Assembly (NCBI RefSeq): GCF_002289565.1
Contig: NZ_NTFY01000003.1
Span: 62,001 to 126,000, forward strand
Direction of reading: 5' to 3'
DNA: 64,000 nt
DNA from: Rhodopirellula sp. SM50
GTDB taxonomy: Bacteria; Planctomycetota; Planctomycetia; Pirellulales; Pirellulaceae
In this document: piece by piece, positions 1 to 64,000 of the stretch
How the letters are laid out: the number at the start of each line of letters is the position of its first letter
Numbering within the stretch: position 1 is the stretch's first letter
Notes under the pieces: generated by a model
Told to the model about the DNA's origin: nothing
Seen by the model: only the letters and a program-made list of their open reading frames with translations
The model's database searches: none
Program-made: the position numbers and the translations under genes

Positions 1-1322
1 TGGACCCTTGACTCGTCCAAGGCGGTCCGTACCGTGATCCTACGGAGCTCGCGGCCGGTGACCGCTTCAAGTCCGTTGCGAACCAGATTGACGACGACTT
101 GCTCCAACTGCACGCGATCGGCATGGACGACGATCGGCGAGGGCGACAACTCCAGACGGATCGATGCGTCCGCGACGTGTGTCATCGGCGTCAGAATTGC
201 CACCGCATCGCGAATCACCGCATTCATGTCCAGCGTGGAACGGACTCCATCGGTTTTGCCGACAAACGCTCGCAAACGCCGGATGATCTCGCCGGCCCGC
301 ACCGCCTGCTCGGCGATCAGGCGATTCAATTCTTGCAGCGTTTGCCCCAATTCGTCGGGGCAGTTTTCGAGCTTCTTCTCGGCGACGGCCGCAAAGTTGG
401 CAATCGCGTAGAGCGGTTGATTGACCTCGTGCGCGATGCCGGCGACCAACTCTCCCATCGTCGAGAGCCGTGAAACATGCGCGAGCTGGGCCTCTTTTTC
501 TCGCAGCTGATTCTCGGCCTGTTTGCGCTTCGTGACGTCACTCATGAAACAGTAGTGGCCGTCGTGCTCGCCTCGTGCATTGAAGGTTTTCACCAACAAC
601 AACTGCTTGAAGAACACCGATCCGTCTTTTCGCAGCGCGCGGCATTCCGCCGTCGCACGCCCCTCACGCAACATCGTCTCGTAACCCTCGCGCGCGACGA
701 GTTGATTGTCTTCGGGGACGGTCACCGTCCACGATTGGCCGAGCAACTCGTCGGGTTGGTAACCCAGCATCTCGGCGTACTGCGGCTTGACCATGATGAA
801 ACGTCCCTCCCGGTCCAGCCGCGAGATGCCTTGCATCGCATTCTCAATCGCTAAATTCAGCTGGTCGAGTTCCTCGTTCGCTCGCTTTTGGTCGGTGATA
901 TCAATATCAATTCCGATGAACCCCGTCGGGTTCCCGGACTTGTCGGTGACCAGCGAAATGATCGTGGACGCCCAAAACTTGGTGCCGTCTTTTCGCCGCT
1001 GCTGATACACGCCCTTCCATGATCCGGTCTCAAAGACTTGCCGCATGCGTTCACGTTCGACCCGCTCTTCCTCCGGTTCGACGATAAACGTGACGGGTTT
1101 ACCCAAGACTTCTTCCGGCGTATAGCCGTACAACTCCTGGGCGCCGCGTCCCCAGAAGGTCACCTCGCCGTCCAGGTTGGTGCCGATGACCGATTCTTGC
1201 ACGCTATCGAGTAACTGCGACTGATAGTGCTCGCTCGTCGTCGGCTGGCCGGATCGGTTCGCCGTTTCGAACTCAGCCAACTGCGAACGCAGCGATTCAA
1301 TTTCGTTTTTTAATTCATCCAT
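1..1322 (-). CDS. PAS-domain sensor histidine kinase (C-terminus beyond window)
   Basis: Cytoplasmic two-component sensor kinase, truncated by the left window edge. From the ATG at 1322 the protein opens with a short coiled coil, then two PAS domains (about residues 35-150 and 160-280). The first ends in a PAC-type stretch (GIDIDITDQKR). A HisKA domain follows, with the H-box motif AHEVNQPLYA (phospho-acceptor His298), and then the start of the ATPase domain with the N-box NLVRNGLEA (Asn416). No membrane segment is visible, so the stimulus is probably cytoplasmic (ligand or redox through PAS). The HEVNQPL variant is typical of PAS-rich kinases of the NtrB/FixL class. No response regulator gene lies downstream within the window. 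Family assignment is firm; signal and partner are unknown. Confidence 0.9.
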   Translation of the reverse strand, partial: MDELKNEIESLRSQLAEFETANRSGQPTTSEHYQSQLLDSVQESVIGTNLDGEVTFWGRGAQELYGYTPEEVLGKPVTFIVEPEEERVERERMRQVFETGSWKGVYQQRRKDGTKFWASTIISLVTDKSGNPTGFIGIDIDITDQKRANEELDQLNLAIENAMQGISRLDREGRFIMVKPQYAEMLGYQPDELLGQSWTVTVPEDNQLVAREGYETMLREGRATAECRALRKDGSVFFKQLLLVKTFNARGEHDGHYCFMSDVTKRKQAENQLREKEAQLAHVSRLSTMGELVAGIAHEVNQPLYAIANFAAVAEKKLENCPDELGQTLQELNRLIAEQAVRAGEIIRRLRAFVGKTDGVRSTLDMNAVIRDAVAILTPMTHVADASIRLELSPSPIVVHADRVQLEQVVVNLVRNGLEAVTGRELRRITVRTALDESRV

Positions 1323-1424
1323 GGGCGCACGATGACACCGTCTTTTGGCTGCGAATCCGCTCGACACTTCTGTACCGCTCGATCCTTAACATAGCAGAAT
1401 TGTTGGACGGAAACGTCGCCGTTC

Positions 1425-3305
1425 TCACTCCCCTTCGCGTCCGTCCAGCGACGACAACAGTTCGCGCAGATCTAGACGAACGTACGGGCGTTCCGCGGCG
1501 GGGTGTCGGTGGTCGGCGTTGGCCACGTACATCACTTGATCGGCGGGCACGAACAACACGTTGTGCAGATTCGACTGCATCGCGACCGGTCGGCTCATCA
1601 GCCATTTGCCCACGTCGGCATCGATTTGACCATGCTTTTCGTGAACACGCTGCCGCAGGACTTTCAGCCGATCACCCGCCGAAAGCACGACCGCGTCCTG
1701 AATGCCTTCGCCCAACCGCGGATCGGCTTGGCCCGGTTGAATGAACTCAATCGAATCGGGATCGGCGGCCACACCGACGGCACGATTGGTCTTGCCGTCG
1801 GCAAACACATAGAAATATTCGCAGGTCCGTGGGCTGTCACGCCACAACGTGATCACTTCATCCAGTGTGCCGCACTCTTCAAGCGCCCGCCGCATCAACG
1901 TCGCCATCGGCACACCGTCCCACCGGCCTTCGCCACCACCCCCCATCTCGCCCAGCGAAATGGCTTGGGCGTTCATCCCGCTGACGCTGCCGATGAAGCC
2001 GGCGTAACCGACGTTGGCAAAGGGGATTTGCCCGTCGACGGCAACAATGAAGGTGGTCGCCGAATCTTGCAGGCCGATCGTGGTCATGTAATCCAGCACC
2101 CGGCCATGGTAGAGCTTGCCATCTCGGGTCGCCTCGCCGAAGACCGCAAAGCCGCTGCAATGAAACAGTTCCGGAAAAACGTTCAGCGAATCGACCAGAT
2201 TTTCATCCAGTCCGAGCGTCCGGGCCATCGCCCGCGTCTCGATTCGATGCCGATCCGGAATGTGGGGCGACAATCGCGCGAAGGCGGCATCCAAGTCATG
2301 GCGGAACCATCTGCCCGAGCGTATTGTTTGCACGACGCCGAACGTGTGCAGCACCGAGTCGATACAGGCCTGGGCCTCGTCGGTCAGCAATTCGCCATGG
2401 GCGCGACCGATCTCGCGAGGTGAGCCGGAGAGCAAAACGACGCGATGTCCGTCGATCCACCGCAGCCGACCGTTGGCGGTTTCCCGATCCCGCTTGCTCG
2501 GGCTCGTCAGCACCTTCGACGGTGCCAAAATCTCAACGGCACGTCGGAACCCGCGGACCAGTGTCCGTTCCAATTCTTCTCGCGGGATTTCAATCTGTTT
2601 CATTCCCGGCCAGTCGTCGGCACCGGCCATGGCGCTGGGCTGACCGGCAATGACCAGATCCAACCGGGCATCCTCCACTCGAACCTGCAGCGAACCATTC
2701 GGCTCAAAGGAAAACTCCACCGATCCGTTGCCGCGTCCGCGCCGGGTCGCAGGATCATACGTGATGCCGACAAAGGTCTTCAGCGCGGCCGCGATGGCAG
2801 CACCGTCCGAAGACGCCAGCAGCGGCGCGTAAGTCGAAAGCGTCGTTCGCGTGGAAATCAATCGTTGCGACAATCCGCTGGGCGACAGCGAATCGGCCGC
2901 TGCATCGGCCAGCGTCGCATCACCTCGGCCGACATACACCACGCCATGCTTGGGCAGCGCGAATGCCGTGGCACCCTCGCGGCGGCGAATGCGTGCTTCG
3001 TAATCCCGGTGTTCCAGATCCAGGTCGAACGCATCGTTTCCATAGCGGGCAAGGCGAATCTTGATCGACTGTGCGTCGCCATCGATCGGAACCTCCGCCC
3101 GGCAGCGAAGTTCAAATTCCTGCTGCGATCCCGAGAGCAGATCCAGGTAAGGCTGCAAGTTCGCCGCCAACGGATCGATCGTTGATCCGGCATCGCCGCC
3201 GCGGGCCGGGCTCGACAGCAACGCGAGCCCCAGCAGCATCACCGGATGAAGAAAACAGAAACGCCTGAACCAATGCCGGCGATTGCCCCGAGAAAAACCT
3301 GCCAC
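1425..3305 (-). CDS. exported C45-type autoproteolytic acyltransferase/hydrolase with N-terminal beta domain
   Basis: The C-terminal half (about residues 300-625) resembles the C45/acyl-CoA:6-aminopenicillanic-acid acyltransferase group of Ntn hydrolases. It has HCSGFAVFG with the candidate nucleophile Cys383, then GRVLDY, a glycine-rich SLGEMGGGGEG stretch and CEYFYVFAD. Family members cleave themselves before the Cys and act on amide bonds; the substrate here is unknown. The first about 280 residues after the signal peptide look like an all-beta, LolA/DUF2092-like domain, which is an unusual partner. The open frame continues upstream to a TTG at 3374. I prefer the GTG at 3305 because GGAG stands 7 bases before it and the product begins with a basic n-region and a hydrophobic signal peptide. 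The ATG at 3239 is an alternative. Confidence 0.75.
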   Translation of the reverse strand: MAGFSRGNRRHWFRRFCFLHPVMLLGLALLSSPARGGDAGSTIDPLAANLQPYLDLLSGSQQEFELRCRAEVPIDGDAQSIKIRLARYGNDAFDLDLEHRDYEARIRRREGATAFALPKHGVVYVGRGDATLADAAADSLSPSGLSQRLISTRTTLSTYAPLLASSDGAAIAAALKTFVGITYDPATRRGRGNGSVEFSFEPNGSLQVRVEDARLDLVIAGQPSAMAGADDWPGMKQIEIPREELERTLVRGFRRAVEILAPSKVLTSPSKRDRETANGRLRWIDGHRVVLLSGSPREIGRAHGELLTDEAQACIDSVLHTFGVVQTIRSGRWFRHDLDAAFARLSPHIPDRHRIETRAMARTLGLDENLVDSLNVFPELFHCSGFAVFGEATRDGKLYHGRVLDYMTTIGLQDSATTFIVAVDGQIPFANVGYAGFIGSVSGMNAQAISLGEMGGGGEGRWDGVPMATLMRRALEECGTLDEVITLWRDSPRTCEYFYVFADGKTNRAVGVAADPDSIEFIQPGQADPRLGEGIQDAVVLSAGDRLKVLRQRVHEKHGQIDADVGKWLMSRPVAMQSNLHNVLFVPADQVMYVANADHRHPAAERPYVRLDLRELLSSLDGREGE

Positions 3306-3412
3306 GATCGTGCTCCAGAAAGTAGATTCCGTCAAATCCAGCCGGCACGATTGTACACGATCCGTCCGTCCCAACGAACCAACAAGTCATCGGCCTCAAA
3401 TCGGTCCAAGAA

Positions 3413-3435
3413 GTGGGATAGGCTTCCAGCCTGTC
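3413..3435 (+). repeat. dispersed 23-bp repeat, single copy
   Basis: This is the same 23-bp unit (GTGGGATAGGCTTCCAGC...) that forms both arms of the hairpin at 5138-5194. Here it occurs once, between the stops or starts of unrelated genes, so it is a dispersed element rather than a local duplication. Confidence 0.8.
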
Positions 3436-3439
3436 ATGC

Positions 3440-3904
3440 TCATTCCATGTACTTGGCGATGAAAGCCGGTTCGCCCATGCGGTCGAGCAGGTCCAATTGC
3501 AGCTCCAACCAACTCATGTGCCCCTCTTCGTCCAAGGCGATCTTTTCAAACAGCTGCCGGGTCCCGATATCTCGGTCCTCAAACGCTCGGAACGATGCGG
3601 AGGTGTAGAACTCGATCGCTTCTTTCTCGTCGGCGAGATCCATTTCAAACATCTGCTTCAACGAATGTGCTCGCACGGGCAACTTCGCAAACTCCAGTCT
3701 CGGTTCGCCGTTGAGAAACAAGATCCGCTGCAAGTATTCCTGCGAGTGCCCCAGTTCCTCCTGCATTTCTTCACGCATCGTTGTCGCCAACAGCCCCATT
3801 CCCCAATCATCAAGCACACAGGCATGAAGCTGGTATTGGTGCTGGGCGGTGAGTTCCATGGACAACGCTTTCTGCAAATTCTCGATCGTCTGTGTTGTCG
3901 TCAT
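3440..3904 (-). CDS. bfr: bacterioferritin-like iron storage protein lacking the haem-ligand Met
   Basis: A 154-residue four-helix ferritin-like protein of normal bacterioferritin length. The di-iron ferroxidase ligands are all present and sit one residue earlier than in E. coli Bfr: Glu17, Glu50, His53, Glu93, Glu126 and His129, with Tyr24. The residue matching the haem-ligating Met52 of E. coli is Leu51, so inter-subunit haem binding as in classical Bfr is unlikely. It should oxidise Fe(II) and store iron in the cytoplasm. A di-haem peroxidase gene lies just upstream on the same strand, which suggests an iron/peroxide defence pairing, but there is about 47 bp between them and no proof of co-transcription. 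ATG start is certain. Confidence 0.9.
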   Translation of the reverse strand: MTTTQTIENLQKALSMELTAQHQYQLHACVLDDWGMGLLATTMREEMQEELGHSQEYLQRILFLNGEPRLEFAKLPVRAHSLKQMFEMDLADEKEAIEFYTSASFRAFEDRDIGTRQLFEKIALDEEGHMSWLELQLDLLDRMGEPAFIAKYME

Positions 3905-3951
3905 TTTCGTTTCTCAGGTTGAAGGAAGGTTCTCGAAACTCGGCTCTGATG

Positions 3952-5025
3952 TCAGTGCCCTGTTGCGTCGCCAAAGCCCTTGGCGGCTTCCGGCTGTTGC
4001 AGTACGGATTCACCGGGTCGCGATGGCAGCCGCGGGAGTGCGATATCGGGAAATCGGCCTTCCAACGCGGACAGGAACGCGACCAGTTCGGCGACTTCGT
4101 CGTCGCTCAGCTCCGTATCCAGCTGGGTGCTGGCCATCAAGCGAATGGTTTCAGACAACGAACCGACACGTCCGTTGTGCAGGTACGGAGCGGTCAGGGT
4201 GATGTTCCGCAAAGTCGGTGTTTTAAAGTAATGGTCATCGCTGCGATCACCCGTCGCGTTGGACCGCCCCAAATCGGAAATCAGGTCATATTTCTTGACG
4301 AAAGCTGAATCGGTGATGCGAGGAAATTCGACGAATTCGCCATCGCTGCCGGGCTGCCATCCGTTGAGCGCCGGACCGGAGTGGCATTCCGTGCATCCGG
4401 TCGATTCAAACAATTCCATCCCTCGGATTTGCACCTCGCTCATTGCGACTTTGTCTCCCGAGAGAAACCGATCCAAAGCGGAATCCGGCGTGATCAGCGT
4501 CCGTTCAAAGGCGGCGATGGCCTCCACCGCGTTTTCAATCGTGACCGCGTCGCTGGGGCCAAACACCGTTTCAAATTCACGGATGTAGCCGGGGATCGTT
4601 TGAATGCGACCGATCACCTGATCGTGACCGGCCATTCCCATTTCAACGTCCGCAACCATCGGCCCTTTGGCTTGGTCTTCCAGCGTCGGCACGCGACCAT
4701 CCCAAAACTGCGACGCCTGGAACACCGAATTCCACACCGTCGGTGCGTTTCGCGGCCCCGTCAAACCATCGACTCCCATCGACGTGGGACGTCCGTCGTC
4801 GCCGCCCTCCATCAGATTGTGACAGGTGTTGCAGGAAACCGTTCCGGTGGCCGAGAGCCGTGGATCAAAGTAGAGCTTCTTGCCTAACTCAATTTTCTCC
4901 TCCGTATCGCCTTGCTTTGCCGCGGTCTTGGGGAGCGGTTCGAAATCTTGTGAAAGGACCTGCGTGCATCCGAGCAGCAGGGTGCAGGCCAGGAGGTTGA
5001 TTTGGACTCTTGGGAGCGTGTTCAT
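3952..5025 (-). CDS. di-haem cytochrome c peroxidase (MauG/CcpA family), predicted lipoprotein
   Basis: A 357-residue exported c-type cytochrome. Two haem-binding motifs are present, CNTCH at 65-69 and CTECH at 211-215, with the spacing of bacterial cytochrome c peroxidases. The N-terminus has a hydrophobic signal ending in LLGC (Cys20), a good lipobox, so the protein is probably anchored at a membrane facing the periplasm-like space. Such enzymes reduce H2O2 using electrons from small cytochromes or copper proteins. MauG-like relatives instead oxidise protein substrates, and the sequence alone does not separate the two. The ATG at 5025 gives a complete signal peptide. It is followed on the same strand by bfr. 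Confidence 0.9.
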   Translation of the reverse strand: MNTLPRVQINLLACTLLLGCTQVLSQDFEPLPKTAAKQGDTEEKIELGKKLYFDPRLSATGTVSCNTCHNLMEGGDDGRPTSMGVDGLTGPRNAPTVWNSVFQASQFWDGRVPTLEDQAKGPMVADVEMGMAGHDQVIGRIQTIPGYIREFETVFGPSDAVTIENAVEAIAAFERTLITPDSALDRFLSGDKVAMSEVQIRGMELFESTGCTECHSGPALNGWQPGSDGEFVEFPRITDSAFVKKYDLISDLGRSNATGDRSDDHYFKTPTLRNITLTAPYLHNGRVGSLSETIRLMASTQLDTELSDDEVAELVAFLSALEGRFPDIALPRLPSRPGESVLQQPEAAKGFGDATGH

Positions 5026-5102
5026 TGGTCTGTACTGAGTGTTTCAGTGAGGATTGGTGGTTGAGCGAATGAATTAGTTTTGTCAGTAAAGCGAGTCGCC
5101 TA

Positions 5103-5213
5103 AGGACCGTCGGAAGAATAGGTGGCGGGGATTGATTGTGGGATAGGCTTCCAGCCTGTCGTTTTCGCCATGACAGGCTGGAAGCCTATCCCACTTATTC
5201 TTCCGACGGTCCT
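5103..5213. repeat. nested double inverted repeat between SQR and cytochrome peroxidase genes
   Basis: Two concentric perfect palindromes. Outer arms: 5103-5120 and 5196-5213, 18 bp (AGGACCGTCGGAAGAATA and its complement). Inner arms: 5138-5160 and 5172-5194, 23 bp, with an 11-base loop. The right outer arm overlaps the SQR stop codon (5212-5214). It could act as a bidirectional transcription end or mRNA-stabilising hairpin. The inner arm also occurs singly at 3413-3435. Confidence 0.85.
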
Positions 5214-6399
5214 AAACGCGCCCCTGCAGCATGCCGTGCCAGTACAAGGCGGGAAGTCCAAACTTTTTCAGCAGGAACATGCTGAAACGTTCCTTGGCCT
5301 GGTCAAAGGGGAACGTCTCAGCCGGCTGGCCGCTGTAGTCAAATTCGGCCAACACCAGACTGTCATAACCCGTGACGACCGGGCACGAGGTGTAACCGTC
5401 GTAGCTCGCAGCGAGCGGTTGCTGTTGCATCAGCGAACGCAGATTGCTGACCAGCACCGGGGCCTGCTTGCGAATCGCCGCACCGGTCTTTGAAGTCGGC
5501 AAGCTTGATGCGTCACCGAGCGCGAACACATTGGCGAAACGCGTGTGTTGCAGCGTGTGCTTGTCGACATCGACCCATCCGCCTTCACCGGCCAACTCGC
5601 TGCGGGAGACAAAATCGGGTGCACTCATCGGCGGTGTGACGTGAATCATGTCGTACTTGATGACGATCTCCTCGCCGGTATCCATCTGCGAATAGACGGC
5701 CTCTTTGGAACCCGACCGGATTTCGACCAAGTTGTGGCGGAATCTCGGCTCAACTCCCTTTCGCTGAGCCACCTTTTCGAGCGTTTCGCGATACCGATCG
5801 ACGGCGAACAGGCGTGGTCCGGCGAGCGTGAAGATAACGTCGATCTTGTCGCGGACACCGCTGCGACGGAAATGATCTTCGGCCAAGTAACAGATCTTCT
5901 GCGGTGCGCCGCCGCACTTCACCGCGCCGGCGGGTTGCGTGAACAACGCGACGCCTGCTTTCAGGTTGCGAATGAACTCCCAAGTGCTACCCACAGTATC
6001 GATCGAATAGTTGCTACACACGCCGTCTTTGCCGACCGATTCTTTCAGACCCTTGACCTGGTCCCAGTTGACCTGGATTCCGGGCGCAACAACCAGGTAA
6101 TCGTACGTGATGTCATCGCCGTTTCGCGTTGTGATGCGATTGGCGTTCGGCGAAAACGTTTCCACGTAATCTTTGATCCACGCCACGCCATAGGGAATCA
6201 GGGAGGCTTCGTCACGGCCTGATTCTTCCGGCTCAAACATTCCGCCGCCGACCAAGGTCCAAAGCGGTTGGTAGTAGTGCTTGTCGGAAGGCTCGACGAT
6301 GGCGATATCCAACGAAGGGTCGGCGTTTCGCAATCGCGACGCAACGGTGATTCCAGCGGTGCCGCCACCGACAATGACAATTTGATGATGATCCGACAT
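5212..6399 (-). CDS. sqr: sulfide:quinone oxidoreductase-like flavoprotein
   Basis: FAD-dependent oxidoreductase of 395 residues that probably oxidises sulfide to persulfide/polysulfide and passes electrons to quinone. Visible features are the Rossmann motif VIVGGGTAG at residues 8-16, the second dinucleotide/FAD motif NVFALGDASSLPTSKTGAA near 290-308, and the two conserved redox cysteines, Cys162 in KCGGAPQKIC and Cys339 in YTSCPVV. The KCGGAPQKI context matches the eukaryote-like (type II) SQR group. The frame is open to 6477, but MSDHHQIVIVGGG at 6399 is the natural start, 5 bases after the DUF1641 stop, which indicates translational coupling. Last gene of the sulfur operon. A membrane-peripheral location is inferred from the family. 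Confidence 0.88.
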   Translation of the reverse strand: MSDHHQIVIVGGGTAGITVASRLRNADPSLDIAIVEPSDKHYYQPLWTLVGGGMFEPEESGRDEASLIPYGVAWIKDYVETFSPNANRITTRNGDDITYDYLVVAPGIQVNWDQVKGLKESVGKDGVCSNYSIDTVGSTWEFIRNLKAGVALFTQPAGAVKCGGAPQKICYLAEDHFRRSGVRDKIDVIFTLAGPRLFAVDRYRETLEKVAQRKGVEPRFRHNLVEIRSGSKEAVYSQMDTGEEIVIKYDMIHVTPPMSAPDFVSRSELAGEGGWVDVDKHTLQHTRFANVFALGDASSLPTSKTGAAIRKQAPVLVSNLRSLMQQQPLAASYDGYTSCPVVTGYDSLVLAEFDYSGQPAETFPFDQAKERFSMFLLKKFGLPALYWHGMLQGRV

Positions 6400-6404
6400 G
6401 GCGA

Positions 6405-7160
6405 TCAGCCTTGGTTGGAGGAGCGAAGGGAGGTTGGGTCGGCTGCATGCTCGTCCTCGAGCACTCCGCCGAAACACTTGGCGAACTGAAGTCCGAACGA
6501 AAGCGCACGCTGTGTCTTCGGGTCACGGATCGCACCGAGCAAGCCGAACAAGCCGACTCGTTGGGGGACGGGATGTTCACAGGTTCCCCGATGACAACTT
6601 GACAGTGCCGATCCCGCCATGCCGACCGTTGCGACCGAGTTCTCACTCATCACTTCCGACTTCAACAGGAACCCGATTCGATCGAGTTCTTCTTTGCGAA
6701 CCTGGCCGCCCAAGTACAAGGCCGCGTGCAATCCCTGACGCAGACTCTGTTCCAATGCGATGCCGTCGGCTTTGAGTTGTGTCGCCCACTCATCAAACAC
6801 ATCCATCGCCGTTGCCAGCAAATTGGGAAGCTCGTCCAGCAGCACGCTGCCTTGTTCCAACTTCGGCAACTTTGCAACCAGACGCTCGATCGCTCGCATG
6901 TTGTCCGGCTCCGTCACCTGGACGAGCAAGGCCAACAAGTCCGAGGCACGCTGTTCAATGTCGATTCCTTCCTGCGAGGCTTTGAGGCTGATCGCGTCGA
7001 AGAAGTCGACGGCGATCGCGATCAAGTGGGGTAGATCGCGGGCGACCGACAACATTTGATCAAGCGCTTCGGCATGATCGAGCAATCGGTGCAGGACGTC
7101 GACGGTGTGCGGATCGTTCAATCGATCCGCGAGCGAGGGTTTCTGAAGCGTGGATTCCAT
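6405..7160 (-). CDS. DUF1641 family protein in sulfur operon
   Basis: A 251-residue mostly helical soluble protein. The C-terminal part GLLGAIRDPKTQRALSFGLQF is the signature stretch of DUF1641, a family of unknown biochemical role that is commonly found next to sulfide:quinone oxidoreductase genes. An insert (SSCHRGTCEHP) just before that motif contributes two cysteines four residues apart, which could be redox-active or bind metal. A TTG at 7190 extends the frame by ten residues; I choose the ATG at 7160. It lies between the persulfide dioxygenase gene and sqr, with only 5 bases separating it from sqr, so an accessory role for SQR is likely. Confidence 0.8.
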   Translation of the reverse strand: MESTLQKPSLADRLNDPHTVDVLHRLLDHAEALDQMLSVARDLPHLIAIAVDFFDAISLKASQEGIDIEQRASDLLALLVQVTEPDNMRAIERLVAKLPKLEQGSVLLDELPNLLATAMDVFDEWATQLKADGIALEQSLRQGLHAALYLGGQVRKEELDRIGFLLKSEVMSENSVATVGMAGSALSSCHRGTCEHPVPQRVGLFGLLGAIRDPKTQRALSFGLQFAKCFGGVLEDEHAADPTSLRSSNQG

Positions 7161-7212
7161 GGCTGACTCGTATTGAAAAATTGGAGACAAACTTGGGGGC
7201 GTTGATGCCCGA

Positions 7213-8637
7213 TCAGCTGCTCATCGCCGGTTGGTCTTTCACGCTCGGCAATCCGTCGGATTTCCAAGCGGCGTATCCGCCGGTCAGGTTGATGACGTTT
7301 TTAAATCCCGCAGCCTGCAGGACGCTCGCTCCGATCGCCGAGCGTGCACCGCTGCGACACTGGACGACCAGCGTCTGGTCCCGTGGCAGCTGATCGGCAC
7401 TCGCCGGCAAACGTCCCAAGAAATGATGCCGGGCTTGTTCGATGTGCCCCGCATTCCATTCGTCCTGTGAGCGAACGTCGATCAGTTGCACCTCCCCCGC
7501 TTCGATGCTGTGCGACAGGTCGGCCGGCGACCCGGTGGCGTAGGTTTCGGTCGCCATCCCGGATGCTTGCACCGCTGCCACGTCATAGCCGCCCGCAATC
7601 TCTTCGACGCCGATCTTGTGCAGCACACGAGCCGCTTCCTCCAATTGCTCGGGCCGGCAAATCAGGTACGCCGGCCGGTCGTAATCGAGCAACCATCCCG
7701 CCCAAGCGGACAGCATGTCGAGAGGAATATTGATCGTCCCCGGAACGTGCCCTTTGGCATACTCGGGCGATGGCGTCAGATCGACCACCGTCCCCAAGCG
7801 GACGGCGTCGGCAAGCCCGGCGACGTCCAGCATCTTGTGGTGGTGCCCCCTGCCGAGAATACGTGGGCCTTCCTTGTTCACGCGTTTCATCACCGCAAAG
7901 TATTTGGGAGCCTCGGGCTGGTCGGCCAGAATGTATTGCACGAACGCTTCTTCGGCGCTGAACTGAAGCGCGGGGTTGAATCGTTTCTCGTAGCCCACCG
8001 TGGACGAGGGGATCGCGCCGAGCCCCTTGCCGCAAGCGCTGCCGGCGCCGTGGGCGGGCCAGACTTGCAGATAATCCGGCAGCGTCTTGAAACGCTCGAC
8101 CGACGCGAACAGATCGCGTGCACCGCTCTGTGCCGTGCCCACCATCCCCGCCGCTTCTTCGAGCAAATCCGGACGCCCGATCGAACCGACGAACACAAAG
8201 TCGCCGGTGAAGATTCCCATCGGTTTGTCCGCGCCACCGCCTTGGTCGGTCAACACGAACGAGATACTTTCGGGTGTGTGTCCGGGCGTGTGCATGACGT
8301 CGAAGCGGATGTTGCCGACCATGAAGTGATCGCCGTCGTACAAACGCTCGCTGTCGTATCCGTCGAGGAATTGGTATTTCCACTCGTCGGGACCTTCATC
8401 GGACACGTACAGTTTGGCGCCGACACGGTCGGCAAGCTCACGGGCACCGGAAACATAGTCGGCATGAATGTGTGTCTCGGCGACCGCGGTGACTTTGAAC
8501 CCTTCTTGATCCGCCATCGCCAGGTACTGATCGATGTCACGGCCGGGATCCACGACGACGGCCACGCCCGCCCGCTGGCAGCCGACCATGTAGGACGCGT
8601 GGGCGAGTTTCTGGTCGTAAAAATATTTGAGCAACAT
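7213..8637 (-). CDS. ETHE1-like persulfide dioxygenase fused to two rhodanese domains
   Basis: A 474-residue fusion. Residues 1-240 form a metallo-beta-lactamase fold with THIHAD (His56, His58, Asp60) and HTPGHTPES near 116, as in ETHE1/Blh persulfide dioxygenases, which oxidise glutathione persulfide to sulfite at a mononuclear iron. About 270-360 is a first rhodanese-like domain with LICRPEQ at the active-loop position, a non-canonical loop. About 375-465 is a second rhodanese with the intact loop CRSGARS. The order suggests that persulfide sulfur is oxidised and sulfane sulfur is moved to or from sulfite or thiosulfate within one polypeptide. It sits between the TauE exporter gene and the DUF1641/SQR pair. 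ATG start at 8637. Confidence 0.88.
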   Translation of the reverse strand: MLLKYFYDQKLAHASYMVGCQRAGVAVVVDPGRDIDQYLAMADQEGFKVTAVAETHIHADYVSGARELADRVGAKLYVSDEGPDEWKYQFLDGYDSERLYDGDHFMVGNIRFDVMHTPGHTPESISFVLTDQGGGADKPMGIFTGDFVFVGSIGRPDLLEEAAGMVGTAQSGARDLFASVERFKTLPDYLQVWPAHGAGSACGKGLGAIPSSTVGYEKRFNPALQFSAEEAFVQYILADQPEAPKYFAVMKRVNKEGPRILGRGHHHKMLDVAGLADAVRLGTVVDLTPSPEYAKGHVPGTINIPLDMLSAWAGWLLDYDRPAYLICRPEQLEEAARVLHKIGVEEIAGGYDVAAVQASGMATETYATGSPADLSHSIEAGEVQLIDVRSQDEWNAGHIEQARHHFLGRLPASADQLPRDQTLVVQCRSGARSAIGASVLQAAGFKNVINLTGGYAAWKSDGLPSVKDQPAMSS

Positions 8638-8671
8638 GATTCGTGTTCCCTGCTGAAGGTACGGGATTGGA

Positions 8672-9496
8672 TTACAACACCACTGATTTGAAGATCACAA
8701 AGACCGCGACCAACACGACCGCGATCGAAAATGTTTTTTGAAGGGTGGGGCCTTTCAGACGCGTCGCGACGACGCCGCCCAGCCACATGCCCACAAAACC
8801 ACCCACCAAGAATTGCAGCGTCGTTTGAAGCGACAACTCGTTGCCGCCGGCGATGTGGGATGCCACTCCACTGATGCTGACCAGGACGATCACAAACAGC
8901 GACGTTCCGACGGCTTGATGGATCGCCATCCCGCTGAACAACACCAGCGCCGGGACGATCACAAACCCACCGCCGACGCCGAACATGCCCGACAGCACAC
9001 CCGTCATCAGCCCCACGTAGACCAGCAACCGGGCACACCGAGAGGTCAACCGCAACTTGCCGTCGGCGTCCCGCTGACACGCACTGCGGTCCCGCCCCGG
9101 TTCGCTTTCGGTCGTGCAAACTCCGCTGGCCACCTTCGGGTTCTTGGCCTTGGCCCACATTCGAGAGGCGACGACGAACATCAACAGCGCGAACATCACC
9201 AACAAGGCGTTCTCGGGAACGAGCTTCGACAAATACGAACCCAAGGGCGCGCCCAGCATGCCGGCGACTGCGAACAAGAAACCCGTCCGCAATTCGACCT
9301 CGCCGCGAACCAACCGTGGGATCGCCCCCGAGAGCGCCGTTCCGCCGACCGCCGCCAGCGAGATCCCAACCGCCTCACGTGGTGCAACGCCCAAACCGTA
9401 GACCAACAGCGGGACCGCGAACACGCCGCCACCGCCGCCGGTCAAGCCCAACGCAAAGCCGACGATGCTGCCGAACAGGATGGCTAGGCCGAACAT
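8672..9496 (-). CDS. TauE/SafE family sulfite/anion exporter
   Basis: A 274-residue polytopic membrane protein with the duplicated glycine-rich repeats of the TauE/SafE family (GLTGGGGGVFAVPLLVY near residue 17 and GMFGVGGGFVIVPALVL near 165), about eight membrane segments, and a cytoplasmic loop at about 110-145 that contains a Cys and several charged residues. Family members export sulfite, sulfoacetate or related anions. Beside a persulfide dioxygenase, the likely cargo is the sulfite made by that enzyme. The start codon lies inside the end of the upstream rhodanese gene (13-bp overlap), so the two are translationally coupled. Confidence 0.88.
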   Translation of the reverse strand: MFGLAILFGSIVGFALGLTGGGGGVFAVPLLVYGLGVAPREAVGISLAAVGGTALSGAIPRLVRGEVELRTGFLFAVAGMLGAPLGSYLSKLVPENALLVMFALLMFVVASRMWAKAKNPKVASGVCTTESEPGRDRSACQRDADGKLRLTSRCARLLVYVGLMTGVLSGMFGVGGGFVIVPALVLFSGMAIHQAVGTSLFVIVLVSISGVASHIAGGNELSLQTTLQFLVGGFVGMWLGGVVATRLKGPTLQKTFSIAVVLVAVFVIFKSVVL

Positions 9497-10038
9497 GACC
9501 TTTCACAACCCCCGTCGCCACACTGGTTCCATGGCATCTTGGCGATCATCGACGACATCGGGCAGTATCCCGTCAGCCCGGCAAACACCAGCCCCGCGCC
9601 GATGAACGCGGAGAGCGCCACGAAGGCCGGGTGAACGAACTGCGCCAAGACGACGCCCAGCACCGTCAACGTCCCGGCGGTGATTTGCATCTGCTGCGAT
9701 AGCGGCAATGACTTCTTGCCGCGCACCACAGGAAGCCCCGCTTTGTCCCACGCCAGTGTGCCACCTTCGACGTTGACGACGTTTTCAAACCCCGCGTCGA
9801 TGAATGTCTGGCAGGCCTGTTTCGAACGGTTCCCGCCGCGGCAGATGACATACAAGGGCCGATCGGCAGATCCGTTTCGCTCGGCTATCACGCGGCGGGG
9901 ATCAAGCGATTCCAAGGGAACGTTCCGCGCACACTCCGCGTGGACCGCGCGATACTCCGTCGGCATGCGGACGTCGATGACGTCGATTTCGGTACGCCCC
10001 TGTTCTTCGGCCAATCGCTTCACATCAATGGTCTGCAT
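9484..10038 (-). CDS. rhodanese with membrane tail (YgaP-like, DUF2892)
   Basis: A 184-residue protein. The N-terminal rhodanese domain (1-110) has the catalytic loop CRGGNRS with Cys66. After it come two closely spaced hydrophobic helices (about 118-160) containing GYCPMSSM, the DUF2892-type membrane segment of YgaP-like proteins, and a Cys-rich end (CGDGGCERSC). It probably carries persulfide sulfur at the cytoplasmic membrane face. First gene after the ArsR regulator, overlapping the next gene by 13 bp. The C-terminal cysteines could accept sulfur or bind metal, which is inference. Confidence 0.88.
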   Translation of the reverse strand: MQTIDVKRLAEEQGRTEIDVIDVRMPTEYRAVHAECARNVPLESLDPRRVIAERNGSADRPLYVICRGGNRSKQACQTFIDAGFENVVNVEGGTLAWDKAGLPVVRGKKSLPLSQQMQITAGTLTVLGVVLAQFVHPAFVALSAFIGAGLVFAGLTGYCPMSSMIAKMPWNQCGDGGCERSCSA

Positions 10039-10082
10039 TCGATTTTCCTCTCGGTTCCGTTAGTGGCTTCACAATACTCGTC

Positions 10083-10104
10083 ATATCGACATGCGACGAT
10101 ATAT
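10083..10104 (-). promoter_or_regulatory. candidate ArsR operator upstream of the sulfur operon
   Basis: Inverted repeat ATATCG (10083-10088) ... CGATAT (10097-10102), 8 bases apart, 45 bases upstream of the rhodanese start. The octamer CGATATAT (10097-10104) recurs in opposite orientation (ATATATCG) at 10506-10513, upstream of the regulator gene. Two copies of an AT-rich palindromic motif in both promoter regions fit an autoregulated ArsR operator. No binding data; motif only. Confidence 0.4.
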
Positions 10105-10109
10105 CTTGA

Positions 10110-10140
10110 TAAAAAAAGGGGCCGGCATCCCGGGCCCGGC
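10110..10140 (-). terminator. possible rho-independent terminator after the arsR-type gene
   Basis: On the minus strand, directly after the stop at 10144, a GC-rich segment with arms GCCGG and CCGGC is followed by CCCC and a run of seven T. The stem is short, so it may be leaky. It would separate the regulator transcript from the downstream sulfur operon, which then uses its own promoter. Confidence 0.45.
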
Positions 10141-10143
10141 GTG

Positions 10144-10479
10144 TCATTCGATTCCGCAGGTCAAAAAGCGGCCTTCGATGCAAGCCATCAATTGCGCCAA
10201 GTGGGGTTCAGCGACTTGGTAGTAGACCTTGCGTCCCTCGCGTTGGCTGACCAGAAAGCCACAGCGTTGCAACAGCCGCAAGTGCTCCGACGCCACGTTG
10301 TCCTGGATCTCACAGTCCTTGGCGATTTCGCCGACGGTGTAGCGGCCGTGCAACAACAACTGCACGATCCGCAGCCGGACCGGGTGGGCGAGCGTTTTGA
10401 GGCACTCTGCTGCCAGGGCAAAGTCACCGACATGCCCGGGCGGCTTCGTTTGATTCTGGGGGTTCGCTTTGGCGGTCAT
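10144..10479 (-). CDS. ArsR/SmtB family transcriptional regulator of the sulfur operon
   Basis: A 111-residue winged-helix repressor. The helix-turn-helix region is YTVGEIAKDCEIQDNVASEHLRLLQRCGFL (about 47-76; only the family signature matters) and the wing is REGRKVYYQV. Cysteines are at 26, 56, 73, 100 and 108. The persulfide sensors SqrR/BigR use a Cys pair with one Cys in alpha-2; that region here (RIVQLLLHG) has none, so sensing, if thiol-based, would have to use Cys56 or the C-terminal pair Cys100/Cys108. Adjacent to and in line with the sulfide/persulfide genes, so it is probably their repressor. ATG start. Confidence 0.85.
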   Translation of the reverse strand: MTAKANPQNQTKPPGHVGDFALAAECLKTLAHPVRLRIVQLLLHGRYTVGEIAKDCEIQDNVASEHLRLLQRCGFLVSQREGRKVYYQVAEPHLAQLMACIEGRFLTCGIE

Positions 10480-10597
10480 CGCATCTCCGTGGTTTTATTA
10501 CTTCAATATATCGCCATCTCACGAGGTGTCAATGAATGTTTTTTGATGGGGTTGCAGGTTTTTGTCGGAAACACTCCATCCCTTGTTCCCGGGCTCC

Positions 10598-10735
10598 GCC
10601 CTACGCCGTGAACGATTTATTTCCTGTGTTTTACGAGGTGTTAGCGGAAGGGCGCAAGCCCTCCGGTTCCGCATCTTTGCCAACACACCGGAGGGCTCGC
10701 GCCCTGCCGCTAACAAATCGTTCACGGCGTAGGGC
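10598..10735. repeat. nested hairpin element (GTTAGCGG... family)
   Basis: Outer perfect arms 10598-10618 and 10715-10735 (21 bp) enclose inner arms 10640-10667 and 10687-10714 (28 bp, two mismatches). The inner unit, beginning GTTAGCGG and centred on AGCCCTCCGGT, is shared with 35238-35310 and, in part, with 47169-47235. Two copies also share flanking bases (TTxxGAGGTGTTAGCGG), which indicates a mobile or amplified intergenic element. Confidence 0.85.
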
Positions 10736-10767
10736 TCCGCCTTGGAACGAGTTGAATGATTACTGAG

Positions 10768-10840
10768 CCCACGGATGGCAGCGCGAACCCACGGATGACA
10801 GGGTGTAAAAAATCCGTGGGTTCGCGCTGCCATCCGTGGG
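10768..10840. repeat. perfect 29-bp-arm hairpin
   Basis: Arms 10768-10796 and 10812-10840 are exact reverse complements with a 15-base loop. Each arm itself contains the direct repeat CCCACGGAT at both ends. No T-run follows on either strand, so it is an intergenic palindromic repeat rather than an ordinary terminator. Confidence 0.85.
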
Positions 10841-11101
10841 TCGTGTTTTTGATCGTTCGCCCAATGAAATTGCTGGAGATGCTCCGGCGCGGGCGCCTCG
10901 ACTGTGCACATCCGCGCAGTGACGACGATCCAGAAGGCTTGGGCGTCGCCGAAACGTATGTCGTCAACACAAAATGAACCCGGCTTATTGAAAAACACTG
11001 GAAACAGCATTCTCAAGGTCGCGTAGACTGATTCCAGATCGGAACCGGCAGACGGTCCGCCATCAGGACGCTCGTCACACGAAATCAGTTCGCCATCGAC
11101 C

Positions 11102-13846
11102 ATGGATGATTGCCCACAGACATTGACCGCCTGGCATGCATTGGACGTCGACGGCGTCGTGCGGAAACTCGAAGCGGGCGAGCATGGGCTCAGCGAAACC
11201 GAGGCGGCGGCGCGTTTGGCCCGATACGGTCCGAACCATCTGCCGCGGAAACCGCCGACGCCGTTGTGGGCGATTGTGCTGCGTCAGTTCCGCAGTCCGT
11301 TGATCTACATCCTTGCCTTGGCAGCATTGGTTTCGGTGGCCTTGGGGGATGTGAAAGACGCGGCGTTTATAGCCGGCGTGCTGGTGCTCAATGCCGTGAT
11401 CGGGTCGTTCCAGGAGTGGAAGGCCGAACAGAGTAGCCACGCGCTGAAAAAGCTGCTCCAAATCCGCGCCTCGGTGCATCGCGACGGGAAAGTGCGCGAA
11501 GTGCAAGCGGAGGACGTGGTGCCGGGGGATATTGTCTGGCTGGAATCGGGAAACCGCGTGCCGGCGGACATTCGATTGCTATCGGCCCACGGGCTGGAGT
11601 CCGATGAGTCGCTGTTGACGGGCGAATCGTTGCCGGTAGTGAAAGAACCCGGCTGGATCGGCGGCGAGGCGACACCGGTCGCGGATCGATTGAACATGAC
11701 GTATGCCGGTTCGATCATCACTCGCGGGCGAGCCAAGGGGTTGGTGGTCGCCACGGGAGCGGCGACCAGCGTGGGCCAATTGGCATTGGACGTGTTGGGC
11801 GAATCCGGCGGGCGTCCTCCGCTGCTGGTGCGGATGGAACGCTTCACGCAAGTGATCGCGGTGGCCGTGCTCGTCGCGGCGACCATCATCGGTGCCTTGG
11901 GTGTCGGGTTCGGCGGCTATTCGGCGGAGGAGATGTTCATGTTTGCCGTCGCCTTGGCGGTCTCGGCGATTCCCGAGGGGCTACCGGTGGCGATGACCGT
12001 GGCGTTGGCGATCGCGACGACTCGGATGGCGGGGCGAGGACTGATCGTGCGGCGTCTGACCGCCGTGGAGGGACTCGGCAGCTGCACGCTGATCGCCACC
12101 GACAAGACCGGAACGCTGACCTGCAACGAGCTGACCGTTCGCCAGGTCTGTTTGCCCGACGGCGAAACGTTTCAAGTCACCGGGGAGGGATTTCGTCCTT
12201 CGGGTGAAGTCTTGCAAGACGGCAAACCATTGGAACCGGGAAGTCATGAGCCGCTGGAAAGGTTGGCGCGTGCCGGGGTCCTCTGCAATGAAGCCGACCT
12301 GCATCAGCACGACGGATCGTGGACGTGGCGAGGTGACGCGGTGGACATTGCCTTCTTGGCGTTTGGTCACAAGCTTGGTTGGAACCATGAGTCGACGCTC
12401 GATTCCCATCCCCAGGTCAACCAGATTCCGTTCGAGCCGGAGTATCAGTTTGCCGCGTCCTACAACCGCGTCGCGGGTGGCGTCTCGGTGTTCATCAAGG
12501 GCGCTCCGGAACGCGTTTTGGCGATGTGCAGCGAAGCGAGTTGCGGCGAGGTCTCGCCGGCTGATTGGGACGCGACGGCAACTCGGATGGCGGCGATGGG
12601 CTATCGAATTCTGGCTCTGGCGGATCAGCAACTGGATCACCCCATCGAATCCGATGAAGTCCCGCCGCCGCCTTCGCGATTGCGCTTCCTGGGATTTGTC
12701 GGCATGATCGATCCACTCCGGCCGGGTGTCAAAAGCGCCGTGCAGTCCTGCGGCGAGGCCGGCGTTTCGGTCTCGATGATCACCGGCGACCACCGCGTGA
12801 CGGCGTTGGCGATCGCCCGCGACCTGGCGCTGGCCGATGACGAGAGCCAGGTGATGACGGGCGAGGAGCTACAGGAGAAAAGTCCGGACGAGCTGGCGGA
12901 ACTGGTTCGCAACATCCGCGTCTTTGCCCGGGTCGCACCGCGGCAGAAACTGGAGATTGTCAACGCCGCCCGCAAGGCGGGACACTTTGTTGCCGTCACC
13001 GGCGACGGCGTTAATGACGCCCCCGCGCTGCAGGCGGCAAATGTCGGTGTGGCGATGGGCAAGAGCGGCACCGACGTCGCCCGGGAAGCCGGCGAGTTGG
13101 TGATCAGCGACGACAATTTCGCCACGATCGTTGCCGGCATCGAAGAAGGCCGCGTGGCCTACGACAATATTCGCAAGGTGATCTACCTGCTGATCTCCAC
13201 CGGTGCGGCTGAACTGGTGCTGATGGCCCTGGCGGTGGGAACCGGCACGCCCTACTTGCCCCTGATGCCGGTCCAAATCCTCTGGCTGAACCTGGTCACC
13301 AACGGGATTCAGGACGTCGCGTTAGCGTTCGAGCCCAATGAAGGCGGCGTGCTGTCGCGTCAACCACGTTCACCCAAGGAACGGATTTTCAATCAGCTGA
13401 TGATCGAGCGGACGGCGATCGCGGCGGTCGTGATGGGCATCATCGGATTCACCACCTTTCGCTGGTTTCTCCCCGAGGGTGCAACCGACGCGGAAGTCGC
13501 TTCGGCGCGAAACGCATTGTTGTTGTTGATGGTTTTGTTTGAAAACGTCCACATCGGCAACTGTCGCTCCGAGACGAAATCGGCCCTGGTGATGTCACCG
13601 CTCCGCAGCCCCATCTTGCTGGCCGGCGCGATCACCGCATTCTGCATCCACTTGGCGGCCATGCACACCTCGTGGGGCCAGTTCGTGCTAGGCGCCGAAC
13701 CGCTCGCCCTCAAACACTGGGGGATCTTGGTTCTGTTATCGCTCACGATTCTTCCCGTGATGGAACTGCACAAATGGAGTTGGCGGAAACGCTATCCCAA
13801 CCAAACGCGCACACGCGAGGATCGCAAACCTCACGCCGGCAACTGA
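11102..13846 (+). CDS. P2-type cation-transporting ATPase
   Basis: A 914-residue P-type ATPase with the domain order N-terminal cation-ATPase domain, actuator (DESLLTGESLPV), M4 motif AIPEGLPVAMT, phosphorylation site DKTGTLT (Asp334), nucleotide-binding domain with KGAPERV, hinge TGDGVNDAPAL, and six C-terminal helices. It resembles the SERCA/PMCA/CtpF-like P2 group. In M6 the sequence is LNLVTNGIQD, so the Asp of the SERCA NLVTDG ligand set is replaced by Asn, while the M4 Glu is kept. Ca2+ transport is therefore not assured and Na+, Mn2+ or H+ remain possible. Cytoplasmic membrane. First gene of an apparent ion/stress block running to 18.5 kb. Confidence 0.9.
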   Translation: MDDCPQTLTAWHALDVDGVVRKLEAGEHGLSETEAAARLARYGPNHLPRKPPTPLWAIVLRQFRSPLIYILALAALVSVALGDVKDAAFIAGVLVLNAVIGSFQEWKAEQSSHALKKLLQIRASVHRDGKVREVQAEDVVPGDIVWLESGNRVPADIRLLSAHGLESDESLLTGESLPVVKEPGWIGGEATPVADRLNMTYAGSIITRGRAKGLVVATGAATSVGQLALDVLGESGGRPPLLVRMERFTQVIAVAVLVAATIIGALGVGFGGYSAEEMFMFAVALAVSAIPEGLPVAMTVALAIATTRMAGRGLIVRRLTAVEGLGSCTLIATDKTGTLTCNELTVRQVCLPDGETFQVTGEGFRPSGEVLQDGKPLEPGSHEPLERLARAGVLCNEADLHQHDGSWTWRGDAVDIAFLAFGHKLGWNHESTLDSHPQVNQIPFEPEYQFAASYNRVAGGVSVFIKGAPERVLAMCSEASCGEVSPADWDATATRMAAMGYRILALADQQLDHPIESDEVPPPPSRLRFLGFVGMIDPLRPGVKSAVQSCGEAGVSVSMITGDHRVTALAIARDLALADDESQVMTGEELQEKSPDELAELVRNIRVFARVAPRQKLEIVNAARKAGHFVAVTGDGVNDAPALQAANVGVAMGKSGTDVAREAGELVISDDNFATIVAGIEEGRVAYDNIRKVIYLLISTGAAELVLMALAVGTGTPYLPLMPVQILWLNLVTNGIQDVALAFEPNEGGVLSRQPRSPKERIFNQLMIERTAIAAVVMGIIGFTTFRWFLPEGATDAEVASARNALLLLMVLFENVHIGNCRSETKSALVMSPLRSPILLAGAITAFCIHLAAMHTSWGQFVLGAEPLALKHWGILVLLSLTILPVMELHKWSWRKRYPNQTRTREDRKPHAGN

Positions 13847-13919
13847 AATTGGCACGAATCGTGCAACTCTGAGCAATTCCAAGGACCGTTCTTCTCCCCC
13901 CCACCTCAAGAGGCCGTCG

Positions 13920-14186
13920 ATGTCCACAAGAAAAAGCGAACTCCTTGCCGCCTTGATCCATGACCTCAAGCAAGAGCGCGATGAACTGAAGCTGAAAGTC
14001 CACCTCGGCAAAATGGAGCTGCAACAAGAATGGCAGGCACTCGAAGACAAACTTGACACACTGAATCGTCGCTACGACCCGCTCAAAGATGCCGTCGAAG
14101 AAACCGCCGAAGACGTGTGGGATTCGCTCAAGCTGGTCGGCGGCGAGATTAGCGAAGGATTCGAACGGATTCGAAAGTCGCTCTGA
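13920..14186 (+). CDS. small coiled-coil protein
   Basis: An 88-residue, highly charged protein predicted to be almost entirely helical, with long heptad-like stretches (ELLAALIHDLKQERDELKL, then the ELQQEWQALEDKLDTLNRR region). No signal peptide or membrane segment. It resembles the short 'coiled coil domain-containing' proteins that often accompany stress-related ion transport genes. It lies 73 bp after the P-type ATPase and 98 bp before the K+ channel gene on the same strand, so it is probably co-expressed. Function not recognised. Confidence 0.75.
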   Translation: MSTRKSELLAALIHDLKQERDELKLKVHLGKMELQQEWQALEDKLDTLNRRYDPLKDAVEETAEDVWDSLKLVGGEISEGFERIRKSL

Positions 14187-14284
14187 GCAACATCACGATG
14201 GAGCAAGGTCACGACGGACCGCGTATGCTGGTGGCTGCGAGGCCGGCAGTTTGCCTGTGAAATCCCTCCACCACTTGAGAATCT

Positions 14285-15280
14285 ATGCGTCGATTGGCTT
14301 GGACCATCACCGTGCTTGTGATCTTGACGCTGGTCGGTGTCGGCTGGTTCTGGTTGGTGGAAGGTTGGTCGCTGCTGGATTCGGCGTACATGACGGTGAT
14401 CACGTTGAGCACGGTGGGTTACGACGAAGTCCGGCCGCTGACCGCCAGAGGCCGCATCTTCGTGATGGTCTACCTGGTCTTTGGATTGGGGGTGTTTCTA
14501 TTCGCCGTCGTGCAATTCGGCGAAATGATTGTACGCGCCGAATTAAGAACTTGGTTGAGGAGACGAGGTATGAACTCGGCATTGAAGGCGATGAAGGACC
14601 ACTTCATTATCTGTGGCTTTGGCCGCATGGGGCGGACGATTTGTCGCCACCTGGCCGAGCGAAAGTTGAACTTCGTTGTCGTCGACCAAAACGAGGAAAA
14701 ACTGGCCCGCTGCGAAGAACTCGGTTGGCCGTGCGTGCGTGACGACGCGACCAGCGACCGCACGCTGCTGGACGCCGGCATCGAGCGTGCCCGCGGCATG
14801 GCGGTCGTCTTGGACAGCGATGCCGACAACCTGTACGTCGTGTTGTCGGCCCGCCTGATCGCGCCAAAGTTGCAGATCATTGTTCGGGCGATGGACGAGG
14901 ACAGTGCGCACAAAATGGAAAAGGCGGGCGCCAACCGCGTGGTCAGTCTGCTCAGCTCCGGTGCCGCGACGATGGCACAACTGTTGATCAATCCACAGGT
15001 CGAAGACTTTTTCGAGTTCGTCACCGGCACCGGTTCAGGCACCGCGTTGGACCTGGCCGAGATCCGCGTGACGGCCGAATCGCCGTGTGCCAATCACCCC
15101 CTATCGGCAACCGATTTTCGTAACCGCGGAGTCATCATCGTCGCCATCCGGCGTGCCGACGGCGAGATCCTGCTGCCGCCAACGGCCGCGACGATCATTC
15201 GCCCCGATGACGTGTTGATCGCTCTGGGGAAAGTCTCTGCCGTGTCCCAGTTCCTGACCAGCGAACAACTCTCGTCCTAG
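14285..15280 (+). CDS. 2TM potassium channel with RCK (TrkA-N/TrkA-C) domain
   Basis: 331 residues: TM1 (about 4-22), pore loop with selectivity filter TVGYD (residues 43-47), TM2 (about 60-82), then a cytosolic TrkA-N/RCK domain starting at IICGFGRMGRTICRHL (NAD-type glycine motif GFGRMG) and a TrkA-C domain (about 255-325). The plan is that of MthK/Kch-like channels gated by ligand binding to the RCK ring. Conducts K+ across the cytoplasmic membrane. Placed between a cation ATPase and a lipid acyltransferase on the same strand, which fits a membrane-potential or ion-stress module. Confidence 0.92.
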   Translation: MRRLAWTITVLVILTLVGVGWFWLVEGWSLLDSAYMTVITLSTVGYDEVRPLTARGRIFVMVYLVFGLGVFLFAVVQFGEMIVRAELRTWLRRRGMNSALKAMKDHFIICGFGRMGRTICRHLAERKLNFVVVDQNEEKLARCEELGWPCVRDDATSDRTLLDAGIERARGMAVVLDSDADNLYVVLSARLIAPKLQIIVRAMDEDSAHKMEKAGANRVVSLLSSGAATMAQLLINPQVEDFFEFVTGTGSGTALDLAEIRVTAESPCANHPLSATDFRNRGVIIVAIRRADGEILLPPTAATIIRPDDVLIALGKVSAVSQFLTSEQLSS

Positions 15281-15336
15281 CCGACGACCAAAGGTCACGC
15301 GGGAATCATTCGGCTAATCCAAGTGGAGCCAATCGT

Positions 15337-16224
15337 ATGTATGAATCGAATCAGAAACCGCTTCCCGAGGGCGATGCCTCGGTCGTTTTCGCCGACCAAC
15401 TCGCCGAGTTGCGGCGACAGGCGAACGACAGCGACGACGAGTTGACCCCGGCTTCCGAAAACCTGACCCCGGATAGCGTTGTTCGATGGGGGAATCAGAA
15501 TCGAAACGTGATCGCCGGTCTCTGCCGACGGCTGTTGCTGCCCGGTAGCAAAATCGACGGACTCTCCAACCTGCGTGAATTGGTTCGGCATGCCCAGGAC
15601 GACAAGGCGTGCCTGCTCTGCCTCAATCACCGCTCCAATCTTGACGTCCCCACCTTGGATGCCCTGCTGACCGATCACGGCGAAGCCAGACTTTTTGATT
15701 CGCTGATCTGGATCGCGGGCCGAACACTGGAAGAGGATACCGATGTGACCCGAATGCTGGTGCAGTGTTTCAATCGTGTGATCGTCACCCCCCATCGCTG
15801 GTTTCATTCCGGTCGCAGCGAAGCGGAGGTTCATGAAGCGAAGACCATCAACGTCGCGGCCGAGCGTGCCCTGGCACGATTGCGGCACGAAGGCTGGGTC
15901 TGCGCGTTGTTTCCCGCCGGCACACGGGCCCGACCGGACGACGAGTCGACGAAGCAGGCCATCGCGGAGACCGATAGCTACTTGCGGATGTTCGACTACC
16001 TGTTGCTGTGCCACATCGATGGCTGCACCCTGCCGGTCTCGCGAAGTCAGGATTTCACTCACGAGGTGCCGAAACTCGATCGCGTGGTTTTTACCTTCGG
16101 ATCCGTGCGAGCGACCGATCGGTGGCGTGCCGAGATGGATGCCAAGTATCCCGATTTGGATCAACGGGAAGCGTCAGCCCGGGGCATCGGTGAGGAGATC
16201 GAAGCGCTCGCGACACACGACTGA
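15337..16224 (+). CDS. 1-acyl-glycerol-3-phosphate-type acyltransferase
   Basis: A 295-residue PlsB/PlsC-superfamily acyltransferase. The catalytic H(X)4D motif is NHRSNLD (His98, Asp103), and a substrate-binding block FPAGTRARPDD lies near 203-213. Longer insertions than in PlsC place it closer to glycerol-3-phosphate acyltransferases. It would acylate a glycerolipid or related acceptor at the membrane. 56 bp separate it from the K+ channel gene and 49 bp from the MBL-LOG gene, all on the plus strand. Confidence 0.85.
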   Translation: MYESNQKPLPEGDASVVFADQLAELRRQANDSDDELTPASENLTPDSVVRWGNQNRNVIAGLCRRLLLPGSKIDGLSNLRELVRHAQDDKACLLCLNHRSNLDVPTLDALLTDHGEARLFDSLIWIAGRTLEEDTDVTRMLVQCFNRVIVTPHRWFHSGRSEAEVHEAKTINVAAERALARLRHEGWVCALFPAGTRARPDDESTKQAIAETDSYLRMFDYLLLCHIDGCTLPVSRSQDFTHEVPKLDRVVFTFGSVRATDRWRAEMDAKYPDLDQREASARGIGEEIEALATHD

Positions 16225-16273
16225 TTCCCGGGCGACAACAAACGAGTCCAACCCATCACCACGGCATTGAACC

Positions 16274-18517
16274 ATGAAGATCACATTCCTGGGCGCCAAC
16301 CGAAATGTCACCGGATCACGCTACTGTCTGGAAATCGGCCAGAAGCGCGTGATGATCGACTGCGGCATGGTCCAGGAACGCGACTACGCATCGCGAAACT
16401 GGGAACCGTGCCCCGTGGACGTTACGAGCATCGACGCCTTGGTCGTGACGCATGCCCACCTGGACCACATCGGATTGATCCCGAAGCTTGTCGCCGATGG
16501 CTTTCAGGGAAAAATCTATGCCACCCGACCGACGGTGGCCCTGGCCGAGGTGATGCTCAGGGACGCGGCAAAAATCCTGGCCGAAGACGTGGAATACAAA
16601 CAGCGGCGTCATCGGGAAGAAGGACGCAAGGGGCCCCATCCGGCCCTGCCCCTGTACACCAACCAGGATGTCGACAACGCGCTGCCGCGGTTCCGCGGTG
16701 TCGGTTATCGCACCCCGGTCGAAATCGTTCCCGGTGTCACGGTCAGATGGCATGACGCCGGCCACATCCTCGGCTCCGCATCGCTTGAAGTGGTGGTCCG
16801 CGAGTCGGGGCGAGAACGAACACTCATCTTTTCAGGTGATCTTGGTCAACATGATAAACCATTGATTCACGACCCCACCTACTTTCGCCGCGCCGACTAT
16901 GTCGTCATGGAGTCGACCTACGGTGACCGCGATCATGAATACCACGGCAACATCGAGGAACGACTCGCGACGATCGCAGCCGAAGCCATCGAGCGCGGCG
17001 GGAATCTGGTGATCCCGGTGTTCGCGGTCGAACGGGCGCAGGAGATGATGTACTTTCTGGGGCGTTTGGTGCTTCAAGGCCGCATTCCAAAGGTGCCCAT
17101 CTTTTTGGACAGCCCGATGGCGTCGGACGTCACGGATATCTATCGGCGATTCACGAGCTGGCTGGATCCGGAAACGCGCCGGGCGATCGAAGCCGAGCTG
17201 GCACCGCTGCGGTTTCCCGGTCTGACCATGACGCATACCGTTGACGAGTCCAAAGCGATCAACCAAGTCCAGCAACCTTGCATCATCATGGCCCCCACCG
17301 GCATGTGCAGCGCCGGACGGATCAAGCATCACCTGCGAAACAACATTCGCCGTCCCGAGTCGACCCTGCTGTTCGTCGGTTTTCAGGCCAACGGAACGCT
17401 CGGGCGGCGGATTCTCGATGGAGAGAAATGCATCCGGATCCATGGACGCGAGTATCACGTCGAGGCACAAGTCGCGCAGCTGTTCGGATTCTCGGGACAT
17501 GCCGACCGTACCGGGTTGCTCAACTGGCTGGGGAACTTCGAACAATCGCCCCGCAAGTTGTTCTTGACGCATGGCGAAGAACAGGTCGCCCTGGCGTTAC
17601 AGGAGACGGTGCGAAAGCGATTCGGGTTCGACGTGTCCGTTCCCGAGTACGCGTCCGAAGTGCTTCTTGACGACGAAGGCCCCAGTCTGGTGGACGCGGG
17701 CAGAGAGATCGCGATCGTCGTCCGCCGCCCTGTTGCCGAGGAAACGGCACGCGAAGAACGCGCCGCCGCCGAGTCAGCCGGCCAGGAATCTCAGGTCGAC
17801 CTGGGGGAAATCGCGGCGGAGGAGGATCCCGATCGAGAGTTTTTGGACAGCAGCGTGCATCGGCCCGTCAGTTTCTTGCACGAGGATCCCTGGCGCGTCT
17901 TGCGGATTCAAAGCGACCTGATCCAGGGCATCGAAACGATGACCCGCGCGCTCGATGGACGCCGTCGCGCGGTGTCCGTTTTTGGCAGCGCCCGTTTGCC
18001 GGAAAGTGATCCCGCGTACCACTTCGCCCGGCGGACGAGTCAATTGCTCGGTCAGCGAGGATTCGGCATCATCACCGGCGGCGGACCGGGAATCATGGAA
18101 GCGGCCAATCGTGGCGCACGCGAGGCCGGCAGTTTGTCGATCGGGCTGAACATCGAACTGCCGCGTGAGCAATCGCTGAATCCCTATTGTGACGCGTCCT
18201 ACACCTGCCGCTATTTCTTCGTCCGCAAAATGATGTTCGCCAAATACGCCCGGGGCTTTGTGATCTTCCCGGGCGGCTTCGGCACCTTCGATGAATTCTT
18301 TGAATCGTTGACGTTGATCCAAACCGAAAAACTGGCGCACTTTCCAGTTGTCTTGGCCGGAACACAGTTCTGGCAACCCATGGTTCAGTGGCTACAACAG
18401 TCGGTTCAAGAATCGGGCTGCATCGACGAGCATGACATCCGGCGATTTCGAGTCATGGATGACGCCGACGAAATCGCCGATTGGCTCGATGCGGTCATCG
18501 ATGGAGGCGAACGGTAA
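16274..18517 (+). CDS. MBL/beta-CASP RNase fused to a LOG-family nucleotide phosphoribohydrolase
   Basis: 747 residues in one uninterrupted frame. Residues 1-455: metallo-beta-lactamase plus beta-CASP nuclease of the CPSF73/YsgA type, with THAHLDHIG (His60, His62, Asp64, His65), GHILGSAS, MESTYGDR, a beta-CASP segment and the RMM-like FSGHADRTGLL block. Residues 456-540: charged linker. Residues 545-747: LOG/TIGR00730 Rossmann domain with GGGPGIMEA (602-610) and PGGFGTFDE (666-674), the nucleotide-monophosphate N-glycosidase motifs. Known members of the first family process RNA 3' ends; LOG enzymes split a nucleoside 5'-monophosphate into base and ribose-5-phosphate. I infer coupled RNA cleavage and nucleotide breakdown. 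Its stop abuts that of the convergent CNNM-type gene. Confidence 0.9.
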   Translation: MKITFLGANRNVTGSRYCLEIGQKRVMIDCGMVQERDYASRNWEPCPVDVTSIDALVVTHAHLDHIGLIPKLVADGFQGKIYATRPTVALAEVMLRDAAKILAEDVEYKQRRHREEGRKGPHPALPLYTNQDVDNALPRFRGVGYRTPVEIVPGVTVRWHDAGHILGSASLEVVVRESGRERTLIFSGDLGQHDKPLIHDPTYFRRADYVVMESTYGDRDHEYHGNIEERLATIAAEAIERGGNLVIPVFAVERAQEMMYFLGRLVLQGRIPKVPIFLDSPMASDVTDIYRRFTSWLDPETRRAIEAELAPLRFPGLTMTHTVDESKAINQVQQPCIIMAPTGMCSAGRIKHHLRNNIRRPESTLLFVGFQANGTLGRRILDGEKCIRIHGREYHVEAQVAQLFGFSGHADRTGLLNWLGNFEQSPRKLFLTHGEEQVALALQETVRKRFGFDVSVPEYASEVLLDDEGPSLVDAGREIAIVVRRPVAEETAREERAAAESAGQESQVDLGEIAAEEDPDREFLDSSVHRPVSFLHEDPWRVLRIQSDLIQGIETMTRALDGRRRAVSVFGSARLPESDPAYHFARRTSQLLGQRGFGIITGGGPGIMEAANRGAREAGSLSIGLNIELPREQSLNPYCDASYTCRYFFVRKMMFAKYARGFVIFPGGFGTFDEFFESLTLIQTEKLAHFPVVLAGTQFWQPMVQWLQQSVQESGCIDEHDIRRFRVMDDADEIADWLDAVIDGGER

Positions 18518-19579
18518 TCACGACGGACCGCTTCGGTCACCTTGCGACGGACGCTGTTCCCGTTGCCGCGCCAGTTCCTGCATGTCGACGACGACATCCA
18601 CCTCATCAACGATTTCTTCACCGATCAAAGACTCCATCACGTCTTCCAGCGTCACGATCCCCACGACGGTGCCGGACTCGTTCACGACGCCAAACAAATG
18701 CGACCGTTTGCTCAGGAACAACTTCAACAGGACATGTCCCGGTGTGTTCATGGGCACCCGATGCAGCGGTTTGGCAAGCGACCCCAGGGTGCGATCAAAT
18801 TCATCGCGGGCCAGATGCGCCAACACATCGCGTCGCAACACGACCCCGCTCCAAACGTCATCGTTTTGGGGATCGGTCACCGGTACGCGGGCGTTGGTCC
18901 ATTTGATCTTTCCCGCCGCCATCTCGTGACTGATCGCCTGCAGCGTGGTGTCGGCCGGGAATCGTCTGACGACCGATCGCGGCGTCATGATTTCTGCGGC
19001 CGTCACCTCGTTCAGCTTCAAGACCTGTTGAACCAACTCCGCTTCGATCGGCAAGATACTTCCCTCCTCGGCACTCATGCGGGCCATCTGGCCGACTTCT
19101 TCTTCGGGTGCCGCGAACACGGGACCGGAAGGTTTCACGATGTCAGCCAACTTGTGAATCACCCAAACCAGCGGAAACAGTGCATGCACGGCGATGGTCA
19201 GCGGCATGGCAACCAGCACCGCAATCCGATCGCTGTACGCGACACCCAAGATCTTGGGAATGATCTCCGAGAAAAACAGAACGCCCAGGGTGAACACGGC
19301 GGAGAACCAAAGAATGAACGACTGACCGAGCACGGCTTCCGCCTGCGCCCCGGCGAGTGCCGCGCCGGCCGTGTTGGCCACCGTGTTGATGATCAAGATC
19401 GCGGAAATCGGCCGCTCCATGTTCTGCTTCATGCGATCGAGCACGCGACCGGCGGCGCTGCCCGATTCGCGGAGCGATCGCACATACGACGGCCGCACCG
19501 CGTACAACGCCGCTTCGGTCACCGAGCAGAGCGCCGAAACAACCAAAACACACAAGACCGATACAATCAAAAGTGTCAT
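18518..19579 (-). CDS. CNNM/CorC-type membrane protein (DUF21 plus CBS pair)
   Basis: 353 residues: an N-terminal DUF21/CNNM transmembrane domain with three or four helices (1-150, including FFSEIIPKILGV), then a CBS-domain pair (about 190-325; ITAAEIMTPRSV-like entry and VVGIVTLEDVMESLIGEEIVDE at the end). The C-terminal CorC_HlyC domain found in many relatives is missing. Such proteins are linked to Mg2+ efflux or homeostasis; 'hemolysin' names are historical. It converges with the MBL-LOG gene, the two stop codons touching (18515-18517 and 18518-18520), leaving no intergenic terminator. Confidence 0.88.
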   Translation of the reverse strand: MTLLIVSVLCVLVVSALCSVTEAALYAVRPSYVRSLRESGSAAGRVLDRMKQNMERPISAILIINTVANTAGAALAGAQAEAVLGQSFILWFSAVFTLGVLFFSEIIPKILGVAYSDRIAVLVAMPLTIAVHALFPLVWVIHKLADIVKPSGPVFAAPEEEVGQMARMSAEEGSILPIEAELVQQVLKLNEVTAAEIMTPRSVVRRFPADTTLQAISHEMAAGKIKWTNARVPVTDPQNDDVWSGVVLRRDVLAHLARDEFDRTLGSLAKPLHRVPMNTPGHVLLKLFLSKRSHLFGVVNESGTVVGIVTLEDVMESLIGEEIVDEVDVVVDMQELARQREQRPSQGDRSGPS

Positions 19580-19600
19580 TTGACAGACTGTTAGGATTCG

Positions 19601-20560
19601 CTAAGTCATTCGATAGAGAATTAATTCCCGCGCCGCGGCGTGCAGAACCCAAAGGTGGTTGTCGCTGGACAACGCCAAATCAATCCCACCGACCCCGCAC
19701 TTCAAATCCGGGTCTTCTCGATCCAAGACAGCCGGGGACTCGATCGAATCCGGTCCGGCGAGCTGCTGGAGGAATTGACCGCTGGAATCGAATCGTTTGA
19801 TTCGCACTTGACCGGCTTCGGCCGTGATCCAGCTGCCGTCGGCAAGCTCGACCGTGGCCATCGGATTGCAGCAACCCTGAAACCCATCGATCTGACGAGA
19901 ACGTTTGCCCCAGACGCCAAGCCGACTGCCACGCTGGTCGGTCATCACCACGCGATGGCGGGCGGGATCCGTGATCGCCAGTCCGCCACGCGAGGAAGAT
20001 GCGATGCGTCCCGCTGCATGGATCGGGCTGTCGACGTTTTCCACACCACGCCAATTGCGTTCTGCCGAATCGAGTTCCAGTTGCAACAAACGCGACGCCG
20101 CCACGTCGGTCGCCATCAAACGACCCCCTTGCTTGACGATGTCGCCGACCAGACACCCCACACCGAGCGACGGCAGGGGTTGTGAATCGCCCGCAGGGAA
20201 ATCAAACCGAATCACGCGGTCCCTGACACCGACAAACAGGTCTTGTCGATCCACACACAGGCACCTGACCGGGCGCGGAAACTGGGACTGCCACAGCACC
20301 TTGCCGTCAGGATCGACTCGTTGCACAGAATTACCGGTCGCGACAAAGACCGTCTGATCGGCAGCGGCGGCGATCCGCCGCGGCGACGGGCAATGGATCG
20401 GCACCCGTTTCACTTCACGCGGCGTCGGCTGAACCGTCTCGGTCGCCCCAGCACTTTCGGTCGCCCCAGCCATACCAGCAACGGCCAACGCGGTTGCGCC
20501 ACAGGCGGACCCCTTCAGGAATCCGCGACGACTGTCGTCATGCTTCGTCGTTCGGTTCAT
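19601..20560 (-). CDS. Tat-exported NHL/beta-propeller protein with CCNP motif
   Basis: A 319-residue exported protein. The N-terminus DSRRGFLKGSACGATALAV is a twin-arginine signal, so it is exported folded, perhaps with a cofactor. The rest is a beta-propeller of NHL-like blades (RHRVVMTDQRG, RIKRFDSSGQFLQQLAG). The motif FQGCCNPMATVEL is shared with the propeller encoded at 22614-23708 (FAACCNPVNFDL). The ATG at 20575 is possible; I prefer 20560 because GAGAGACG precedes it. Third gene of a three-gene operon. The vicinal cysteines could bind a metal or form a redox disulfide. Function not recognised. Confidence 0.75.
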   Translation of the reverse strand: MNRTTKHDDSRRGFLKGSACGATALAVAGMAGATESAGATETVQPTPREVKRVPIHCPSPRRIAAAADQTVFVATGNSVQRVDPDGKVLWQSQFPRPVRCLCVDRQDLFVGVRDRVIRFDFPAGDSQPLPSLGVGCLVGDIVKQGGRLMATDVAASRLLQLELDSAERNWRGVENVDSPIHAAGRIASSSRGGLAITDPARHRVVMTDQRGSRLGVWGKRSRQIDGFQGCCNPMATVELADGSWITAEAGQVRIKRFDSSGQFLQQLAGPDSIESPAVLDREDPDLKCGVGGIDLALSSDNHLWVLHAAARELILYRMT

Positions 20561-20589
20561 GGTCGTCTCTCGCATACATCAAGTTTCAG

Positions 20590-22617
20590 TTAAGGAATTT
20601 GAATACAGATCAATTCGAATTGGCTGCGCAAGTACAAACGATCGCACACGATCGCCGGATGCGACATGCTTTCGGGGTGCTCGCCTTGCATGGGCCGCCA
20701 CTGCGAAACGATCGCCAACCCGTCGGCGGTTGCGTCGAGCAGCAAGAGATCACATTCGGATCCCCACAACAGCACGCGTCCATTGCCGGCGATCAAGCAG
20801 GTGTGATCGTAAAACCGCTCATCGGTTTCGCTCCACAACGTTTCCAGCTGATTGGAGCCGTCGATGCAGAACAATTCTCCATACGCCGTACAGAAGACAC
20901 GCGACGCGTCCTCCAACTCGACAACCACCGGTGTGCAGGTGTCGGGAGCGCAATCCAAGTTGTGCCAAACCGGTTGCGGGTCGATCTGTCCATCGTCTTT
21001 GAACCGATACCAGCGCATCGCATTGTTTTCGGTCGCCAGCAAAACGCCGTCTTGAAATGGAACCGGCGTTCCGACATGGAAGTCACTTTTTTCCGGCGGA
21101 ATCAGTTCCCAGAGACGTCGCCCCGTCGCCAGGTCCCATCCGCCCAGTCCGGGCGAATCGTAGCCGATGACTTGCTCGCGTCCGCCGAACGATCCGTAAA
21201 TAAACGGCGCGTAAGCCGGCGCGTGTCCTTTCGTTTTCCAAAGCGTGGCGCCGGATTCCAAACTCAACGCCGCCAGCGACGCATCCGCGCTGCCTGGTGC
21301 GACCACGACCCGATCACCGACGACCAGTGGCGGGACACTGAATCCCCACGTCGGGACCTCGCCGCCGAAATCGGCCACCAAATCGCGTGTCCAAATCGGT
21401 CGTCCCGTCGCCAGTTCGACGCACATCAGTTTTCCGAACGCACTTTGCAGCAACACCCGATCTTCAAGGATCACCGGCGTCGCGCGCGGTGCGTTGGTGT
21501 ACTCCATCCGATCGTCGGCATGATGCCGGACTTCCCAAACGGACGTGCCCGTCGCGGCGTCGAAGGCGCGAAACAGGTCCTGTTGAAAATCAGCCGACTT
21601 GTCGGCAACCACCACCCAGCGGTCGGTCGCAGAGATGCCCGCCATCGCGGGGCCGGTCACGGTTGTTCGCCAAAGGACCTTGGGCTGCTCGGCCAACGAC
21701 GCCGGCAGCTCCGCAAACTGGCCGGTCCGGTCTGGCCCACGCCAATCCGTCCACCCACGGCCGACTCGACCCGAATCCGCTCCGGACGTCACGGGGACGA
21801 ATCCGCGCTGCGACTCCAAAGCTTCGTTGATCGTCGGGTCAGCGGCTGCCGATGCGATGGCCGAGTTCATTGATTCTTGAACGGATGACGTAAGGTTCGC
21901 AGCGAAAAAGAACTGCACACCACGACAGGGTTGGGTTTCTGCGATCGTCTTGGTCGCGTTCTTTTCCAGCTTCCCACAGGCCTCCAACAGTGGCGGCAAG
22001 TAATCGGTGACCACGACCGCGTCGACTTCTTGGTCGGCAAAGGCATAGACCGCTGATTCGATACTCGCGTGACCGATCAAGGAGGCGTCGATCTTGCGGG
22101 ACCGAAATAATTCTTTCGGCAGTGTGTGGCATTCGGCATGTTCGGGCGACCCGATCGCGACCTTCTTGCCGGCTAGTTGCTGCACCGAGTCAATCACACT
22201 GGCTTTTGCGACCAACAATACACCGCGAATCTCCGTCACGCCATGACGGTCCGTTAAATCCCAAGCCGCGTGCAACTCAACCCCGGTCGCCTCGGCGTCG
22301 CCGAGCACCACCGATCGTTTTCCAACGACCAGATCAATGCTCGACAAACCACGACGCTTGGCCAGCTGCAGACTCTCCTCATAAACGAGATTGATCTTCC
22401 GGCCGATCGTCGCCTCCAAGTGCTCGACCAACGGTTCATACCGCCGCTGCCCGATTCCATCGACACACGCACACGAAAGCGGCAACGACAACGGGTCCAT
22501 CACAACCAGATTCAGCGTGGACTTGGCGTCGGAGTCGGCTTGCTGCCCCCAGGTCGTACCCACCCAGCAAACGACCAGGATGGCAACGGATCGAACGACG
22601 AAACGGATGGCTTTCAT
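20590..22617 (-). CDS. PhnD-like substrate-binding domain fused to a PQQ-type beta-propeller
   Basis: 675 residues. After a Sec signal peptide (MKAIRFVVRSVAILVVCWVG), residues about 30-290 resemble periplasmic phosphate/phosphonate-binding proteins of the PhnD class (YEPLVEHLEATIGRKINLVY; GKKVAIGSPEHAECHTLPKELF; VDAVVVTDY). Residues about 300-670 form a PQQ-dehydrogenase-like propeller (WTDWRGPDRTGQF start; ATGRPIWTRDL, ATGRRLWELIP blades). No permease or ATPase gene is nearby, so the binding domain probably senses or presents a ligand outside the cytoplasm rather than feeding an ABC importer. The frame is open to a TTG at 22713; the ATG at 22617 overlaps the upstream stop (ATGA) and gives a signal peptide. 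Confidence 0.8.
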   Translation of the reverse strand: MKAIRFVVRSVAILVVCWVGTTWGQQADSDAKSTLNLVVMDPLSLPLSCACVDGIGQRRYEPLVEHLEATIGRKINLVYEESLQLAKRRGLSSIDLVVGKRSVVLGDAEATGVELHAAWDLTDRHGVTEIRGVLLVAKASVIDSVQQLAGKKVAIGSPEHAECHTLPKELFRSRKIDASLIGHASIESAVYAFADQEVDAVVVTDYLPPLLEACGKLEKNATKTIAETQPCRGVQFFFAANLTSSVQESMNSAIASAAADPTINEALESQRGFVPVTSGADSGRVGRGWTDWRGPDRTGQFAELPASLAEQPKVLWRTTVTGPAMAGISATDRWVVVADKSADFQQDLFRAFDAATGTSVWEVRHHADDRMEYTNAPRATPVILEDRVLLQSAFGKLMCVELATGRPIWTRDLVADFGGEVPTWGFSVPPLVVGDRVVVAPGSADASLAALSLESGATLWKTKGHAPAYAPFIYGSFGGREQVIGYDSPGLGGWDLATGRRLWELIPPEKSDFHVGTPVPFQDGVLLATENNAMRWYRFKDDGQIDPQPVWHNLDCAPDTCTPVVVELEDASRVFCTAYGELFCIDGSNQLETLWSETDERFYDHTCLIAGNGRVLLWGSECDLLLLDATADGLAIVSQWRPMQGEHPESMSHPAIVCDRLYLRSQFELICIQIP

Positions 22618-23708
22618 GACGCGATCCGCTGGAGCACACGAATCAGATTCGCCCTGACGTCCATCACATAAATCCGATTGCCATCGGCCGACACTTCGAC
22701 GGGGATGTAGCAACTGGCCGCGGCGATGCGACTGCCGCGATCGAACTTCGTCGTGTCGACGTATCCGATCAACTGCTTGAACGTGCCATCGGGGTGGAAC
22801 TCTTTCACCCGTCCGATTCCGGATTCCGCAGTCACCAGTCTGCCGTTGATCAGATCAAAATTGACGGGATTGCAGCAGGCGGCAAATCCTTCGATGCCCG
22901 TCCGGTCTCGCTGACCCCAGCGTCCCAGCAATTCGCCATCGAACGAAAAACGGTTGACGCGATGGCGCGAGTTTTCGGCGACCAACAAGGTATCGCCGTC
23001 GGTCGCCAGATCGATGTGGGAACAACAACCGAATTGTCGCTGCACGATCATCGTCGGATTCTTCAGATCCCTGGTCAGCCGGACGATGTCCTCGGTCGCA
23101 CGCAAGCTGCGCCCGCTGCCGATGGCGACGAACAAGTATTGTTCATTGACCGCGATGCCGCTGATGTGCGTGTCAGCGCTGGTGTTCGGGATCACGTCGA
23201 CGATCTTTACCTTTTCGACCAGGTTTCCAGCGCGGTCGATTTTAGCGATCAAGTACTCACCGCCGAGGTAGATCGAGCCATCGTCGGTTCCACAGATCTG
23301 CAGCGGCACGACGTTTTCGATCTCGATTTTCCGCAGTTCGGTGCCGTCGCCATCGAGCACTCGGATTTCACGACGCTCGGACCAGTAATCCCAAAACGCG
23401 GGGTCATCGGTCGCCGGCGGATCCCCTTCGGCAGCCGGCTTTTTCACCAGCCAGGTGACCGCGGCCAGCAACTCACCGGCCTGGTTCATCGCCATCGTCT
23501 CCAACCGGCCCTCGGTGCCGATTTCCAGCTTGATCGATTCGACCTCGCGGTGTGTCGGCTGCTCGCGGTCAGTGGGTTGCTCGCGGTCAGTGGGCTGCTC
23601 GCGGTCAGTGGGCTGCTCGCCGTCGTCAGCGGCCAACCCAGCCGAACCCGCGATCAGCAGCAAGAACGGCAATGCCGATCGGATCAGACGTCGGGTCCGC
23701 TGAATCAT
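22614..23708 (-). CDS. exported NHL-repeat beta-propeller with vicinal cysteines
   Basis: 364 residues with a Sec signal peptide (LIRSALPFLLLIAGSAGLAA), a low-complexity segment of four six-residue repeats (EQPTDR x3, EQPTHR; residues 31-54) and an NHL-like propeller. Cysteine pairs occur in QFGCCSHIDLA and FAACCNPVNFD, plus AASCYIPVEV. The second is shared with the Tat-exported propeller of the same operon. The blade text ENSRHRVNRFSFDGELLGRWGQ is classical NHL. First gene of the operon; its stop overlaps the next start by 4 bases (ATGA). No function recognised; an electron-transfer or metal-binding role is only a guess. Confidence 0.8.
   Translation of the reverse strand: MIQRTRRLIRSALPFLLLIAGSAGLAADDGEQPTDREQPTDREQPTDREQPTHREVESIKLEIGTEGRLETMAMNQAGELLAAVTWLVKKPAAEGDPPATDDPAFWDYWSERREIRVLDGDGTELRKIEIENVVPLQICGTDDGSIYLGGEYLIAKIDRAGNLVEKVKIVDVIPNTSADTHISGIAVNEQYLFVAIGSGRSLRATEDIVRLTRDLKNPTMIVQRQFGCCSHIDLATDGDTLLVAENSRHRVNRFSFDGELLGRWGQRDRTGIEGFAACCNPVNFDLINGRLVTAESGIGRVKEFHPDGTFKQLIGYVDTTKFDRGSRIAAASCYIPVEVSADGNRIYVMDVRANLIRVLQRIAS
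23547..23618 (-). repeat. 18-bp tandem repeat, four copies, in frame
   Basis: Four consecutive 18-bp units encode EQPTDR, EQPTDR, EQPTDR and EQPTHR just after the signal peptide of the propeller gene. The units are nearly identical at the DNA level, so the copy number may vary between strains without changing the frame. Confidence 0.85.
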
Positions 23709-24001
23709 GGGCAGTCAACCGATTGAGGAAAGGGACAACGGGCGCAGCGGTTCGGGCGGGCCTCGCCATCCCATTGAAACAGATTTGGGCGGCGTCGGTA
23801 TCGAACAAACCACAGTGCGAAGGCCAAAATTGGCGAGATCGATCGTCCGTGACGGCATGCCCCGACGGCCCGCGGCCCTTAACCACAGCCTAACGGTCGA
23901 CCATCGACCAACGTGCACCCCCGCCCCAAAAACGCAACATGAATCCATTAGACTGCCCGCGTTGAGATGGCCTTACTCCCTTCCGCTGACCCGAAGATTC
24001 C

Positions 24002-25426
24002 ATGCCCAGCTCTTACCCCACCAGGACCTCGGTCGAAACCCTGAGCACTCGTCAAAAGGCGCTCGACGTGAACCTCGATTCGCGGCGCTATGGAACGTTT
24101 GCCGAAATCGGAGCCGGCCAGGAAGTGGTGCGATGGTTCTTTCGCGTCGGTGCGGCCGCCGGAACGATCGCCAAAAGCATGTCGGCGTACGACATGAAGG
24201 TCAGCGATGCGATCTATGGTCGCGCCTCGCGTTACGTCTGTCGCGAACGCCTGCAAGCGATGTTGGACTACGAACACGCCTTGAACCTGGATCGATTGCG
24301 TGAGACTCGCGGCGACACCACGGCGTTCTTTGCCTTCGCCGATACGGTCTCGGCACGAAATTTCCACGGCACCAATCAGTGCCACGGCTGGATGGGTATC
24401 AAATTCCAGGCGCACCCGCGTGACGAAGACAGCCAGATCATCATCCACGTGCGGATGTTGGACAACGAGGCGGCGCTACAGCAGGAGGCGTTGGGGATTG
24501 TCGGGGTGAATCTGGTCTACGGTGCCGCGGCGCTCAACCACGAACCCGAATTGCTGGTCGATTCCCTGCTGGACGGACTGACGACCTCTCGAATCGAGAT
24601 CGACATGATCGAGTTTTCCGGGATCGCGTTTCGACACGTCGACAACCGCCTGATGAGTCTGAAACTGGTCGAATTGGGGCTCAGCGGTGCGGCGATGTTC
24701 GCCGCCAACGGCGAAGTGTTACAACCGTCTGAATTTTTCTATCGCAAAGCAATCCTCGTCGAACGGGGCAGTTTTCGACCGGTGTGCAACGTCAACCTGG
24801 ACATGCTCCGCTGCGCCCACGAAAAGTTCTCCGAACTGCCCAGCGTGCAAGGCAAGGAAGTCACTCAGGTGATGGAAATCACCATGAACAATCTGAAGTC
24901 CTCCGGCGAAATCGACCTCCGCGATTTTCTCGCCCGGGCCGATGTCATCGCCGCCTGCGGCATGCCGGTCTTGATCTCCGACTACTTCCAGTACTACCGC
25001 TTGGCCGCGTACCTGTGCGGTTACACCAAGGAACCGATCGCGATCACCATGGGTGCGGCAAGCATGAAGGACTTGTTTGATGAAAAGTACTACACCAAAC
25101 TGCAGGGCGGCGTGCTCGAATCGTTCGGCAGACTGTTCAAGAATGACTTGAAGATCTTCTGCTACCCGATGGAAAACCGCGAGTCCGGCGAACTGTTGAC
25201 GTCCGAGAATTTTAAGACAAAACCCGAACTGCAACAGTTGTACGACTACATTCGCGATCGCGGCGACATCATCAACCTGGACAATTTCGATCCGTCCTGT
25301 TTGAAAATCTTCTCACGCGACGTGCTGGAACTGATCAAGAAAGGCGACCCCGAATGGGAAACCAAGGTGCCGTCGCCGGTTGCGGAAGTGATCAAGTCCA
25401 AGGCCTACTTCGGGCTGCCGACCTAG
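24002..25426 (+). CDS. conserved uncharacterised 474-residue protein
   Basis: A soluble-looking 474-residue protein without signal peptide. The start region (YGTFAEIGAGQEVVRWFFRVG, then GTIAKSMSAYDMKVSDAIYG) and QQEALGIVGVNLVYGA are strongly conserved in a family I recognise from Bacteroidetes and Planctomycetes. Members have been given unreliable database names such as nicotinate-nucleotide adenylyltransferase or TonB-dependent receptor, and neither fits what is visible. A second conserved region is TMGAASMKDLFDEKYY and SGELLTSENFKTKPELQQLYDY. Possibly an enzyme, as His, Asp and Gly residues cluster in these motifs. Stand-alone gene, with hairpin repeats downstream. Confidence 0.8.
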   Translation: MPSSYPTRTSVETLSTRQKALDVNLDSRRYGTFAEIGAGQEVVRWFFRVGAAAGTIAKSMSAYDMKVSDAIYGRASRYVCRERLQAMLDYEHALNLDRLRETRGDTTAFFAFADTVSARNFHGTNQCHGWMGIKFQAHPRDEDSQIIIHVRMLDNEAALQQEALGIVGVNLVYGAAALNHEPELLVDSLLDGLTTSRIEIDMIEFSGIAFRHVDNRLMSLKLVELGLSGAAMFAANGEVLQPSEFFYRKAILVERGSFRPVCNVNLDMLRCAHEKFSELPSVQGKEVTQVMEITMNNLKSSGEIDLRDFLARADVIAACGMPVLISDYFQYYRLAAYLCGYTKEPIAITMGAASMKDLFDEKYYTKLQGGVLESFGRLFKNDLKIFCYPMENRESGELLTSENFKTKPELQQLYDYIRDRGDIINLDNFDPSCLKIFSRDVLELIKKGDPEWETKVPSPVAEVIKSKAYFGLPT

Positions 25427-25469
25427 CCGCCGAAGAAAGCCCTCTGCTCGCTACGCTCGCGTTGAAGTC

Positions 25470-25490
25470 ACCCTCCCTGCCAGGGAGGGT
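25470..25490. repeat. compact palindrome downstream of the conserved 474-aa gene
   Basis: ACCCTCCCTG (25470-25479) and CAGGGAGGGT (25481-25490) form a 10-bp perfect hairpin with a one-base centre. No T-run follows, so terminator activity is uncertain. Confidence 0.6.
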
Positions 25491-25567
25491 CGGACGCGAG
25501 GTATGAGCGGCCGGGGAGGGTTCTTTGCGGCGGTAAATCACTTCGCAACGCGCGGTCAATGACAGGC

Positions 25568-25622
25568 GTAGTGGACGAGGTTACGAGTCCTATCGCGAGG
25601 GACTCCTAACCTCGTCCACTAC
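25568..25622. repeat. 55-bp intergenic hairpin
   Basis: Perfect 16-bp arms GTAGTGGACGAGGTTA (25568-25583) and its complement (25607-25622), continued inwards by CGAGTCC/GGACTCC with one mismatch. It sits between two convergent genes and may end both transcripts, although no T-run is present. Confidence 0.8.
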
Positions 25623-25679
25623 GAAAAACGAGACTTATTGATCGTGCGTTGCTTAGCGACGACCAGCCCCATCACCGAC

Positions 25680-26387
25680 TCACTCCGATTCGGGCTCGGC
25701 GTCTGCATCGCCCGGCGTCGCTTCGGCGTCGGCCGCTGCGTTTTCTTCTTTGACCGCGGCGGGCTGGGGCTCGATCGCGTTTTGCTCGTTCTGGCGACGC
25801 TCTTCTTCACGCTCCTTCTTTTCTTGGGCGAGGGCCTCTTGGGCGGCTTTCAGTTGACGATTGGCAGCTTGCACGCGTTTTTTCAGATTCGCGTTTTGCT
25901 CTTGGGCTTGATCGAGTTGCTCTTTCGCGTTTGCCGCTGCCTGACTGGCGGCTTTCTCGGCCTTTGCGGCAGCCTGTTTGGCCTTCGCTGCAGCCTCTTT
26001 GACCTTTGCCAATTCTTTCGTCACCGCGTCGGCACGCTTGGTTTGCTCGGCCAACTGCGCCGCTTGTTCGTCCAGCTCGGCTTGCAGCGTTTCAGCCAGT
26101 TGCTCCGACGCGGCGAGCGCCTCGTCTTTCTCCGCCGCTTGGATTTTCATCTCTTCCAACTGTTCACGCAGCGCGACCAGCTCGGTGGTCAGCATGATGT
26201 TGAGTTCGCTGGGTTGATCGACGTGCGACGACGTCCCGCAGGCTGCAGGAGCACACGCCGACTTGCAGGGTCGCCGCAGCAGACGGGCGAGCGGACCGCC
26301 ACAATCGGCGGCGGCACAGTTCGTCACCGCACAATCGGTCACGAGCAGTGCCATCAGGGTGAACGTTGCGGTCAGGGTGGTTTTCAT
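25680..26387 (-). CDS. exported Ala/Glu/Lys-rich coiled-coil protein
   Basis: 235 residues from the ATG at 26387. A signal peptide (MKTTLTATFTLMALLVTD) is followed by a Cys-rich stretch (CAVTNCAAADCGG ... CKSACAPAACG; seven cysteines within about 35 residues). The remainder, about residues 60-215, is a long continuous coiled coil rich in Ala, Lys, Glu and Gln, ending in an acidic tail. The open frame extends upstream to 26663 but without a better start. It probably forms a rod-like trimer or dimer outside the cytoplasm, cross-linked through the cysteines. No specific family recognised. Confidence 0.75.
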   Translation of the reverse strand: MKTTLTATFTLMALLVTDCAVTNCAAADCGGPLARLLRRPCKSACAPAACGTSSHVDQPSELNIMLTTELVALREQLEEMKIQAAEKDEALAASEQLAETLQAELDEQAAQLAEQTKRADAVTKELAKVKEAAAKAKQAAAKAEKAASQAAANAKEQLDQAQEQNANLKKRVQAANRQLKAAQEALAQEKKEREEERRQNEQNAIEPQPAAVKEENAAADAEATPGDADAEPESE

Positions 26388-26703
26388 CGTCTTGGCTTGA
26401 TCGGGGGGGATAGGGGTGGGATGGCCGGCGACGCTCCGACGCTGGACACCCCCTATCCTAATCACGAATCTCAGATGTAAAGACGGGACGTCAAAGAAGC
26501 CCCAACGGACTGAGATCGCTCCCGCGACAAACTGTCGACAAGGCCATGGCGAGAAACCACGGTGGGATCGGCTTTGAGTCGACCGTGCGAGCACGCCAGA
26601 CTGAAAGCCGTCTCCCAACTTGGAGCTTGACAGGCCGACCGGATAGCGAATTGACCGTACCACACTACGGATGCTTCGCTATCCGGCGACCTTGCCAAGT
26701 GCA
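26388..26703. other. 316-bp spacer with two hairpins
   Basis: Between glnN and the coiled-coil gene, both on the minus strand. A near-perfect inverted repeat with GGATAGGGG-type arms lies at 26408-26458. A 12-bp perfect one (CCGGATAGCGAA at 26639-26650, complement at 26675-26686) follows the glnN stop by about 18 bases and may end its transcript. No gene seen. Confidence 0.6.
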
Positions 26704-28959
26704 TCATTTGATGAACAGCATTTCCTGGTACGTCGGCAGCGGCCAGATGTCATCGGCCACGACTTCCTCCAGCTTGTCCACCGTTTCACGCAGGGCCAGC
26801 ATCGACGGCAAGATCGCGTCGCAGCAGTGCCGGCACTCGTCGTCCGGCGTGGTAGCCGAGACGTCGTTGATCGCGTGCTCAAGCGTTGCGATGCCCTCCT
26901 GCAAGGCCTTGACCAGCGCGGTCATCGAATCCAACGTGTCGGTGTCAAAGTCATAGCCGACAGCTTTGAGGTTGGCACACGTCGATGCCAATTCATTTTG
27001 ATACCGAATCGCCGCCGGGAAAATCAGCGTGCGGGCGATCGACAGCGCCAGGCTGGCTTCGACACTGACGGTCATGCAGTACTGTTCTTGGTACGTTTCC
27101 AAACGGCTTTCCAGCTCCCGCTCGGACAACACACCATACTTGGCGAACATCTCGATCGTCTCGGGCGTCGCCAATTGCGGCAACGCGTCGGCCGTCGTTT
27201 TCAAATTCAACAGCCCGCGCTTCTCGGCTTCCTTGTGCCATTCTTCGGAGTAGCCGTCGCCGTTGAAGATGATCGGCGAACACTCCGTGATGATCTCCGA
27301 GAGCAGCGTCTGGATGGCACCGTTGAGTCCATCGGGATTCTTCGCGATCGCTTCTTCCAGTTTGGTCGCACAGTAGTCGACCGAATCGGCAATGATCGTG
27401 TTCATCGCGACCAACGGACCCGAAATCGATTGGTTCGATCCGACGGCGCGGAACTCGAAACGGTTTCCGGTGAAGGCAAACGGGCTGGTCCGGTTGCGGT
27501 CTCCGGCGTCCTTGGGCAACGGCGGCAAGACATCGACGCCCACTTCCAGCGTCCCCGACGGCAGCGAACTGTTTGCGCCGCCGGCCTTGATCTGCTCAAA
27601 CACGTCGGTCAATTGGTCCCCGAGGAAAATCGAGATGATCGCCGGAGGTGCTTCGTTGGCGCCCAGACGGTGGTCGTTGCCGGCACTTGCGACGACGGCC
27701 CGAAGCAATCCCTGGTGCTTGTAGACGGCACGAATGATGGCCGCACAAAAGACCAAGAACTGGGCGTTGTCGTGCGGCGTGTCGCCCGGATCCAGCAGGT
27801 TTCCTTGCGATGAACTGCCCAGGGACCAGTTGACGTGTTTGCCCGAACCGTTGACACCCGCGAAGGGCTTTTCGTGCATCAAGCACGCCATGCCGTATTT
27901 CTCGGCCGTCTTACGCAACGTCAACATCATCAATTGCTGGTGATCCGCCGCGACGTTGGCCGATTCAAACACCGGTGCCACTTCGAACTGCCCCGGCGCG
28001 ACTTCATTGTGACGCGTCTTGACGGGAATCCCCAGCTTGAACAGCTCGCGCTCGGCCTCGCACATGAACGCCAACACGCGTTCGGGAATCGCGCCGAAAT
28101 AGTGGTCGTCAAACTCCTGTCCCTTGGGCGGTTTCGCTCCGAACAGCGTCCTGCCGGCATTGAGCAAGTCGGGACGTGCGTAGTAGAAGTTGCGGTCGAC
28201 CAGGAAGTATTCCTGTTCCGGTCCGGCCGTCGACGCCACGAACGCGCCGTCTTGATGACCGAAGATATTGAGGATCCGTTGAGCCTGTTTGTTGAGCGCC
28301 TGCATCGAACGCAGCACCGGCGTCTTCTTGTCCAGAGCCTCGCCCGTCCAAGAAACAAACGCCGTCGGAATGCACAACGTCGTCCCGTTGGGGTTCTCTA
28401 AAATGTAGGCCGGACTGGTGACGTCCCAAATCGTGTAACCCCGGGCCTGGGACGTGACGCGAATCCCGCCGCTGGGGAAACTCGATCCGTCGGGTTCGCC
28501 TTGGCAAAGTTGCTTGCCGCTGAATTCGGAAAGGGTGCCGCCGTCGGAGGTCGGCGACAGAAAACTGTCGTGCTTCTCCGCCGTCGCGCCGGTCAACGGA
28601 TAAAACACGTGGGCATAGTGCGTCGCGCCTTTTTCCATCGCCCAATCTTTGATCGCCGACGCCACGACGTCCGCGATTTCCGGATCCAGCTTCTCGCCCG
28701 AATCGATCGTGCGAATCAACGACTTGAAAACGCTCTTCGGCAATCGATCTTTCATCACCGACTTGGTGAAGACATTGGCCGAATAATACTCTTGGGCAGG
28801 AACGTCAACGAACTCGATCGTTTGGGGGCTCGAGATTCGGTTGATCACCGCGGCAACCGCGGTTCGTCGCGGAGTCGATCCGCCGCCGCTCGTGCTGGAG
28901 CCGCCGGCGGCACCGTTGGATGGGCTGGTGTCAACGGAATTAGCAAATGCTGTGCTCAT
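26704..28959 (-). CDS. glnN: glutamine synthetase type III
   Basis: A 751-residue GSIII, the long form of glutamine synthetase found in Bacteroidetes, cyanobacteria and planctomycetes. It makes glutamine from glutamate, ammonia and ATP in the cytoplasm. Visible landmarks are [14 protein letters not shown] near residues 113-127, the [11 protein letters not shown] metal-binding stretch near 253, [16 protein letters not shown] near 318, [17 protein letters not shown] near 365 and the large C-terminal helical domain specific to GSIII. The N-terminus has a Ser/Gly-rich extension. ATG start at 28959. It is flanked by intergenic regions on both sides, so it is probably monocistronic; no PII-type regulator gene is adjacent. 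Confidence 0.95.
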
Positions 28960-29577
28960 GAAAAATCCTGATCATCAGGCGCGGTGAAAAAGTGGGGAAA
29001 TCGACCAATGGCCTTCCATGATTTCGAACGACGCAAGCTCCACAGAAGTTCGCCTGAGTGCCTGACGAGCGATTCAACGTGATTCGAGATAGACGAGGGA
29101 CGCAATTCATTTCCAGTCCCCCAGTCCCTCCAGGCACGTCTCGTACCGAGGCGGCACGCGATTCCTCCAACGCCCCGGCTGGGGTTGGGCGGCCGCCGCT
29201 GCGGACACCTAATGGAGCCCCAGACCCCTTAGCGGGGCCGGGCGACGCCGGTTCGCCGGGCCGGCTCGGACGGGCTGCGGAGATAATAGGCGGCCGATGC
29301 CCGATTTCTGCGCCATCGCATCACGCTGCTTTCTTCCCCCCCAAGCAAACTCGCTTGGGCCGATGCCACCACCGCTGGTTCGATCGGACCCATCGGACAC
29401 AGAGGACCGTGCCGGCCAACAAGGTGTCGGACACGAATGGCACGGGCGTACGTGGAAAGGGACTCAGCAACCGTTGGTGTTTAGCCTTTCGGCGATTCCG
29501 GGTCGCTGCGATGCAGCGATCGTGGGCGGCTAAAGCCCAATACCAACACTCATGCCCGCGCCATCCCGCCCGATCGG
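28960..29577. other. 618-bp region without a supported gene
   Basis: Between glnN and the MutS-like gene. It should contain the glnN promoter near 28960-29080. A loose inverted repeat (GTTGGTGTTTAGCC at 29473-29486; GGCTAAAGCCCAATACCAAC at 29528-29547) and a small palindrome at 29504-29518 lie at the far end. The AGCCCAATACC core also occurs near 46571. Open frames here have no recognisable protein features. Confidence 0.55.
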
Positions 29578-31551
29578 TCAGTCGCTCGATCCCAGCCCGA
29601 CGATCTCCAACAGACGCAGTGCGTTGGTCGTGGGGCTGACGCCGGAATGCATCTGATAGTCGAACGTCATCTGTTCGTTGCCCGAAGCGTCGGGAGTGAT
29701 CGTTTCACGGAAGTGCACGATCTCCGACACCGCCTGCAATTCCGGTTCATCGGCAAGCTCCAGATCGTGCGTGCTGATCGCACCGATCGCGCCACATTCG
29801 ATCAGATGACGCAGGACCTGGGTGACGGCGATTTGGCGTTCGCGCGAATTGGTTCCCTGCAAGATCTCGTCGAGTAAAAACATCGAGACACAGCGTTTGT
29901 TGGATGCCATCGCCCGGGCCCGATCGACGACCCCTTTGAGCCGATGCAGCTCGGCCATGTAGAACGAAACACCTTCGGCCAGATTATCACGAACGCGAAT
30001 GCTGGTTGCCAATTCGGTCGAAGGTAGACTCAGAGACGTCGCACACACCGGCGCGCCGGCGCCGGCCAAGGCGACGTTCAACCCGACGCTCCGCAGCATT
30101 GTGCTCTTGCCCGACATGTTGCTTCCGGTGACCAGCAGCACCGTCCCGGCCGGCCCGACCGTGACGTCGTTGCAAACACGACTGTCATCGGGCAGCAAGG
30201 GATGTCCCAGCCCCACGGATCGGAACACCGCCGATTGGATTTCATCCGCGCCGGCGTCGGTCCAACGCGGAAAGACCCAATCGGGGTTCTCATCGCAAAC
30301 CGCCGCCAGCGACATCAGCGCCTCTAGTTCCCCGAACGCGTCAAACCAACGCGGCACCGACTGGGCATAGGTTTTCTGCCAGGCTTCCAGTTTTTGCAGG
30401 ACTCGAATGTCCCACAATGCGAGGGCCTGCAGCGGCAGATAAAGCAGGAACGTGGACGCGGACGATCGCAACGACCCGAGCGATGCGACGCGTGCCAGCG
30501 CGTTCATCCCCAGACGCGCGGATTGTTCCGGGTCATCCAACAGCACGTGATGGAGATGGTTCAGCCGATCCCCCGGGGAGTGTTCGTCGGTCTGACCGTC
30601 CGCTTCGCTTTCCAACCATTCGGCCGCAGAGAACAGTTCGCGATACACGTCGACGGACTGACGACTGGCCATGGCGATCGAAAAAATCTGGTGCACCGGC
30701 CCCAGCATGACCGTGGTGATGACGACGTTGATCACGACCAACCCGATTGCCACCGCGAGCGCAATTTGTGCGACGAACGTCGGCACCACGCCGATCCGCG
30801 AGATGATCAGCACCAGGACGGAAACGATCGCCGCCACGGCGGAGATGTTCGCCCAACTCGACAGCCAGCGTTTTTTTTGCAACCACGAATCGCACTGCGA
30901 CCAACGGATAAATTCATCGGGGTCGCCGGTCCCCTCACCGACATGCGCGGCAAGTGAATAAAAACGAAAACGCTCTTCTCTCCGCGGCGTCAACCGTCGG
31001 ACCGCTGCACTGCGGCCCCGCGCGACCTCTGCGTCGGCGACCCCGGTCAACCAATTCGCCAGCGTGCGCACTCCGATCGTCGTGCCGGCCATCGAGACGA
31101 ATTGAAACAGCGAACTCTTGCCGAGCAAATCCAAATCGTCGGCGACGTCCTTTTGGTGTTCTTCCAGCTGGACGGTTTTTAATTTTGCCCGTGTCGTTTT
31201 CCAATCCAATGCGTCCCAGTCCCGGCGGGTCCGCGCCAACAGTCGCTCGGTCACCTTGTTCGCCCGCTCCTGTTCCGCCATCGCGTCGCGAATCGGTTCG
31301 TTCAAAATCGCCGCGACCAGAAAGCCGGCGAGCAAACCAAACCCGACGATCCAGCCCGCTGTCCCGAGATCGGCAAAGAATGTGAACGCGAGCACGGCCA
31401 CGGCGGCGCCGAACAACGCCAAGCGGATCATCGCAAACAGGGAATCCCGTGAGCGGAGTGCTTCCAGCCGTGCGGCCGACGCCTGGAGAAGGCTTTGGTA
31501 GCGGTCCGCGGCGGGCTCTGCCGCCGCCTGGCTCTGTGGAGAATCAACCAT
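29578..31551 (-). CDS. membrane-anchored MutS-like ATPase
   Basis: 657 residues. The C-terminal third is a MutS domain V ATPase: Walker A GSNMSGKST (about 476-484), a Walker B LFLLDEILQGTNS, and the STHD switch (AISTHDLEL). The N-terminal half lacks the mismatch-recognition domain and instead has two pairs of membrane helices (about 47-90 and 235-285), so it is not a repair MutS but belongs to the poorly understood membrane 'MutS-like' family. It may work on DNA or membranes in an ATP-dependent way; no direct clue. Next upstream gene on the same strand is a GT-C-like membrane protein, 18 bp away. Confidence 0.85.
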   Translation of the reverse strand: MVDSPQSQAAAEPAADRYQSLLQASAARLEALRSRDSLFAMIRLALFGAAVAVLAFTFFADLGTAGWIVGFGLLAGFLVAAILNEPIRDAMAEQERANKVTERLLARTRRDWDALDWKTTRAKLKTVQLEEHQKDVADDLDLLGKSSLFQFVSMAGTTIGVRTLANWLTGVADAEVARGRSAAVRRLTPRREERFRFYSLAAHVGEGTGDPDEFIRWSQCDSWLQKKRWLSSWANISAVAAIVSVLVLIISRIGVVPTFVAQIALAVAIGLVVINVVITTVMLGPVHQIFSIAMASRQSVDVYRELFSAAEWLESEADGQTDEHSPGDRLNHLHHVLLDDPEQSARLGMNALARVASLGSLRSSASTFLLYLPLQALALWDIRVLQKLEAWQKTYAQSVPRWFDAFGELEALMSLAAVCDENPDWVFPRWTDAGADEIQSAVFRSVGLGHPLLPDDSRVCNDVTVGPAGTVLLVTGSNMSGKSTMLRSVGLNVALAGAGAPVCATSLSLPSTELATSIRVRDNLAEGVSFYMAELHRLKGVVDRARAMASNKRCVSMFLLDEILQGTNSRERQIAVTQVLRHLIECGAIGAISTHDLELADEPELQAVSEIVHFRETITPDASGNEQMTFDYQMHSGVSPTTNALRLLEIVGLGSSD

Positions 31552-31569
31552 GTTCGCTTCTTGCTCTTG

Positions 31570-33204
31570 CTAGACCGTCTGGATTCCGCCGGCAGTCCCT
31601 GATTGCCGCACCGCCTCGGATCGTCCCCGCTGGACGACCTTCAACGCAACCCGATCCTGTAAGTTCGGCCGAAAGATAGTCAGCAACAGCAGTGGCAGGA
31701 ACCACGCGATGTACAACCCGCCGCCATAGCCATGCCAAAATTGGACCGCGACCATCACCGCGGCCGAACAACCGATCAGCGTGCCCAGGTTTTTCGGCGA
31801 CGGCCAAGCGGCGAACAGCGTGCAAAGGATGCCAAAGGCGACGATCACCGGCAACCGCCAGCGAGGATCCCAGCCCAGCCCCCAAATCCCCCGGGGCTCC
31901 TTGGTCGGCAAAAACAACCCGAACATGCGACGCAGGTGGTCGACCAGCGAATCGGTGCCGCCGAAGGTCAACAGCATGACCAGGATCGCCAACGTCACGA
32001 TCACGCCGATGGCAAACCGGCGGACGCCACGCTGCCAATAAAAACTGCACCACAGCGGCAACAAGAACAATGGGTAATAAACCAGACCGGCCGCCAGCCC
32101 CAGAAAGATCCCTGCAAAAACCGGTCGTCGATAGTTGAGCACCGCCCACAACAACAGTGCAGCCGGCAGCGCATGATCCACACGGCCGGTCATTTGCGCC
32201 GTGTAAGGAAGCATCAAATACAACAGCGAGCAACCGACGCCGCTGCGCAAGTTGCCGAAGTGGCGATTGCCGATCAACACCAGACCCACGATGATCGCCA
32301 AGTGCGCCGAGATCGCCAGCACCTTGGCCAGAATCGTCCAGCTCCGCTTGCTCTGGTCCAACTCGTCCGCCGTGGGCTCCTCTTCGCCGCCAAGCGCCTG
32401 GCTGACCGGACGCGTCGTGATCGTCGGCAAGCGATGCATCAACGCATACCCCGGACCCAGCTCCGGTCCCTGCCAAACGCTCATCCGCGGAGTGCTGGTG
32501 GCGACGTTGACCATCATGAAGATAAACAGGCAGATGCTGATGAAGTACAAACCTCCGACCGTCAAGTTGGGGTCCAACAGCGGACGCCGCACCATCAGCG
32601 GATCGATCATCAAGCGGATCAGAATCATCATCTCGACCGCAAACAGCATGATGAACCCGCTGCGTTGCAGCCCCTTGGCCGAAAGCTCGGCATCGGATTC
32701 GGTCTGGCCAGGGTCCAACGACGTCGCTTCCAACCGCTCATCGAGCGCATGCCGTTCTGTCACCAACGGCAGGTTGGTTTCTTCGTGGATCGTGGGCGGC
32801 ACGTTGCCAGTTGGGCCCGCCGCTTCCGAGCCGGCCGTCTGCATGACGTTGACCGTGACCAAGACCGACGCCGAATCCGCAGTGAACGGTCGGTCGGCCG
32901 AATCGGAGGATTCCTGTTCCCGCAAAGGCGAGGGGACGATGTGCCGGGGACGGGCCGACTCGCTGTCCCGATCCGCTTGACCGCGCGTCGCAATCTCACC
33001 CGATTCCATCTCCCGGAGATGCCGCCGGCGGCCCTCATGAACCATCAGCAACCCCGGCGCCAGCAGAATCAGCAGGACGATATCCAGGTTGCGGATACTC
33101 CAGAACCGGTGAAAGACGAAGTACAACCCGATCGTCAGGAACGATGAAAGATAGACCCAGGTCGTCGGGTCCGGCCGCTTGTAATAAAGCAGAAACTCGC
33201 TCAT
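31570..33204 (-). CDS. polytopic membrane protein resembling GT-C glycosyltransferases
   Basis: 544 residues with about eleven or twelve membrane helices. After two N-terminal helices there is a long soluble loop (about 65-190, rich in Ser, Glu and Asp) and then a block of helices, including RVDHALPAALLLWAVLNYRRPVFAGIFLGLA-like segments. These recall DUF2029/GT87 polyprenyl-sugar-dependent transferases, but a clear catalytic acidic loop motif is not obvious. Cytoplasmic membrane. Transcribed just before the MutS-like gene (18-bp gap), so both probably form an operon. Family placement is tentative. Confidence 0.65.
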   Translation of the reverse strand: MSEFLLYYKRPDPTTWVYLSSFLTIGLYFVFHRFWSIRNLDIVLLILLAPGLLMVHEGRRRHLREMESGEIATRGQADRDSESARPRHIVPSPLREQESSDSADRPFTADSASVLVTVNVMQTAGSEAAGPTGNVPPTIHEETNLPLVTERHALDERLEATSLDPGQTESDAELSAKGLQRSGFIMLFAVEMMILIRLMIDPLMVRRPLLDPNLTVGGLYFISICLFIFMMVNVATSTPRMSVWQGPELGPGYALMHRLPTITTRPVSQALGGEEEPTADELDQSKRSWTILAKVLAISAHLAIIVGLVLIGNRHFGNLRSGVGCSLLYLMLPYTAQMTGRVDHALPAALLLWAVLNYRRPVFAGIFLGLAAGLVYYPLFLLPLWCSFYWQRGVRRFAIGVIVTLAILVMLLTFGGTDSLVDHLRRMFGLFLPTKEPRGIWGLGWDPRWRLPVIVAFGILCTLFAAWPSPKNLGTLIGCSAAVMVAVQFWHGYGGGLYIAWFLPLLLLTIFRPNLQDRVALKVVQRGRSEAVRQSGTAGGIQTV

Positions 33205-33372
33205 GGGACGTTTGCGGCGGTGTCCTACCGCCCGCCTCGGTCAAACCCGTTGGAAGAATCGCAGCAAAAGTCGTTCCAATACAATCGCCCTAGCATACGT
33301 GCCCCAGGCGGGCGTGAAAACCACTGTGAAAGACCACCGTGCCGGAAAATCCGCCATCGGATGCTCTTGCAC

Positions 33373-34320
33373 TCACCCGTGCCATGTCAGCAACACCACG
33401 CCCAGCAAAATGACGGCGACACAGGCTGATTTGGCTCGAAAATTCGCTTCACTGAGCGCTTTTGCCCCAAATCCCAACGCGATCACCACGCTGCTGCGGC
33501 GGACGACCGAGACGACCGACACCAGCGCCTCGGGGTCTGAAAGTGCAACGAAATAAAACCAGTCGGCCAGAATCAGCAGTGGACTGACCAGCGCGATGCT
33601 CCACCGCCACTGAAACGGCTGGGACGGCCCCTTGGCCGTCCCGGCGGCGGAAGCCCGCGGTGCGTCGAACCGGTACCACCAGATCGCCAGCGGCACCATC
33701 ACCGGGACCAAATAGATCGTAAACCAAGCCTGCATCGTGACCGGATCAAACCCCGCCTGCTGCAGCAGCCATTTGTCGTAGATCGAACTGCAGGCCCCCA
33801 GCAACGTCGCCATCGTCATCATCGCGACCCAGCGATTGCGTGTGAACCGAATCCCCTCGCGCCGACCCACCAACGTGAATCGCCAAAATCCGATCAGCAC
33901 GATGCCGATGCCCGTCCACTGCAGCGGCGTCGGACGTTCCCCGAAAAACAAGATCGCAATCACGATCGTCCAAAACGGGCTGGTGGCGCGAATCGGCGCT
34001 GCGATCGAAAGCGGCAAGTGCTTCAGCGCCGAAAACGCGAACGTCCACGACGCCCCCACCAGCACGCTTTTCGATGCGATCAATCCATGCTCGCGCCAAC
34101 TCAGTGGACGGACGACGAACGAGTCCAACGGGATGGTCTCCCCCCAAAACGTCGACCACACCACCAGCGGCAAATACAGCACGGCACCGATCGAGACACT
34201 GACCAACAACACGATCGGAACCGCATTGGCCTGGACCGACCACTTCTTGGCGGCGTCGTAGACCCCCAGTAACGTTGCCGAGACGAGGCTCAAGAGAATC
34301 CAATTCATGTCCACCAGCAT
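33373..34320 (-). CDS. EamA/DMT-family transporter
   Basis: 315 residues with ten predicted membrane helices in two EamA repeats, starting with WILLSLVSATLLGVYDAAKKW and with a second repeat near 165-300. The motif APIRATSPFWTIVIAILFFGERPTPLQWTGIGIVLIGFW (shown only as a family hallmark: ERPTPLQW) is typical of drug/metabolite transporters. Substrate unknown; relatives move amino acids, sugars or nucleotides' precursors across the cytoplasmic membrane. ATG at 34320, with a second in-frame ATG four codons later. Confidence 0.85.
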   Translation of the reverse strand: MLVDMNWILLSLVSATLLGVYDAAKKWSVQANAVPIVLLVSVSIGAVLYLPLVVWSTFWGETIPLDSFVVRPLSWREHGLIASKSVLVGASWTFAFSALKHLPLSIAAPIRATSPFWTIVIAILFFGERPTPLQWTGIGIVLIGFWRFTLVGRREGIRFTRNRWVAMMTMATLLGACSSIYDKWLLQQAGFDPVTMQAWFTIYLVPVMVPLAIWWYRFDAPRASAAGTAKGPSQPFQWRWSIALVSPLLILADWFYFVALSDPEALVSVVSVVRRSSVVIALGFGAKALSEANFRAKSACVAVILLGVVLLTWHG

Positions 34321-34403
34321 GAAGATAAATCGTTAGACTGGAAACCGTCCACGATCCGCTCCGATCGCAAGGTCGCATCAAGACGCCTTGCCCACGCCGG
34401 TAG

Positions 34404-34925
34404 GTGATGCTGTGCAGCACAGGCCCGATCGCCCCGTTCCGCCACATGCGCGGATCGATCGCAATTCACTGTTGGACTTGCCCATTGACCGCAAATCAGA
34501 CACCGTCGCCGAGTCGCACACGTGTGTATTCCGCACCACGCAAGTTCGACCTTTCCACAACGCTTGTTGTGACGACGGCCTGCGCGATGGTCTTTGCGAT
34601 ACTGCGCGCCGTAAGCCTACCCATGATTGCGGTCGCGGTGGTTGCTGCATTTTTTACGTCGATTGCGCTGGGCCAAGCGATTCTCTTCGGAGGAAAACAT
34701 GCACGCGTGGCGTCGCTGCTTGTGGGGGCCGTTTTCTTTGTCGTTGCAATGACCTTCGTCGCTCTACGACAATCGAACGGTCAATCAGCGGAAGACCTGA
34801 TTCCGCGTCTCTTCTTCACTGCGATCTTTGGAGCGTTTTGGGGCTATCTTGCGGGCGTGCTCGTCGGCTCCGTGTTCATGCTCGCTGAGAAAGTCCGAAC
34901 CATCATTAATCCAGATCGTTCCTGA
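34404..34925 (+). CDS. small integral membrane protein (planctomycete 'LVVTTACAMVFA' type)
   Basis: Up to 173 residues with four hydrophobic segments (about 51-72, 74-90, 101-118 and 136-158). The first, KFDLSTTLVVTTACAMVFA, is the recurrent N-terminal pattern of a very abundant planctomycete membrane-protein group. The start is unsure: GTG at 34404, ATG at 34407, or a GTG at 34524 that would place this motif near the N-terminus as in its relatives. No function recognised. Confidence 0.6.
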   Translation: MMLCSTGPIAPFRHMRGSIAIHCWTCPLTANQTPSPSRTRVYSAPRKFDLSTTLVVTTACAMVFAILRAVSLPMIAVAVVAAFFTSIALGQAILFGGKHARVASLLVGAVFFVVAMTFVALRQSNGQSAEDLIPRLFFTAIFGAFWGYLAGVLVGSVFMLAEKVRTIINPDRS

Positions 34926-35537
34926 ATCTGATCGACCGGCGGCTCACGCCGCCGGCAAACACTGTGCCTGCCCTCCGGGCATCGCCAGCATCCCGAAGGG
35001 ACGACGATTGTATTACTGCAGGATTTGGCAACCGATTTAGACTCTCTCCCTCTGGGAGAGACGGCGTTTGCGCAGCAAGCAAACGCCAGAGAGGGCCGGC
35101 GGCTTGCGAAAGTATTGACGACTTCCGCTACGATCAACTCCGCCACTGATGCAATCGACGTCCCGAAGGGATGACAGCGCGTAGCCGGAGGTCAGCGCAG
35201 CGCCACCTCCGGACCACTATCTGTGTTTCTTGAGGTGTTAGCGGCAGGGCGCGAGCCCTCCGGTTCCTCATCGCTGCCAACCTACCGGAGGGCTCGCGCC
35301 CTACCGCTAAAAAATGCTTCACAGCGATGCCCGCGCGGGGTCGCAGCGCATTCCAGCCCGCCGCCGACGCGCGGCCGATCGATCGATCGGACAGGCACCA
35401 ACCGTTGGGGGCGAGGCTTTCACCGATCTCCGGGCATCGCACCGCTGGTTGCGCGCCCGGGAGAGAAAGGGAGGAATATTGTGGGTAGGAAACGTGACTG
35501 CTGGGATGCGGCACTCGCCCGTCCGACAGTACCGTGC
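34926..35537. other. 612-bp repeat-rich intergenic region
   Basis: It contains a small palindrome CCGGAGGT (35185-35192)/ACCTCCGG (35205-35212) and a hairpin element at 35238-35310 of the same family as 10598-10735. No gene is supported on either strand. Confidence 0.6.
35238..35310. repeat. hairpin element (TTAGCGG... family, copy 2)
   Basis: Arms 35238-35264 and 35284-35310 are 27 bp with one mismatch. The left flank (TTGAGGTG) and loop resemble the copy at 10640-10714, so both derive from one element. Confidence 0.85.
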
Positions 35538-35584
35538 AAAAAAAATAGCACGGCCGCATCAACGACCGTGCTATCCATTTTAGA
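35538..35584 (-). terminator. strong rho-independent terminator
   Basis: On the minus strand the 9-bp perfect stem ATAGCACGG/CCGTGCTAT (35576-35584 with 35545-35553) is followed by eight T. It stands 9 bases past the stop of the exported CxxC protein and is the clearest intrinsic terminator in the window. Confidence 0.9.
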
Positions 35585-35592
35585 CGCTTCGG

Positions 35593-36171
35593 TTAGTTGA
35601 GCATCTTGTTGACGACTTTCATGACACCGGCAACGTTGACCTTTTCGGCCTTGTTGAACTTACGTGCCGCGATGACTTTGCTGTCGTTGGCCAGGACGAC
35701 CGTGATGGCCGCATTTTCGTCGATCTTGTAGTTGCTCGGTCCGGTCACGTTGTCTTTGGCGATGACAACCGGAACAGAGGTCGCGCCGGAAGTCTGGGCG
35801 ACCTTGGCGGCGGTATCCTTCAGTGCCGAGGCGTCTTCTCCCATCAACGTCACGAAGCCTTTCAGTTCGGCGTCTTCGTTCGCTTTGACGGCCGCATCAA
35901 TTTCCTTGACCAATTCGTTGAGCTTGCCACCGGTGTCACGTGCGAACACCATCACCATCGGGCGTGAACCATACTTGCAGCGATAGCAAAGCTGCTCACC
36001 TTGTTCGACACCGTCATCCTCGGCACCGGCAACTTTGGTGACGTAGAACGCGCCGATCGAATCGCCGGCCTTCAAACCTTTCGCGGCTTTCTTCTTCGTC
36101 TGCTCCTCAGCCGAAACCACCGAGCAAACCAGCAAACCAAAGACAGCCAAAGGCAACATCAAACGAGACAT
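35593..36171 (-). CDS. exported redoxin-like protein with CxxC
   Basis: 192 residues from the ATG at 36171 (TTGGAG lies 8-13 bases upstream). Signal peptide MSRLMLPLAVFGLLVCSVVSA, then a domain beginning GLKAGDSIGAFYVTKVAGA and containing CYRCKYGSRPMVMVFARD (Cys62, Cys65) and TSVPVVIAKD. The pattern (CxxC at a strand-helix junction and a later PVV 'cis-Pro'-like element) fits a thioredoxin-like fold, so the protein may be a periplasmic disulfide or peroxide-related redoxin. Single gene with its own terminator. Family assignment is moderate. Confidence 0.75.
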   Translation of the reverse strand: MSRLMLPLAVFGLLVCSVVSAEEQTKKKAAKGLKAGDSIGAFYVTKVAGAEDDGVEQGEQLCYRCKYGSRPMVMVFARDTGGKLNELVKEIDAAVKANEDAELKGFVTLMGEDASALKDTAAKVAQTSGATSVPVVIAKDNVTGPSNYKIDENAAITVVLANDSKVIAARKFNKAEKVNVAGVMKVVNKMLN

Positions 36172-36558
36172 ACGTTGAATCTCCAACAGGAAGGGAGGCA
36201 AAAAAGGGGGGACGTTTTCTCTTTTATTGAGAGGGGTCCCGCGAGACCGCTCTCACGTAAATGGGCAGAGCATCTTACCATCCGCCAGCACCCTCCGCAT
36301 AATCGCCCCCCAAAATCAGAAAAAAAGTGGAGATTCGGGACAGGGGTCAGTCGCCGGCACTTCGACGGCACGCCACAGCGCCAAAGTCTCCCCTCTGCTG
36401 TCTCCCCGGCGAGGTTTCAACTCCCGCGATCGTGAATCGGTCAACCGGCCCCACTGCGGATATACAGACCGGTACAATCGACGCCTGTTCAGTTTCCGTT
36501 CTTCTCCCAGGGGCCGCTTCACGGATGATTGCCAGGTGTTCTGACGCGGGCAAGGCTT
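36172..36558. other. 387-bp spacer between divergent genes
   Basis: Must hold the promoters of the redoxin-like gene (minus) and the giant surface-protein gene (plus). I see no confident promoter boxes. The frame of the giant gene extends to a TTG at 36529. Confidence 0.5.
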
Positions 36559-39500
36559 ATGACTCGACCGATCCAGATCTGCTCTCGCTCGTCCCCCCGT
36601 TGCTCCTCTCGTCGACGCCATCGGGCCGTCTCCGGTCGTCCCCTGCGGCTGGAAGCGTTGGAACGGCGCTGCCTGCTGGCCGCACAACTTTCCGTTGACA
36701 CACCATCGGATCGCAACGGAGAGGTTTCCGGGGCGGTGTGGACCTCATTTGACGACAGCGATGCGTCGGAACGCGGCGTTCCGGAAAGCGATGTCGGCGA
36801 AATTCTCTGGGACGGCAATGTTGCCAAGGTCGTGCAAGGCCAATGGATTGTGCAGCTGGACCGCCCCGCAGCCCCGCCAGGCCCGGACGGACAATCGACC
36901 GATTCCTCGGCCGGCTCGCGATCGCAAAATCCGTTTGACCTGTATGACACGCGGGGTGCGAGCGACCTTGCCCGCCGATTGCTCGCGCGACGCAACCCGA
37001 TACGGCGGATCGCGCAAACCGACAGCACCGATCAATGGGTGTATGCGTTTGAAGACGTGATCATGGCCAGGGCGATGCTAGACGCGTTTTCACAAATTCC
37101 GGAAGTCCGCAGCGTCGAACCCAATTATACCGTCGAACTGGATTTGACTCCCAACGACCCCTCGTTCCACTCACTGTGGGGATTAAACAATGGCTCCGAT
37201 GTGGACATCGATGCCCCCGAAGCCTGGGAGTTGACGACCGGATCCGGAAGTCTGGTCGTCGGTGTCATCGACACCGGCGTCGATTACACGCACCCCGACC
37301 TTCGCAACAACATGTGGGTCAATCCGATCGAATGCCCGGCGGGCAATGGGACGTGCGTGGAAGACGGCATCGACAATGACAACAACGGCTATATCGATGA
37401 CATCTATGGCTGGGACTTTTACAACGACGACAACGATCCGTTTGATGATCACAGCCATGGGACGCACGTCGCCGGAACGATTGCCGCAGTCGGCAACAAC
37501 TCCGAAGGCGTCGTCGGGGTCAACTGGAACGCCAAAATCATGGCGCTCAAGTTCATCGGTCGCGGCGGAACGGGGCGGACGTCGGGGGCCGTCGAAGCGA
37601 TTCAATACGCCAACATGATGAAACGCGACTACGGAGTCGACATTCAACTGACCAACAACTCCTGGGGCGGCGGCAGCTACTCGCAATCGCTGTACGATGC
37701 GATCGAAGCGAACCGCAGTCAAGGGATGTTGTTCGTTGCGGCGGCGGGGAATGATTCCGAGGACAACGATACAACGCCGCACTATCCGTCCAGCTACGAC
37801 CATGACAACATCGTCGCGGTCGCTTCGATCACCTCTTCGGGATCGCTTTCTTCATTTTCCAATACGGGACCGACCGGCGTTGATGTGGGTGCCCCCGGCT
37901 CGAACATCTACAGTACCGTGCCGGGCGGCCAGTACGGCCGCAAGAGTGGAACGTCGATGGCCAGTCCACACGTTGCCGGCGTTGCCGCATTGGCGTGGTC
38001 GACGGACAAGAATGCGAGTTACACCAAGGTTCGCGATGCCGTCCTTGGCGGTTCGGTCGCCTTGCCGTCACTCGCCGGCCAGACTGTCACGGGAGGACTG
38101 GTCAATGCCTTGGGCGCTGTCGAGCGAATGGGTTTCTTCGCCACCGCCGCGTTCCCCACCGAGTCTCAATTGCTCGACGTCGCTCCCACCCAATTCACGA
38201 TCGATTTTTCCGACGCGGTGAATCTGGCCAGCGTGAACGCGAGCGACTTGAAAGTCAATTCGATCCCGGCGGACAGCTTCTCGTTTGTTGATAACGACAC
38301 CGTTGATTTCCATTTCAGCGCGACACCGGTGACCTCCGAAGGCGCACAGACGCTTTCGATCACCGCCGGCACCGTGGCCCAGGCCTCGAGCGGCGCTGGA
38401 GTGGCCGGATTGGACAATACGTTTTATTTCGACCCGACGCCGCTGCGTGTTGCAAGCACGACTCCCGATGCCGGCGGGCTGTTGTCGGTATCCGCTCCGG
38501 CGCTGACGGTCGACTTCACCGAGCCTTTCTCGCCCGGTTCACTGACACATCGAGACATCGTGCTCAGCGACGGCCGCGTGGACGGCTACACGATCCTGGA
38601 CAACGACACGGTCCGCTTTGCCTTTGCCGATCTTCACAACGAATCCAACTTGTCCGTTTCGATCGCCCCCGGCGCGATCACCGACAGCGACGGTTTTCCC
38701 ATCGAAGGGTTCTCGCGGACCTATGTGCTGGATCTCCGTTCGATCGATCTCGCAGACCGCTTTAAAACATTCGGAGCACCCGGAACTGGCATCCAGGCCG
38801 CAACGGTTCCCGGGCTCTTCCATGAAGCGGGTGACAGCGACGAATACTCGATCGAGATGGAAGCCGGACAGATTGCCGGCATCGTGGTGACGCCTCGAAC
38901 GGGCACCCCGCCGAATGCCAGTCACGCCGACTTGAGGGTCATCGACCCGAGCGGATCGCAAGTCGTGCTCGCCTCGGCCGCACCCGGCGAACCCACGCTG
39001 TTGTCAAGCTTTCGTGCCGCCGGCGCGGGCACCTACCGTCTCTCCGTGGAGAACGCGGCGTCGACGGCCGGTCAATACGAATTGGAAATCCGCGTGGGAT
39101 CGGCCATCGAAACAGGCGACTCGGCGGCGCCCGGCGCGGGCGGCAATGACTCCCTGGCCAACGCGGAGTCGATCGAGTCAGCTTGGATTGCCGGCCCATC
39201 GCACGATCAAGTGACTGTCAGTGGAAGTCTCGATGGCAGCTTGACGTCGGACTGGTACCGATTGAGCCCTCCCGACGGCTCGCAGGTTTCGTTTCTGCTT
39301 CAATTGCCCGAAGAATCCGACGCTTCACTCTCGTTGCACCGGAGCGACGGATCCACGATCGCGACCGGCGTCCGCGACGGGGACGAGCTGCAAATCGATG
39401 CGGAGCACTACACCGTCGGTCAAGACTGGTTTGTTCAGATCAATGGTGTCGGTCCAGCCGACTATGTGTTGTCGGCAATCGTCGACGCGAGTTTTGAACA

Positions 39501-42500
39501 CGACCAGTCGGGCGCCGACCGAAACGGTTCGGTGGTCAACGCGCAAGCCTTTGGCAGCACCGATCGGATCGTCGGACACGTCGGTGCAACGGGCTCCTCG
39601 GGTCCGGGAATCGGCATCCAATCGCAATCGATTGACACCTCGCCAGTCACGCAACTGATCTCGCTTGATTCTGCTCCCGAAGGCGATCAAATTCGCGACG
39701 TCATCTACACGCCCGATGGCCTGCACTACTTGATCGCACACCCCTACAGCCACAACGTGCTGGTCTATGAATCATCGACCGGCAACGTTGTCGCGGACAT
39801 TGCGACCGGCCGCGCGGTCGATGTCGAAGTGACGCCCGACGGTGCATATGCCTTGACCGCCAACACCGACAGCGGAACCGTCTCCGTCATCGACCTGGCC
39901 AACTTCGCGAAGGTCGCCGACATTTCCCTCTCGGCCTCGTGGCCGTATCGCGTGCACGTCACATCCGACAGCACTCAAGCGATCGTGGCCAGCGGCGACG
40001 AAAAGCTCGCCGTCCTCTCGCTCGCCACGATGCGGGAAACCCGCGCATTCTCCGTTCCCGGCCACGGACAGATCGCCTGGCAAACAGGCCTTGAATCGGA
40101 ACGATTGTTGCGCCGCTACAGCGACTTCGTGATCTCGGGTGACGATCTCACGATCGCGATTCCGGTCTTGATCGACAACGACGGATCAGTTGACATCTAC
40201 CAGCTCTCAACGGGTAACCGATTGGCTTCCATCGCGGTCCCCAACGGCAGGCCCAATCTGGCAATCAACTCCGATCGCTCTCGGGTCTTTGCGACCAGTC
40301 GAAACGGCGTGACCGACAGCACCATCACCGAAATTGATTTGTCGACCAACGTCAAGCTGCGCGACATTTCAGGTCCGGACCTGTGGGACGATGACACGTT
40401 GCTGACGCCGGACGATCGATACCTGGTGGCGAGCGGATTCAACGCGTTGGACTTCATTGATTTGGCCGATGGGTCGGTCAGCAATTCCATTGACCAAGGA
40501 TCGACCAAAGCCTTTGCCTTGACCCACGACGGCCAATTCATCCTCTCACGTCAAGTGATCGATGTCGCCACGCAGACAAAAGTGGGCAACCTGCCGGTCT
40601 TCTTATGGCATGAGCTGGTCGCGACCAGTCCGACCGAATTGAAAGGGATCCAAGCGTCGACCTGGGCGGATGAAGATTACACCGTCATCGACCTCAGCGG
40701 ATCGGAACCCTCTGTGCTGGCCGATCGCGCGGCCGGGGCGGCGGACGAAGGCGACACGGTGATGGGATTGCTGCTTTCGGCGGACCAGACCATCGCCGTC
40801 ACCGCCAACTTGGATTCGAATAATCTATCGGTCATTGATTTGGTTACCAACACGGTCACCCGCTACATCGACCTCGGCTTCGAACCGAACAGCCTGGCGA
40901 TCACGCCCGAGGCGACCTATGCCGTGGCGGCATCGTCCTACGAAGCCAACAATCCCGTTGCGTTTGTCAATTTGGTCACCGGTGCCGTCGAGGCAACTTT
41001 GCCAGTGAGCACGCGACCGCGCGACGTTGCGATTTCGAGCGATGGCGCGAAGGCGTACGCCGTCTCGACCGGCTCCAACGACTCCGACGCGATCCACTTT
41101 TTTGACGTCAACGGTGCCGCAACGCAGGCCACAAGCGTGTTGCCTGTGGGGAACACCGCCAACGGCACGACGTCCTCCTTCACGCGTTTGACGCTGTCTC
41201 CCGATGGCAGCATCTTGGCGGTTCCGGTTTCACGAGATGGCGAACTGGTGCTTGTCGATACGGCCGGCGAGACCGAGATCGCCAGGGTCCGCGCCGGGTC
41301 GTTCCCGACCGAAGCCCTCTTTTCTCCGGACGGAAAAGTCGTTTACGTGCAAAGCGAAAACGGCGGCTCGGTGACATCGGTGTTGATCGACGGCGGCAAT
41401 ACGTCGATTCGCGGAACGGCCGTCGGCTTAGAACGGAACGTCGCCATGACTCTCGATTCGTCGGGAGAATACCTGTACGTCGCCGGACGCGACACCGGCG
41501 CGATGGCCGTGTTGTACGTGATCGACGCGTCATCAATGGATCTGGTCAAGACGATTGATCTGGGCATCCAAGGGTCTCCCAATCGACTCGTTCGGGTCGA
41601 CGATTCGATCCAAGTGGTGATCTCCCCCTGGGACTCCATCGATGTCCCCAACGGATTGCCCCAAGACCATCTGGCTCGCGTGTTTGCCGATGGGCCGAAT
41701 TCATCGCTCATCGACCAGACAACGCTCGGCGGACAATCCAGGTTGATCCGACACAGTGATTCACTTCGCAAGACGGTCATCGCCTTGCATGATGTCGACG
41801 CGTTGCAACTCGTTGACTACTCGGGCGTCGATTATGGCGACGAAGATTATTTCCGATTCCTCCCGCAAGTCGGCGACGAGGTGACGATCCATCTGCAGGT
41901 GCCTTGGACCGCCCCAGGTTTGATCGACAACCCGCTGGAGCTGGGATTTGAAGTGCTCGGGCCGGGCGGATCATCGCTGGGCACGATTCTCCTGGACGAC
42001 AACGTCGAAGATCAATTTCAATTCACCGCAACCAGCGATGCCTCGCACACCGTCCGCGTGTTCGCGCGCAACTTTACGTCCGGTGAGTATCTGATTGATC
42101 TTACAGGGGTCACCGAAGCAGACACGGGGATGGACTTCGGTGATGCCCCCGCTCCGTACCGAGTTCTGGATTCCCAAGGCGGCGCGAAACACGTCGCGAC
42201 CGGGCCTCGACTCGGCGCACGTCGCGACGGAGAGGCGGATGGCGTGCCGTCGGCACAGGCCGATGCGGATGACTTGGCCGGCGAAGACGATGAAGACGGT
42301 GTCTCGCTGGAGAACCTGCGAGCCGGATCGAATACTGCGTCCATCGTGGTCGACGCGCAAAACGTCAGCGGACAAGCTTTCATCGACGCCTGGATCGACT
42401 TCGACCATGACGGGGTCTGGGCTGGAGCGTTTGAAAGGATCGCCGATTCGGTTCCGGTCACTCAGGGGATCCACACGATCAAGTTCATGGTGCCTCCCTC

Positions 42501-45500
42501 AACGGCGGGCCGCGACGCTTTTGCGCGGGTCCGCATCAGTTCGACCGGCCAGTTGGCTCCCGGCGGCGAGGCGAGTGACGGGGAAGTCGAAGACTATCGC
42601 GTTTCCATCCTTCCACCGGCCGCCTCGTCGACCGACTTCACACGCGAGATCATCTTCGAAGATGCGAACGTCCGGGGTTCGCAGTTTGCCGCGGTCGACC
42701 TGGACGGTGACGGTGACACGGACGTCGTCTTTCCCGATGGTCCGTTTTCAAATTTGGTCTGGCTAGAAAATGACGGAACCGGCCGATTCACATCCAGACA
42801 AATCAGCAGCGGCCTCACCGCGACCCGAGTCGCCGTCGGCGACATCGACGGAGACGGACACGTCGATATCGTCGCGGCGTCACCCTTCTCGAACAAGGAA
42901 GTCGCGTGGTTTCGCAACGACGGCGCCCAGAATTTCCAAGCGATGACGATTGCCTCTGGAATCAATCAAGTGGAACAACTGGTGCTGGCAGATTCCGACC
43001 AAGACGGCGATTTGGACGTGTATCTGATGACGTATCGATCTGACGCGACCGTTTTGCACTTCGAGAATCAAGGAGGCGCCTTCGTCGCGCAGACGCTGCT
43101 GACAAACGTCTCGGCTGCAAACATGGAAGTGATCGATGTTGACCGAGACGGCGACTTGGACATCGTCGCCGGCGATGACGGACTCAGTTGGTTCGAAAAC
43201 ACGGCAACCGGGTTCAATCAGGTCGTGCTTGACGCCGGTTATTACTCCCAGGTGCACGCGGTCGATCTGGACGGAGATGATGACATCGACATCGTTGCCA
43301 GTGAAGGTTCGGTGCTGAGTCTTTTCCTCAACGATGACAACCAAGCGTTCAGCCAAGTGGTCATCGGCAATGTGTTTGCCCCGCGGGCGATCCGCAGCGG
43401 CGATCTCGATGGCGACGGCGATCCGGACCTGGCCTTCGCTTTGCAAGGCGGCAGCCCCACCGCTCCCCACACGCATCTGTGGCTGGAAAACCAAGGCAAT
43501 CATCAGTTCGTTCGACACTTGCTGACTGAGAAGCCGCTCGGCGGCAGCGACTTGATTCTTGCCGACTTTGATGGCGACTCCGATTTGGACATCGCATCGG
43601 ATCGCTATCCCAACGGAATGCATTGGTTTGAAAATATCAACGGCACTGCGCCAAAATTACTTGCCCAGACACCCGCGACAGGGACGGCCATGGTCGACTC
43701 GAGTGCGAGCTTGACGTTGACGTTTGACAGTGACGTTTTCAAGGGAGCCGGCGATATCCGCGTCCTTCTGGCAAACAACGATTCGGTCCTTGCGACGATC
43801 GATGTCAGTTCACCGTCGGTGACGATCAACGGTAACGTCGCCACGATCGATCCCCCACAGGACTTGCCGATCAACACCGCCGTCTACGTCCTGGTCGAGC
43901 CACGCGTTTTTCAAGACGGCGAAGGCGACGCGTTCCAGGGCATCACCGACGAGCGTTGGACGTTCGAAACGGCCGACAGCGGTGTCGATTTCGGTGACGC
44001 ACCGGATACGGCCAGTGGCGTGGGTCCCGACGATTATCAATCCACCGCCGCCGACGGTGGCCCCTCCAACATCCTCACACCCGGACTGTACCTCGGTTAC
44101 TTTGCCGACGGGGATGACGGAACGAATCAGGATGCCGTTGCGACGGCGGACGATCGCGACGCAGCTCGCGATGACGAAGACGGCGTGATGAGCCCTTGGG
44201 ATTTGATGCTGACGACCGGCGTCGCCCCCACCATTTCTGTGGTCGCGACGAATCGAACCGCCCAATCCGCCGAGTTGATGGGCTGGATCGACTACAACCA
44301 AAACGGCCAGTTCGAACCGTCCGAGTCGGCACAAGCCGTCGTCGACATCGGCACGTTGCGGGCACCGCTCACGCTGACCTTTCCCGCCGTGCCGAGTTCA
44401 CTGCAAAGTCCTACGGTGTTGAGATTGCGTTTCGGTCACGACGTAAGTTCTGTCGGGCCCGTCGGCACGGGAACGGCGGGCGAGACGGAAGACCACCTTG
44501 TGGCCGTGATGCAGCCGGGGCTGGGTTCGGGAGCGAACACGGTTGAAATTGCCGACCTGGTCGGCGGCGGCCCTGATCTGAGCCCCAATGACGCGTTCGG
44601 TTCATCGGTCGCGGCGATCGGCGATGTCAATGGCGACGGCATCAATGATATCGCGGTCGGTGCGATGCAAGATGACGGTTTTCAAACCGACGCCGGCGCG
44701 GTTTATGTGCTGCTATTGAACGCCGATGGCAGTGTTAAAACGCTACAAAAAATCTTGCCCGACGGGCCGGGGACCGCGTTCTATCGCAACAATCGCTTTG
44801 GCATCGGTGTCGCACCGGCAGGAGACATCGATCATGACGGGGTGCCAGATCTGGCCGTTCTCTCCCTCACGCACGGCGGCAGTGGGACGAGCTCATTAAG
44901 CATCGTGTTGCTCAATACGGACGGTTCGGTGAAGGATCACGACGATCCGCGACTGTACCTCAATTTCGAATCGATCATCGTCGAGAAGCTTGCCGCGATC
45001 GGGGACCTCAATGGCGATGGTCTGCCTGATTTCGCCGTCTCGGATCGCGATCTCAGTGTCAACGGTTCGCGCATCGGAGGCGTCCACATCGTCTGGGGCA
45101 GCGTGAATGGGTCTGGTCTTCGGTCTCAATTGATCACCAACACGATCGGCAACGGGCCTGCCTACATACCGGCCGACCGATTCGGCGCTTCGGTCACGGC
45201 GATCGGGGACATTGACGGCGACGGCATCATCGATCTGGCAGTCGGCGCCGAGGGCGACTCCACCTCGCATGCTTCCGGCGGCGCCGTCTACGTGTTGCTG
45301 ATGAACATGGACGGAACGGTGAAAAACCACCACAAGATCAGTGAGTTGGATCTCCAATCACCTGTCCTGAAAGATTTCAGCAACTTCGGCTCGTCGATCG
45401 CGGCGATCGGAGACCGAGACGGCGACGGCGTCAACGACTTGCTGGTCGGCGCCGCGAGTCACTCATTCAGCGGAGCGGCAAACTTGGGGGCCGCGTTCGT

Positions 45501-46539
45501 CGTCTTTCTCCATTCCGATGGAACCGTCAAGGGTTACACTGCGATCGGAGACGAAGCTGGCCACCCGGAATTCGCCACGCTCGAGTCGCTTGCGCCGATC
45601 GGTGACATCAACGGTGATGGGCAAATGGACCTGGCGTTTGGAAACCGCCGCGCCGGCGGCGGCAATGAAGGCTCGGTCAGTCTCATGTTTCTCGATGCGA
45701 TCGCCGCCCCCACCGACATTCTCCTTTCCAGCGACTCGGTGGTGGAATCGGTCGACACCTCGCAAATGGATGTCGTGCTGGCAGCGCTGCAGACATTGGA
45801 TCTGTCACCCAATGACACTCACGTCTATGAATTGGTCAGTGGTGAGGGAGATCGTCACAATGCGATGTTCCGCATCGTCGGCGCCGAACTCTACCTGCGT
45901 CAGCACGCATTGATCGATTATACGTTGAATGACACGCTGTCGTTGCGAATCAGAGTCACCGATTCGACCGATCAAAGCTTGGAAAAGTCGTTTGACATCC
46001 AGGTCTTGAACGTACCCGAGGTGATCAATGTTGACGTCAATGAAGGCCAGATGTCGCGTTCGCACCTGACATCGCTGCGTGTCACGTTCGACGGAATACT
46101 CGCCGAACCGAACCTGGCGTCGGCATTTCAGATTCACAACCGAGACCCGCTCAAGCCCGATCCGCAAACCAGCTTTTCCGTCGATCATTCGTCCGGGCGA
46201 ACCATCGTAACGTTCGGATTCCTGTCGCAGTTGGTTGACAACGGGAACTATCAGTTGGCAATCGACGGCAGCCAGGTTCGTTCCGACGTGGGGATTGTCA
46301 TGGACGATGATTTTGCCTTCGGTGAGACGGCGATCGATCGATTCTTCCGGCTGTATGGTGATTCCGATGGCGACCGTGACGTCGATGGGCAAGACTACGG
46401 CCGCTTCGGCCGGAGCTTTCTCAGGGGTCTCGGAGACCCCGACTACAACCCGCAATTCGACTCCGATTTGGACGGCGACGTCGACGGTCAAGACTACGGC
46501 CGCTTTGGGCTGAACTTCTTACGTACGTTACCGCTCTAA
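36559..46539 (+). CDS. giant LEPR-XLL/subtilisin/beta-propeller/FG-GAP/dockerin-like surface protein
   Basis: 3,326 residues from the ATG at 36559. Order: basic N-terminus with LEALERRCLLAA (about 30-42), the planctomycete LEPR-XLL-type targeting motif; an inhibitor-like propeptide (about 150-210); an S8 subtilisin domain with Asp238 (GVIDTGVDYTHPDL), His300 (HSHGTHVAG) and Ser466 (GTSMASPHVAG); two Ig-like/SbsA-type domains (about 530-720); a PPC-like domain; a YVTN-like beta-propeller (about 1040-1720); GEVED domain (DFGDAPAPY...GEVEDYRV, 1855-2020); VCBS/FG-GAP repeats (2035-2360); a second Ig-like and GEVED pair (2365-2650); FG-GAP repeats (2670-3045); cadherin-like and Ig-like parts; and a dockerin-like pair (GDSDGDRDVDGQDYGRFG, DSDLDGDVDGQDYGRFG) at the end. 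Probably secreted or cell-surface bound, Ca2+-stabilised. Confidence 0.93.
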   Translation: MTRPIQICSRSSPRCSSRRRHRAVSGRPLRLEALERRCLLAAQLSVDTPSDRNGEVSGAVWTSFDDSDASERGVPESDVGEILWDGNVAKVVQGQWIVQLDRPAAPPGPDGQSTDSSAGSRSQNPFDLYDTRGASDLARRLLARRNPIRRIAQTDSTDQWVYAFEDVIMARAMLDAFSQIPEVRSVEPNYTVELDLTPNDPSFHSLWGLNNGSDVDIDAPEAWELTTGSGSLVVGVIDTGVDYTHPDLRNNMWVNPIECPAGNGTCVEDGIDNDNNGYIDDIYGWDFYNDDNDPFDDHSHGTHVAGTIAAVGNNSEGVVGVNWNAKIMALKFIGRGGTGRTSGAVEAIQYANMMKRDYGVDIQLTNNSWGGGSYSQSLYDAIEANRSQGMLFVAAAGNDSEDNDTTPHYPSSYDHDNIVAVASITSSGSLSSFSNTGPTGVDVGAPGSNIYSTVPGGQYGRKSGTSMASPHVAGVAALAWSTDKNASYTKVRDAVLGGSVALPSLAGQTVTGGLVNALGAVERMGFFATAAFPTESQLLDVAPTQFTIDFSDAVNLASVNASDLKVNSIPADSFSFVDNDTVDFHFSATPVTSEGAQTLSITAGTVAQASSGAGVAGLDNTFYFDPTPLRVASTTPDAGGLLSVSAPALTVDFTEPFSPGSLTHRDIVLSDGRVDGYTILDNDTVRFAFADLHNESNLSVSIAPGAITDSDGFPIEGFSRTYVLDLRSIDLADRFKTFGAPGTGIQAATVPGLFHEAGDSDEYSIEMEAGQIAGIVVTPRTGTPPNASHADLRVIDPSGSQVVLASAAPGEPTLLSSFRAAGAGTYRLSVENAASTAGQYELEIRVGSAIETGDSAAPGAGGNDSLANAESIESAWIAGPSHDQVTVSGSLDGSLTSDWYRLSPPDGSQVSFLLQLPEESDASLSLHRSDGSTIATGVRDGDELQIDAEHYTVGQDWFVQINGVGPADYVLSAIVDASFEHDQSGADRNGSVVNAQAFGSTDRIVGHVGATGSSGPGIGIQSQSIDTSPVTQLISLDSAPEGDQIRDVIYTPDGLHYLIAHPYSHNVLVYESSTGNVVADIATGRAVDVEVTPDGAYALTANTDSGTVSVIDLANFAKVADISLSASWPYRVHVTSDSTQAIVASGDEKLAVLSLATMRETRAFSVPGHGQIAWQTGLESERLLRRYSDFVISGDDLTIAIPVLIDNDGSVDIYQLSTGNRLASIAVPNGRPNLAINSDRSRVFATSRNGVTDSTITEIDLSTNVKLRDISGPDLWDDDTLLTPDDRYLVASGFNALDFIDLADGSVSNSIDQGSTKAFALTHDGQFILSRQVIDVATQTKVGNLPVFLWHELVATSPTELKGIQASTWADEDYTVIDLSGSEPSVLADRAAGAADEGDTVMGLLLSADQTIAVTANLDSNNLSVIDLVTNTVTRYIDLGFEPNSLAITPEATYAVAASSYEANNPVAFVNLVTGAVEATLPVSTRPRDVAISSDGAKAYAVSTGSNDSDAIHFFDVNGAATQATSVLPVGNTANGTTSSFTRLTLSPDGSILAVPVSRDGELVLVDTAGETEIARVRAGSFPTEALFSPDGKVVYVQSENGGSVTSVLIDGGNTSIRGTAVGLERNVAMTLDSSGEYLYVAGRDTGAMAVLYVIDASSMDLVKTIDLGIQGSPNRLVRVDDSIQVVISPWDSIDVPNGLPQDHLARVFADGPNSSLIDQTTLGGQSRLIRHSDSLRKTVIALHDVDALQLVDYSGVDYGDEDYFRFLPQVGDEVTIHLQVPWTAPGLIDNPLELGFEVLGPGGSSLGTILLDDNVEDQFQFTATSDASHTVRVFARNFTSGEYLIDLTGVTEADTGMDFGDAPAPYRVLDSQGGAKHVATGPRLGARRDGEADGVPSAQADADDLAGEDDEDGVSLENLRAGSNTASIVVDAQNVSGQAFIDAWIDFDHDGVWAGAFERIADSVPVTQGIHTIKFMVPPSTAGRDAFARVRISSTGQLAPGGEASDGEVEDYRVSILPPAASSTDFTREIIFEDANVRGSQFAAVDLDGDGDTDVVFPDGPFSNLVWLENDGTGRFTSRQISSGLTATRVAVGDIDGDGHVDIVAASPFSNKEVAWFRNDGAQNFQAMTIASGINQVEQLVLADSDQDGDLDVYLMTYRSDATVLHFENQGGAFVAQTLLTNVSAANMEVIDVDRDGDLDIVAGDDGLSWFENTATGFNQVVLDAGYYSQVHAVDLDGDDDIDIVASEGSVLSLFLNDDNQAFSQVVIGNVFAPRAIRSGDLDGDGDPDLAFALQGGSPTAPHTHLWLENQGNHQFVRHLLTEKPLGGSDLILADFDGDSDLDIASDRYPNGMHWFENINGTAPKLLAQTPATGTAMVDSSASLTLTFDSDVFKGAGDIRVLLANNDSVLATIDVSSPSVTINGNVATIDPPQDLPINTAVYVLVEPRVFQDGEGDAFQGITDERWTFETADSGVDFGDAPDTASGVGPDDYQSTAADGGPSNILTPGLYLGYFADGDDGTNQDAVATADDRDAARDDEDGVMSPWDLMLTTGVAPTISVVATNRTAQSAELMGWIDYNQNGQFEPSESAQAVVDIGTLRAPLTLTFPAVPSSLQSPTVLRLRFGHDVSSVGPVGTGTAGETEDHLVAVMQPGLGSGANTVEIADLVGGGPDLSPNDAFGSSVAAIGDVNGDGINDIAVGAMQDDGFQTDAGAVYVLLLNADGSVKTLQKILPDGPGTAFYRNNRFGIGVAPAGDIDHDGVPDLAVLSLTHGGSGTSSLSIVLLNTDGSVKDHDDPRLYLNFESIIVEKLAAIGDLNGDGLPDFAVSDRDLSVNGSRIGGVHIVWGSVNGSGLRSQLITNTIGNGPAYIPADRFGASVTAIGDIDGDGIIDLAVGAEGDSTSHASGGAVYVLLMNMDGTVKNHHKISELDLQSPVLKDFSNFGSSIAAIGDRDGDGVNDLLVGAASHSFSGAANLGAAFVVFLHSDGTVKGYTAIGDEAGHPEFATLESLAPIGDINGDGQMDLAFGNRRAGGGNEGSVSLMFLDAIAAPTDILLSSDSVVESVDTSQMDVVLAALQTLDLSPNDTHVYELVSGEGDRHNAMFRIVGAELYLRQHALIDYTLNDTLSLRIRVTDSTDQSLEKSFDIQVLNVPEVINVDVNEGQMSRSHLTSLRVTFDGILAEPNLASAFQIHNRDPLKPDPQTSFSVDHSSGRTIVTFGFLSQLVDNGNYQLAIDGSQVRSDVGIVMDDDFAFGETAIDRFFRLYGDSDGDRDVDGQDYGRFGRSFLRGLGDPDYNPQFDSDLDGDVDGQDYGRFGLNFLRTLPL

Positions 46540-46689
46540 AAACACATTCGAGTGCTGGTGCGCAGGCTTTAGCCCAATACCGCTAAGTTAACGCGGTCTT
46601 GCCTAGAACTGGGGCCCGTAGGCGAGCGCCAAACGGCTGATATTCGTCTGACATCAGCCGGTTCGCGCCAGCGCGAGCGGCCTCCGCCT

Positions 46690-47093
46690 GTGTCAGCCCC
46701 ACCCATCACACGACCGAGTCTGCCGTTGCGGTTGCGTGACCGTGGCAACCACGCGGCCTGGAGCGAATTTTTGCAAATCTACGAACCGGTGATCTACCGG
46801 CTCGCACGGCGGAGAGGGCTGCAAGACGCCGATGCCCGCAAGATCGTCCAGGAGGTGTTGTTGCGCGTCGCGGCTCTGATCGCCGTTGCCGCAATGACGA
46901 CCACGTGTCTTGGCAGTGGGACGGGTTTGCCGCTGAGATCAAAGAGCAATTGGAAAACATGCTTGGCGACCAGTTTGACGCGATGCACGCCGAGCAAAAA
47001 GACCAGATCGACTGGTCAAAGCCGTCGAAGCCGCTGCGGCGCAACTGCGAGCGGCCTATCGATTGAATAGGATTTGATAAGTCGATGGTGAGC
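46690..47093 (+). pseudogene. decayed ECF-type sigma factor remnant with frameshifts
   Basis: The first about 55 codons (from a GTG at 46690) read like sigma-70 region 2 of planctomycete sigma factors: PLRLRDRGNHAAWSEFLQIY ... LARRRGLQDADARKIVQEVL. After about 46870 that frame loses sense. Another frame then reads DDHVSWQWDGFAAEIKEQL ... AEQKDQIDW, and near 47024 a third frame reads VKAVEAAAAQLRAAYRLNRI before a stop at about 47078. The downstream text does not resemble sigma region 4, so a deletion joined two genes and frameshifts followed. Not expected to make a functional sigma factor. Confidence 0.7.
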
Positions 47094-47410
47094 CGCTGGC
47101 CGCCAGGCCTCGGGCGGGCGCCAGAATGCCCGGCCGCTCACGCGTCGCGGCTCACTCAATCGACAGCCCGCGAGCCGTCCGGTATCGGCGTGCAACGACG
47201 TTGAAGTACCGGATGGCTCGCGCCCTGCCGCTAACATCAAACATTCCGTTCGGCGTCAATGTCAGTTGTTCGTGCGTCGGCACAGCACCCATGAAATGGC
47301 GAGCACCGCACCCGATCGGCCTATGGAGCTGAACTAAATCCCCCTACAATTCGGTTTTGAATTTGCGACCCTGATATGAAATCGATCGTCAATCGTAAAG
47401 GAATCTGCCG
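47071..47410. other. repeat-bearing spacer before the glycan cluster
   Basis: Contains the hairpin at 47169-47222 and GC-rich inverted sequence around 47086-47160. The region 47330-47410 is AT-richer and probably carries the promoter of the glycosyltransferase gene, but no boxes are certain. Confidence 0.5.
47169..47235. repeat. hairpin element (GCCGCTAAC family, diverged copy)
   Basis: Arms CGCGAGCCGTCCGGTA (47169-47184) and TACCGGATGGCTCGCG (47207-47222), 16 bp with one mismatch, followed by CCCTGCCGCTAAC as in the right arm of the element at 10640-10714. A shorter, diverged member of the same family. Confidence 0.75.
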
Positions 47411-49543
47411 ATGGGGCATTCGCAACGACTCTCCGTTATCGTGCCGACCCACGGCCGTGTGGATCTGTTTTCCAAGACGCTCGCCTCGATCGAGGCTCAA
47501 ACCTGTGACGACTTTGAGCTGATCGTCACCGACGACTCGGCGAAACCGGAGGATCAGCAGGCGATTGAAGCTGCCGTCGATCAGTACCGCGAGTCGACCG
47601 GCCGAGCCGCCGAGTACGTTTTTACCTCACCGCGACTCGGCCAGGCCGCCAACACCAACCAGGGGATGTTCGCGGCCACCCGCTCGGTGCTGCGAATTCT
47701 GCACAGCGATGACCTGGTGCGGCCGGGATGTTTTCAGTGGGAAATCGACCAATTTGAACGGTTTCCCGAGATCAGTCTGTTGTTCCAGGACTGTCTGCCG
47801 TTCCACGAGGAAGACGAGATCCGCTGGATCGAATCGCCTACCCTGCGACTGGTCGAACCGGCCGACTACTTTCGCCAATTCCTCTCGATCGGCACGGCGT
47901 TGCCCTCCGGGATGCTGTTCACCAAGGAGGCATTCGACGGCGTCGGCGGGATGCGTGAAGACTGGAGTTTCCTGTGCGATTGGGAATTCTTTGCCAATCT
48001 GCTGCTGCGATCGGTCCGGCAACGCGAATTCGCCGGCTACGTCACCGCCGGAAATTATGCCTGGCGATTGCACGACGATTCGACGACGACGACGAAATGG
48101 CGTCAGCACTACAGCGAACACGCTGAATTAATGAAACAGTGGCGGGAATCGCTGAATGAAAAAGACGTCGACCTGTTCGTCAGCAAAGCCGATTTTGACA
48201 ACTTCCTCTTACGCGGCGACTTGTATCGAAACAAACGTCTGATTCAAGACGTGTCCCAGATTTCCAGTGCGGACTTTCGGGCGTCGCTGCCCTGGTTCCG
48301 CTCCAATCTCAGCGCGTCGTTGCAACGCAAAATCCTTCGCAAGGCCGCTCCCAAGGTCTTGAAACGACAGATCCGGGCGACCCTGGGCACCACCAAGCTC
48401 AAAACGGGCAGCACGTCAAACCCGTCGTCACCGTCCGAGCAGGACGCGATCACCGGCGATTGGGTTCCCGATCTCGTCATCACCGCACTGCACGGCGAAC
48501 CCGATTCCGCCCCCTGCCGGACCAACATCGTCGTCCCCTACGACAATTCGATCAACCTTTGGCCGATGCGGCAAAACATTGCCGCCGCCAAAAAAATTCG
48601 GATCACCAATCCCAACCTGAACCGTTTCTATCAGCTGACGGTTTCGGAGTGCTTGAAGTACATCCAGCCCGACGCCGAAATCGAATTCGTGTTTCACGAC
48701 AACCAGCACTTGACCTGGTTCGGGCTTAAAGCCGTCATCAACCAGGTCGCCGCCGGGCGATTCGAATTGACCTACCAAAGCCAGAACCCACGCGAAGGCA
48801 CGGAGAAGGGTTTTTCCAAATGGAGTCTCCGCTATCGCTGTCTGCGAGCGGACGCCCCCTGGCATACCGAACCGATGACGGGGCTGACGATCGGCGTGTT
48901 GACGCTCGGTGATCGGATGGAAGAGCTGAACGAATTGATCGACACCGCGCGGAAGCATTGTGATGTTCCCTACGAAATCGTGTTGATCTCGCCACACAAG
49001 ATCGAAGCCTTTGACGGGCACGATGACGTGCGGCAAATCCAGTTCAGCGAGCGTGACGATCTGGGCTGGATCACACGCAAAAAGAATTTGATTTGCCAAG
49101 ACGCCGCGTACAGCGACATTGTCGTCTGTCACGACCGCTTCGCCTTCACCGAGTCGTTCTTCGCCGCCTTCAGCAACTGGGGCTGGGCCTATGGCATCGC
49201 CGCGGTTCGTCTGCAATTGCCCGACGGAAAACGCGCCCTCGACTGGGGTGTCGTGCGGGGGGAAAACCATAGCTGGTGCCAGGGCGGACTGTTGAACTAC
49301 CGCGATTACTCGCGATTCAGCTATGTCCCCGGCGGCGTGACCTTGATCCGCAAATCGTTCTGGCAACAGTTCCCCTGGTGCGAAGACCTGTACTGGAATG
49401 AACACGAAGACGTCGAATTGTGTCGCCGCATTCAACGCAGCGGCGCCAGAATCAGCTTTTTCCCCGGCTTGATGATCACCTCGCGCGATCGCTGGGTAGA
49501 CGAAAACCCGCTGATCGATTTTTCCGATCAACAGGATCTTTGA
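47411..49543 (+). CDS. two-domain GT-A glycosyltransferase
   Basis: 710 residues. N-terminal family-2 glycosyltransferase (about 6-240): LSVIVPTHGRVDLFSKTLASI, VTDDSAK, LRILHSDDLVRPG and CDWEFFANLL. A middle region (about 350-480) has no clear family. The C-terminal part (about 490-700) is a second GT-A-like domain with TIGVLTLGDRMEELNELI, VVCHDRFAFTESF and WNEHEDVELCRRI. It probably adds two sugars in succession to a surface glycan, using nucleotide sugars in the cytoplasm. Convergent with the methyltransferase gene (9-bp gap). ATG start at 47411. Confidence 0.88.
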   Translation: MGHSQRLSVIVPTHGRVDLFSKTLASIEAQTCDDFELIVTDDSAKPEDQQAIEAAVDQYRESTGRAAEYVFTSPRLGQAANTNQGMFAATRSVLRILHSDDLVRPGCFQWEIDQFERFPEISLLFQDCLPFHEEDEIRWIESPTLRLVEPADYFRQFLSIGTALPSGMLFTKEAFDGVGGMREDWSFLCDWEFFANLLLRSVRQREFAGYVTAGNYAWRLHDDSTTTTKWRQHYSEHAELMKQWRESLNEKDVDLFVSKADFDNFLLRGDLYRNKRLIQDVSQISSADFRASLPWFRSNLSASLQRKILRKAAPKVLKRQIRATLGTTKLKTGSTSNPSSPSEQDAITGDWVPDLVITALHGEPDSAPCRTNIVVPYDNSINLWPMRQNIAAAKKIRITNPNLNRFYQLTVSECLKYIQPDAEIEFVFHDNQHLTWFGLKAVINQVAAGRFELTYQSQNPREGTEKGFSKWSLRYRCLRADAPWHTEPMTGLTIGVLTLGDRMEELNELIDTARKHCDVPYEIVLISPHKIEAFDGHDDVRQIQFSERDDLGWITRKKNLICQDAAYSDIVVCHDRFAFTESFFAAFSNWGWAYGIAAVRLQLPDGKRALDWGVVRGENHSWCQGGLLNYRDYSRFSYVPGGVTLIRKSFWQQFPWCEDLYWNEHEDVELCRRIQRSGARISFFPGLMITSRDRWVDENPLIDFSDQQDL

Positions 49544-49552
49544 CGACGACCG

Positions 49553-50668
49553 CTAAACCGCTTGCCGCACGGTCATCTCACGGCAGGTGTGCAGGGTCTT
49601 TGGATCGATCCCCTTGGTCACGGCAACGATACGGTTGCGGGTATGGATCGAAAACGGTTGGGTCCCGGTCGCTTGGGCGGCAAAGTGCACGGCTTTGGCC
49701 ACCGCTTCGCACTGCGTGTCATGGAACATCATGATGAAGCGTTCAGGATGCAAAAACGGCAGCACCGACTGGACATCCAAGACGGGTTGTTCACCGAAGT
49801 GACCTCCGTCGATAAACGCGAAGTCCAGTTGGCGATCGTTCAGCAGATCCGGAACACCCTCGGGGCTGCACGCGATTTCGTAGTCGACGACCGATTCGAT
49901 CTTGAGAGCCGCCGCACCCTCCATCGCGAACTGCAGTCCGCGGGGAAGTTGTTCATACTGTTTGTCACGCTGCAACTGGCGAAGCTTTTCGACGTGCGCC
50001 TGCGCCGAGGCGTGATCGTAGATGAAGTCTTCCATCTCTTCTTCGATATAGGCGTCGGCACTGATCAGGTGACCGCCCGTCTTTTCAAACGCCGTGGCAA
50101 TGAAGAAGCTGCTGAAACCGAACGCCGTCGCGATTTCGTATCCGCTTTTTAGTTCGTTCGCCGCGACCAGATAGTGCATCATCATCCCCTCTTCGAATGT
50201 CAACGAATAGGGGAACTTCCGATCGGGCAACTTGTACATCCAATCCAGCTCGTCGAAGGCGAGCTGGTTCGGAAAGAGCACCGGTCCCAATTTGTCGGTG
50301 ATCGGAACCAATCGTGGGCGAAGTTCTTCGGCCAATGCGACGCGGGTCGGGTGCCAGGTCGGCAACATCGCCAGGTTTTGCGCTTCGCCCCGCAGGTGAT
50401 CGACTTCTTTTTGGCAGTGAGCTTGTCGCTCTTCGATCGAATCGATCTTCTTTCGGTGGAGATCCAGGTTGGATGCCGACGCGCTGCGTTCGCTCAACTG
50501 TGCGATGCTGCGGTCCAGTTCGCTCCGCAAGCGCATGATCTGCTGTTCGGCCGATGCTTGATGCTCGGCCAATTGCGTCTTCAGCCGCTTGCTTCGGCGC
50601 CGATTGGTGACGGCCAGTCCCAGTGCGACCGCCGAGGCGGCCGTGGCAATGATCGATAAGTAGAGCAT
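49553..50668 (-). CDS. membrane-anchored class I SAM methyltransferase with coiled coil
   Basis: 371 residues from the ATG at 50668. One N-terminal membrane helix (2-20), a coiled coil (about 25-95, AEHQASAEQQIMRLRSELDRS), then a Methyltransf_24-like Rossmann domain (about 150-345) with SGYEIATAFGFSSFFIATA at the SAM loop and LDFAFIDGGHFGEQPVLDV at strands 4-5. Likely O-methylates a sugar of the surface glycan while held at the membrane. Its start lies 6 bases after the preceding methyltransferase stop, so they are co-transcribed. Confidence 0.8.
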   Translation of the reverse strand: MLYLSIIATAASAVALGLAVTNRRRSKRLKTQLAEHQASAEQQIMRLRSELDRSIAQLSERSASASNLDLHRKKIDSIEERQAHCQKEVDHLRGEAQNLAMLPTWHPTRVALAEELRPRLVPITDKLGPVLFPNQLAFDELDWMYKLPDRKFPYSLTFEEGMMMHYLVAANELKSGYEIATAFGFSSFFIATAFEKTGGHLISADAYIEEEMEDFIYDHASAQAHVEKLRQLQRDKQYEQLPRGLQFAMEGAAALKIESVVDYEIACSPEGVPDLLNDRQLDFAFIDGGHFGEQPVLDVQSVLPFLHPERFIMMFHDTQCEAVAKAVHFAAQATGTQPFSIHTRNRIVAVTKGIDPKTLHTCREMTVRQAV

Positions 50669-50674
50669 GGGCAA

Positions 50675-51583
50675 TCAGCCCGCGACGGCAGCAGATCGTT
50701 CGAACAGCGAGACGACCGAGGGCAGCTGAACCTCGGGGCTATCCATCTCACGCATGTCGCAAACTTTGGTTCGAATCAGAACGGGACCACCGTTATCGGA
50801 GATCAAGTAATCTCCCGACCAGGTGACGACGATCAGATCCGACCCGCACAGCTTCGGATACACGCCTTCCGGGAAATCAGAAATGGTTTGTGCGGTGTCA
50901 CGGAAAATGGACGCGTCTTTGTTTTCCTGGATGACCTGCAACAAATAGTTGCGATAGTGATCGGCGGATGCTTTGTCGGTCACCATCAACTTGTTGCCGA
51001 CCAGACAGAACGGGGCGAACCGGCTGCCCTGAGGCGATCGCAGGAAGTCCAAGGTGCCCTCAATCACGCCGGGGCAAGTGCTGTTGAGAATGTCGTCCAA
51101 GATCATGATGCCGCCTGGCACCATCATTTGCGCGACCAATGCTGAATCGCTCAACACCTCGTGAGCCAGATGGCCGCCATCGACGCTGAACAGCCGGAAA
51201 TCTCCCGCGACACTCTGTCGGATTTTCTCGGGCGTCAGCTTGGTCGAATCCTCTTTGATGAGCGTCAGTTTCCCTGCGGTGGACGCTTCCAAATTAAAAC
51301 GGTTTTCCACCCGTCGGGCAAACCCTTCAGGGTCCGGCGAATGCACAAAGGAATCGATTCCGGCAACCTTTTCGTTTTCCCGACTGAGCAGTCCGAGCAG
51401 GAACAGATAACGTCCCTGCCACACGCCGATTTCACCCAGGTTGCCTTGCAGCCCGTCTTCGATTTGCTTCATCCCTAGCAGCGCGGTGATGTAGGCGGCA
51501 CTCTGCCACAACCAACCGGGAGTGCTTCGATGGCCGATGTTGACGTAATCGTCGAGTGTGGCTTTTTGCTCAGATGACAACAT
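50675..51583 (-). CDS. class I SAM methyltransferase (TylF/Methyltransf_24-like)
   Basis: 302 residues from the ATG at 51583, which has GAAAGG 8 bases upstream; the frame continues to a GTG at 51730, with another ATG at 51649. Motif I is NLGEIGVWQGRYLFLLG, followed by VAGIDSF and FRLFSVDGGHLAHEVLSD, then GGIMILDDI. The pattern is that of macrocin-O-methyltransferase-like enzymes, which methylate sugar hydroxyls. Second methyltransferase of the glycan cluster. No membrane segment. Confidence 0.8.
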   Translation of the reverse strand: MLSSEQKATLDDYVNIGHRSTPGWLWQSAAYITALLGMKQIEDGLQGNLGEIGVWQGRYLFLLGLLSRENEKVAGIDSFVHSPDPEGFARRVENRFNLEASTAGKLTLIKEDSTKLTPEKIRQSVAGDFRLFSVDGGHLAHEVLSDSALVAQMMVPGGIMILDDILNSTCPGVIEGTLDFLRSPQGSRFAPFCLVGNKLMVTDKASADHYRNYLLQVIQENKDASIFRDTAQTISDFPEGVYPKLCGSDLIVVTWSGDYLISDNGGPVLIRTKVCDMREMDSPEVQLPSVVSLFERSAAVAG

Positions 51584-51764
51584 GTTGGTAAACCTTTCTT
51601 GGAGGTTGAGTAGTTGCGTTCGGGTTCCTGCGATTGGCTCGCCGGTCATCGATTCAATGCACAGCGGGACGATCTGACGACGGTAAACTAGCGAGCACCC
51701 GACTTTTGCCGCAATGTCATTTCCTGGCACGCGGTTCGATTCGTGCGCTGTCCAGATTTGCGAG

Positions 51765-51840
51765 CGAAAAAGGGGTCAGGTACCAAAAACCAAATGGCCC
51801 GAAGGGTGCTTCGCATTTTTGGTACCTGCCCCCTTTTTCG
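51765..51840. repeat. 25-bp-arm hairpin with GGTACC core
   Basis: Arms 51765-51789 and 51816-51840 (begin CGAAAAAGGGG, contain CAGGTACCAAAAA) differ at one position. It lies between the WavE-like gene and the methyltransferase gene. A T-run is present in the right arm, so it may also slow or stop transcription on the plus strand. Confidence 0.8.
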
Positions 51841-51867
51841 CGGCACTCTCGAAAAGCAGCCGGAGCG

Positions 51868-52986
51868 TTAGGCCGCGGCGGCTTCGTCACGGGCACCGGA
51901 CGACGGACCGGACGATCCCTCGTCCACCGCATCGTGAACACGCTGCCGACGCAATTGATCCAGCGTGACCGAAGGCTTGACGCGGCGGGCGTACAATTGC
52001 ATCCATTGGGCGAAATGACACAGGGCCATGTTGCCGTTGTCCCACACCATGCTCAACCGTTGGTCGACGTTGTAGTTGTACTTGGGCCAAAACAGATCGA
52101 TCATATCGCGATCGATGACGATAAAACGATCCGCCAACATCTCCCACCAGGCGGGCAGATCGTCGACGGGCTTTGCCCCGGTTCGCTGCAGATAGCTGCG
52201 GCACAGCACGATTTCTGGAGTCGCCTGCTGCAGCATTTCGTCAAACTCGTCGCACACCCGAAACGTCATTTCGGGGCCACACAATTCAGGCGACCAGTAG
52301 GTCAACAGATCGTCGGTCGTGCCGAACATCAACAGGTCGGCCGGATGGCAGGGGACGTACAATCGAGTGGCAAAGTCGAGCACCATCAATCGCTTCTGCT
52401 GGCCGCTGGCCGCGTCGACGGGAAACTGGTTCAACAAGTCGCGGCAAAACTGGTCGGCTTCGGCCAGATGAATCCGAGTGTCGGCGCGGGTCTTCATGGC
52501 GTAGCGACAGCCCATCCGTTGGGCTTCCTGCAACCCACGCCGCGTCGAAACGATTTGAAGATTCAAATTGTGCGGTCCCGGATGCGGTGGTTTTTCACTC
52601 GTCACCACGGTGACCCCCAGCGATTCAATCTGGGCCCGCAGCTCCGGCGAGACATCGTTCCAGGTCGACAAGATCAAACGTGAATGGGGCATCGTCTGGC
52701 GATACAACTGCAGCGTCTGGATCGTCAGTTCGTCGCGTTGGACGACCGGCCCTTGAACGACCACGGCGATCGACTCGTCGGCATGCTGGTCCGAGGCACC
52801 TGGAGACAAGACGGTCGTGCTGGACGCGGCCTGTTTGGGATAATCGCGAAAAACACGCCACCAACCGCCATCCAGATCCGCCTCACGGGAGAGGCGTTCG
52901 ATCAATCGGCGATAGCGGCGAATCCGCTCCGCCGGGTTGGGGGAGACGAGGTTAACGAACCAGCAAATCCATTCCCATTTCCACAT
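51868..52986 (-). CDS. WavE-like LPS/glycan biosynthesis protein
   Basis: 372 residues. Core motifs IAVVVQGPVVQRDELTIQTL, LILSTWNDVSP, MKTRADTRIH and LMFGTTDDLLTYW match the WavE family, putative glycosyltransferases of lipopolysaccharide core synthesis in Vibrio. The MKTRADTR stretch is the probable nucleotide-sugar/metal site. Soluble, cytoplasmic. Next gene on this strand, at 53824, encodes a sugar nucleotidyltransferase, and the gap is 46 bp. ATG start at 52986. Confidence 0.85.
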   Translation of the reverse strand: MWKWEWICWFVNLVSPNPAERIRRYRRLIERLSREADLDGGWWRVFRDYPKQAASSTTVLSPGASDQHADESIAVVVQGPVVQRDELTIQTLQLYRQTMPHSRLILSTWNDVSPELRAQIESLGVTVVTSEKPPHPGPHNLNLQIVSTRRGLQEAQRMGCRYAMKTRADTRIHLAEADQFCRDLLNQFPVDAASGQQKRLMVLDFATRLYVPCHPADLLMFGTTDDLLTYWSPELCGPEMTFRVCDEFDEMLQQATPEIVLCRSYLQRTGAKPVDDLPAWWEMLADRFIVIDRDMIDLFWPKYNYNVDQRLSMVWDNGNMALCHFAQWMQLYARRVKPSVTLDQLRRQRVHDAVDEGSSGPSSGARDEAAAA

Positions 52987-53032
52987 CGTGATACTCGTGA
53001 CCGGTGAAGAGTGTGCAGCTTGGGGGCGTCCC

Positions 53033-53824
53033 TCAGGCCGCTTCGCGGCCGCGTTTGCAATGTATCTTTTCTGCGTCGGTCTGGATTCGCGACTCGAATC
53101 CGCGACGCACGAATTTCTCCAGGTCCTCGGGGGTACCCAGTCCGTGCATCACGTTACCGGCGTCGCCGATCGATACCGTTTCCACGTGTTGACCGCTGCG
53201 GATCAATCGGGAATAGACCGGAGCGACGTAGAATTCGTTTTTGGAACGATCGTTTTCGCGAATCATGTCTTTGGCCGCCGAGACGAAATCCGCACCGTGG
53301 GCGAAGTTGTAGATTCCCACGGTGGCCTCGCTGGACACCACCTCTTTCTCGATCACACCGATGATCTCACCCTGGTCATCGCGTTGGACGTAGGACCATT
53401 TCGGCGAATCATCATTCATGGTCATCAAGAACGCATCGATCCCGCGTTGCATGCCGACATTCAAGTACTCGTCGATCGATGCATCGATCCATTGATCACA
53501 ATTAGCGATCATCAGGGGCGACTGATTGTCGATCCCGTCACTGGCCAACAGCACGGTGCAAGCGGCGCCCGCGGTGACACGGTCAAGCGTGCGGATTTCG
53601 CAACCCGGCGCCGCGTCGCGCAAGATCGACTCCAGCGGATAGTCGCTGATGTGCGAGGACTGGCACAGAAAGAAAAATTTATGGTCGCAGGCCGGCCGCA
53701 GGTTGTCGATCACGGTGCGAATCATTGGCACACCATGAACGGGGATCAACGGCTTGGGATCTTGATAACCGGCTTGTTGAAACCGTGAACCATGCCCCGC
53801 CATGGGGATCACAATATTAAGCAT
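53033..53824 (-). CDS. sugar-phosphate nucleotidyltransferase
   Basis: 263 residues. NTP_transferase fold with LNIVIPMAGHGSRFQQAGYQDPKPLI (G-x-G-S-R-F and PKPLI signature), LMIANCDQWIDASI and GIYNFAHG. The ANCDQW variant is the one of nucleotidyltransferases found in capsule clusters of Campylobacter and others, rather than classical RmlA. It activates a sugar or polyol phosphate as an NDP derivative. The frame extends to 53968, but the ATG at 53824 has a perfect AAGGAGG. Its first 8 bases overlap the end of the cupin gene, so the two are translationally coupled. Confidence 0.87.
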   Translation of the reverse strand: MLNIVIPMAGHGSRFQQAGYQDPKPLIPVHGVPMIRTVIDNLRPACDHKFFFLCQSSHISDYPLESILRDAAPGCEIRTLDRVTAGAACTVLLASDGIDNQSPLMIANCDQWIDASIDEYLNVGMQRGIDAFLMTMNDDSPKWSYVQRDDQGEIIGVIEKEVVSSEATVGIYNFAHGADFVSAAKDMIRENDRSKNEFYVAPVYSRLIRSGQHVETVSIGDAGNVMHGLGTPEDLEKFVRRGFESRIQTDAEKIHCKRGREAA

Positions 53825-54203
53825 CCGGAGACCTCCTTGAATCGTCCGCATCAATAAACTTGTCGTTAGGTACGCTCGGTGTTTTGAGCACCACCGTCGT
53901 GGTCGGCTCCAAAGCCTCGAAATCGGTCGAATGACCGGGGTCGATCTGAACGATGTCGCCGGAAACATACTCGCGACCGTTCATTCGCACGCGTCCCGAC
54001 GCGATCACCGTGTACTCGGTCGCGACGGCGTGGTAGTGGCTTTGCTCGCGGTCGCCCGCACGATAAATCTTGATCGCGACTTCAACGTCGTCATGGGCGA
54101 TTAAGGCGGGCTGAAAATGCCCGACCAACCATCCGCCGACAAAGTCTTGCAATCGGTGTTTGGTCACGTCCGTGGACGCTTCGCAGCTTGCGGGGTCTGC
54201 CAT
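53817..54203 (-). CDS. cupin-fold protein
   Basis: 128 residues. A single cupin barrel with DREQSHYHAVATEYTVIASGRVRMNGREYVSGDIVQIDPGHSTDF (only HYH...E and the later H are key: metal-binding His, His, Glu, His). Small cupins in polysaccharide clusters include sugar isomerases. Coupled to the nucleotidyltransferase by an 8-bp overlap, so it may make or modify the sugar phosphate that enzyme activates. ATG start at 54203. Confidence 0.82.
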   Translation of the reverse strand: MADPASCEASTDVTKHRLQDFVGGWLVGHFQPALIAHDDVEVAIKIYRAGDREQSHYHAVATEYTVIASGRVRMNGREYVSGDIVQIDPGHSTDFEALEPTTTVVLKTPSVPNDKFIDADDSRRSPDA

Positions 54204-54318
54204 GCCTGTCTCGTCTAGGTGGGTCGATGTGGTGCAACGGCGAATCGATCGCCTTTGGCCTCATGGCGTGCGGTATATCCGATCCGCCGCGCCGGCGGCA
54301 AGGTTGATCGTAAAGTGG

Positions 54319-56274
54319 CTACGCCGCCGCTCGGTCCGATCGTTGGTCGGCGGCCGCCTTGGGACCGGGTTCCACGGAAATTTGCTGGCCTTCGAAACGC
54401 AGCACGATGTCGGCGATGTCCAACATGCCTTGACGGTGAGTCACAAAAAACACCGTGCGATGCTGGCACTGATCCCGAATGGTGTCAAAAATCAGACGCT
54501 CGCTCTCGACATCGATTTGGCTGGTCGCTTCATCGAGAATCAGAATATCGGGATCTCGGATCAGGGCTCGCGACAGGGCGATCCGCTGACGTTGACCGCC
54601 GCTGAGCCGGTGACCGTCCTGGCCGATCACGGTCTCATAACGCTGGGGAAGCTCGTTTTCGATAAACGATTCCGCGTGGGCCGCCTTGGCCGCTGCCAGA
54701 ATCTGCTCCCGCGTCGCCCCGGCCATCCCGTAGCCGATGTTGTAATACAGGTCCTCGTTGAACAGCTCGGTGTTCTGCGTCACCAACGCAATTCGGCTCC
54801 GCAAATCCTTGATTTTCATTTGCCGAATGTCGGCATCGTCCAGGCACACGCGACCGGCCTGCGGATCATAGAACCGACAAAGCAGATTGATCATCGACGA
54901 TTTCCCCGATCCGTTGGCACCCACGACGGCCACGGTACTGCCGTGAGGAATCTCTAGCGTCACGTCACGCAAGATCGGATTGGAGTCGTCATAGGCGAAA
55001 TGAATCCCCTCCAGTTTCAGGCTGCGGTGCGGCCGCGACGTCGTCACCGCGTCGTCCGCCTCGGTGATTCGGCTGGACTGGTCCAACATCGGGTACAACA
55101 AATTGGCCGCGACGGCTCCGGTATTGATGCCATCGATCACCGAAGCGAGCTTCCGCACCGGATCGCTGGCCCCGACCAACATGCCAAAAAAGACGATCAT
55201 CGACGCCGGGCCGAGCGGCTGGCTGGTGATCTGGATCCCAAAAATATCGGTCGCCCGATTCATCACCAAGTAAGACCCGGCGACAATCGCCGTGCTCATC
55301 ATTCCCAGTGCTAGCAATTCCGTGAGCGGACGGTTGAGCGCATTGAAGCTGACGATTCGCATCGTGAATCGCTGCATATCCAGGGTCGCCTTGTCGAACC
55401 GCTCCTGTTCGTGATCCTCACGGCAATACGCTTGGACGGTCCTGATATTGTTAAGCGATTCGAGCATCACGTGATGAAGCCCCATCGCCCGTTCCAGCAG
55501 ACTTTGGCAGACGCGTTTGAGCGATCGGCTGACCACGTACAGCAACCCGAACACGACGGGAACGACCAGCATGGTCAACAACAGCAATCGGGGACAGATG
55601 ATCGCCGCCCCGATCAAACAGGACGCCAATTTGAGCGGCTCGCGCACCGCACCGCCGTAAACACTGGTGATGCCATTTGACAGCATATTGGTCGTGTACG
55701 TAATGTGCGCGACAAAGCCACTGCTGGTGTAGCCGGCGAAACTGGCTTGGTCCAGCTTGAGCGCTTTGGAGAAGATTTTGGTTTGAATCCGCCGCGTGAT
55801 TCGGGCGGCGATCAGGGCCACGATCGCGGTGTTGGCAAACTGGAAGATGTGCTTGAGGACCGTGCAACACAAAACGCCCAACATGACATACAAGACGGTC
55901 TGGAATGGATCCTGGGGCAGGTACTTTTCGACGTAGGGTTGAATTTTCAGGGAGGAATCGAGGCCTGCTTGTTCAGCATTTTTGCGTGATTGCAACAGTT
56001 CCAGCTGAATCGCCGGGTCGACGCCGGGTGCGGCATTGTTGCGCACGTCGATCATTTCACGTTCGATGGCGGCGATCCGCACCTTGCTCTCGGCGATCTC
56101 GCCTTCGACCCAATCTTGCAGTGATTCGCCGACCATCGTGACTTTGATGACCGGAAAAAGGGCGCCGATATTCAGTCCCCAGATAGCGCCGTTGCCGACG
56201 GCGCAAAGGGTTGCGACAAGTAACAGAGGCCAAAAACCGAAGGCATCGGCAAGTGCTCGACCAAAATTCTTCAT
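54319..56274 (-). CDS. MsbA-like ABC exporter (fused TMD-NBD)
   Basis: 651 residues from the ATG at 56274. Six membrane helices (1-350) with an unusually long first extracytoplasmic loop (about 40-130, charged, coiled-coil-like, ESKVRIAAIEREMIDVRNN), then an ATP-binding domain: Walker A GANGSGKSS (about 452), Q-loop VTQNTELFNED, signature LSGGQRQR (about 556) and Walker B ILILDEATSQID. Half-transporter working as a homodimer to flip or export lipid-linked or other amphipathic cargo. It lies in the glycan cluster, so a glycan lipid is plausible. The frame begins with a GTG at 56370, but the internal ATG fits better. Confidence 0.9.
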   Translation of the reverse strand: MKNFGRALADAFGFWPLLLVATLCAVGNGAIWGLNIGALFPVIKVTMVGESLQDWVEGEIAESKVRIAAIEREMIDVRNNAAPGVDPAIQLELLQSRKNAEQAGLDSSLKIQPYVEKYLPQDPFQTVLYVMLGVLCCTVLKHIFQFANTAIVALIAARITRRIQTKIFSKALKLDQASFAGYTSSGFVAHITYTTNMLSNGITSVYGGAVREPLKLASCLIGAAIICPRLLLLTMLVVPVVFGLLYVVSRSLKRVCQSLLERAMGLHHVMLESLNNIRTVQAYCREDHEQERFDKATLDMQRFTMRIVSFNALNRPLTELLALGMMSTAIVAGSYLVMNRATDIFGIQITSQPLGPASMIVFFGMLVGASDPVRKLASVIDGINTGAVAANLLYPMLDQSSRITEADDAVTTSRPHRSLKLEGIHFAYDDSNPILRDVTLEIPHGSTVAVVGANGSGKSSMINLLCRFYDPQAGRVCLDDADIRQMKIKDLRSRIALVTQNTELFNEDLYYNIGYGMAGATREQILAAAKAAHAESFIENELPQRYETVIGQDGHRLSGGQRQRIALSRALIRDPDILILDEATSQIDVESERLIFDTIRDQCQHRTVFFVTHRQGMLDIADIVLRFEGQQISVEPGPKAAADQRSDRAAA

Positions 56275-56399
56275 CAGTGCTTCTTCTCGTTGTGCAATTG
56301 CAGCTAAGGACGCGTCGACACAGAATGTCGCCGCATCGATCGAATCTGCCGCACTTTTAGCGAAGATCACTACACGACTTCAATCGGAATGTTAGGACA

Positions 56400-57065
56400 A
56401 TGATTGAAATGGAGCGTCTTGCCCATCGCGGGCTCTGGAATGAAGCGACCGAAAAGAACAGCCGGGTGGCGTTTGAGCGAGCGTTTGCCGCGGGATTCGG
56501 TGTCGAAACGGATCTCCGCGACCACGCCGGCACGGTGGTGATCAGCCACGATCCGCCGGGCGGGGCGACCGAACCGGAACTGAGTTTCGAAGATTTCCTT
56601 GCCCTGTATCGCCGCTGCGACGCTTCGGGCACCCTCGCCTTGAACATCAAAGCGGACGGGTTATCCGTCAGGGTGCATCAATTGTTGAAAAAATACCAGT
56701 TGGGCAGGTATTTCGTCTTCGACATGGCGATCCCAGACATGTTGGCATATTCAAAACTCGGCATGCGCTGCTTTTCGCGGCACAGCGAGATTGAAATTCC
56801 GACGTTGTTGAAAAATTTTTCGCCATACTCACCGATCGAGGGGATCTGGCTGGATTCGTTTTCGTCGATTTGGTATTCCACCGATCTCGTTCGCGAACAC
56901 TTGGCGTCGGGACTGGACGTTTGTCTGGTTTCGCCCGAGCTACACGGCCGAGACCCACAGCCCTGGTGGGATGAATTACGAACGTTTCTCGAAACGACAC
57001 CACCGGATAGCGACCCGCGACCAGGCAGGTTGATGTTGTGCACAGATTTCCCCAACGAATTTTGA
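56400..57065 (+). CDS. glycerophosphodiester phosphodiesterase-like enzyme
   Basis: 221 residues. GDPD-fold features: AHRGLW (His9, Arg10), VETDLRD (Glu36, Asp38) and VVISHDPP (His50), all conserved catalytic/metal positions, and LNIKADGL further on. It lacks a signal peptide, so it works in the cytoplasm. In glycan clusters such enzymes may hydrolyse or handle glycerophosphoryl or NDP-linked intermediates. It is divergent from the ABC exporter gene and only 25 bp before the HAD gene, which suggests the two form one unit. Confidence 0.83.
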   Translation: MIEMERLAHRGLWNEATEKNSRVAFERAFAAGFGVETDLRDHAGTVVISHDPPGGATEPELSFEDFLALYRRCDASGTLALNIKADGLSVRVHQLLKKYQLGRYFVFDMAIPDMLAYSKLGMRCFSRHSEIEIPTLLKNFSPYSPIEGIWLDSFSSIWYSTDLVREHLASGLDVCLVSPELHGRDPQPWWDELRTFLETTPPDSDPRPGRLMLCTDFPNEF

Positions 57066-57090
57066 TCGGCTGCCAGGGAGGGCAACGTAA

Positions 57091-57738
57091 GTGATCAAGG
57101 CAATCATCTTTGACATGGACGGCGTCTTAGTTGATGCCAAACAGTGGCATTTTGAGGCGCTCAACACCGCGCTGGAACTGTTTGGGTATCGCATCAGCCA
57201 ATTCGAGCACCATCAACGATTCGACGGTCTACCGACACGCGAAAAGCTCCGCATCCTGGCCAAGGAGAACGGCTTTCCACACACGCTCAGCGATTTCGTC
57301 AACGAGATGAAACAGCATTGCTTGTTGGAAACCGCCGAACGACTTTGTCAGCCGAATCCGGTCCACCTCGAAACGCTCGAGACGCTGCGGAGCGAGGGCT
57401 ACGACTTGGCGTTGGCATCCAATTCGATCCGACGCTCCGTCGATCGATTGATGCAATTGACCTCGCTCAATTCGCTGCTCTCGTTCACCCTCAGCAACGA
57501 AGACGTCTCGCAGCCCAAGCCGAGTCCGGAAATCTATAGCCTGGCCATCAAACGCCTGGGCGTCTTCCCCAACGAATGTTTGGTGGTCGAAGACGGTGAT
57601 TACGGGGTGGCTGCAGCGAAAGCCGCCGGCGCCAACGTGCTCCGTGTCGAAACGGTTCGCGATGTGAATTACAACAACGTGCGAAATCGCATCGAAGAAA
57701 TCAAACGCGAATCCGGCCCCAAGACGTCGGTCGCTTAG
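57091..57738 (+). CDS. HAD-superfamily phosphatase (subfamily IA)
   Basis: 215 residues. Catalytic motifs FDMDGVLVD (Asp8, Asp10), LASNSIRRSV (Ser), QPKPSPEIY (Lys) and VVEDGDYGVAAAKAAG (the acidic motif). The cap is about 70 residues, as in beta-phosphoglucomutase/GPH-type members. It would dephosphorylate a sugar or glycerol phosphate. GTG start, with GGGAGGG 10-16 bases upstream. Together with the GDPD-like, cupin and nucleotidyltransferase genes it may make an activated phosphorylated sugar or polyol. Confidence 0.88.
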   Translation: MIKAIIFDMDGVLVDAKQWHFEALNTALELFGYRISQFEHHQRFDGLPTREKLRILAKENGFPHTLSDFVNEMKQHCLLETAERLCQPNPVHLETLETLRSEGYDLALASNSIRRSVDRLMQLTSLNSLLSFTLSNEDVSQPKPSPEIYSLAIKRLGVFPNECLVVEDGDYGVAAAKAAGANVLRVETVRDVNYNNVRNRIEEIKRESGPKTSVA

Positions 57739-57940
57739 CGACCGACAACGCGCAAACCGGACGGTCGTCCAAGTTGATACCGGACGGCTTGCGGCCTGTC
57801 GATTTAGTCGATGTTCTGAATTCGACGCGATGACGTTAGCCCGACGCGTCAGCGAGGGGCGCCGCGTGCCCCCTTGCTAACGCATGCGGGCTTCCATCGA
57901 CCGGCCGCTCGCGCCGGTCCACGCACAGCGTCAGCTCGAC

Positions 57941-58918
57941 CTAACTCGCGTTTCGAGCGAACGAACGCGACGACATCAGCAGCCCGCCGGCGAACACCAT
58001 CCACATCATCCAGGATGCCAGTTCCGGTGCGACCGGACCGCCGCCGGAGATCGTGGACGAGATCCACGACGCATACGACGACACCTTGATCGAACCCGCC
58101 AGATCACCGTAGTCCGCATCCAGATTGCCGTCCACGCTGGCGATGAACGAGTGCACGCCGGCCAAGACCTCTCCACTGCCAAAGTCCATGAACACGGCGC
58201 CCCCGCTGTCTCCGCCGGCGATCAAGTATTCGAGATCCAGTTGCGTTGCCGTTCCGAAAAAGTTGTCGCCCGCCAATCCGCTGTCGAAATCTTCAAAGAG
58301 GATGTCGTCGCTGTAACCGGTGACCGAGCTGCCGTCGACGTCCACGATGTTTTGACCGGCTCGTTTGGTGCCTGCCGGAGCGGTGATCCCGGTCTGGCCG
58401 TTGCCCGTGACACCGTATCCGACGTGGGTTGCCGTCTGTCCAACCTCCGACGTGTTGGTGTTGATCGTCGCCGGCGTCACGCTCAATTCGCTCGTGGCCA
58501 GTCGCAACAGGGCGATGTCGGTTCCCGTTTGAAGATCGCCCGTCCAGCCGGAAAACACAAATCGCTCGGCACCCACATGGACGCCGCCGCCGCTATCGGT
58601 CAGATCAAACGTCCAATCGCTCGCCGACAATCCCACTTCGTCCAAACAGTGGCCGGCCGTCAGGATCCAGTTTTCTTCGATCAGCGTGGCCGAACAAATC
58701 ATCGAACTCCACGTCAATGCACCCACCGCGGGATAGCTGGCGGCCAAACTCGTGTAACTGGAATCGGCACGATCGTGACGAATCGTGCCGCCGGTCGCGG
58801 TTTGCATGGCCCCCAGCACGAACAACAACAAGAGCCCACTGCACGCGCGTCCCGGCGGACGCCCTGGGGGACGGATTCGCAGTTCAACGAGGCTTCCTGG
58901 TTTGATGACCGTGCGCAT
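57941..58918 (-). CDS. trypsin-like (S1) serine protease with PEP-CTERM-like tail
   Basis: 325 residues from the ATG at 58918. An N-terminal signal (CSGLLLLFVLGAMQTATGG) is followed by an S1 domain with His90 (LTAGHCLD), Asp134 (GTDIALLR) and Ser238 (GGDSGGAVF). The C-terminus reads VAPELASWMMWMVFAGGLLM followed by basic residues, i.e. a VPEP-like motif, one hydrophobic helix and Arg-containing end: the pattern of an exosortase (PEP-CTERM) sorting signal. It lies in the exosortase operon, so it is a probable substrate. No other PEP-CTERM tails were recognised in the window. Confidence 0.85.
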   Translation of the reverse strand: MRTVIKPGSLVELRIRPPGRPPGRACSGLLLLFVLGAMQTATGGTIRHDRADSSYTSLAASYPAVGALTWSSMICSATLIEENWILTAGHCLDEVGLSASDWTFDLTDSGGGVHVGAERFVFSGWTGDLQTGTDIALLRLATSELSVTPATINTNTSEVGQTATHVGYGVTGNGQTGITAPAGTKRAGQNIVDVDGSSVTGYSDDILFEDFDSGLAGDNFFGTATQLDLEYLIAGGDSGGAVFMDFGSGEVLAGVHSFIASVDGNLDADYGDLAGSIKVSSYASWISSTISGGGPVAPELASWMMWMVFAGGLLMSSRSFARNAS

Positions 58919-58943
58919 GGTTGGGGTTTGATTCAAGGTGGGT

Positions 58944-59636
58944 TCAAGTGGAAGGAGGGGCCGGAATCGAGCGCCGTGTCACTCGGGTTGGCGATGAGTC
59001 GACGGAACGATCCGGAACCACATCGACCGATTCAGCTGCATCGACGGTCAGCCCAACGACTTGCCGAATCACCTGCTGAGCCTCCGCCGTCATCCCGCCG
59101 GGGTGCCGCATCGAGACGAGCAATCGTTGAAGTGTCGGATGACCGGCAAGTTGAAAGCGAGGAAATTGCGGTGCCCGCCAGCGCGATCCATCGTGCCAAG
59201 CGTAGGCGATCGTCAGGGCGGGTTGATCCACTTTCCGCGGCTGCAGCGTTTGGCAACGGAATTGGTCTGACTGGTCCGGCATGTTCCAGACGACGGGCTC
59301 ACTGTGCGCTCGGAACTGCGTCCGCGCATAACAGGTCTCGGGCAAGTGGCTTGCCAGCGGACCTCCCGGCCCGGCGATCAAGGTCACGACGACGACCTGC
59401 TTGGTCTGGCGATGTTGATAGACATGTCGCCAGTGATCTCCCGCCTGCAGAATGTCCAGCTCACTGGGCTGTAATTCGCATCGCTCGATCAGCTCCCATC
59501 GGCCCAGCGTCTCGGCCAGCTCAAACGCACATCGCGGCGGCACTTGGGTGCGCGCCGCCGATGTAGCCAGACAACTCACCAGGGCGAGAGAGCAACCCAG
59601 CACCGCAGCCTTCGTTCGGGTCAACGTGAAATCCAT
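58944..59636 (-). CDS. EpsI-like exosortase-associated protein
   Basis: 230 residues, exported (signal MDFTLTRTKAAVLGCSLALVS). The central region with LIAGPGGPLASHLPETCYA and VWNMPDQSD resembles EpsI domains, which usually accompany or are fused to exosortases. Its start overlaps the exosortase stop (TGATG), giving tight coupling. Probably works with the exosortase in sorting or in secretion of extracellular polymer. Middle-sized and without further membrane helices. Confidence 0.78.
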   Translation of the reverse strand: MDFTLTRTKAAVLGCSLALVSCLATSAARTQVPPRCAFELAETLGRWELIERCELQPSELDILQAGDHWRHVYQHRQTKQVVVVTLIAGPGGPLASHLPETCYARTQFRAHSEPVVWNMPDQSDQFRCQTLQPRKVDQPALTIAYAWHDGSRWRAPQFPRFQLAGHPTLQRLLVSMRHPGGMTAEAQQVIRQVVGLTVDAAESVDVVPDRSVDSSPTRVTRRSIPAPPST

Positions 59637-62600
59637 CAGGCGTCGCCGCTCCGTTGCATGGGAGGCCGTGTCGTCAATTCATTCGGACGAATGAATTCAT
59701 TTTGCAGTCTGGCCCAGGCACGCTGTTCGCTGTGATGCAGTTGGTCTTTGCGAAGCAGGTCGACCTGAACCGACTCGAAGGATTCCCGGGCCCGATCGCG
59801 ATTACCGACCGCCAGGTAAGCCGCGGCCAAGTGCAGGTGCGTCGTCGGGGCACCACCACCAGAGCCGGCCAGGGCACGATTGAACCACTCCAGTGCGTCT
59901 TCGGCACGATTCATCCGCACCAAGATCCACCCCTTGGTGTCCAAAAATTCGGGCACCGCACCGGTCTGTTTCAAAACGTGATCGATGTGTCGCAGTGCCC
60001 GCTGAAAATCACGCCCTTCTTCGGCCAACAGCATCGCCAAATTGTTTGCCGCGACGACGTGATCGGGGTGTCGTGCCACGGCACGATCGAGCAAGTCCAT
60101 CGCCGCAGTCTGACGCTGATGGTGCGTGTGCCACGCCACGATCGCCATCAGAAGCGTCGGGTCATCGACGGCCTCGGTCACACCCCCTGCGATGATCGGT
60201 TCCAAAATCGCCTGGTGTGCGGCAGACAAATCGTCGGTGCTGACCGCGATGACGGCGGCCGTATGAGCCCTCAAGGAGGTGTTCACCGTCCACCGTGGAT
60301 CGGCAACCAACGTGACCGCCTTGTCGGCATGACCATGACGCGCCAACGCAATCGCCAGCGCCGCGACATCTTCAACGCCGCGTTCGGCAACGGCGCGATA
60401 GTGGCCGATCGCCAGATCGCCTCGGCCAACCCGTTCATAGGCCTGGGCCACGATCTTGTCCGAGGGTGCGGGTATCGTGTCCGAGACGATTGCGGGTTCG
60501 CCACCGCGTCGTTGCCGCAGCGTGATTTCCTCGATCGCACCGCGGATCCCATATCGGTCGTGCAGCACGTCGACCAGTTCCAACCAGATTTCGTTGTCAT
60601 AGCCCAGTTCTGCCAACGCGCTGCGATAACAGCGTTCGGCGGCCGGCGTGTTGCCGACCGATCGCCAGGCTCGCGCGGCCGCCGTCCATTGATCGGCTGA
60701 ACGATCGCCGCCGGCTGAACCATCGCCGCCGGGTTTCCCGTTGCCGCGGGTAGCGCGCGATTCGAACAACCGGGCGGCTTGAGCATTTCGGCCCAGCCGA
60801 ACCAGGCATTGGGCCTGCAGCGTTTCCACCGCCGGCAACCACGCGGCGGCGTCGGCGGCAGACGAAGCCGGCGTCATCGCGAGCAAAGACTGACAACGCC
60901 CGATCGTCGTCAGCGCCGCTTCGTAGCGACCGGCGTGGGCATCCAGCCGGGCTTGAACCAGCATCCAGCGGATCCGCAGCTCGCGGCTGACGGGTTGAAA
61001 CACTTGGTTTTCCTGATTCAACAACTGCCCCACCAAGGCAGCCGACTCCGCAGGACGCGCCGCATGAAACAGCGCCTCGGCCAGCTTGATCCCCAGTCCC
61101 ATCGGTCGATCGCCCGCCAACCGCCACGCCCGCAGGTACGCGGCGCTGCACCGCGGCCACTGTCCCTGGCTGGCATAGACATCACCTAACATGGCGTAGG
61201 CCGCGTGGTGATTGGGCATCCGCTCCATCGCCTTGGTCAGCAACCGTTTCGCATCGTCGCGCCGGTGCTGCAACACTGCTTCCCGCGCGCTGGCCAGATA
61301 AATCTGATACGCCACGCCGGCCGGACAGTGGTCGTCGATGCTGATCCGGGCCCGTTCGATGGACGGGGATTCCGTGCCAAACACCTGCGCGAACCGCCAC
61401 GCCTGTAGGAATGCGTCCGCCGAACCGACTCCGCTAGCCGCATCGGCGATCGCCGGTTCGATCGCGTCTGCCACACGCCGATCCATCGACTCGGCGTGAT
61501 CGCAGCCATACGATGCCAGCTCGATCACCAAACGATCCCGCCACAGCGACGGGGGACCGAATCGGTCCAACCATCGGTTCAAACGGTCGACAGTGACCAA
61601 GGGGTGACGGGGACGCGAGCCGTGGGGAAACCGCAACATCGCCTCCACGCACAGTCGCAATGATTGCGCGTTGCGTTGATCGATCGCGTAGAGACGTTCG
61701 GCGCTGCGGCAGGCCGATTTGGCCTGATCGAGCTCCAACGCCAACTGCAAATGGGTTCGCAAGGCGTCCACATGCGACGGCGCCTGTTCGAGGACCGATT
61801 CGAGTTGGTAAAAGACCCGCATGCGGCCGTCGACGGAGTCAGCACCTTGGAGCGACGCCCAGGCATAGCGATAGCGCGTCTCAACCCGGTCGGGCTGCAA
61901 CTGCAACAACTCTCGGTAACACGATGCCGCACGATCCCAATCGGCGTTCGCTTCATGGCCACGCGCCTGCGCCAGGGTTTCGCTGATGATGCGATCACGC
62001 TTGGCCGTATGATGAACGATCGCGACAGCGACGATGCCGGCGAGGACCAGCGGCACGGCGCCCACCGCCAACACGGGCTTGCCCCATTGCGGCCATCGTC
62101 GGCCGAACGCATGAGTATCTCGTCCGGATTGACGTTTCGGGCCGCGCCGGCCGGAGAGCTCGCGTCCGTCCGGTGTCAGCTTAAATATTGACGTTGACAG
62201 CGTCCTGACCCTGCCGAGCCACGCCCGAAACGCAAAAAACAGCAAAGCCGACAGGGGCAACGCCAACCAAACGCCCAGGTCATGAGTCCACGTCGTGTAC
62301 GACTCGTTTTGGTAGCGATCCGCGATCAAGGCGACCGCCGAAATCCGGGTGGCGTTGGCCACAATGGCCGCCGGCAACGCCAGCAACATCACCGCGGCCA
62401 AATCCCACGCGACGCCCCAACCCGGCTTGCCGCCCTGATCCCGACCAGACCGCGACCGGGAAAGGAAGGTGATGATGGTCCCCAGCGCCGCGACCGCGAC
62501 GGTCATCCGCAGTCCGCTGCAATCACGGGTGACCCCGACTCCGCCGGTTGCCATCATCAACGTGTAGCCGTCGGTCACCGCAAAGGTCGACGTCAGACTG

Positions 62601-63124
62601 AGTAGGTAACAACTGCCCCACGCGGACAACCATTGCAGCGATTGATTTGCCAGCATTTCCAGCTGGAACGGAAGCGGGATCATGAAGCCCAAAAAGCCAA
62701 TCGCCGGCAAACTCCAGACCAACACTCCCCGGCCCGCCAACAGCCCAACCATTCCGCCGAGGTACAGCGGCAGGGTCCAACATTGCAGTGTGGGAAGATG
62801 GAAGTATCCGCCTAGCGACAGCAAACCCTGAGCCGCTACAAGCAACGCCAGTCCGGGCCCCCATGGCTTGCCGATCGCCGGCAAGGTCGATCGCCGCTGC
62901 CACAACAGCCAGAGTGCGATCGGCAGGACCGCCGGCCCATGAGAATAACTCGTATTGGAGTGCCACTGTTGAATCAGATGCCCCACGACCTGATGGTAGC
63001 TGTAAAGAGCCAGTGCCACCCAAATCAGGATCAGCGTCGGTGAAAGCCGAGCCGAAACGCCAGTCGATTTGCCTCGCCAGCCGCGGCGTGTGCCCTTTGG
63101 GGGAGCCTGCAGATTCGATTGCAC
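59636..63124 (-). CDS. exosortase fused to a large TPR domain
   Basis: 1,162 residues. The N-terminal 310 residues have about eight membrane helices and the exosortase catalytic set Cys202 (VTRDCSGLRM), Arg260 (ANATRISAV) and His281 (WTHDLGVWLALP). Residues about 345-370 hold another hydrophobic segment, and from about 375 to 1140 the protein is a long array of TPR-like helix pairs (NADWDRAASCYRELLQLQPD, NHHAAYAMLGDVYASQGQW). A fusion of this kind makes one protein from the sorting transpeptidase and a binding scaffold, probably for substrates or glycan machinery. GTG start at 63124, supported mainly by the absence of an upstream alternative. Confidence 0.88.
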   Translation of the reverse strand: MQSNLQAPPKGTRRGWRGKSTGVSARLSPTLILIWVALALYSYHQVVGHLIQQWHSNTSYSHGPAVLPIALWLLWQRRSTLPAIGKPWGPGLALLVAAQGLLSLGGYFHLPTLQCWTLPLYLGGMVGLLAGRGVLVWSLPAIGFLGFMIPLPFQLEMLANQSLQWLSAWGSCYLLSLTSTFAVTDGYTLMMATGGVGVTRDCSGLRMTVAVAALGTIITFLSRSRSGRDQGGKPGWGVAWDLAAVMLLALPAAIVANATRISAVALIADRYQNESYTTWTHDLGVWLALPLSALLFFAFRAWLGRVRTLSTSIFKLTPDGRELSGRRGPKRQSGRDTHAFGRRWPQWGKPVLAVGAVPLVLAGIVAVAIVHHTAKRDRIISETLAQARGHEANADWDRAASCYRELLQLQPDRVETRYRYAWASLQGADSVDGRMRVFYQLESVLEQAPSHVDALRTHLQLALELDQAKSACRSAERLYAIDQRNAQSLRLCVEAMLRFPHGSRPRHPLVTVDRLNRWLDRFGPPSLWRDRLVIELASYGCDHAESMDRRVADAIEPAIADAASGVGSADAFLQAWRFAQVFGTESPSIERARISIDDHCPAGVAYQIYLASAREAVLQHRRDDAKRLLTKAMERMPNHHAAYAMLGDVYASQGQWPRCSAAYLRAWRLAGDRPMGLGIKLAEALFHAARPAESAALVGQLLNQENQVFQPVSRELRIRWMLVQARLDAHAGRYEAALTTIGRCQSLLAMTPASSAADAAAWLPAVETLQAQCLVRLGRNAQAARLFESRATRGNGKPGGDGSAGGDRSADQWTAAARAWRSVGNTPAAERCYRSALAELGYDNEIWLELVDVLHDRYGIRGAIEEITLRQRRGGEPAIVSDTIPAPSDKIVAQAYERVGRGDLAIGHYRAVAERGVEDVAALAIALARHGHADKAVTLVADPRWTVNTSLRAHTAAVIAVSTDDLSAAHQAILEPIIAGGVTEAVDDPTLLMAIVAWHTHHQRQTAAMDLLDRAVARHPDHVVAANNLAMLLAEEGRDFQRALRHIDHVLKQTGAVPEFLDTKGWILVRMNRAEDALEWFNRALAGSGGGAPTTHLHLAAAYLAVGNRDRARESFESVQVDLLRKDQLHHSEQRAWARLQNEFIRPNELTTRPPMQRSGDA

Positions 63125-63411
63125 GAGAGGATTCTATGGGTCATGGGAAAGGACACAGTTCTTCTGTCCATCGACGTCACCCGAACCACAACGTCATCGA
63201 ATTGAGTTTCGTCCGCAGACCGTGACGATTCCTCAGGACCGGATTGGAGCAACGAACCCGGACAGGCGTGCAGATCGACACGCCGCCCCCACCGATGTCG
63301 CTTGAGGCATTTCCGAGACAATTCTTCGTTTTTTCCAGAATGGAGAAAAGATATACCGGTTAGGCAGACGATAGGGTGGGTAAGCCTCCTAGCACTCCGT
63401 AGAAAACGGCA

Positions 63412-63837
63412 ATGATTAAACAACTTCGCAATCCAAGTCGACTACGCCAATTCATCATCCGGACTGTCGTCATGGTGCCGGTCGGTATGGCGCTGGTTTC
63501 ATTGCCCGAGGCAGCCCCCGCCCAGGCACCGCCGCAGCGATTCGGCGGCGGATCGAAACGCGCATCCTCGGCGCCTTACCAACAACGATTGTCGCCCTAT
63601 CTCGACTTGCTACGCAGCGACAACAGCATCCTGAGTCCCTATCACTCCTTTGTTCAACCGCGGCAACAACTGCGGCTGAATCAGAACCGACAAGCCGAGC
63701 AGCTTCGCACATTAGAACGAACGATCCAGCGATCGGCAGCCCCGACGGCCCACAGCGAACGGATGCAGACGGGACGAGGCGGAACGTTCAACAACTACCT
63801 GCATTACTACCAATTCAATTCCGCCTTTCAACGGTGA
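63412..63837 (+). CDS. small exported protein, unknown function
   Basis: 141 residues. A signal peptide (MIKQLRNPSRLRQFIIRTVVMVPVGMALVSL, hydrophobic core visible) ends near AAPAQA. The mature part is rich in Gln, Arg, Pro and Ser, without cysteines, with short motifs LSPYLDLLRSDNSILSPYHSFV and GGTFNNYLHYYQF. The 'YLDLLR' and 'NYLHYYQF' patterns look like those of many small Rhodopirellula secreted proteins. Divergent from the exosortase gene (287-bp gap). No function recognised. Confidence 0.7.
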   Translation: MIKQLRNPSRLRQFIIRTVVMVPVGMALVSLPEAAPAQAPPQRFGGGSKRASSAPYQQRLSPYLDLLRSDNSILSPYHSFVQPRQQLRLNQNRQAEQLRTLERTIQRSAAPTAHSERMQTGRGGTFNNYLHYYQFNSAFQR

Positions 63838-63921
63838 CCGCCTGGTCGACGCCACTGTCGACGACTCCGTTGCCCCCGGTGTCGTGATCCCTCCCTGCCC
63901 CACATCATTGCAATCAACAAC

Positions 63922-64000
63922 GTGAACCTCGCCGTCTGTTCTCTGCGACACCTCGCTCTCGTGCTGCTATCGGCATGTGCGATGGCCAGTACCGGGTGCC
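63922..64000 (+). CDS. possible start of an exported lipoprotein, partial
   Basis: From a GTG at 63922 the frame stays open to the window end and reads like a signal peptide (MNLAVCSLRHLALVLLSAC...) with an MASTGC stretch that could be a weak lipobox. Only 26 codons are visible, so a gene is likely but not proven. Confidence 0.35.
   Translation, partial: MNLAVCSLRHLALVLLSACAMASTGC

Follow-up and report, generated by a model that had tools for sequence, protein, structure and literature searches.

LOG enzymes are common in bacteria without evident use for cytokinin, and for ribonucleases of the TTHA0252 type the physiological role is, to our knowledge, still unsettled in most phyla. In the planctomycete Rhodopirellula sp. 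SM50 the two are joined in one gene, and the question is what they would do together. A conserved fusion, along with further pairings of the separate genes in other lineages, predicts that both families act sequentially on the same material, so that one protein makes both role questions testable. We refer to the whole 64,000-nucleotide stretch of DNA that was analysed as the window.

The fusion gene is genuine

We observed that the gene is an open frame of 747 codons with no internal stop (Table 1). The Pfam matches over the cut-off were Lactamase_B_2/_6, Beta-Casp (residues 255-380), RMMBL (394-457) and Lysine_decarbox, which corresponds to LOG (608-736); the motif GGGPGIME occupies residues 602-609. 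When the protein database was searched with the fusion (8000 candidates scored), 90 of the 120 matches listed, the query counted, took in both halves and covered 90% or more of the query. The domain pair, which the initial annotation had proposed to look for in protein databases, is thus a conserved architecture.

The same fusion, 86% identical, was present in the TBK1r chromosome record CP036432.1 (10.8 Mb; L023), and seven further named records (L024-L028, L030, L032) each had both halves within a single match. The fusion in L030 stops at the contig edge (residue 680) and was split into two frames by the ORF calling. Recurrence in CP036432.1, in the seven other records and in most listed homologues rules out an assembly or frameshift artefact. 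The fusion is genuine, and the earlier description of one polypeptide without a frameshift was borne out. The linker had been put at about 85 residues; it is indeed present, but measures about 67 residues here, because the type-II LOG fold already includes the helix that begins near residue 533. The predicted structure of the whole protein (pTM 0.64) places the nuclease and LOG halves relative to each other only tentatively.

Table 1. Features of the fusion gene and its neighbours (window coordinates)
Feature	Position	Strand	Evidence
Fusion gene, beta-CASP ribonuclease + linker + type-II LOG, 747 aa	16274..18517	+	Open frame, Pfam, homologues spanning both halves
MBL/beta-CASP/RMMBL nuclease half, residues 1-465	16274..17668	+	
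Linker, residues 466-532, disordered, unconserved	17669..17869	+	pLDDT, identity, dN/dS
Type-II LOG half including N-terminal helix, residues 533-747	17870..18514	+	
THAHLDH metal-binding motif, residues 59-65	16448..16468	+	Translation, alignment
PGGFGTFDE, LOG signature, residues 666-674	18269..18295	+	Translation, alignment
Acyltransferase-domain protein, possible operon partner, 49 bp upstream	15337..16224	+	Weak Pfam match, 28.1 bits (cut-off 23)
P-type cation ATPase, recurs near fusion	11102..13846	+	Pfam; 4/12 fusion loci
K+ channel with TrkA domains	14285..15280	+	Pfam
CNNM/CBS protein, convergent, adjoins the fusion's stop at the next base	18518..19579	-	Pfam

Both halves keep conserved active sites

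We aligned 66 members (53-89% identical to the window protein). In the nuclease half D29, H60, H62, D64, H65, H164, D189, E213, H352, H353, H409 and H433 were invariant, and the site residues line up with those of TTHA0252. This half carries the MBL motifs (Asp, HxHxDH, His, Asp), the beta-CASP motifs and the RMMBL domain, and the fold of TTHA0252-type beta-CASP ribonucleases was matched across its entire length. For TTHA0252, 5'-3' exoribonuclease activity and probably also endoribonuclease activity are reported in the available text of PMC4229858, and the PDB holds mutants of it at S378, H61, H380 and H400.

In the LOG half, R651, K652, T671, D673 and E674 were invariant in the same 66 members, and mapping by alignment places them at Arg155, Lys156, Thr175, Asp177 and Glu178 of CgLOGII. 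Alanine mutants of these CgLOGII residues are described as having lost all or nearly all activity (PMC5379747). The statement that both halves keep their catalytic motifs is confirmed by these invariant residues. The half is a type-II LOG, having the PGGxGTxxE motif with the catalytic Arg/Lys/Thr/Asp/Glu set as well as the extra N-terminal helix (539-559 in the model), and it aligns from residue 534 to 5wq3 and 5zi9. The residues of the proposed prenyl site (F648, F649, K652, E677 and L681, mapped by alignment) were also invariant in the 66 members; L681 is Met in Cg1261 and Leu in Tt1465. These two type-II LOGs have been shown to hydrolyse NMP to base and ribose-5-phosphate, AMP being split only after long incubation, and type-II LOGs form hexamers (statements from the available portion of PMC5379747). 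A strong preference for prenylated NMP is reported for a Mycobacterium LOG (PMC8234997).

In comparison to the TBK1r orthologue, dN/dS was 0.058 for the LOG half (the most constrained part), 0.125 for the nuclease half and 0.86 for the linker. The linker averages 29% identity, and the two halves 66% and 71%. Both halves are under purifying selection and the linker is not; its length ranges from 43 to 86 residues across the 66 members, and pLDDT falls below 50 at residues 486-538 of the predicted structure.

Other identities were evaluated and rejected. The protein scored 23.5 bits as RNase J (cut-off 400) and 412.6 with the NCBIfam model of the type VII CRISPR protein Cas14 (cut-off 800 bits). 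PADLOC gave only traces for a type VII CRISPR reading (16.5 and 14.9 bits), and no CRISPR array was present in window positions 6000-28000, only an 18-nt tandem repeat (four overlapping copies with an 18-base step at 23544-23633) and one two-copy repeat. PpnN nucleosidase reached 42.4 bits against a cut-off of 450. Lysine decarboxylase is a misnaming, since in the available text of PMC5379747 Cg1261 and Tt1465 are without such activity. The only other PF03641 gene of the SM50 genome (L069:6604-7665, 353 aa) has a long C-terminal extension and follows an apparent Na+/H+ antiporter gene (named by eye). A set of Patescibacteria-type proteins of about 440-490 aa (P0122-P0171) also gave LOG Pfam matches, many together with PF02481, and may contain a double Rossmann fold.

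The fusion is a rare, accessory gene of planctomycetes

Besides the 90 full-span proteins, the 120 matches listed comprised two shorter ones with both halves (P0091, P0097) and 28 without a listed LOG domain. All named carriers among them were planctomycetes, the rest being labelled plain 'bacterium', and no plasmid match covered 80% of the query. A scan of genome contigs gave 10 loci, of which eight (L023-L028, L030, L032) had both halves; L029 lacked the LOG, as did L031, a remnant with an internal gap. This remnant (Stieleria sedimenti, L031:6001-7061) has lost part of the nuclease and adjoins the same ATPase and channel genes.

Of the 294 genomes sampled across the phylum, two carried a full-length fusion (G000, G270); of the 396 sampled across the order, three did (G000, G597, G426). 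SM50 is counted in both samples, and the two or three best candidates were scored per genome. In the genus sample it was present in 1 of 10 genomes, namely SM50 itself. This rarity indicates an accessory gene. In an IMG/VR scan for a viral fusion, the nuclease half was matched once and the LOG half eight times, but no match took in both. The eight viral contigs (L192-L199) carry type-II-like LOG genes, 45-48% identical, and L191 carries a beta-CASP gene.

When 76 beta-CASP rows were placed on a tree, the fusions branched from within the unfused orthologues. Of 13 close proteins without a LOG, 7 fell among the fusions. One fusion event followed by later losses fits this tree, although some of the seven may be truncated. 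A smaller, more careful tree placed 8 fusions in one clade (support 90/71), and the 13 fusion LOG domains formed one clade (SH-aLRT 99), apart from the LOG2 genes described below. The second beta-CASP of SM50 (L070) has a long branch and an unsure place in the trees. One close relative, P0096 (838 aa), has a D-2-hydroxyacid dehydrogenase where the LOG would be, and a gene of this dehydrogenase family adjoins the fusion in L064 (L064:7875-8882).

The fusion lies among stress-related genes

The initial annotation had suggested a stress setting from the cation ATPase, K+ channel and CNNM genes. We searched the loci with Usp, cation ATPase, Hsp20, 2-hydroxyacid dehydrogenase and acyl-CoA ligase, and nine of the 12 fusion loci gave matches, as against none of the 11 around unfused orthologues and one of the 42 MBL2 loci (a second beta-CASP subfamily, see below); these queries were drawn from fusion loci and so favour them, the window and L023 are close kin, and the stretches are of unequal length. 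Of the 12 fusion loci, five matched Usp, four the P-type ATPase, two Hsp20 and one each the dehydrogenase and the ligase.

Pfam tallies, which are free of the query bias, showed the same trend. The 82 neighbour ORFs at fusions gave Usp 7, CBS 4, cation ATPase 4, CNNM 3, HSP20 2 and BON 2. For the unfused orthologues (75 ORFs), none of these families was among the 25 of 105 families shown, while the MBL2 loci (77 ORFs) gave UbiD 9, short-chain dehydrogenase 7, A24_N 7 and cation ATPase one. The fusion sits in a stress setting, as had been suggested, and the MBL2 pair does not; the latter may have a more ordinary role. Of the individual neighbours named in the initial annotation, only the cation ATPase turned up again outside the closest relatives; the K+ channel and CNNM genes were seen only in L023 and L031. 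The acyltransferase-domain gene lies upstream of the fusion in L023 too.

An FNR-type box upstream of the fusions was unsupported, with a single one-mismatch site (L024) in 11 upstream regions. In a low-oxygen-activated locus of Burkholderia, a 51-kDa metallo-beta-lactamase superfamily protein is listed among the raised proteins (available text of PMC6127331); from its size we would guess that it is of the same beta-CASP type. Elsewhere in the window we noted a phosphonate-binding-type periplasmic domain joined to a PQQ-type beta-propeller (20590-22713, minus strand) and an MBL-rhodanese protein, a TauE/SafE exporter and a rhodanese in a row (7213-10038, minus strand), likely a sulfide-oxidation cluster.

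Separate beta-CASP and LOG genes are repeatedly paired

The MBL2 subfamily is about 40% identical. Among 54 MBL2 loci, hand-picked at roughly one per genus, 41 had a separate LOG gene (LOG2) less than 400 bp downstream on the same strand; without the 8 loci chosen with a LOG already in sight, the count was 33 of 46. Of the other 13, three had LOG2 at a greater distance downstream (0.85 to 2.9 kb), and in ten it was absent from the available stretch. In several loci the two frames share 4 bp, the LOG starting within the end of the beta-CASP gene. None of the 54 was fused, and one database protein, P0176 (697 aa), joins an MBL2-type beta-CASP to LOG2 (it comes from a 2.5 kb contig, with the junction as deposited). 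In Pirellulaceae, many LOG2 proteins also carry the N-terminal domain of prepilin peptidases (PF06750, A24_N_bact) as a fusion (P0173-P0292; L060:6830-7855). In several loci an A24_N gene directly precedes beta-CASP and LOG2, and UbiD and short-chain dehydrogenase genes are frequently close by.

In a third beta-CASP lineage, f37, the LOG precedes the beta-CASP with a 4-bp overlap in four genomes (G109, G135, G066, G235), the first three of which were chosen with the LOG match already known. These pairs lie downstream of apparent F-type ATPase subunit genes, and a glycogen-phosphorylase-like gene follows in G109 and G135 (both named by eye). The other 10 of the 14 f37 loci examined had no LOG beside the beta-CASP copy, which was another paralogue in the 6 tested. 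When we examined the unfused orthologues closest to the fusion, no LOG was found in the flanks of 1.5 kb or less available for 42 loci (L005-L022, L035-L058), nor in 10 with longer flanks. The initial annotation had regarded the two enzymes as normally separate, which is true of the polypeptides but not of the genes, as these are repeatedly adjacent.

A single beta-CASP lineage for all of the LOG links was rejected by AU tests of single clades (fusion with MBL2, p = 3e-75; fusion with f37, 2e-83; MBL2 with f37, 1.3e-7; all three, 1.6e-49), the p-values being optimistic as these were two-tree tests on groups already seen on the tree, with 9 of 11 MBL2 rows used. In the LOG tree, however, LOG2 is joined by the f37 LOGs (support 93, no bootstrap), which leaves a separate origin of the f37 and MBL2 pairs in doubt. 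Neither the fusion nor the gene pair was named in the literature searched, a weak negative that goes mostly by titles and abstract openings. By sequence, fold and site residues, both halves fall into families already described; what is new is the combination and its repeated evolution.

On some plasmids a phosphorylase may take the place of the LOG

A tblastn search with the fusion protein gave 238 plasmid records, and the listed rows mostly match the nuclease half. We read 18 plasmid beta-CASP loci, mostly proteobacterial (8 from the best 25 rows and 10 from 40 evenly spread rows). In seven, genes for a 'thymidine phosphorylase family' protein and a PRPP synthetase lay within three genes of the beta-CASP (Shinella, Pseudorhizobium, Novosphingobium on the other strand, Bradyrhizobium, Variovorax, Sphingobium and Paracoccus). 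A LOG was immediately beside it in two, Sulfitobacter (LOG, 41 bp, beta-CASP) and Hoeflea (beta-CASP, 4-bp overlap, LOG), and in none of the 18 did phosphorylase/PRPP synthetase and LOG occur together. Thiothrix (P-type ATPase) and Hoeflea (LOG) were picked with the partner in sight, and without both the counts were 7 of 16 and 1 of 16. The remaining nine, with incomplete gene tables, had no such neighbour annotated (Thiothrix, Paraburkholderia, Cupriavidus, Peptoclostridium, Leisingera, Rhizobium lentis, Mesorhizobium, Deinococcus and Sinorhizobium medicae). No beta-CASP was annotated near two LOG loci from the LOG search (Alloyangia, Azospirillum).

Phosphoketolase was annotated at the Shinella and Mesorhizobium loci, with a weak relative in Pseudorhizobium, acetate kinase at the Mesorhizobium and R. 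lentis loci, and Usp at 7 of the 18. The module of beta-CASP, 'thymidine phosphorylase family' protein and PRPP synthetase (L201, L202, L206, L209, L210, L211, L214) sometimes adds phosphoketolase, Usp, P-type ATPases or an alternative F-type ATPase, and looks like a portable nucleotide-salvage island. Three of the phosphorylases were tested and matched best NF003338 and TIGR02645, both named thymidine phosphorylase. The AMP phosphorylase model TIGR03327 came next (444-485 bits, cut-off 535), and the classical thymidine and pyrimidine-nucleoside models gave 126-197 bits. By these scores the plasmid phosphorylases may split NMPs.

Proposed function

We propose that the fusion is a bifunctional enzyme whose nuclease half digests RNA and whose LOG half splits some or all of the resulting NMPs under stress, a reading for which we regard the case as evenly balanced. 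The initial annotation's idea of one polypeptide that dismantles RNA under stress is thereby supported in part. The zinc-dependent, TTHA0252-type nuclease half would digest RNA, probably 5'-3', to 5'-mononucleotides, which is the substrate class of LOG. The LOG half would hydrolyse some or all NMPs to free base and ribose-5-phosphate without ATP, and the flexible linker would tether the two sites within a single particle, which would be a hexamer if the LOG half oligomerises like its relatives. Ribose-5-phosphate would enter central metabolism, and during energy limitation or other stress modified or surplus nucleotides would be kept from the NTP pool. We infer both activities, the 5'-3' direction, the hexamer, the hand-over between sites and expression under stress.

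The coupling of separate beta-CASP lineages to LOG, the phosphorylase or LOG neighbours of plasmid beta-CASP genes, the exoribonuclease activity reported for TTHA0252, the intact conserved sites, the purifying selection on both halves and the stress-type neighbours support this proposal. Against it stand the MBL2-LOG2 pairs outside a stress setting, the nine plasmid loci without an NMP-splitting neighbour, the close relatives without a LOG half, the tentative placing of the halves in the model and the absence of phosphoketolase from the SM50 genome, which was searched for it. That genome has two Glycos_transf_3 (phosphorylase family) matches, neither near the fusion. A wider and more tentative reading, possible if somewhat doubtful, is a stress pathway that burns RNA, in which a beta-CASP exoribonuclease passes 5'-NMPs to an interchangeable NMP-splitter and the ribose phosphate goes to fermentation, the steps being fused in some planctomycetes. 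The partner would be an AMP-phosphorylase-like enzyme with a PRPP synthetase homologue on proteobacterial plasmids, or LOG in the planctomycete and alphaproteobacterial pairs. If true, cells short of oxygen or under energy stress could draw on RNA as a store of carbon and energy, which bears on dormancy, ribosome loss and survival.

The substrate is where the bifunctional proposal meets its closest alternative. As type-II LOGs are slow on AMP and the Mycobacterium LOG prefers prenylated NMP, bulk NMP turnover may be too slow, and modified NMPs may be the true substrate. The nuclease could then degrade tRNA or other modified RNA and the LOG act only on N6-modified NMPs, so that isopentenyl-AMP from tRNA A37, for instance, would yield a free cytokinin-like base and RNA synthesis would be spared modified NMPs. 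The substrates of known LOGs are cytokinin riboside monophosphates, which tRNA degradation is described as setting free (available text of PMC8234997), and AMP is split slowly (PMC5379747); the proposed prenyl site is invariant, and MiaA (PF01715) is present in the SM50 genome. MiaA is common, however (10 of 14 control genomes), and the nearby stress and energy genes are better suited to a salvage role. We consider this alternative rather unlikely. The slow rate on AMP favours modified (N6-prenyl) NMPs, whereas the AMP-phosphorylase-like enzyme filling the slot beside the plasmid beta-CASP favours ordinary ones.

That same replacement by another nucleotide-splitting enzyme also speaks against a regulatory LOG half, which would bind a nucleotide or stress signal, or provide a hexameric scaffold, and so switch or cluster the ribonuclease, its hydrolase activity being secondary. 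PpnN, which is related to LOG, is controlled by alarmones. The hexamers formed by type-II LOGs (PMC5379747) would suit such a role, but the invariance of the catalytic residues and the low dN/dS are more than binding or scaffolding needs, and we hold regulation to be improbable. Least probable of all, and very unlikely in our view, is a chance fusion of neighbouring genes whose products keep separate jobs. The long, unconserved and disordered linker would allow it, as would the several close relatives without LOG (some maybe truncated or misread), among them P0096 with its dehydrogenase. Links of separate beta-CASP lineages to LOG, alphaproteobacterial neighbours included, are hard to obtain by chance, and both active sites stay intact.

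Comparison with known systems

The closest characterised nuclease is TTHA0252 of Thermus thermophilus (PDB 2dkf, 3idz, 3ie1 and others), a beta-CASP ribonuclease of 431 residues without a LOG domain, which the fusion protein adds. Cas14 of type VII CRISPR is also a beta-CASP protein, with a C-terminal part unlike that of the fusion. The type-II LOGs Cg1261/CgLOGII (5wq3), S. coelicolor LOG (5zi9) and Tt1465 (1wek) stand alone, whereas here the LOG is the C-terminal half of a ribonuclease.

The archaeal AMP phosphorylase (TIGR03327) resembles the proposed role of the fusion in taking NMP to base and ribose phosphate for carbon use, and relatives of this archaeal type adjoin beta-CASP on plasmids. 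It works by phosphorolysis to ribose bisphosphate and is not fused, whereas the proposed hydrolysis by the fusion's LOG would give ribose-5-phosphate. The IPT-LOG chimeras of Rhodococcus fascians (A21d2) and Claviceps purpurea, like the fusion, join a LOG to an enzyme that supplies its substrate (as described in the available part of PMC8234997); there the partner makes free prenyl-AMP, while in the fusion the partner of the LOG is a ribonuclease.
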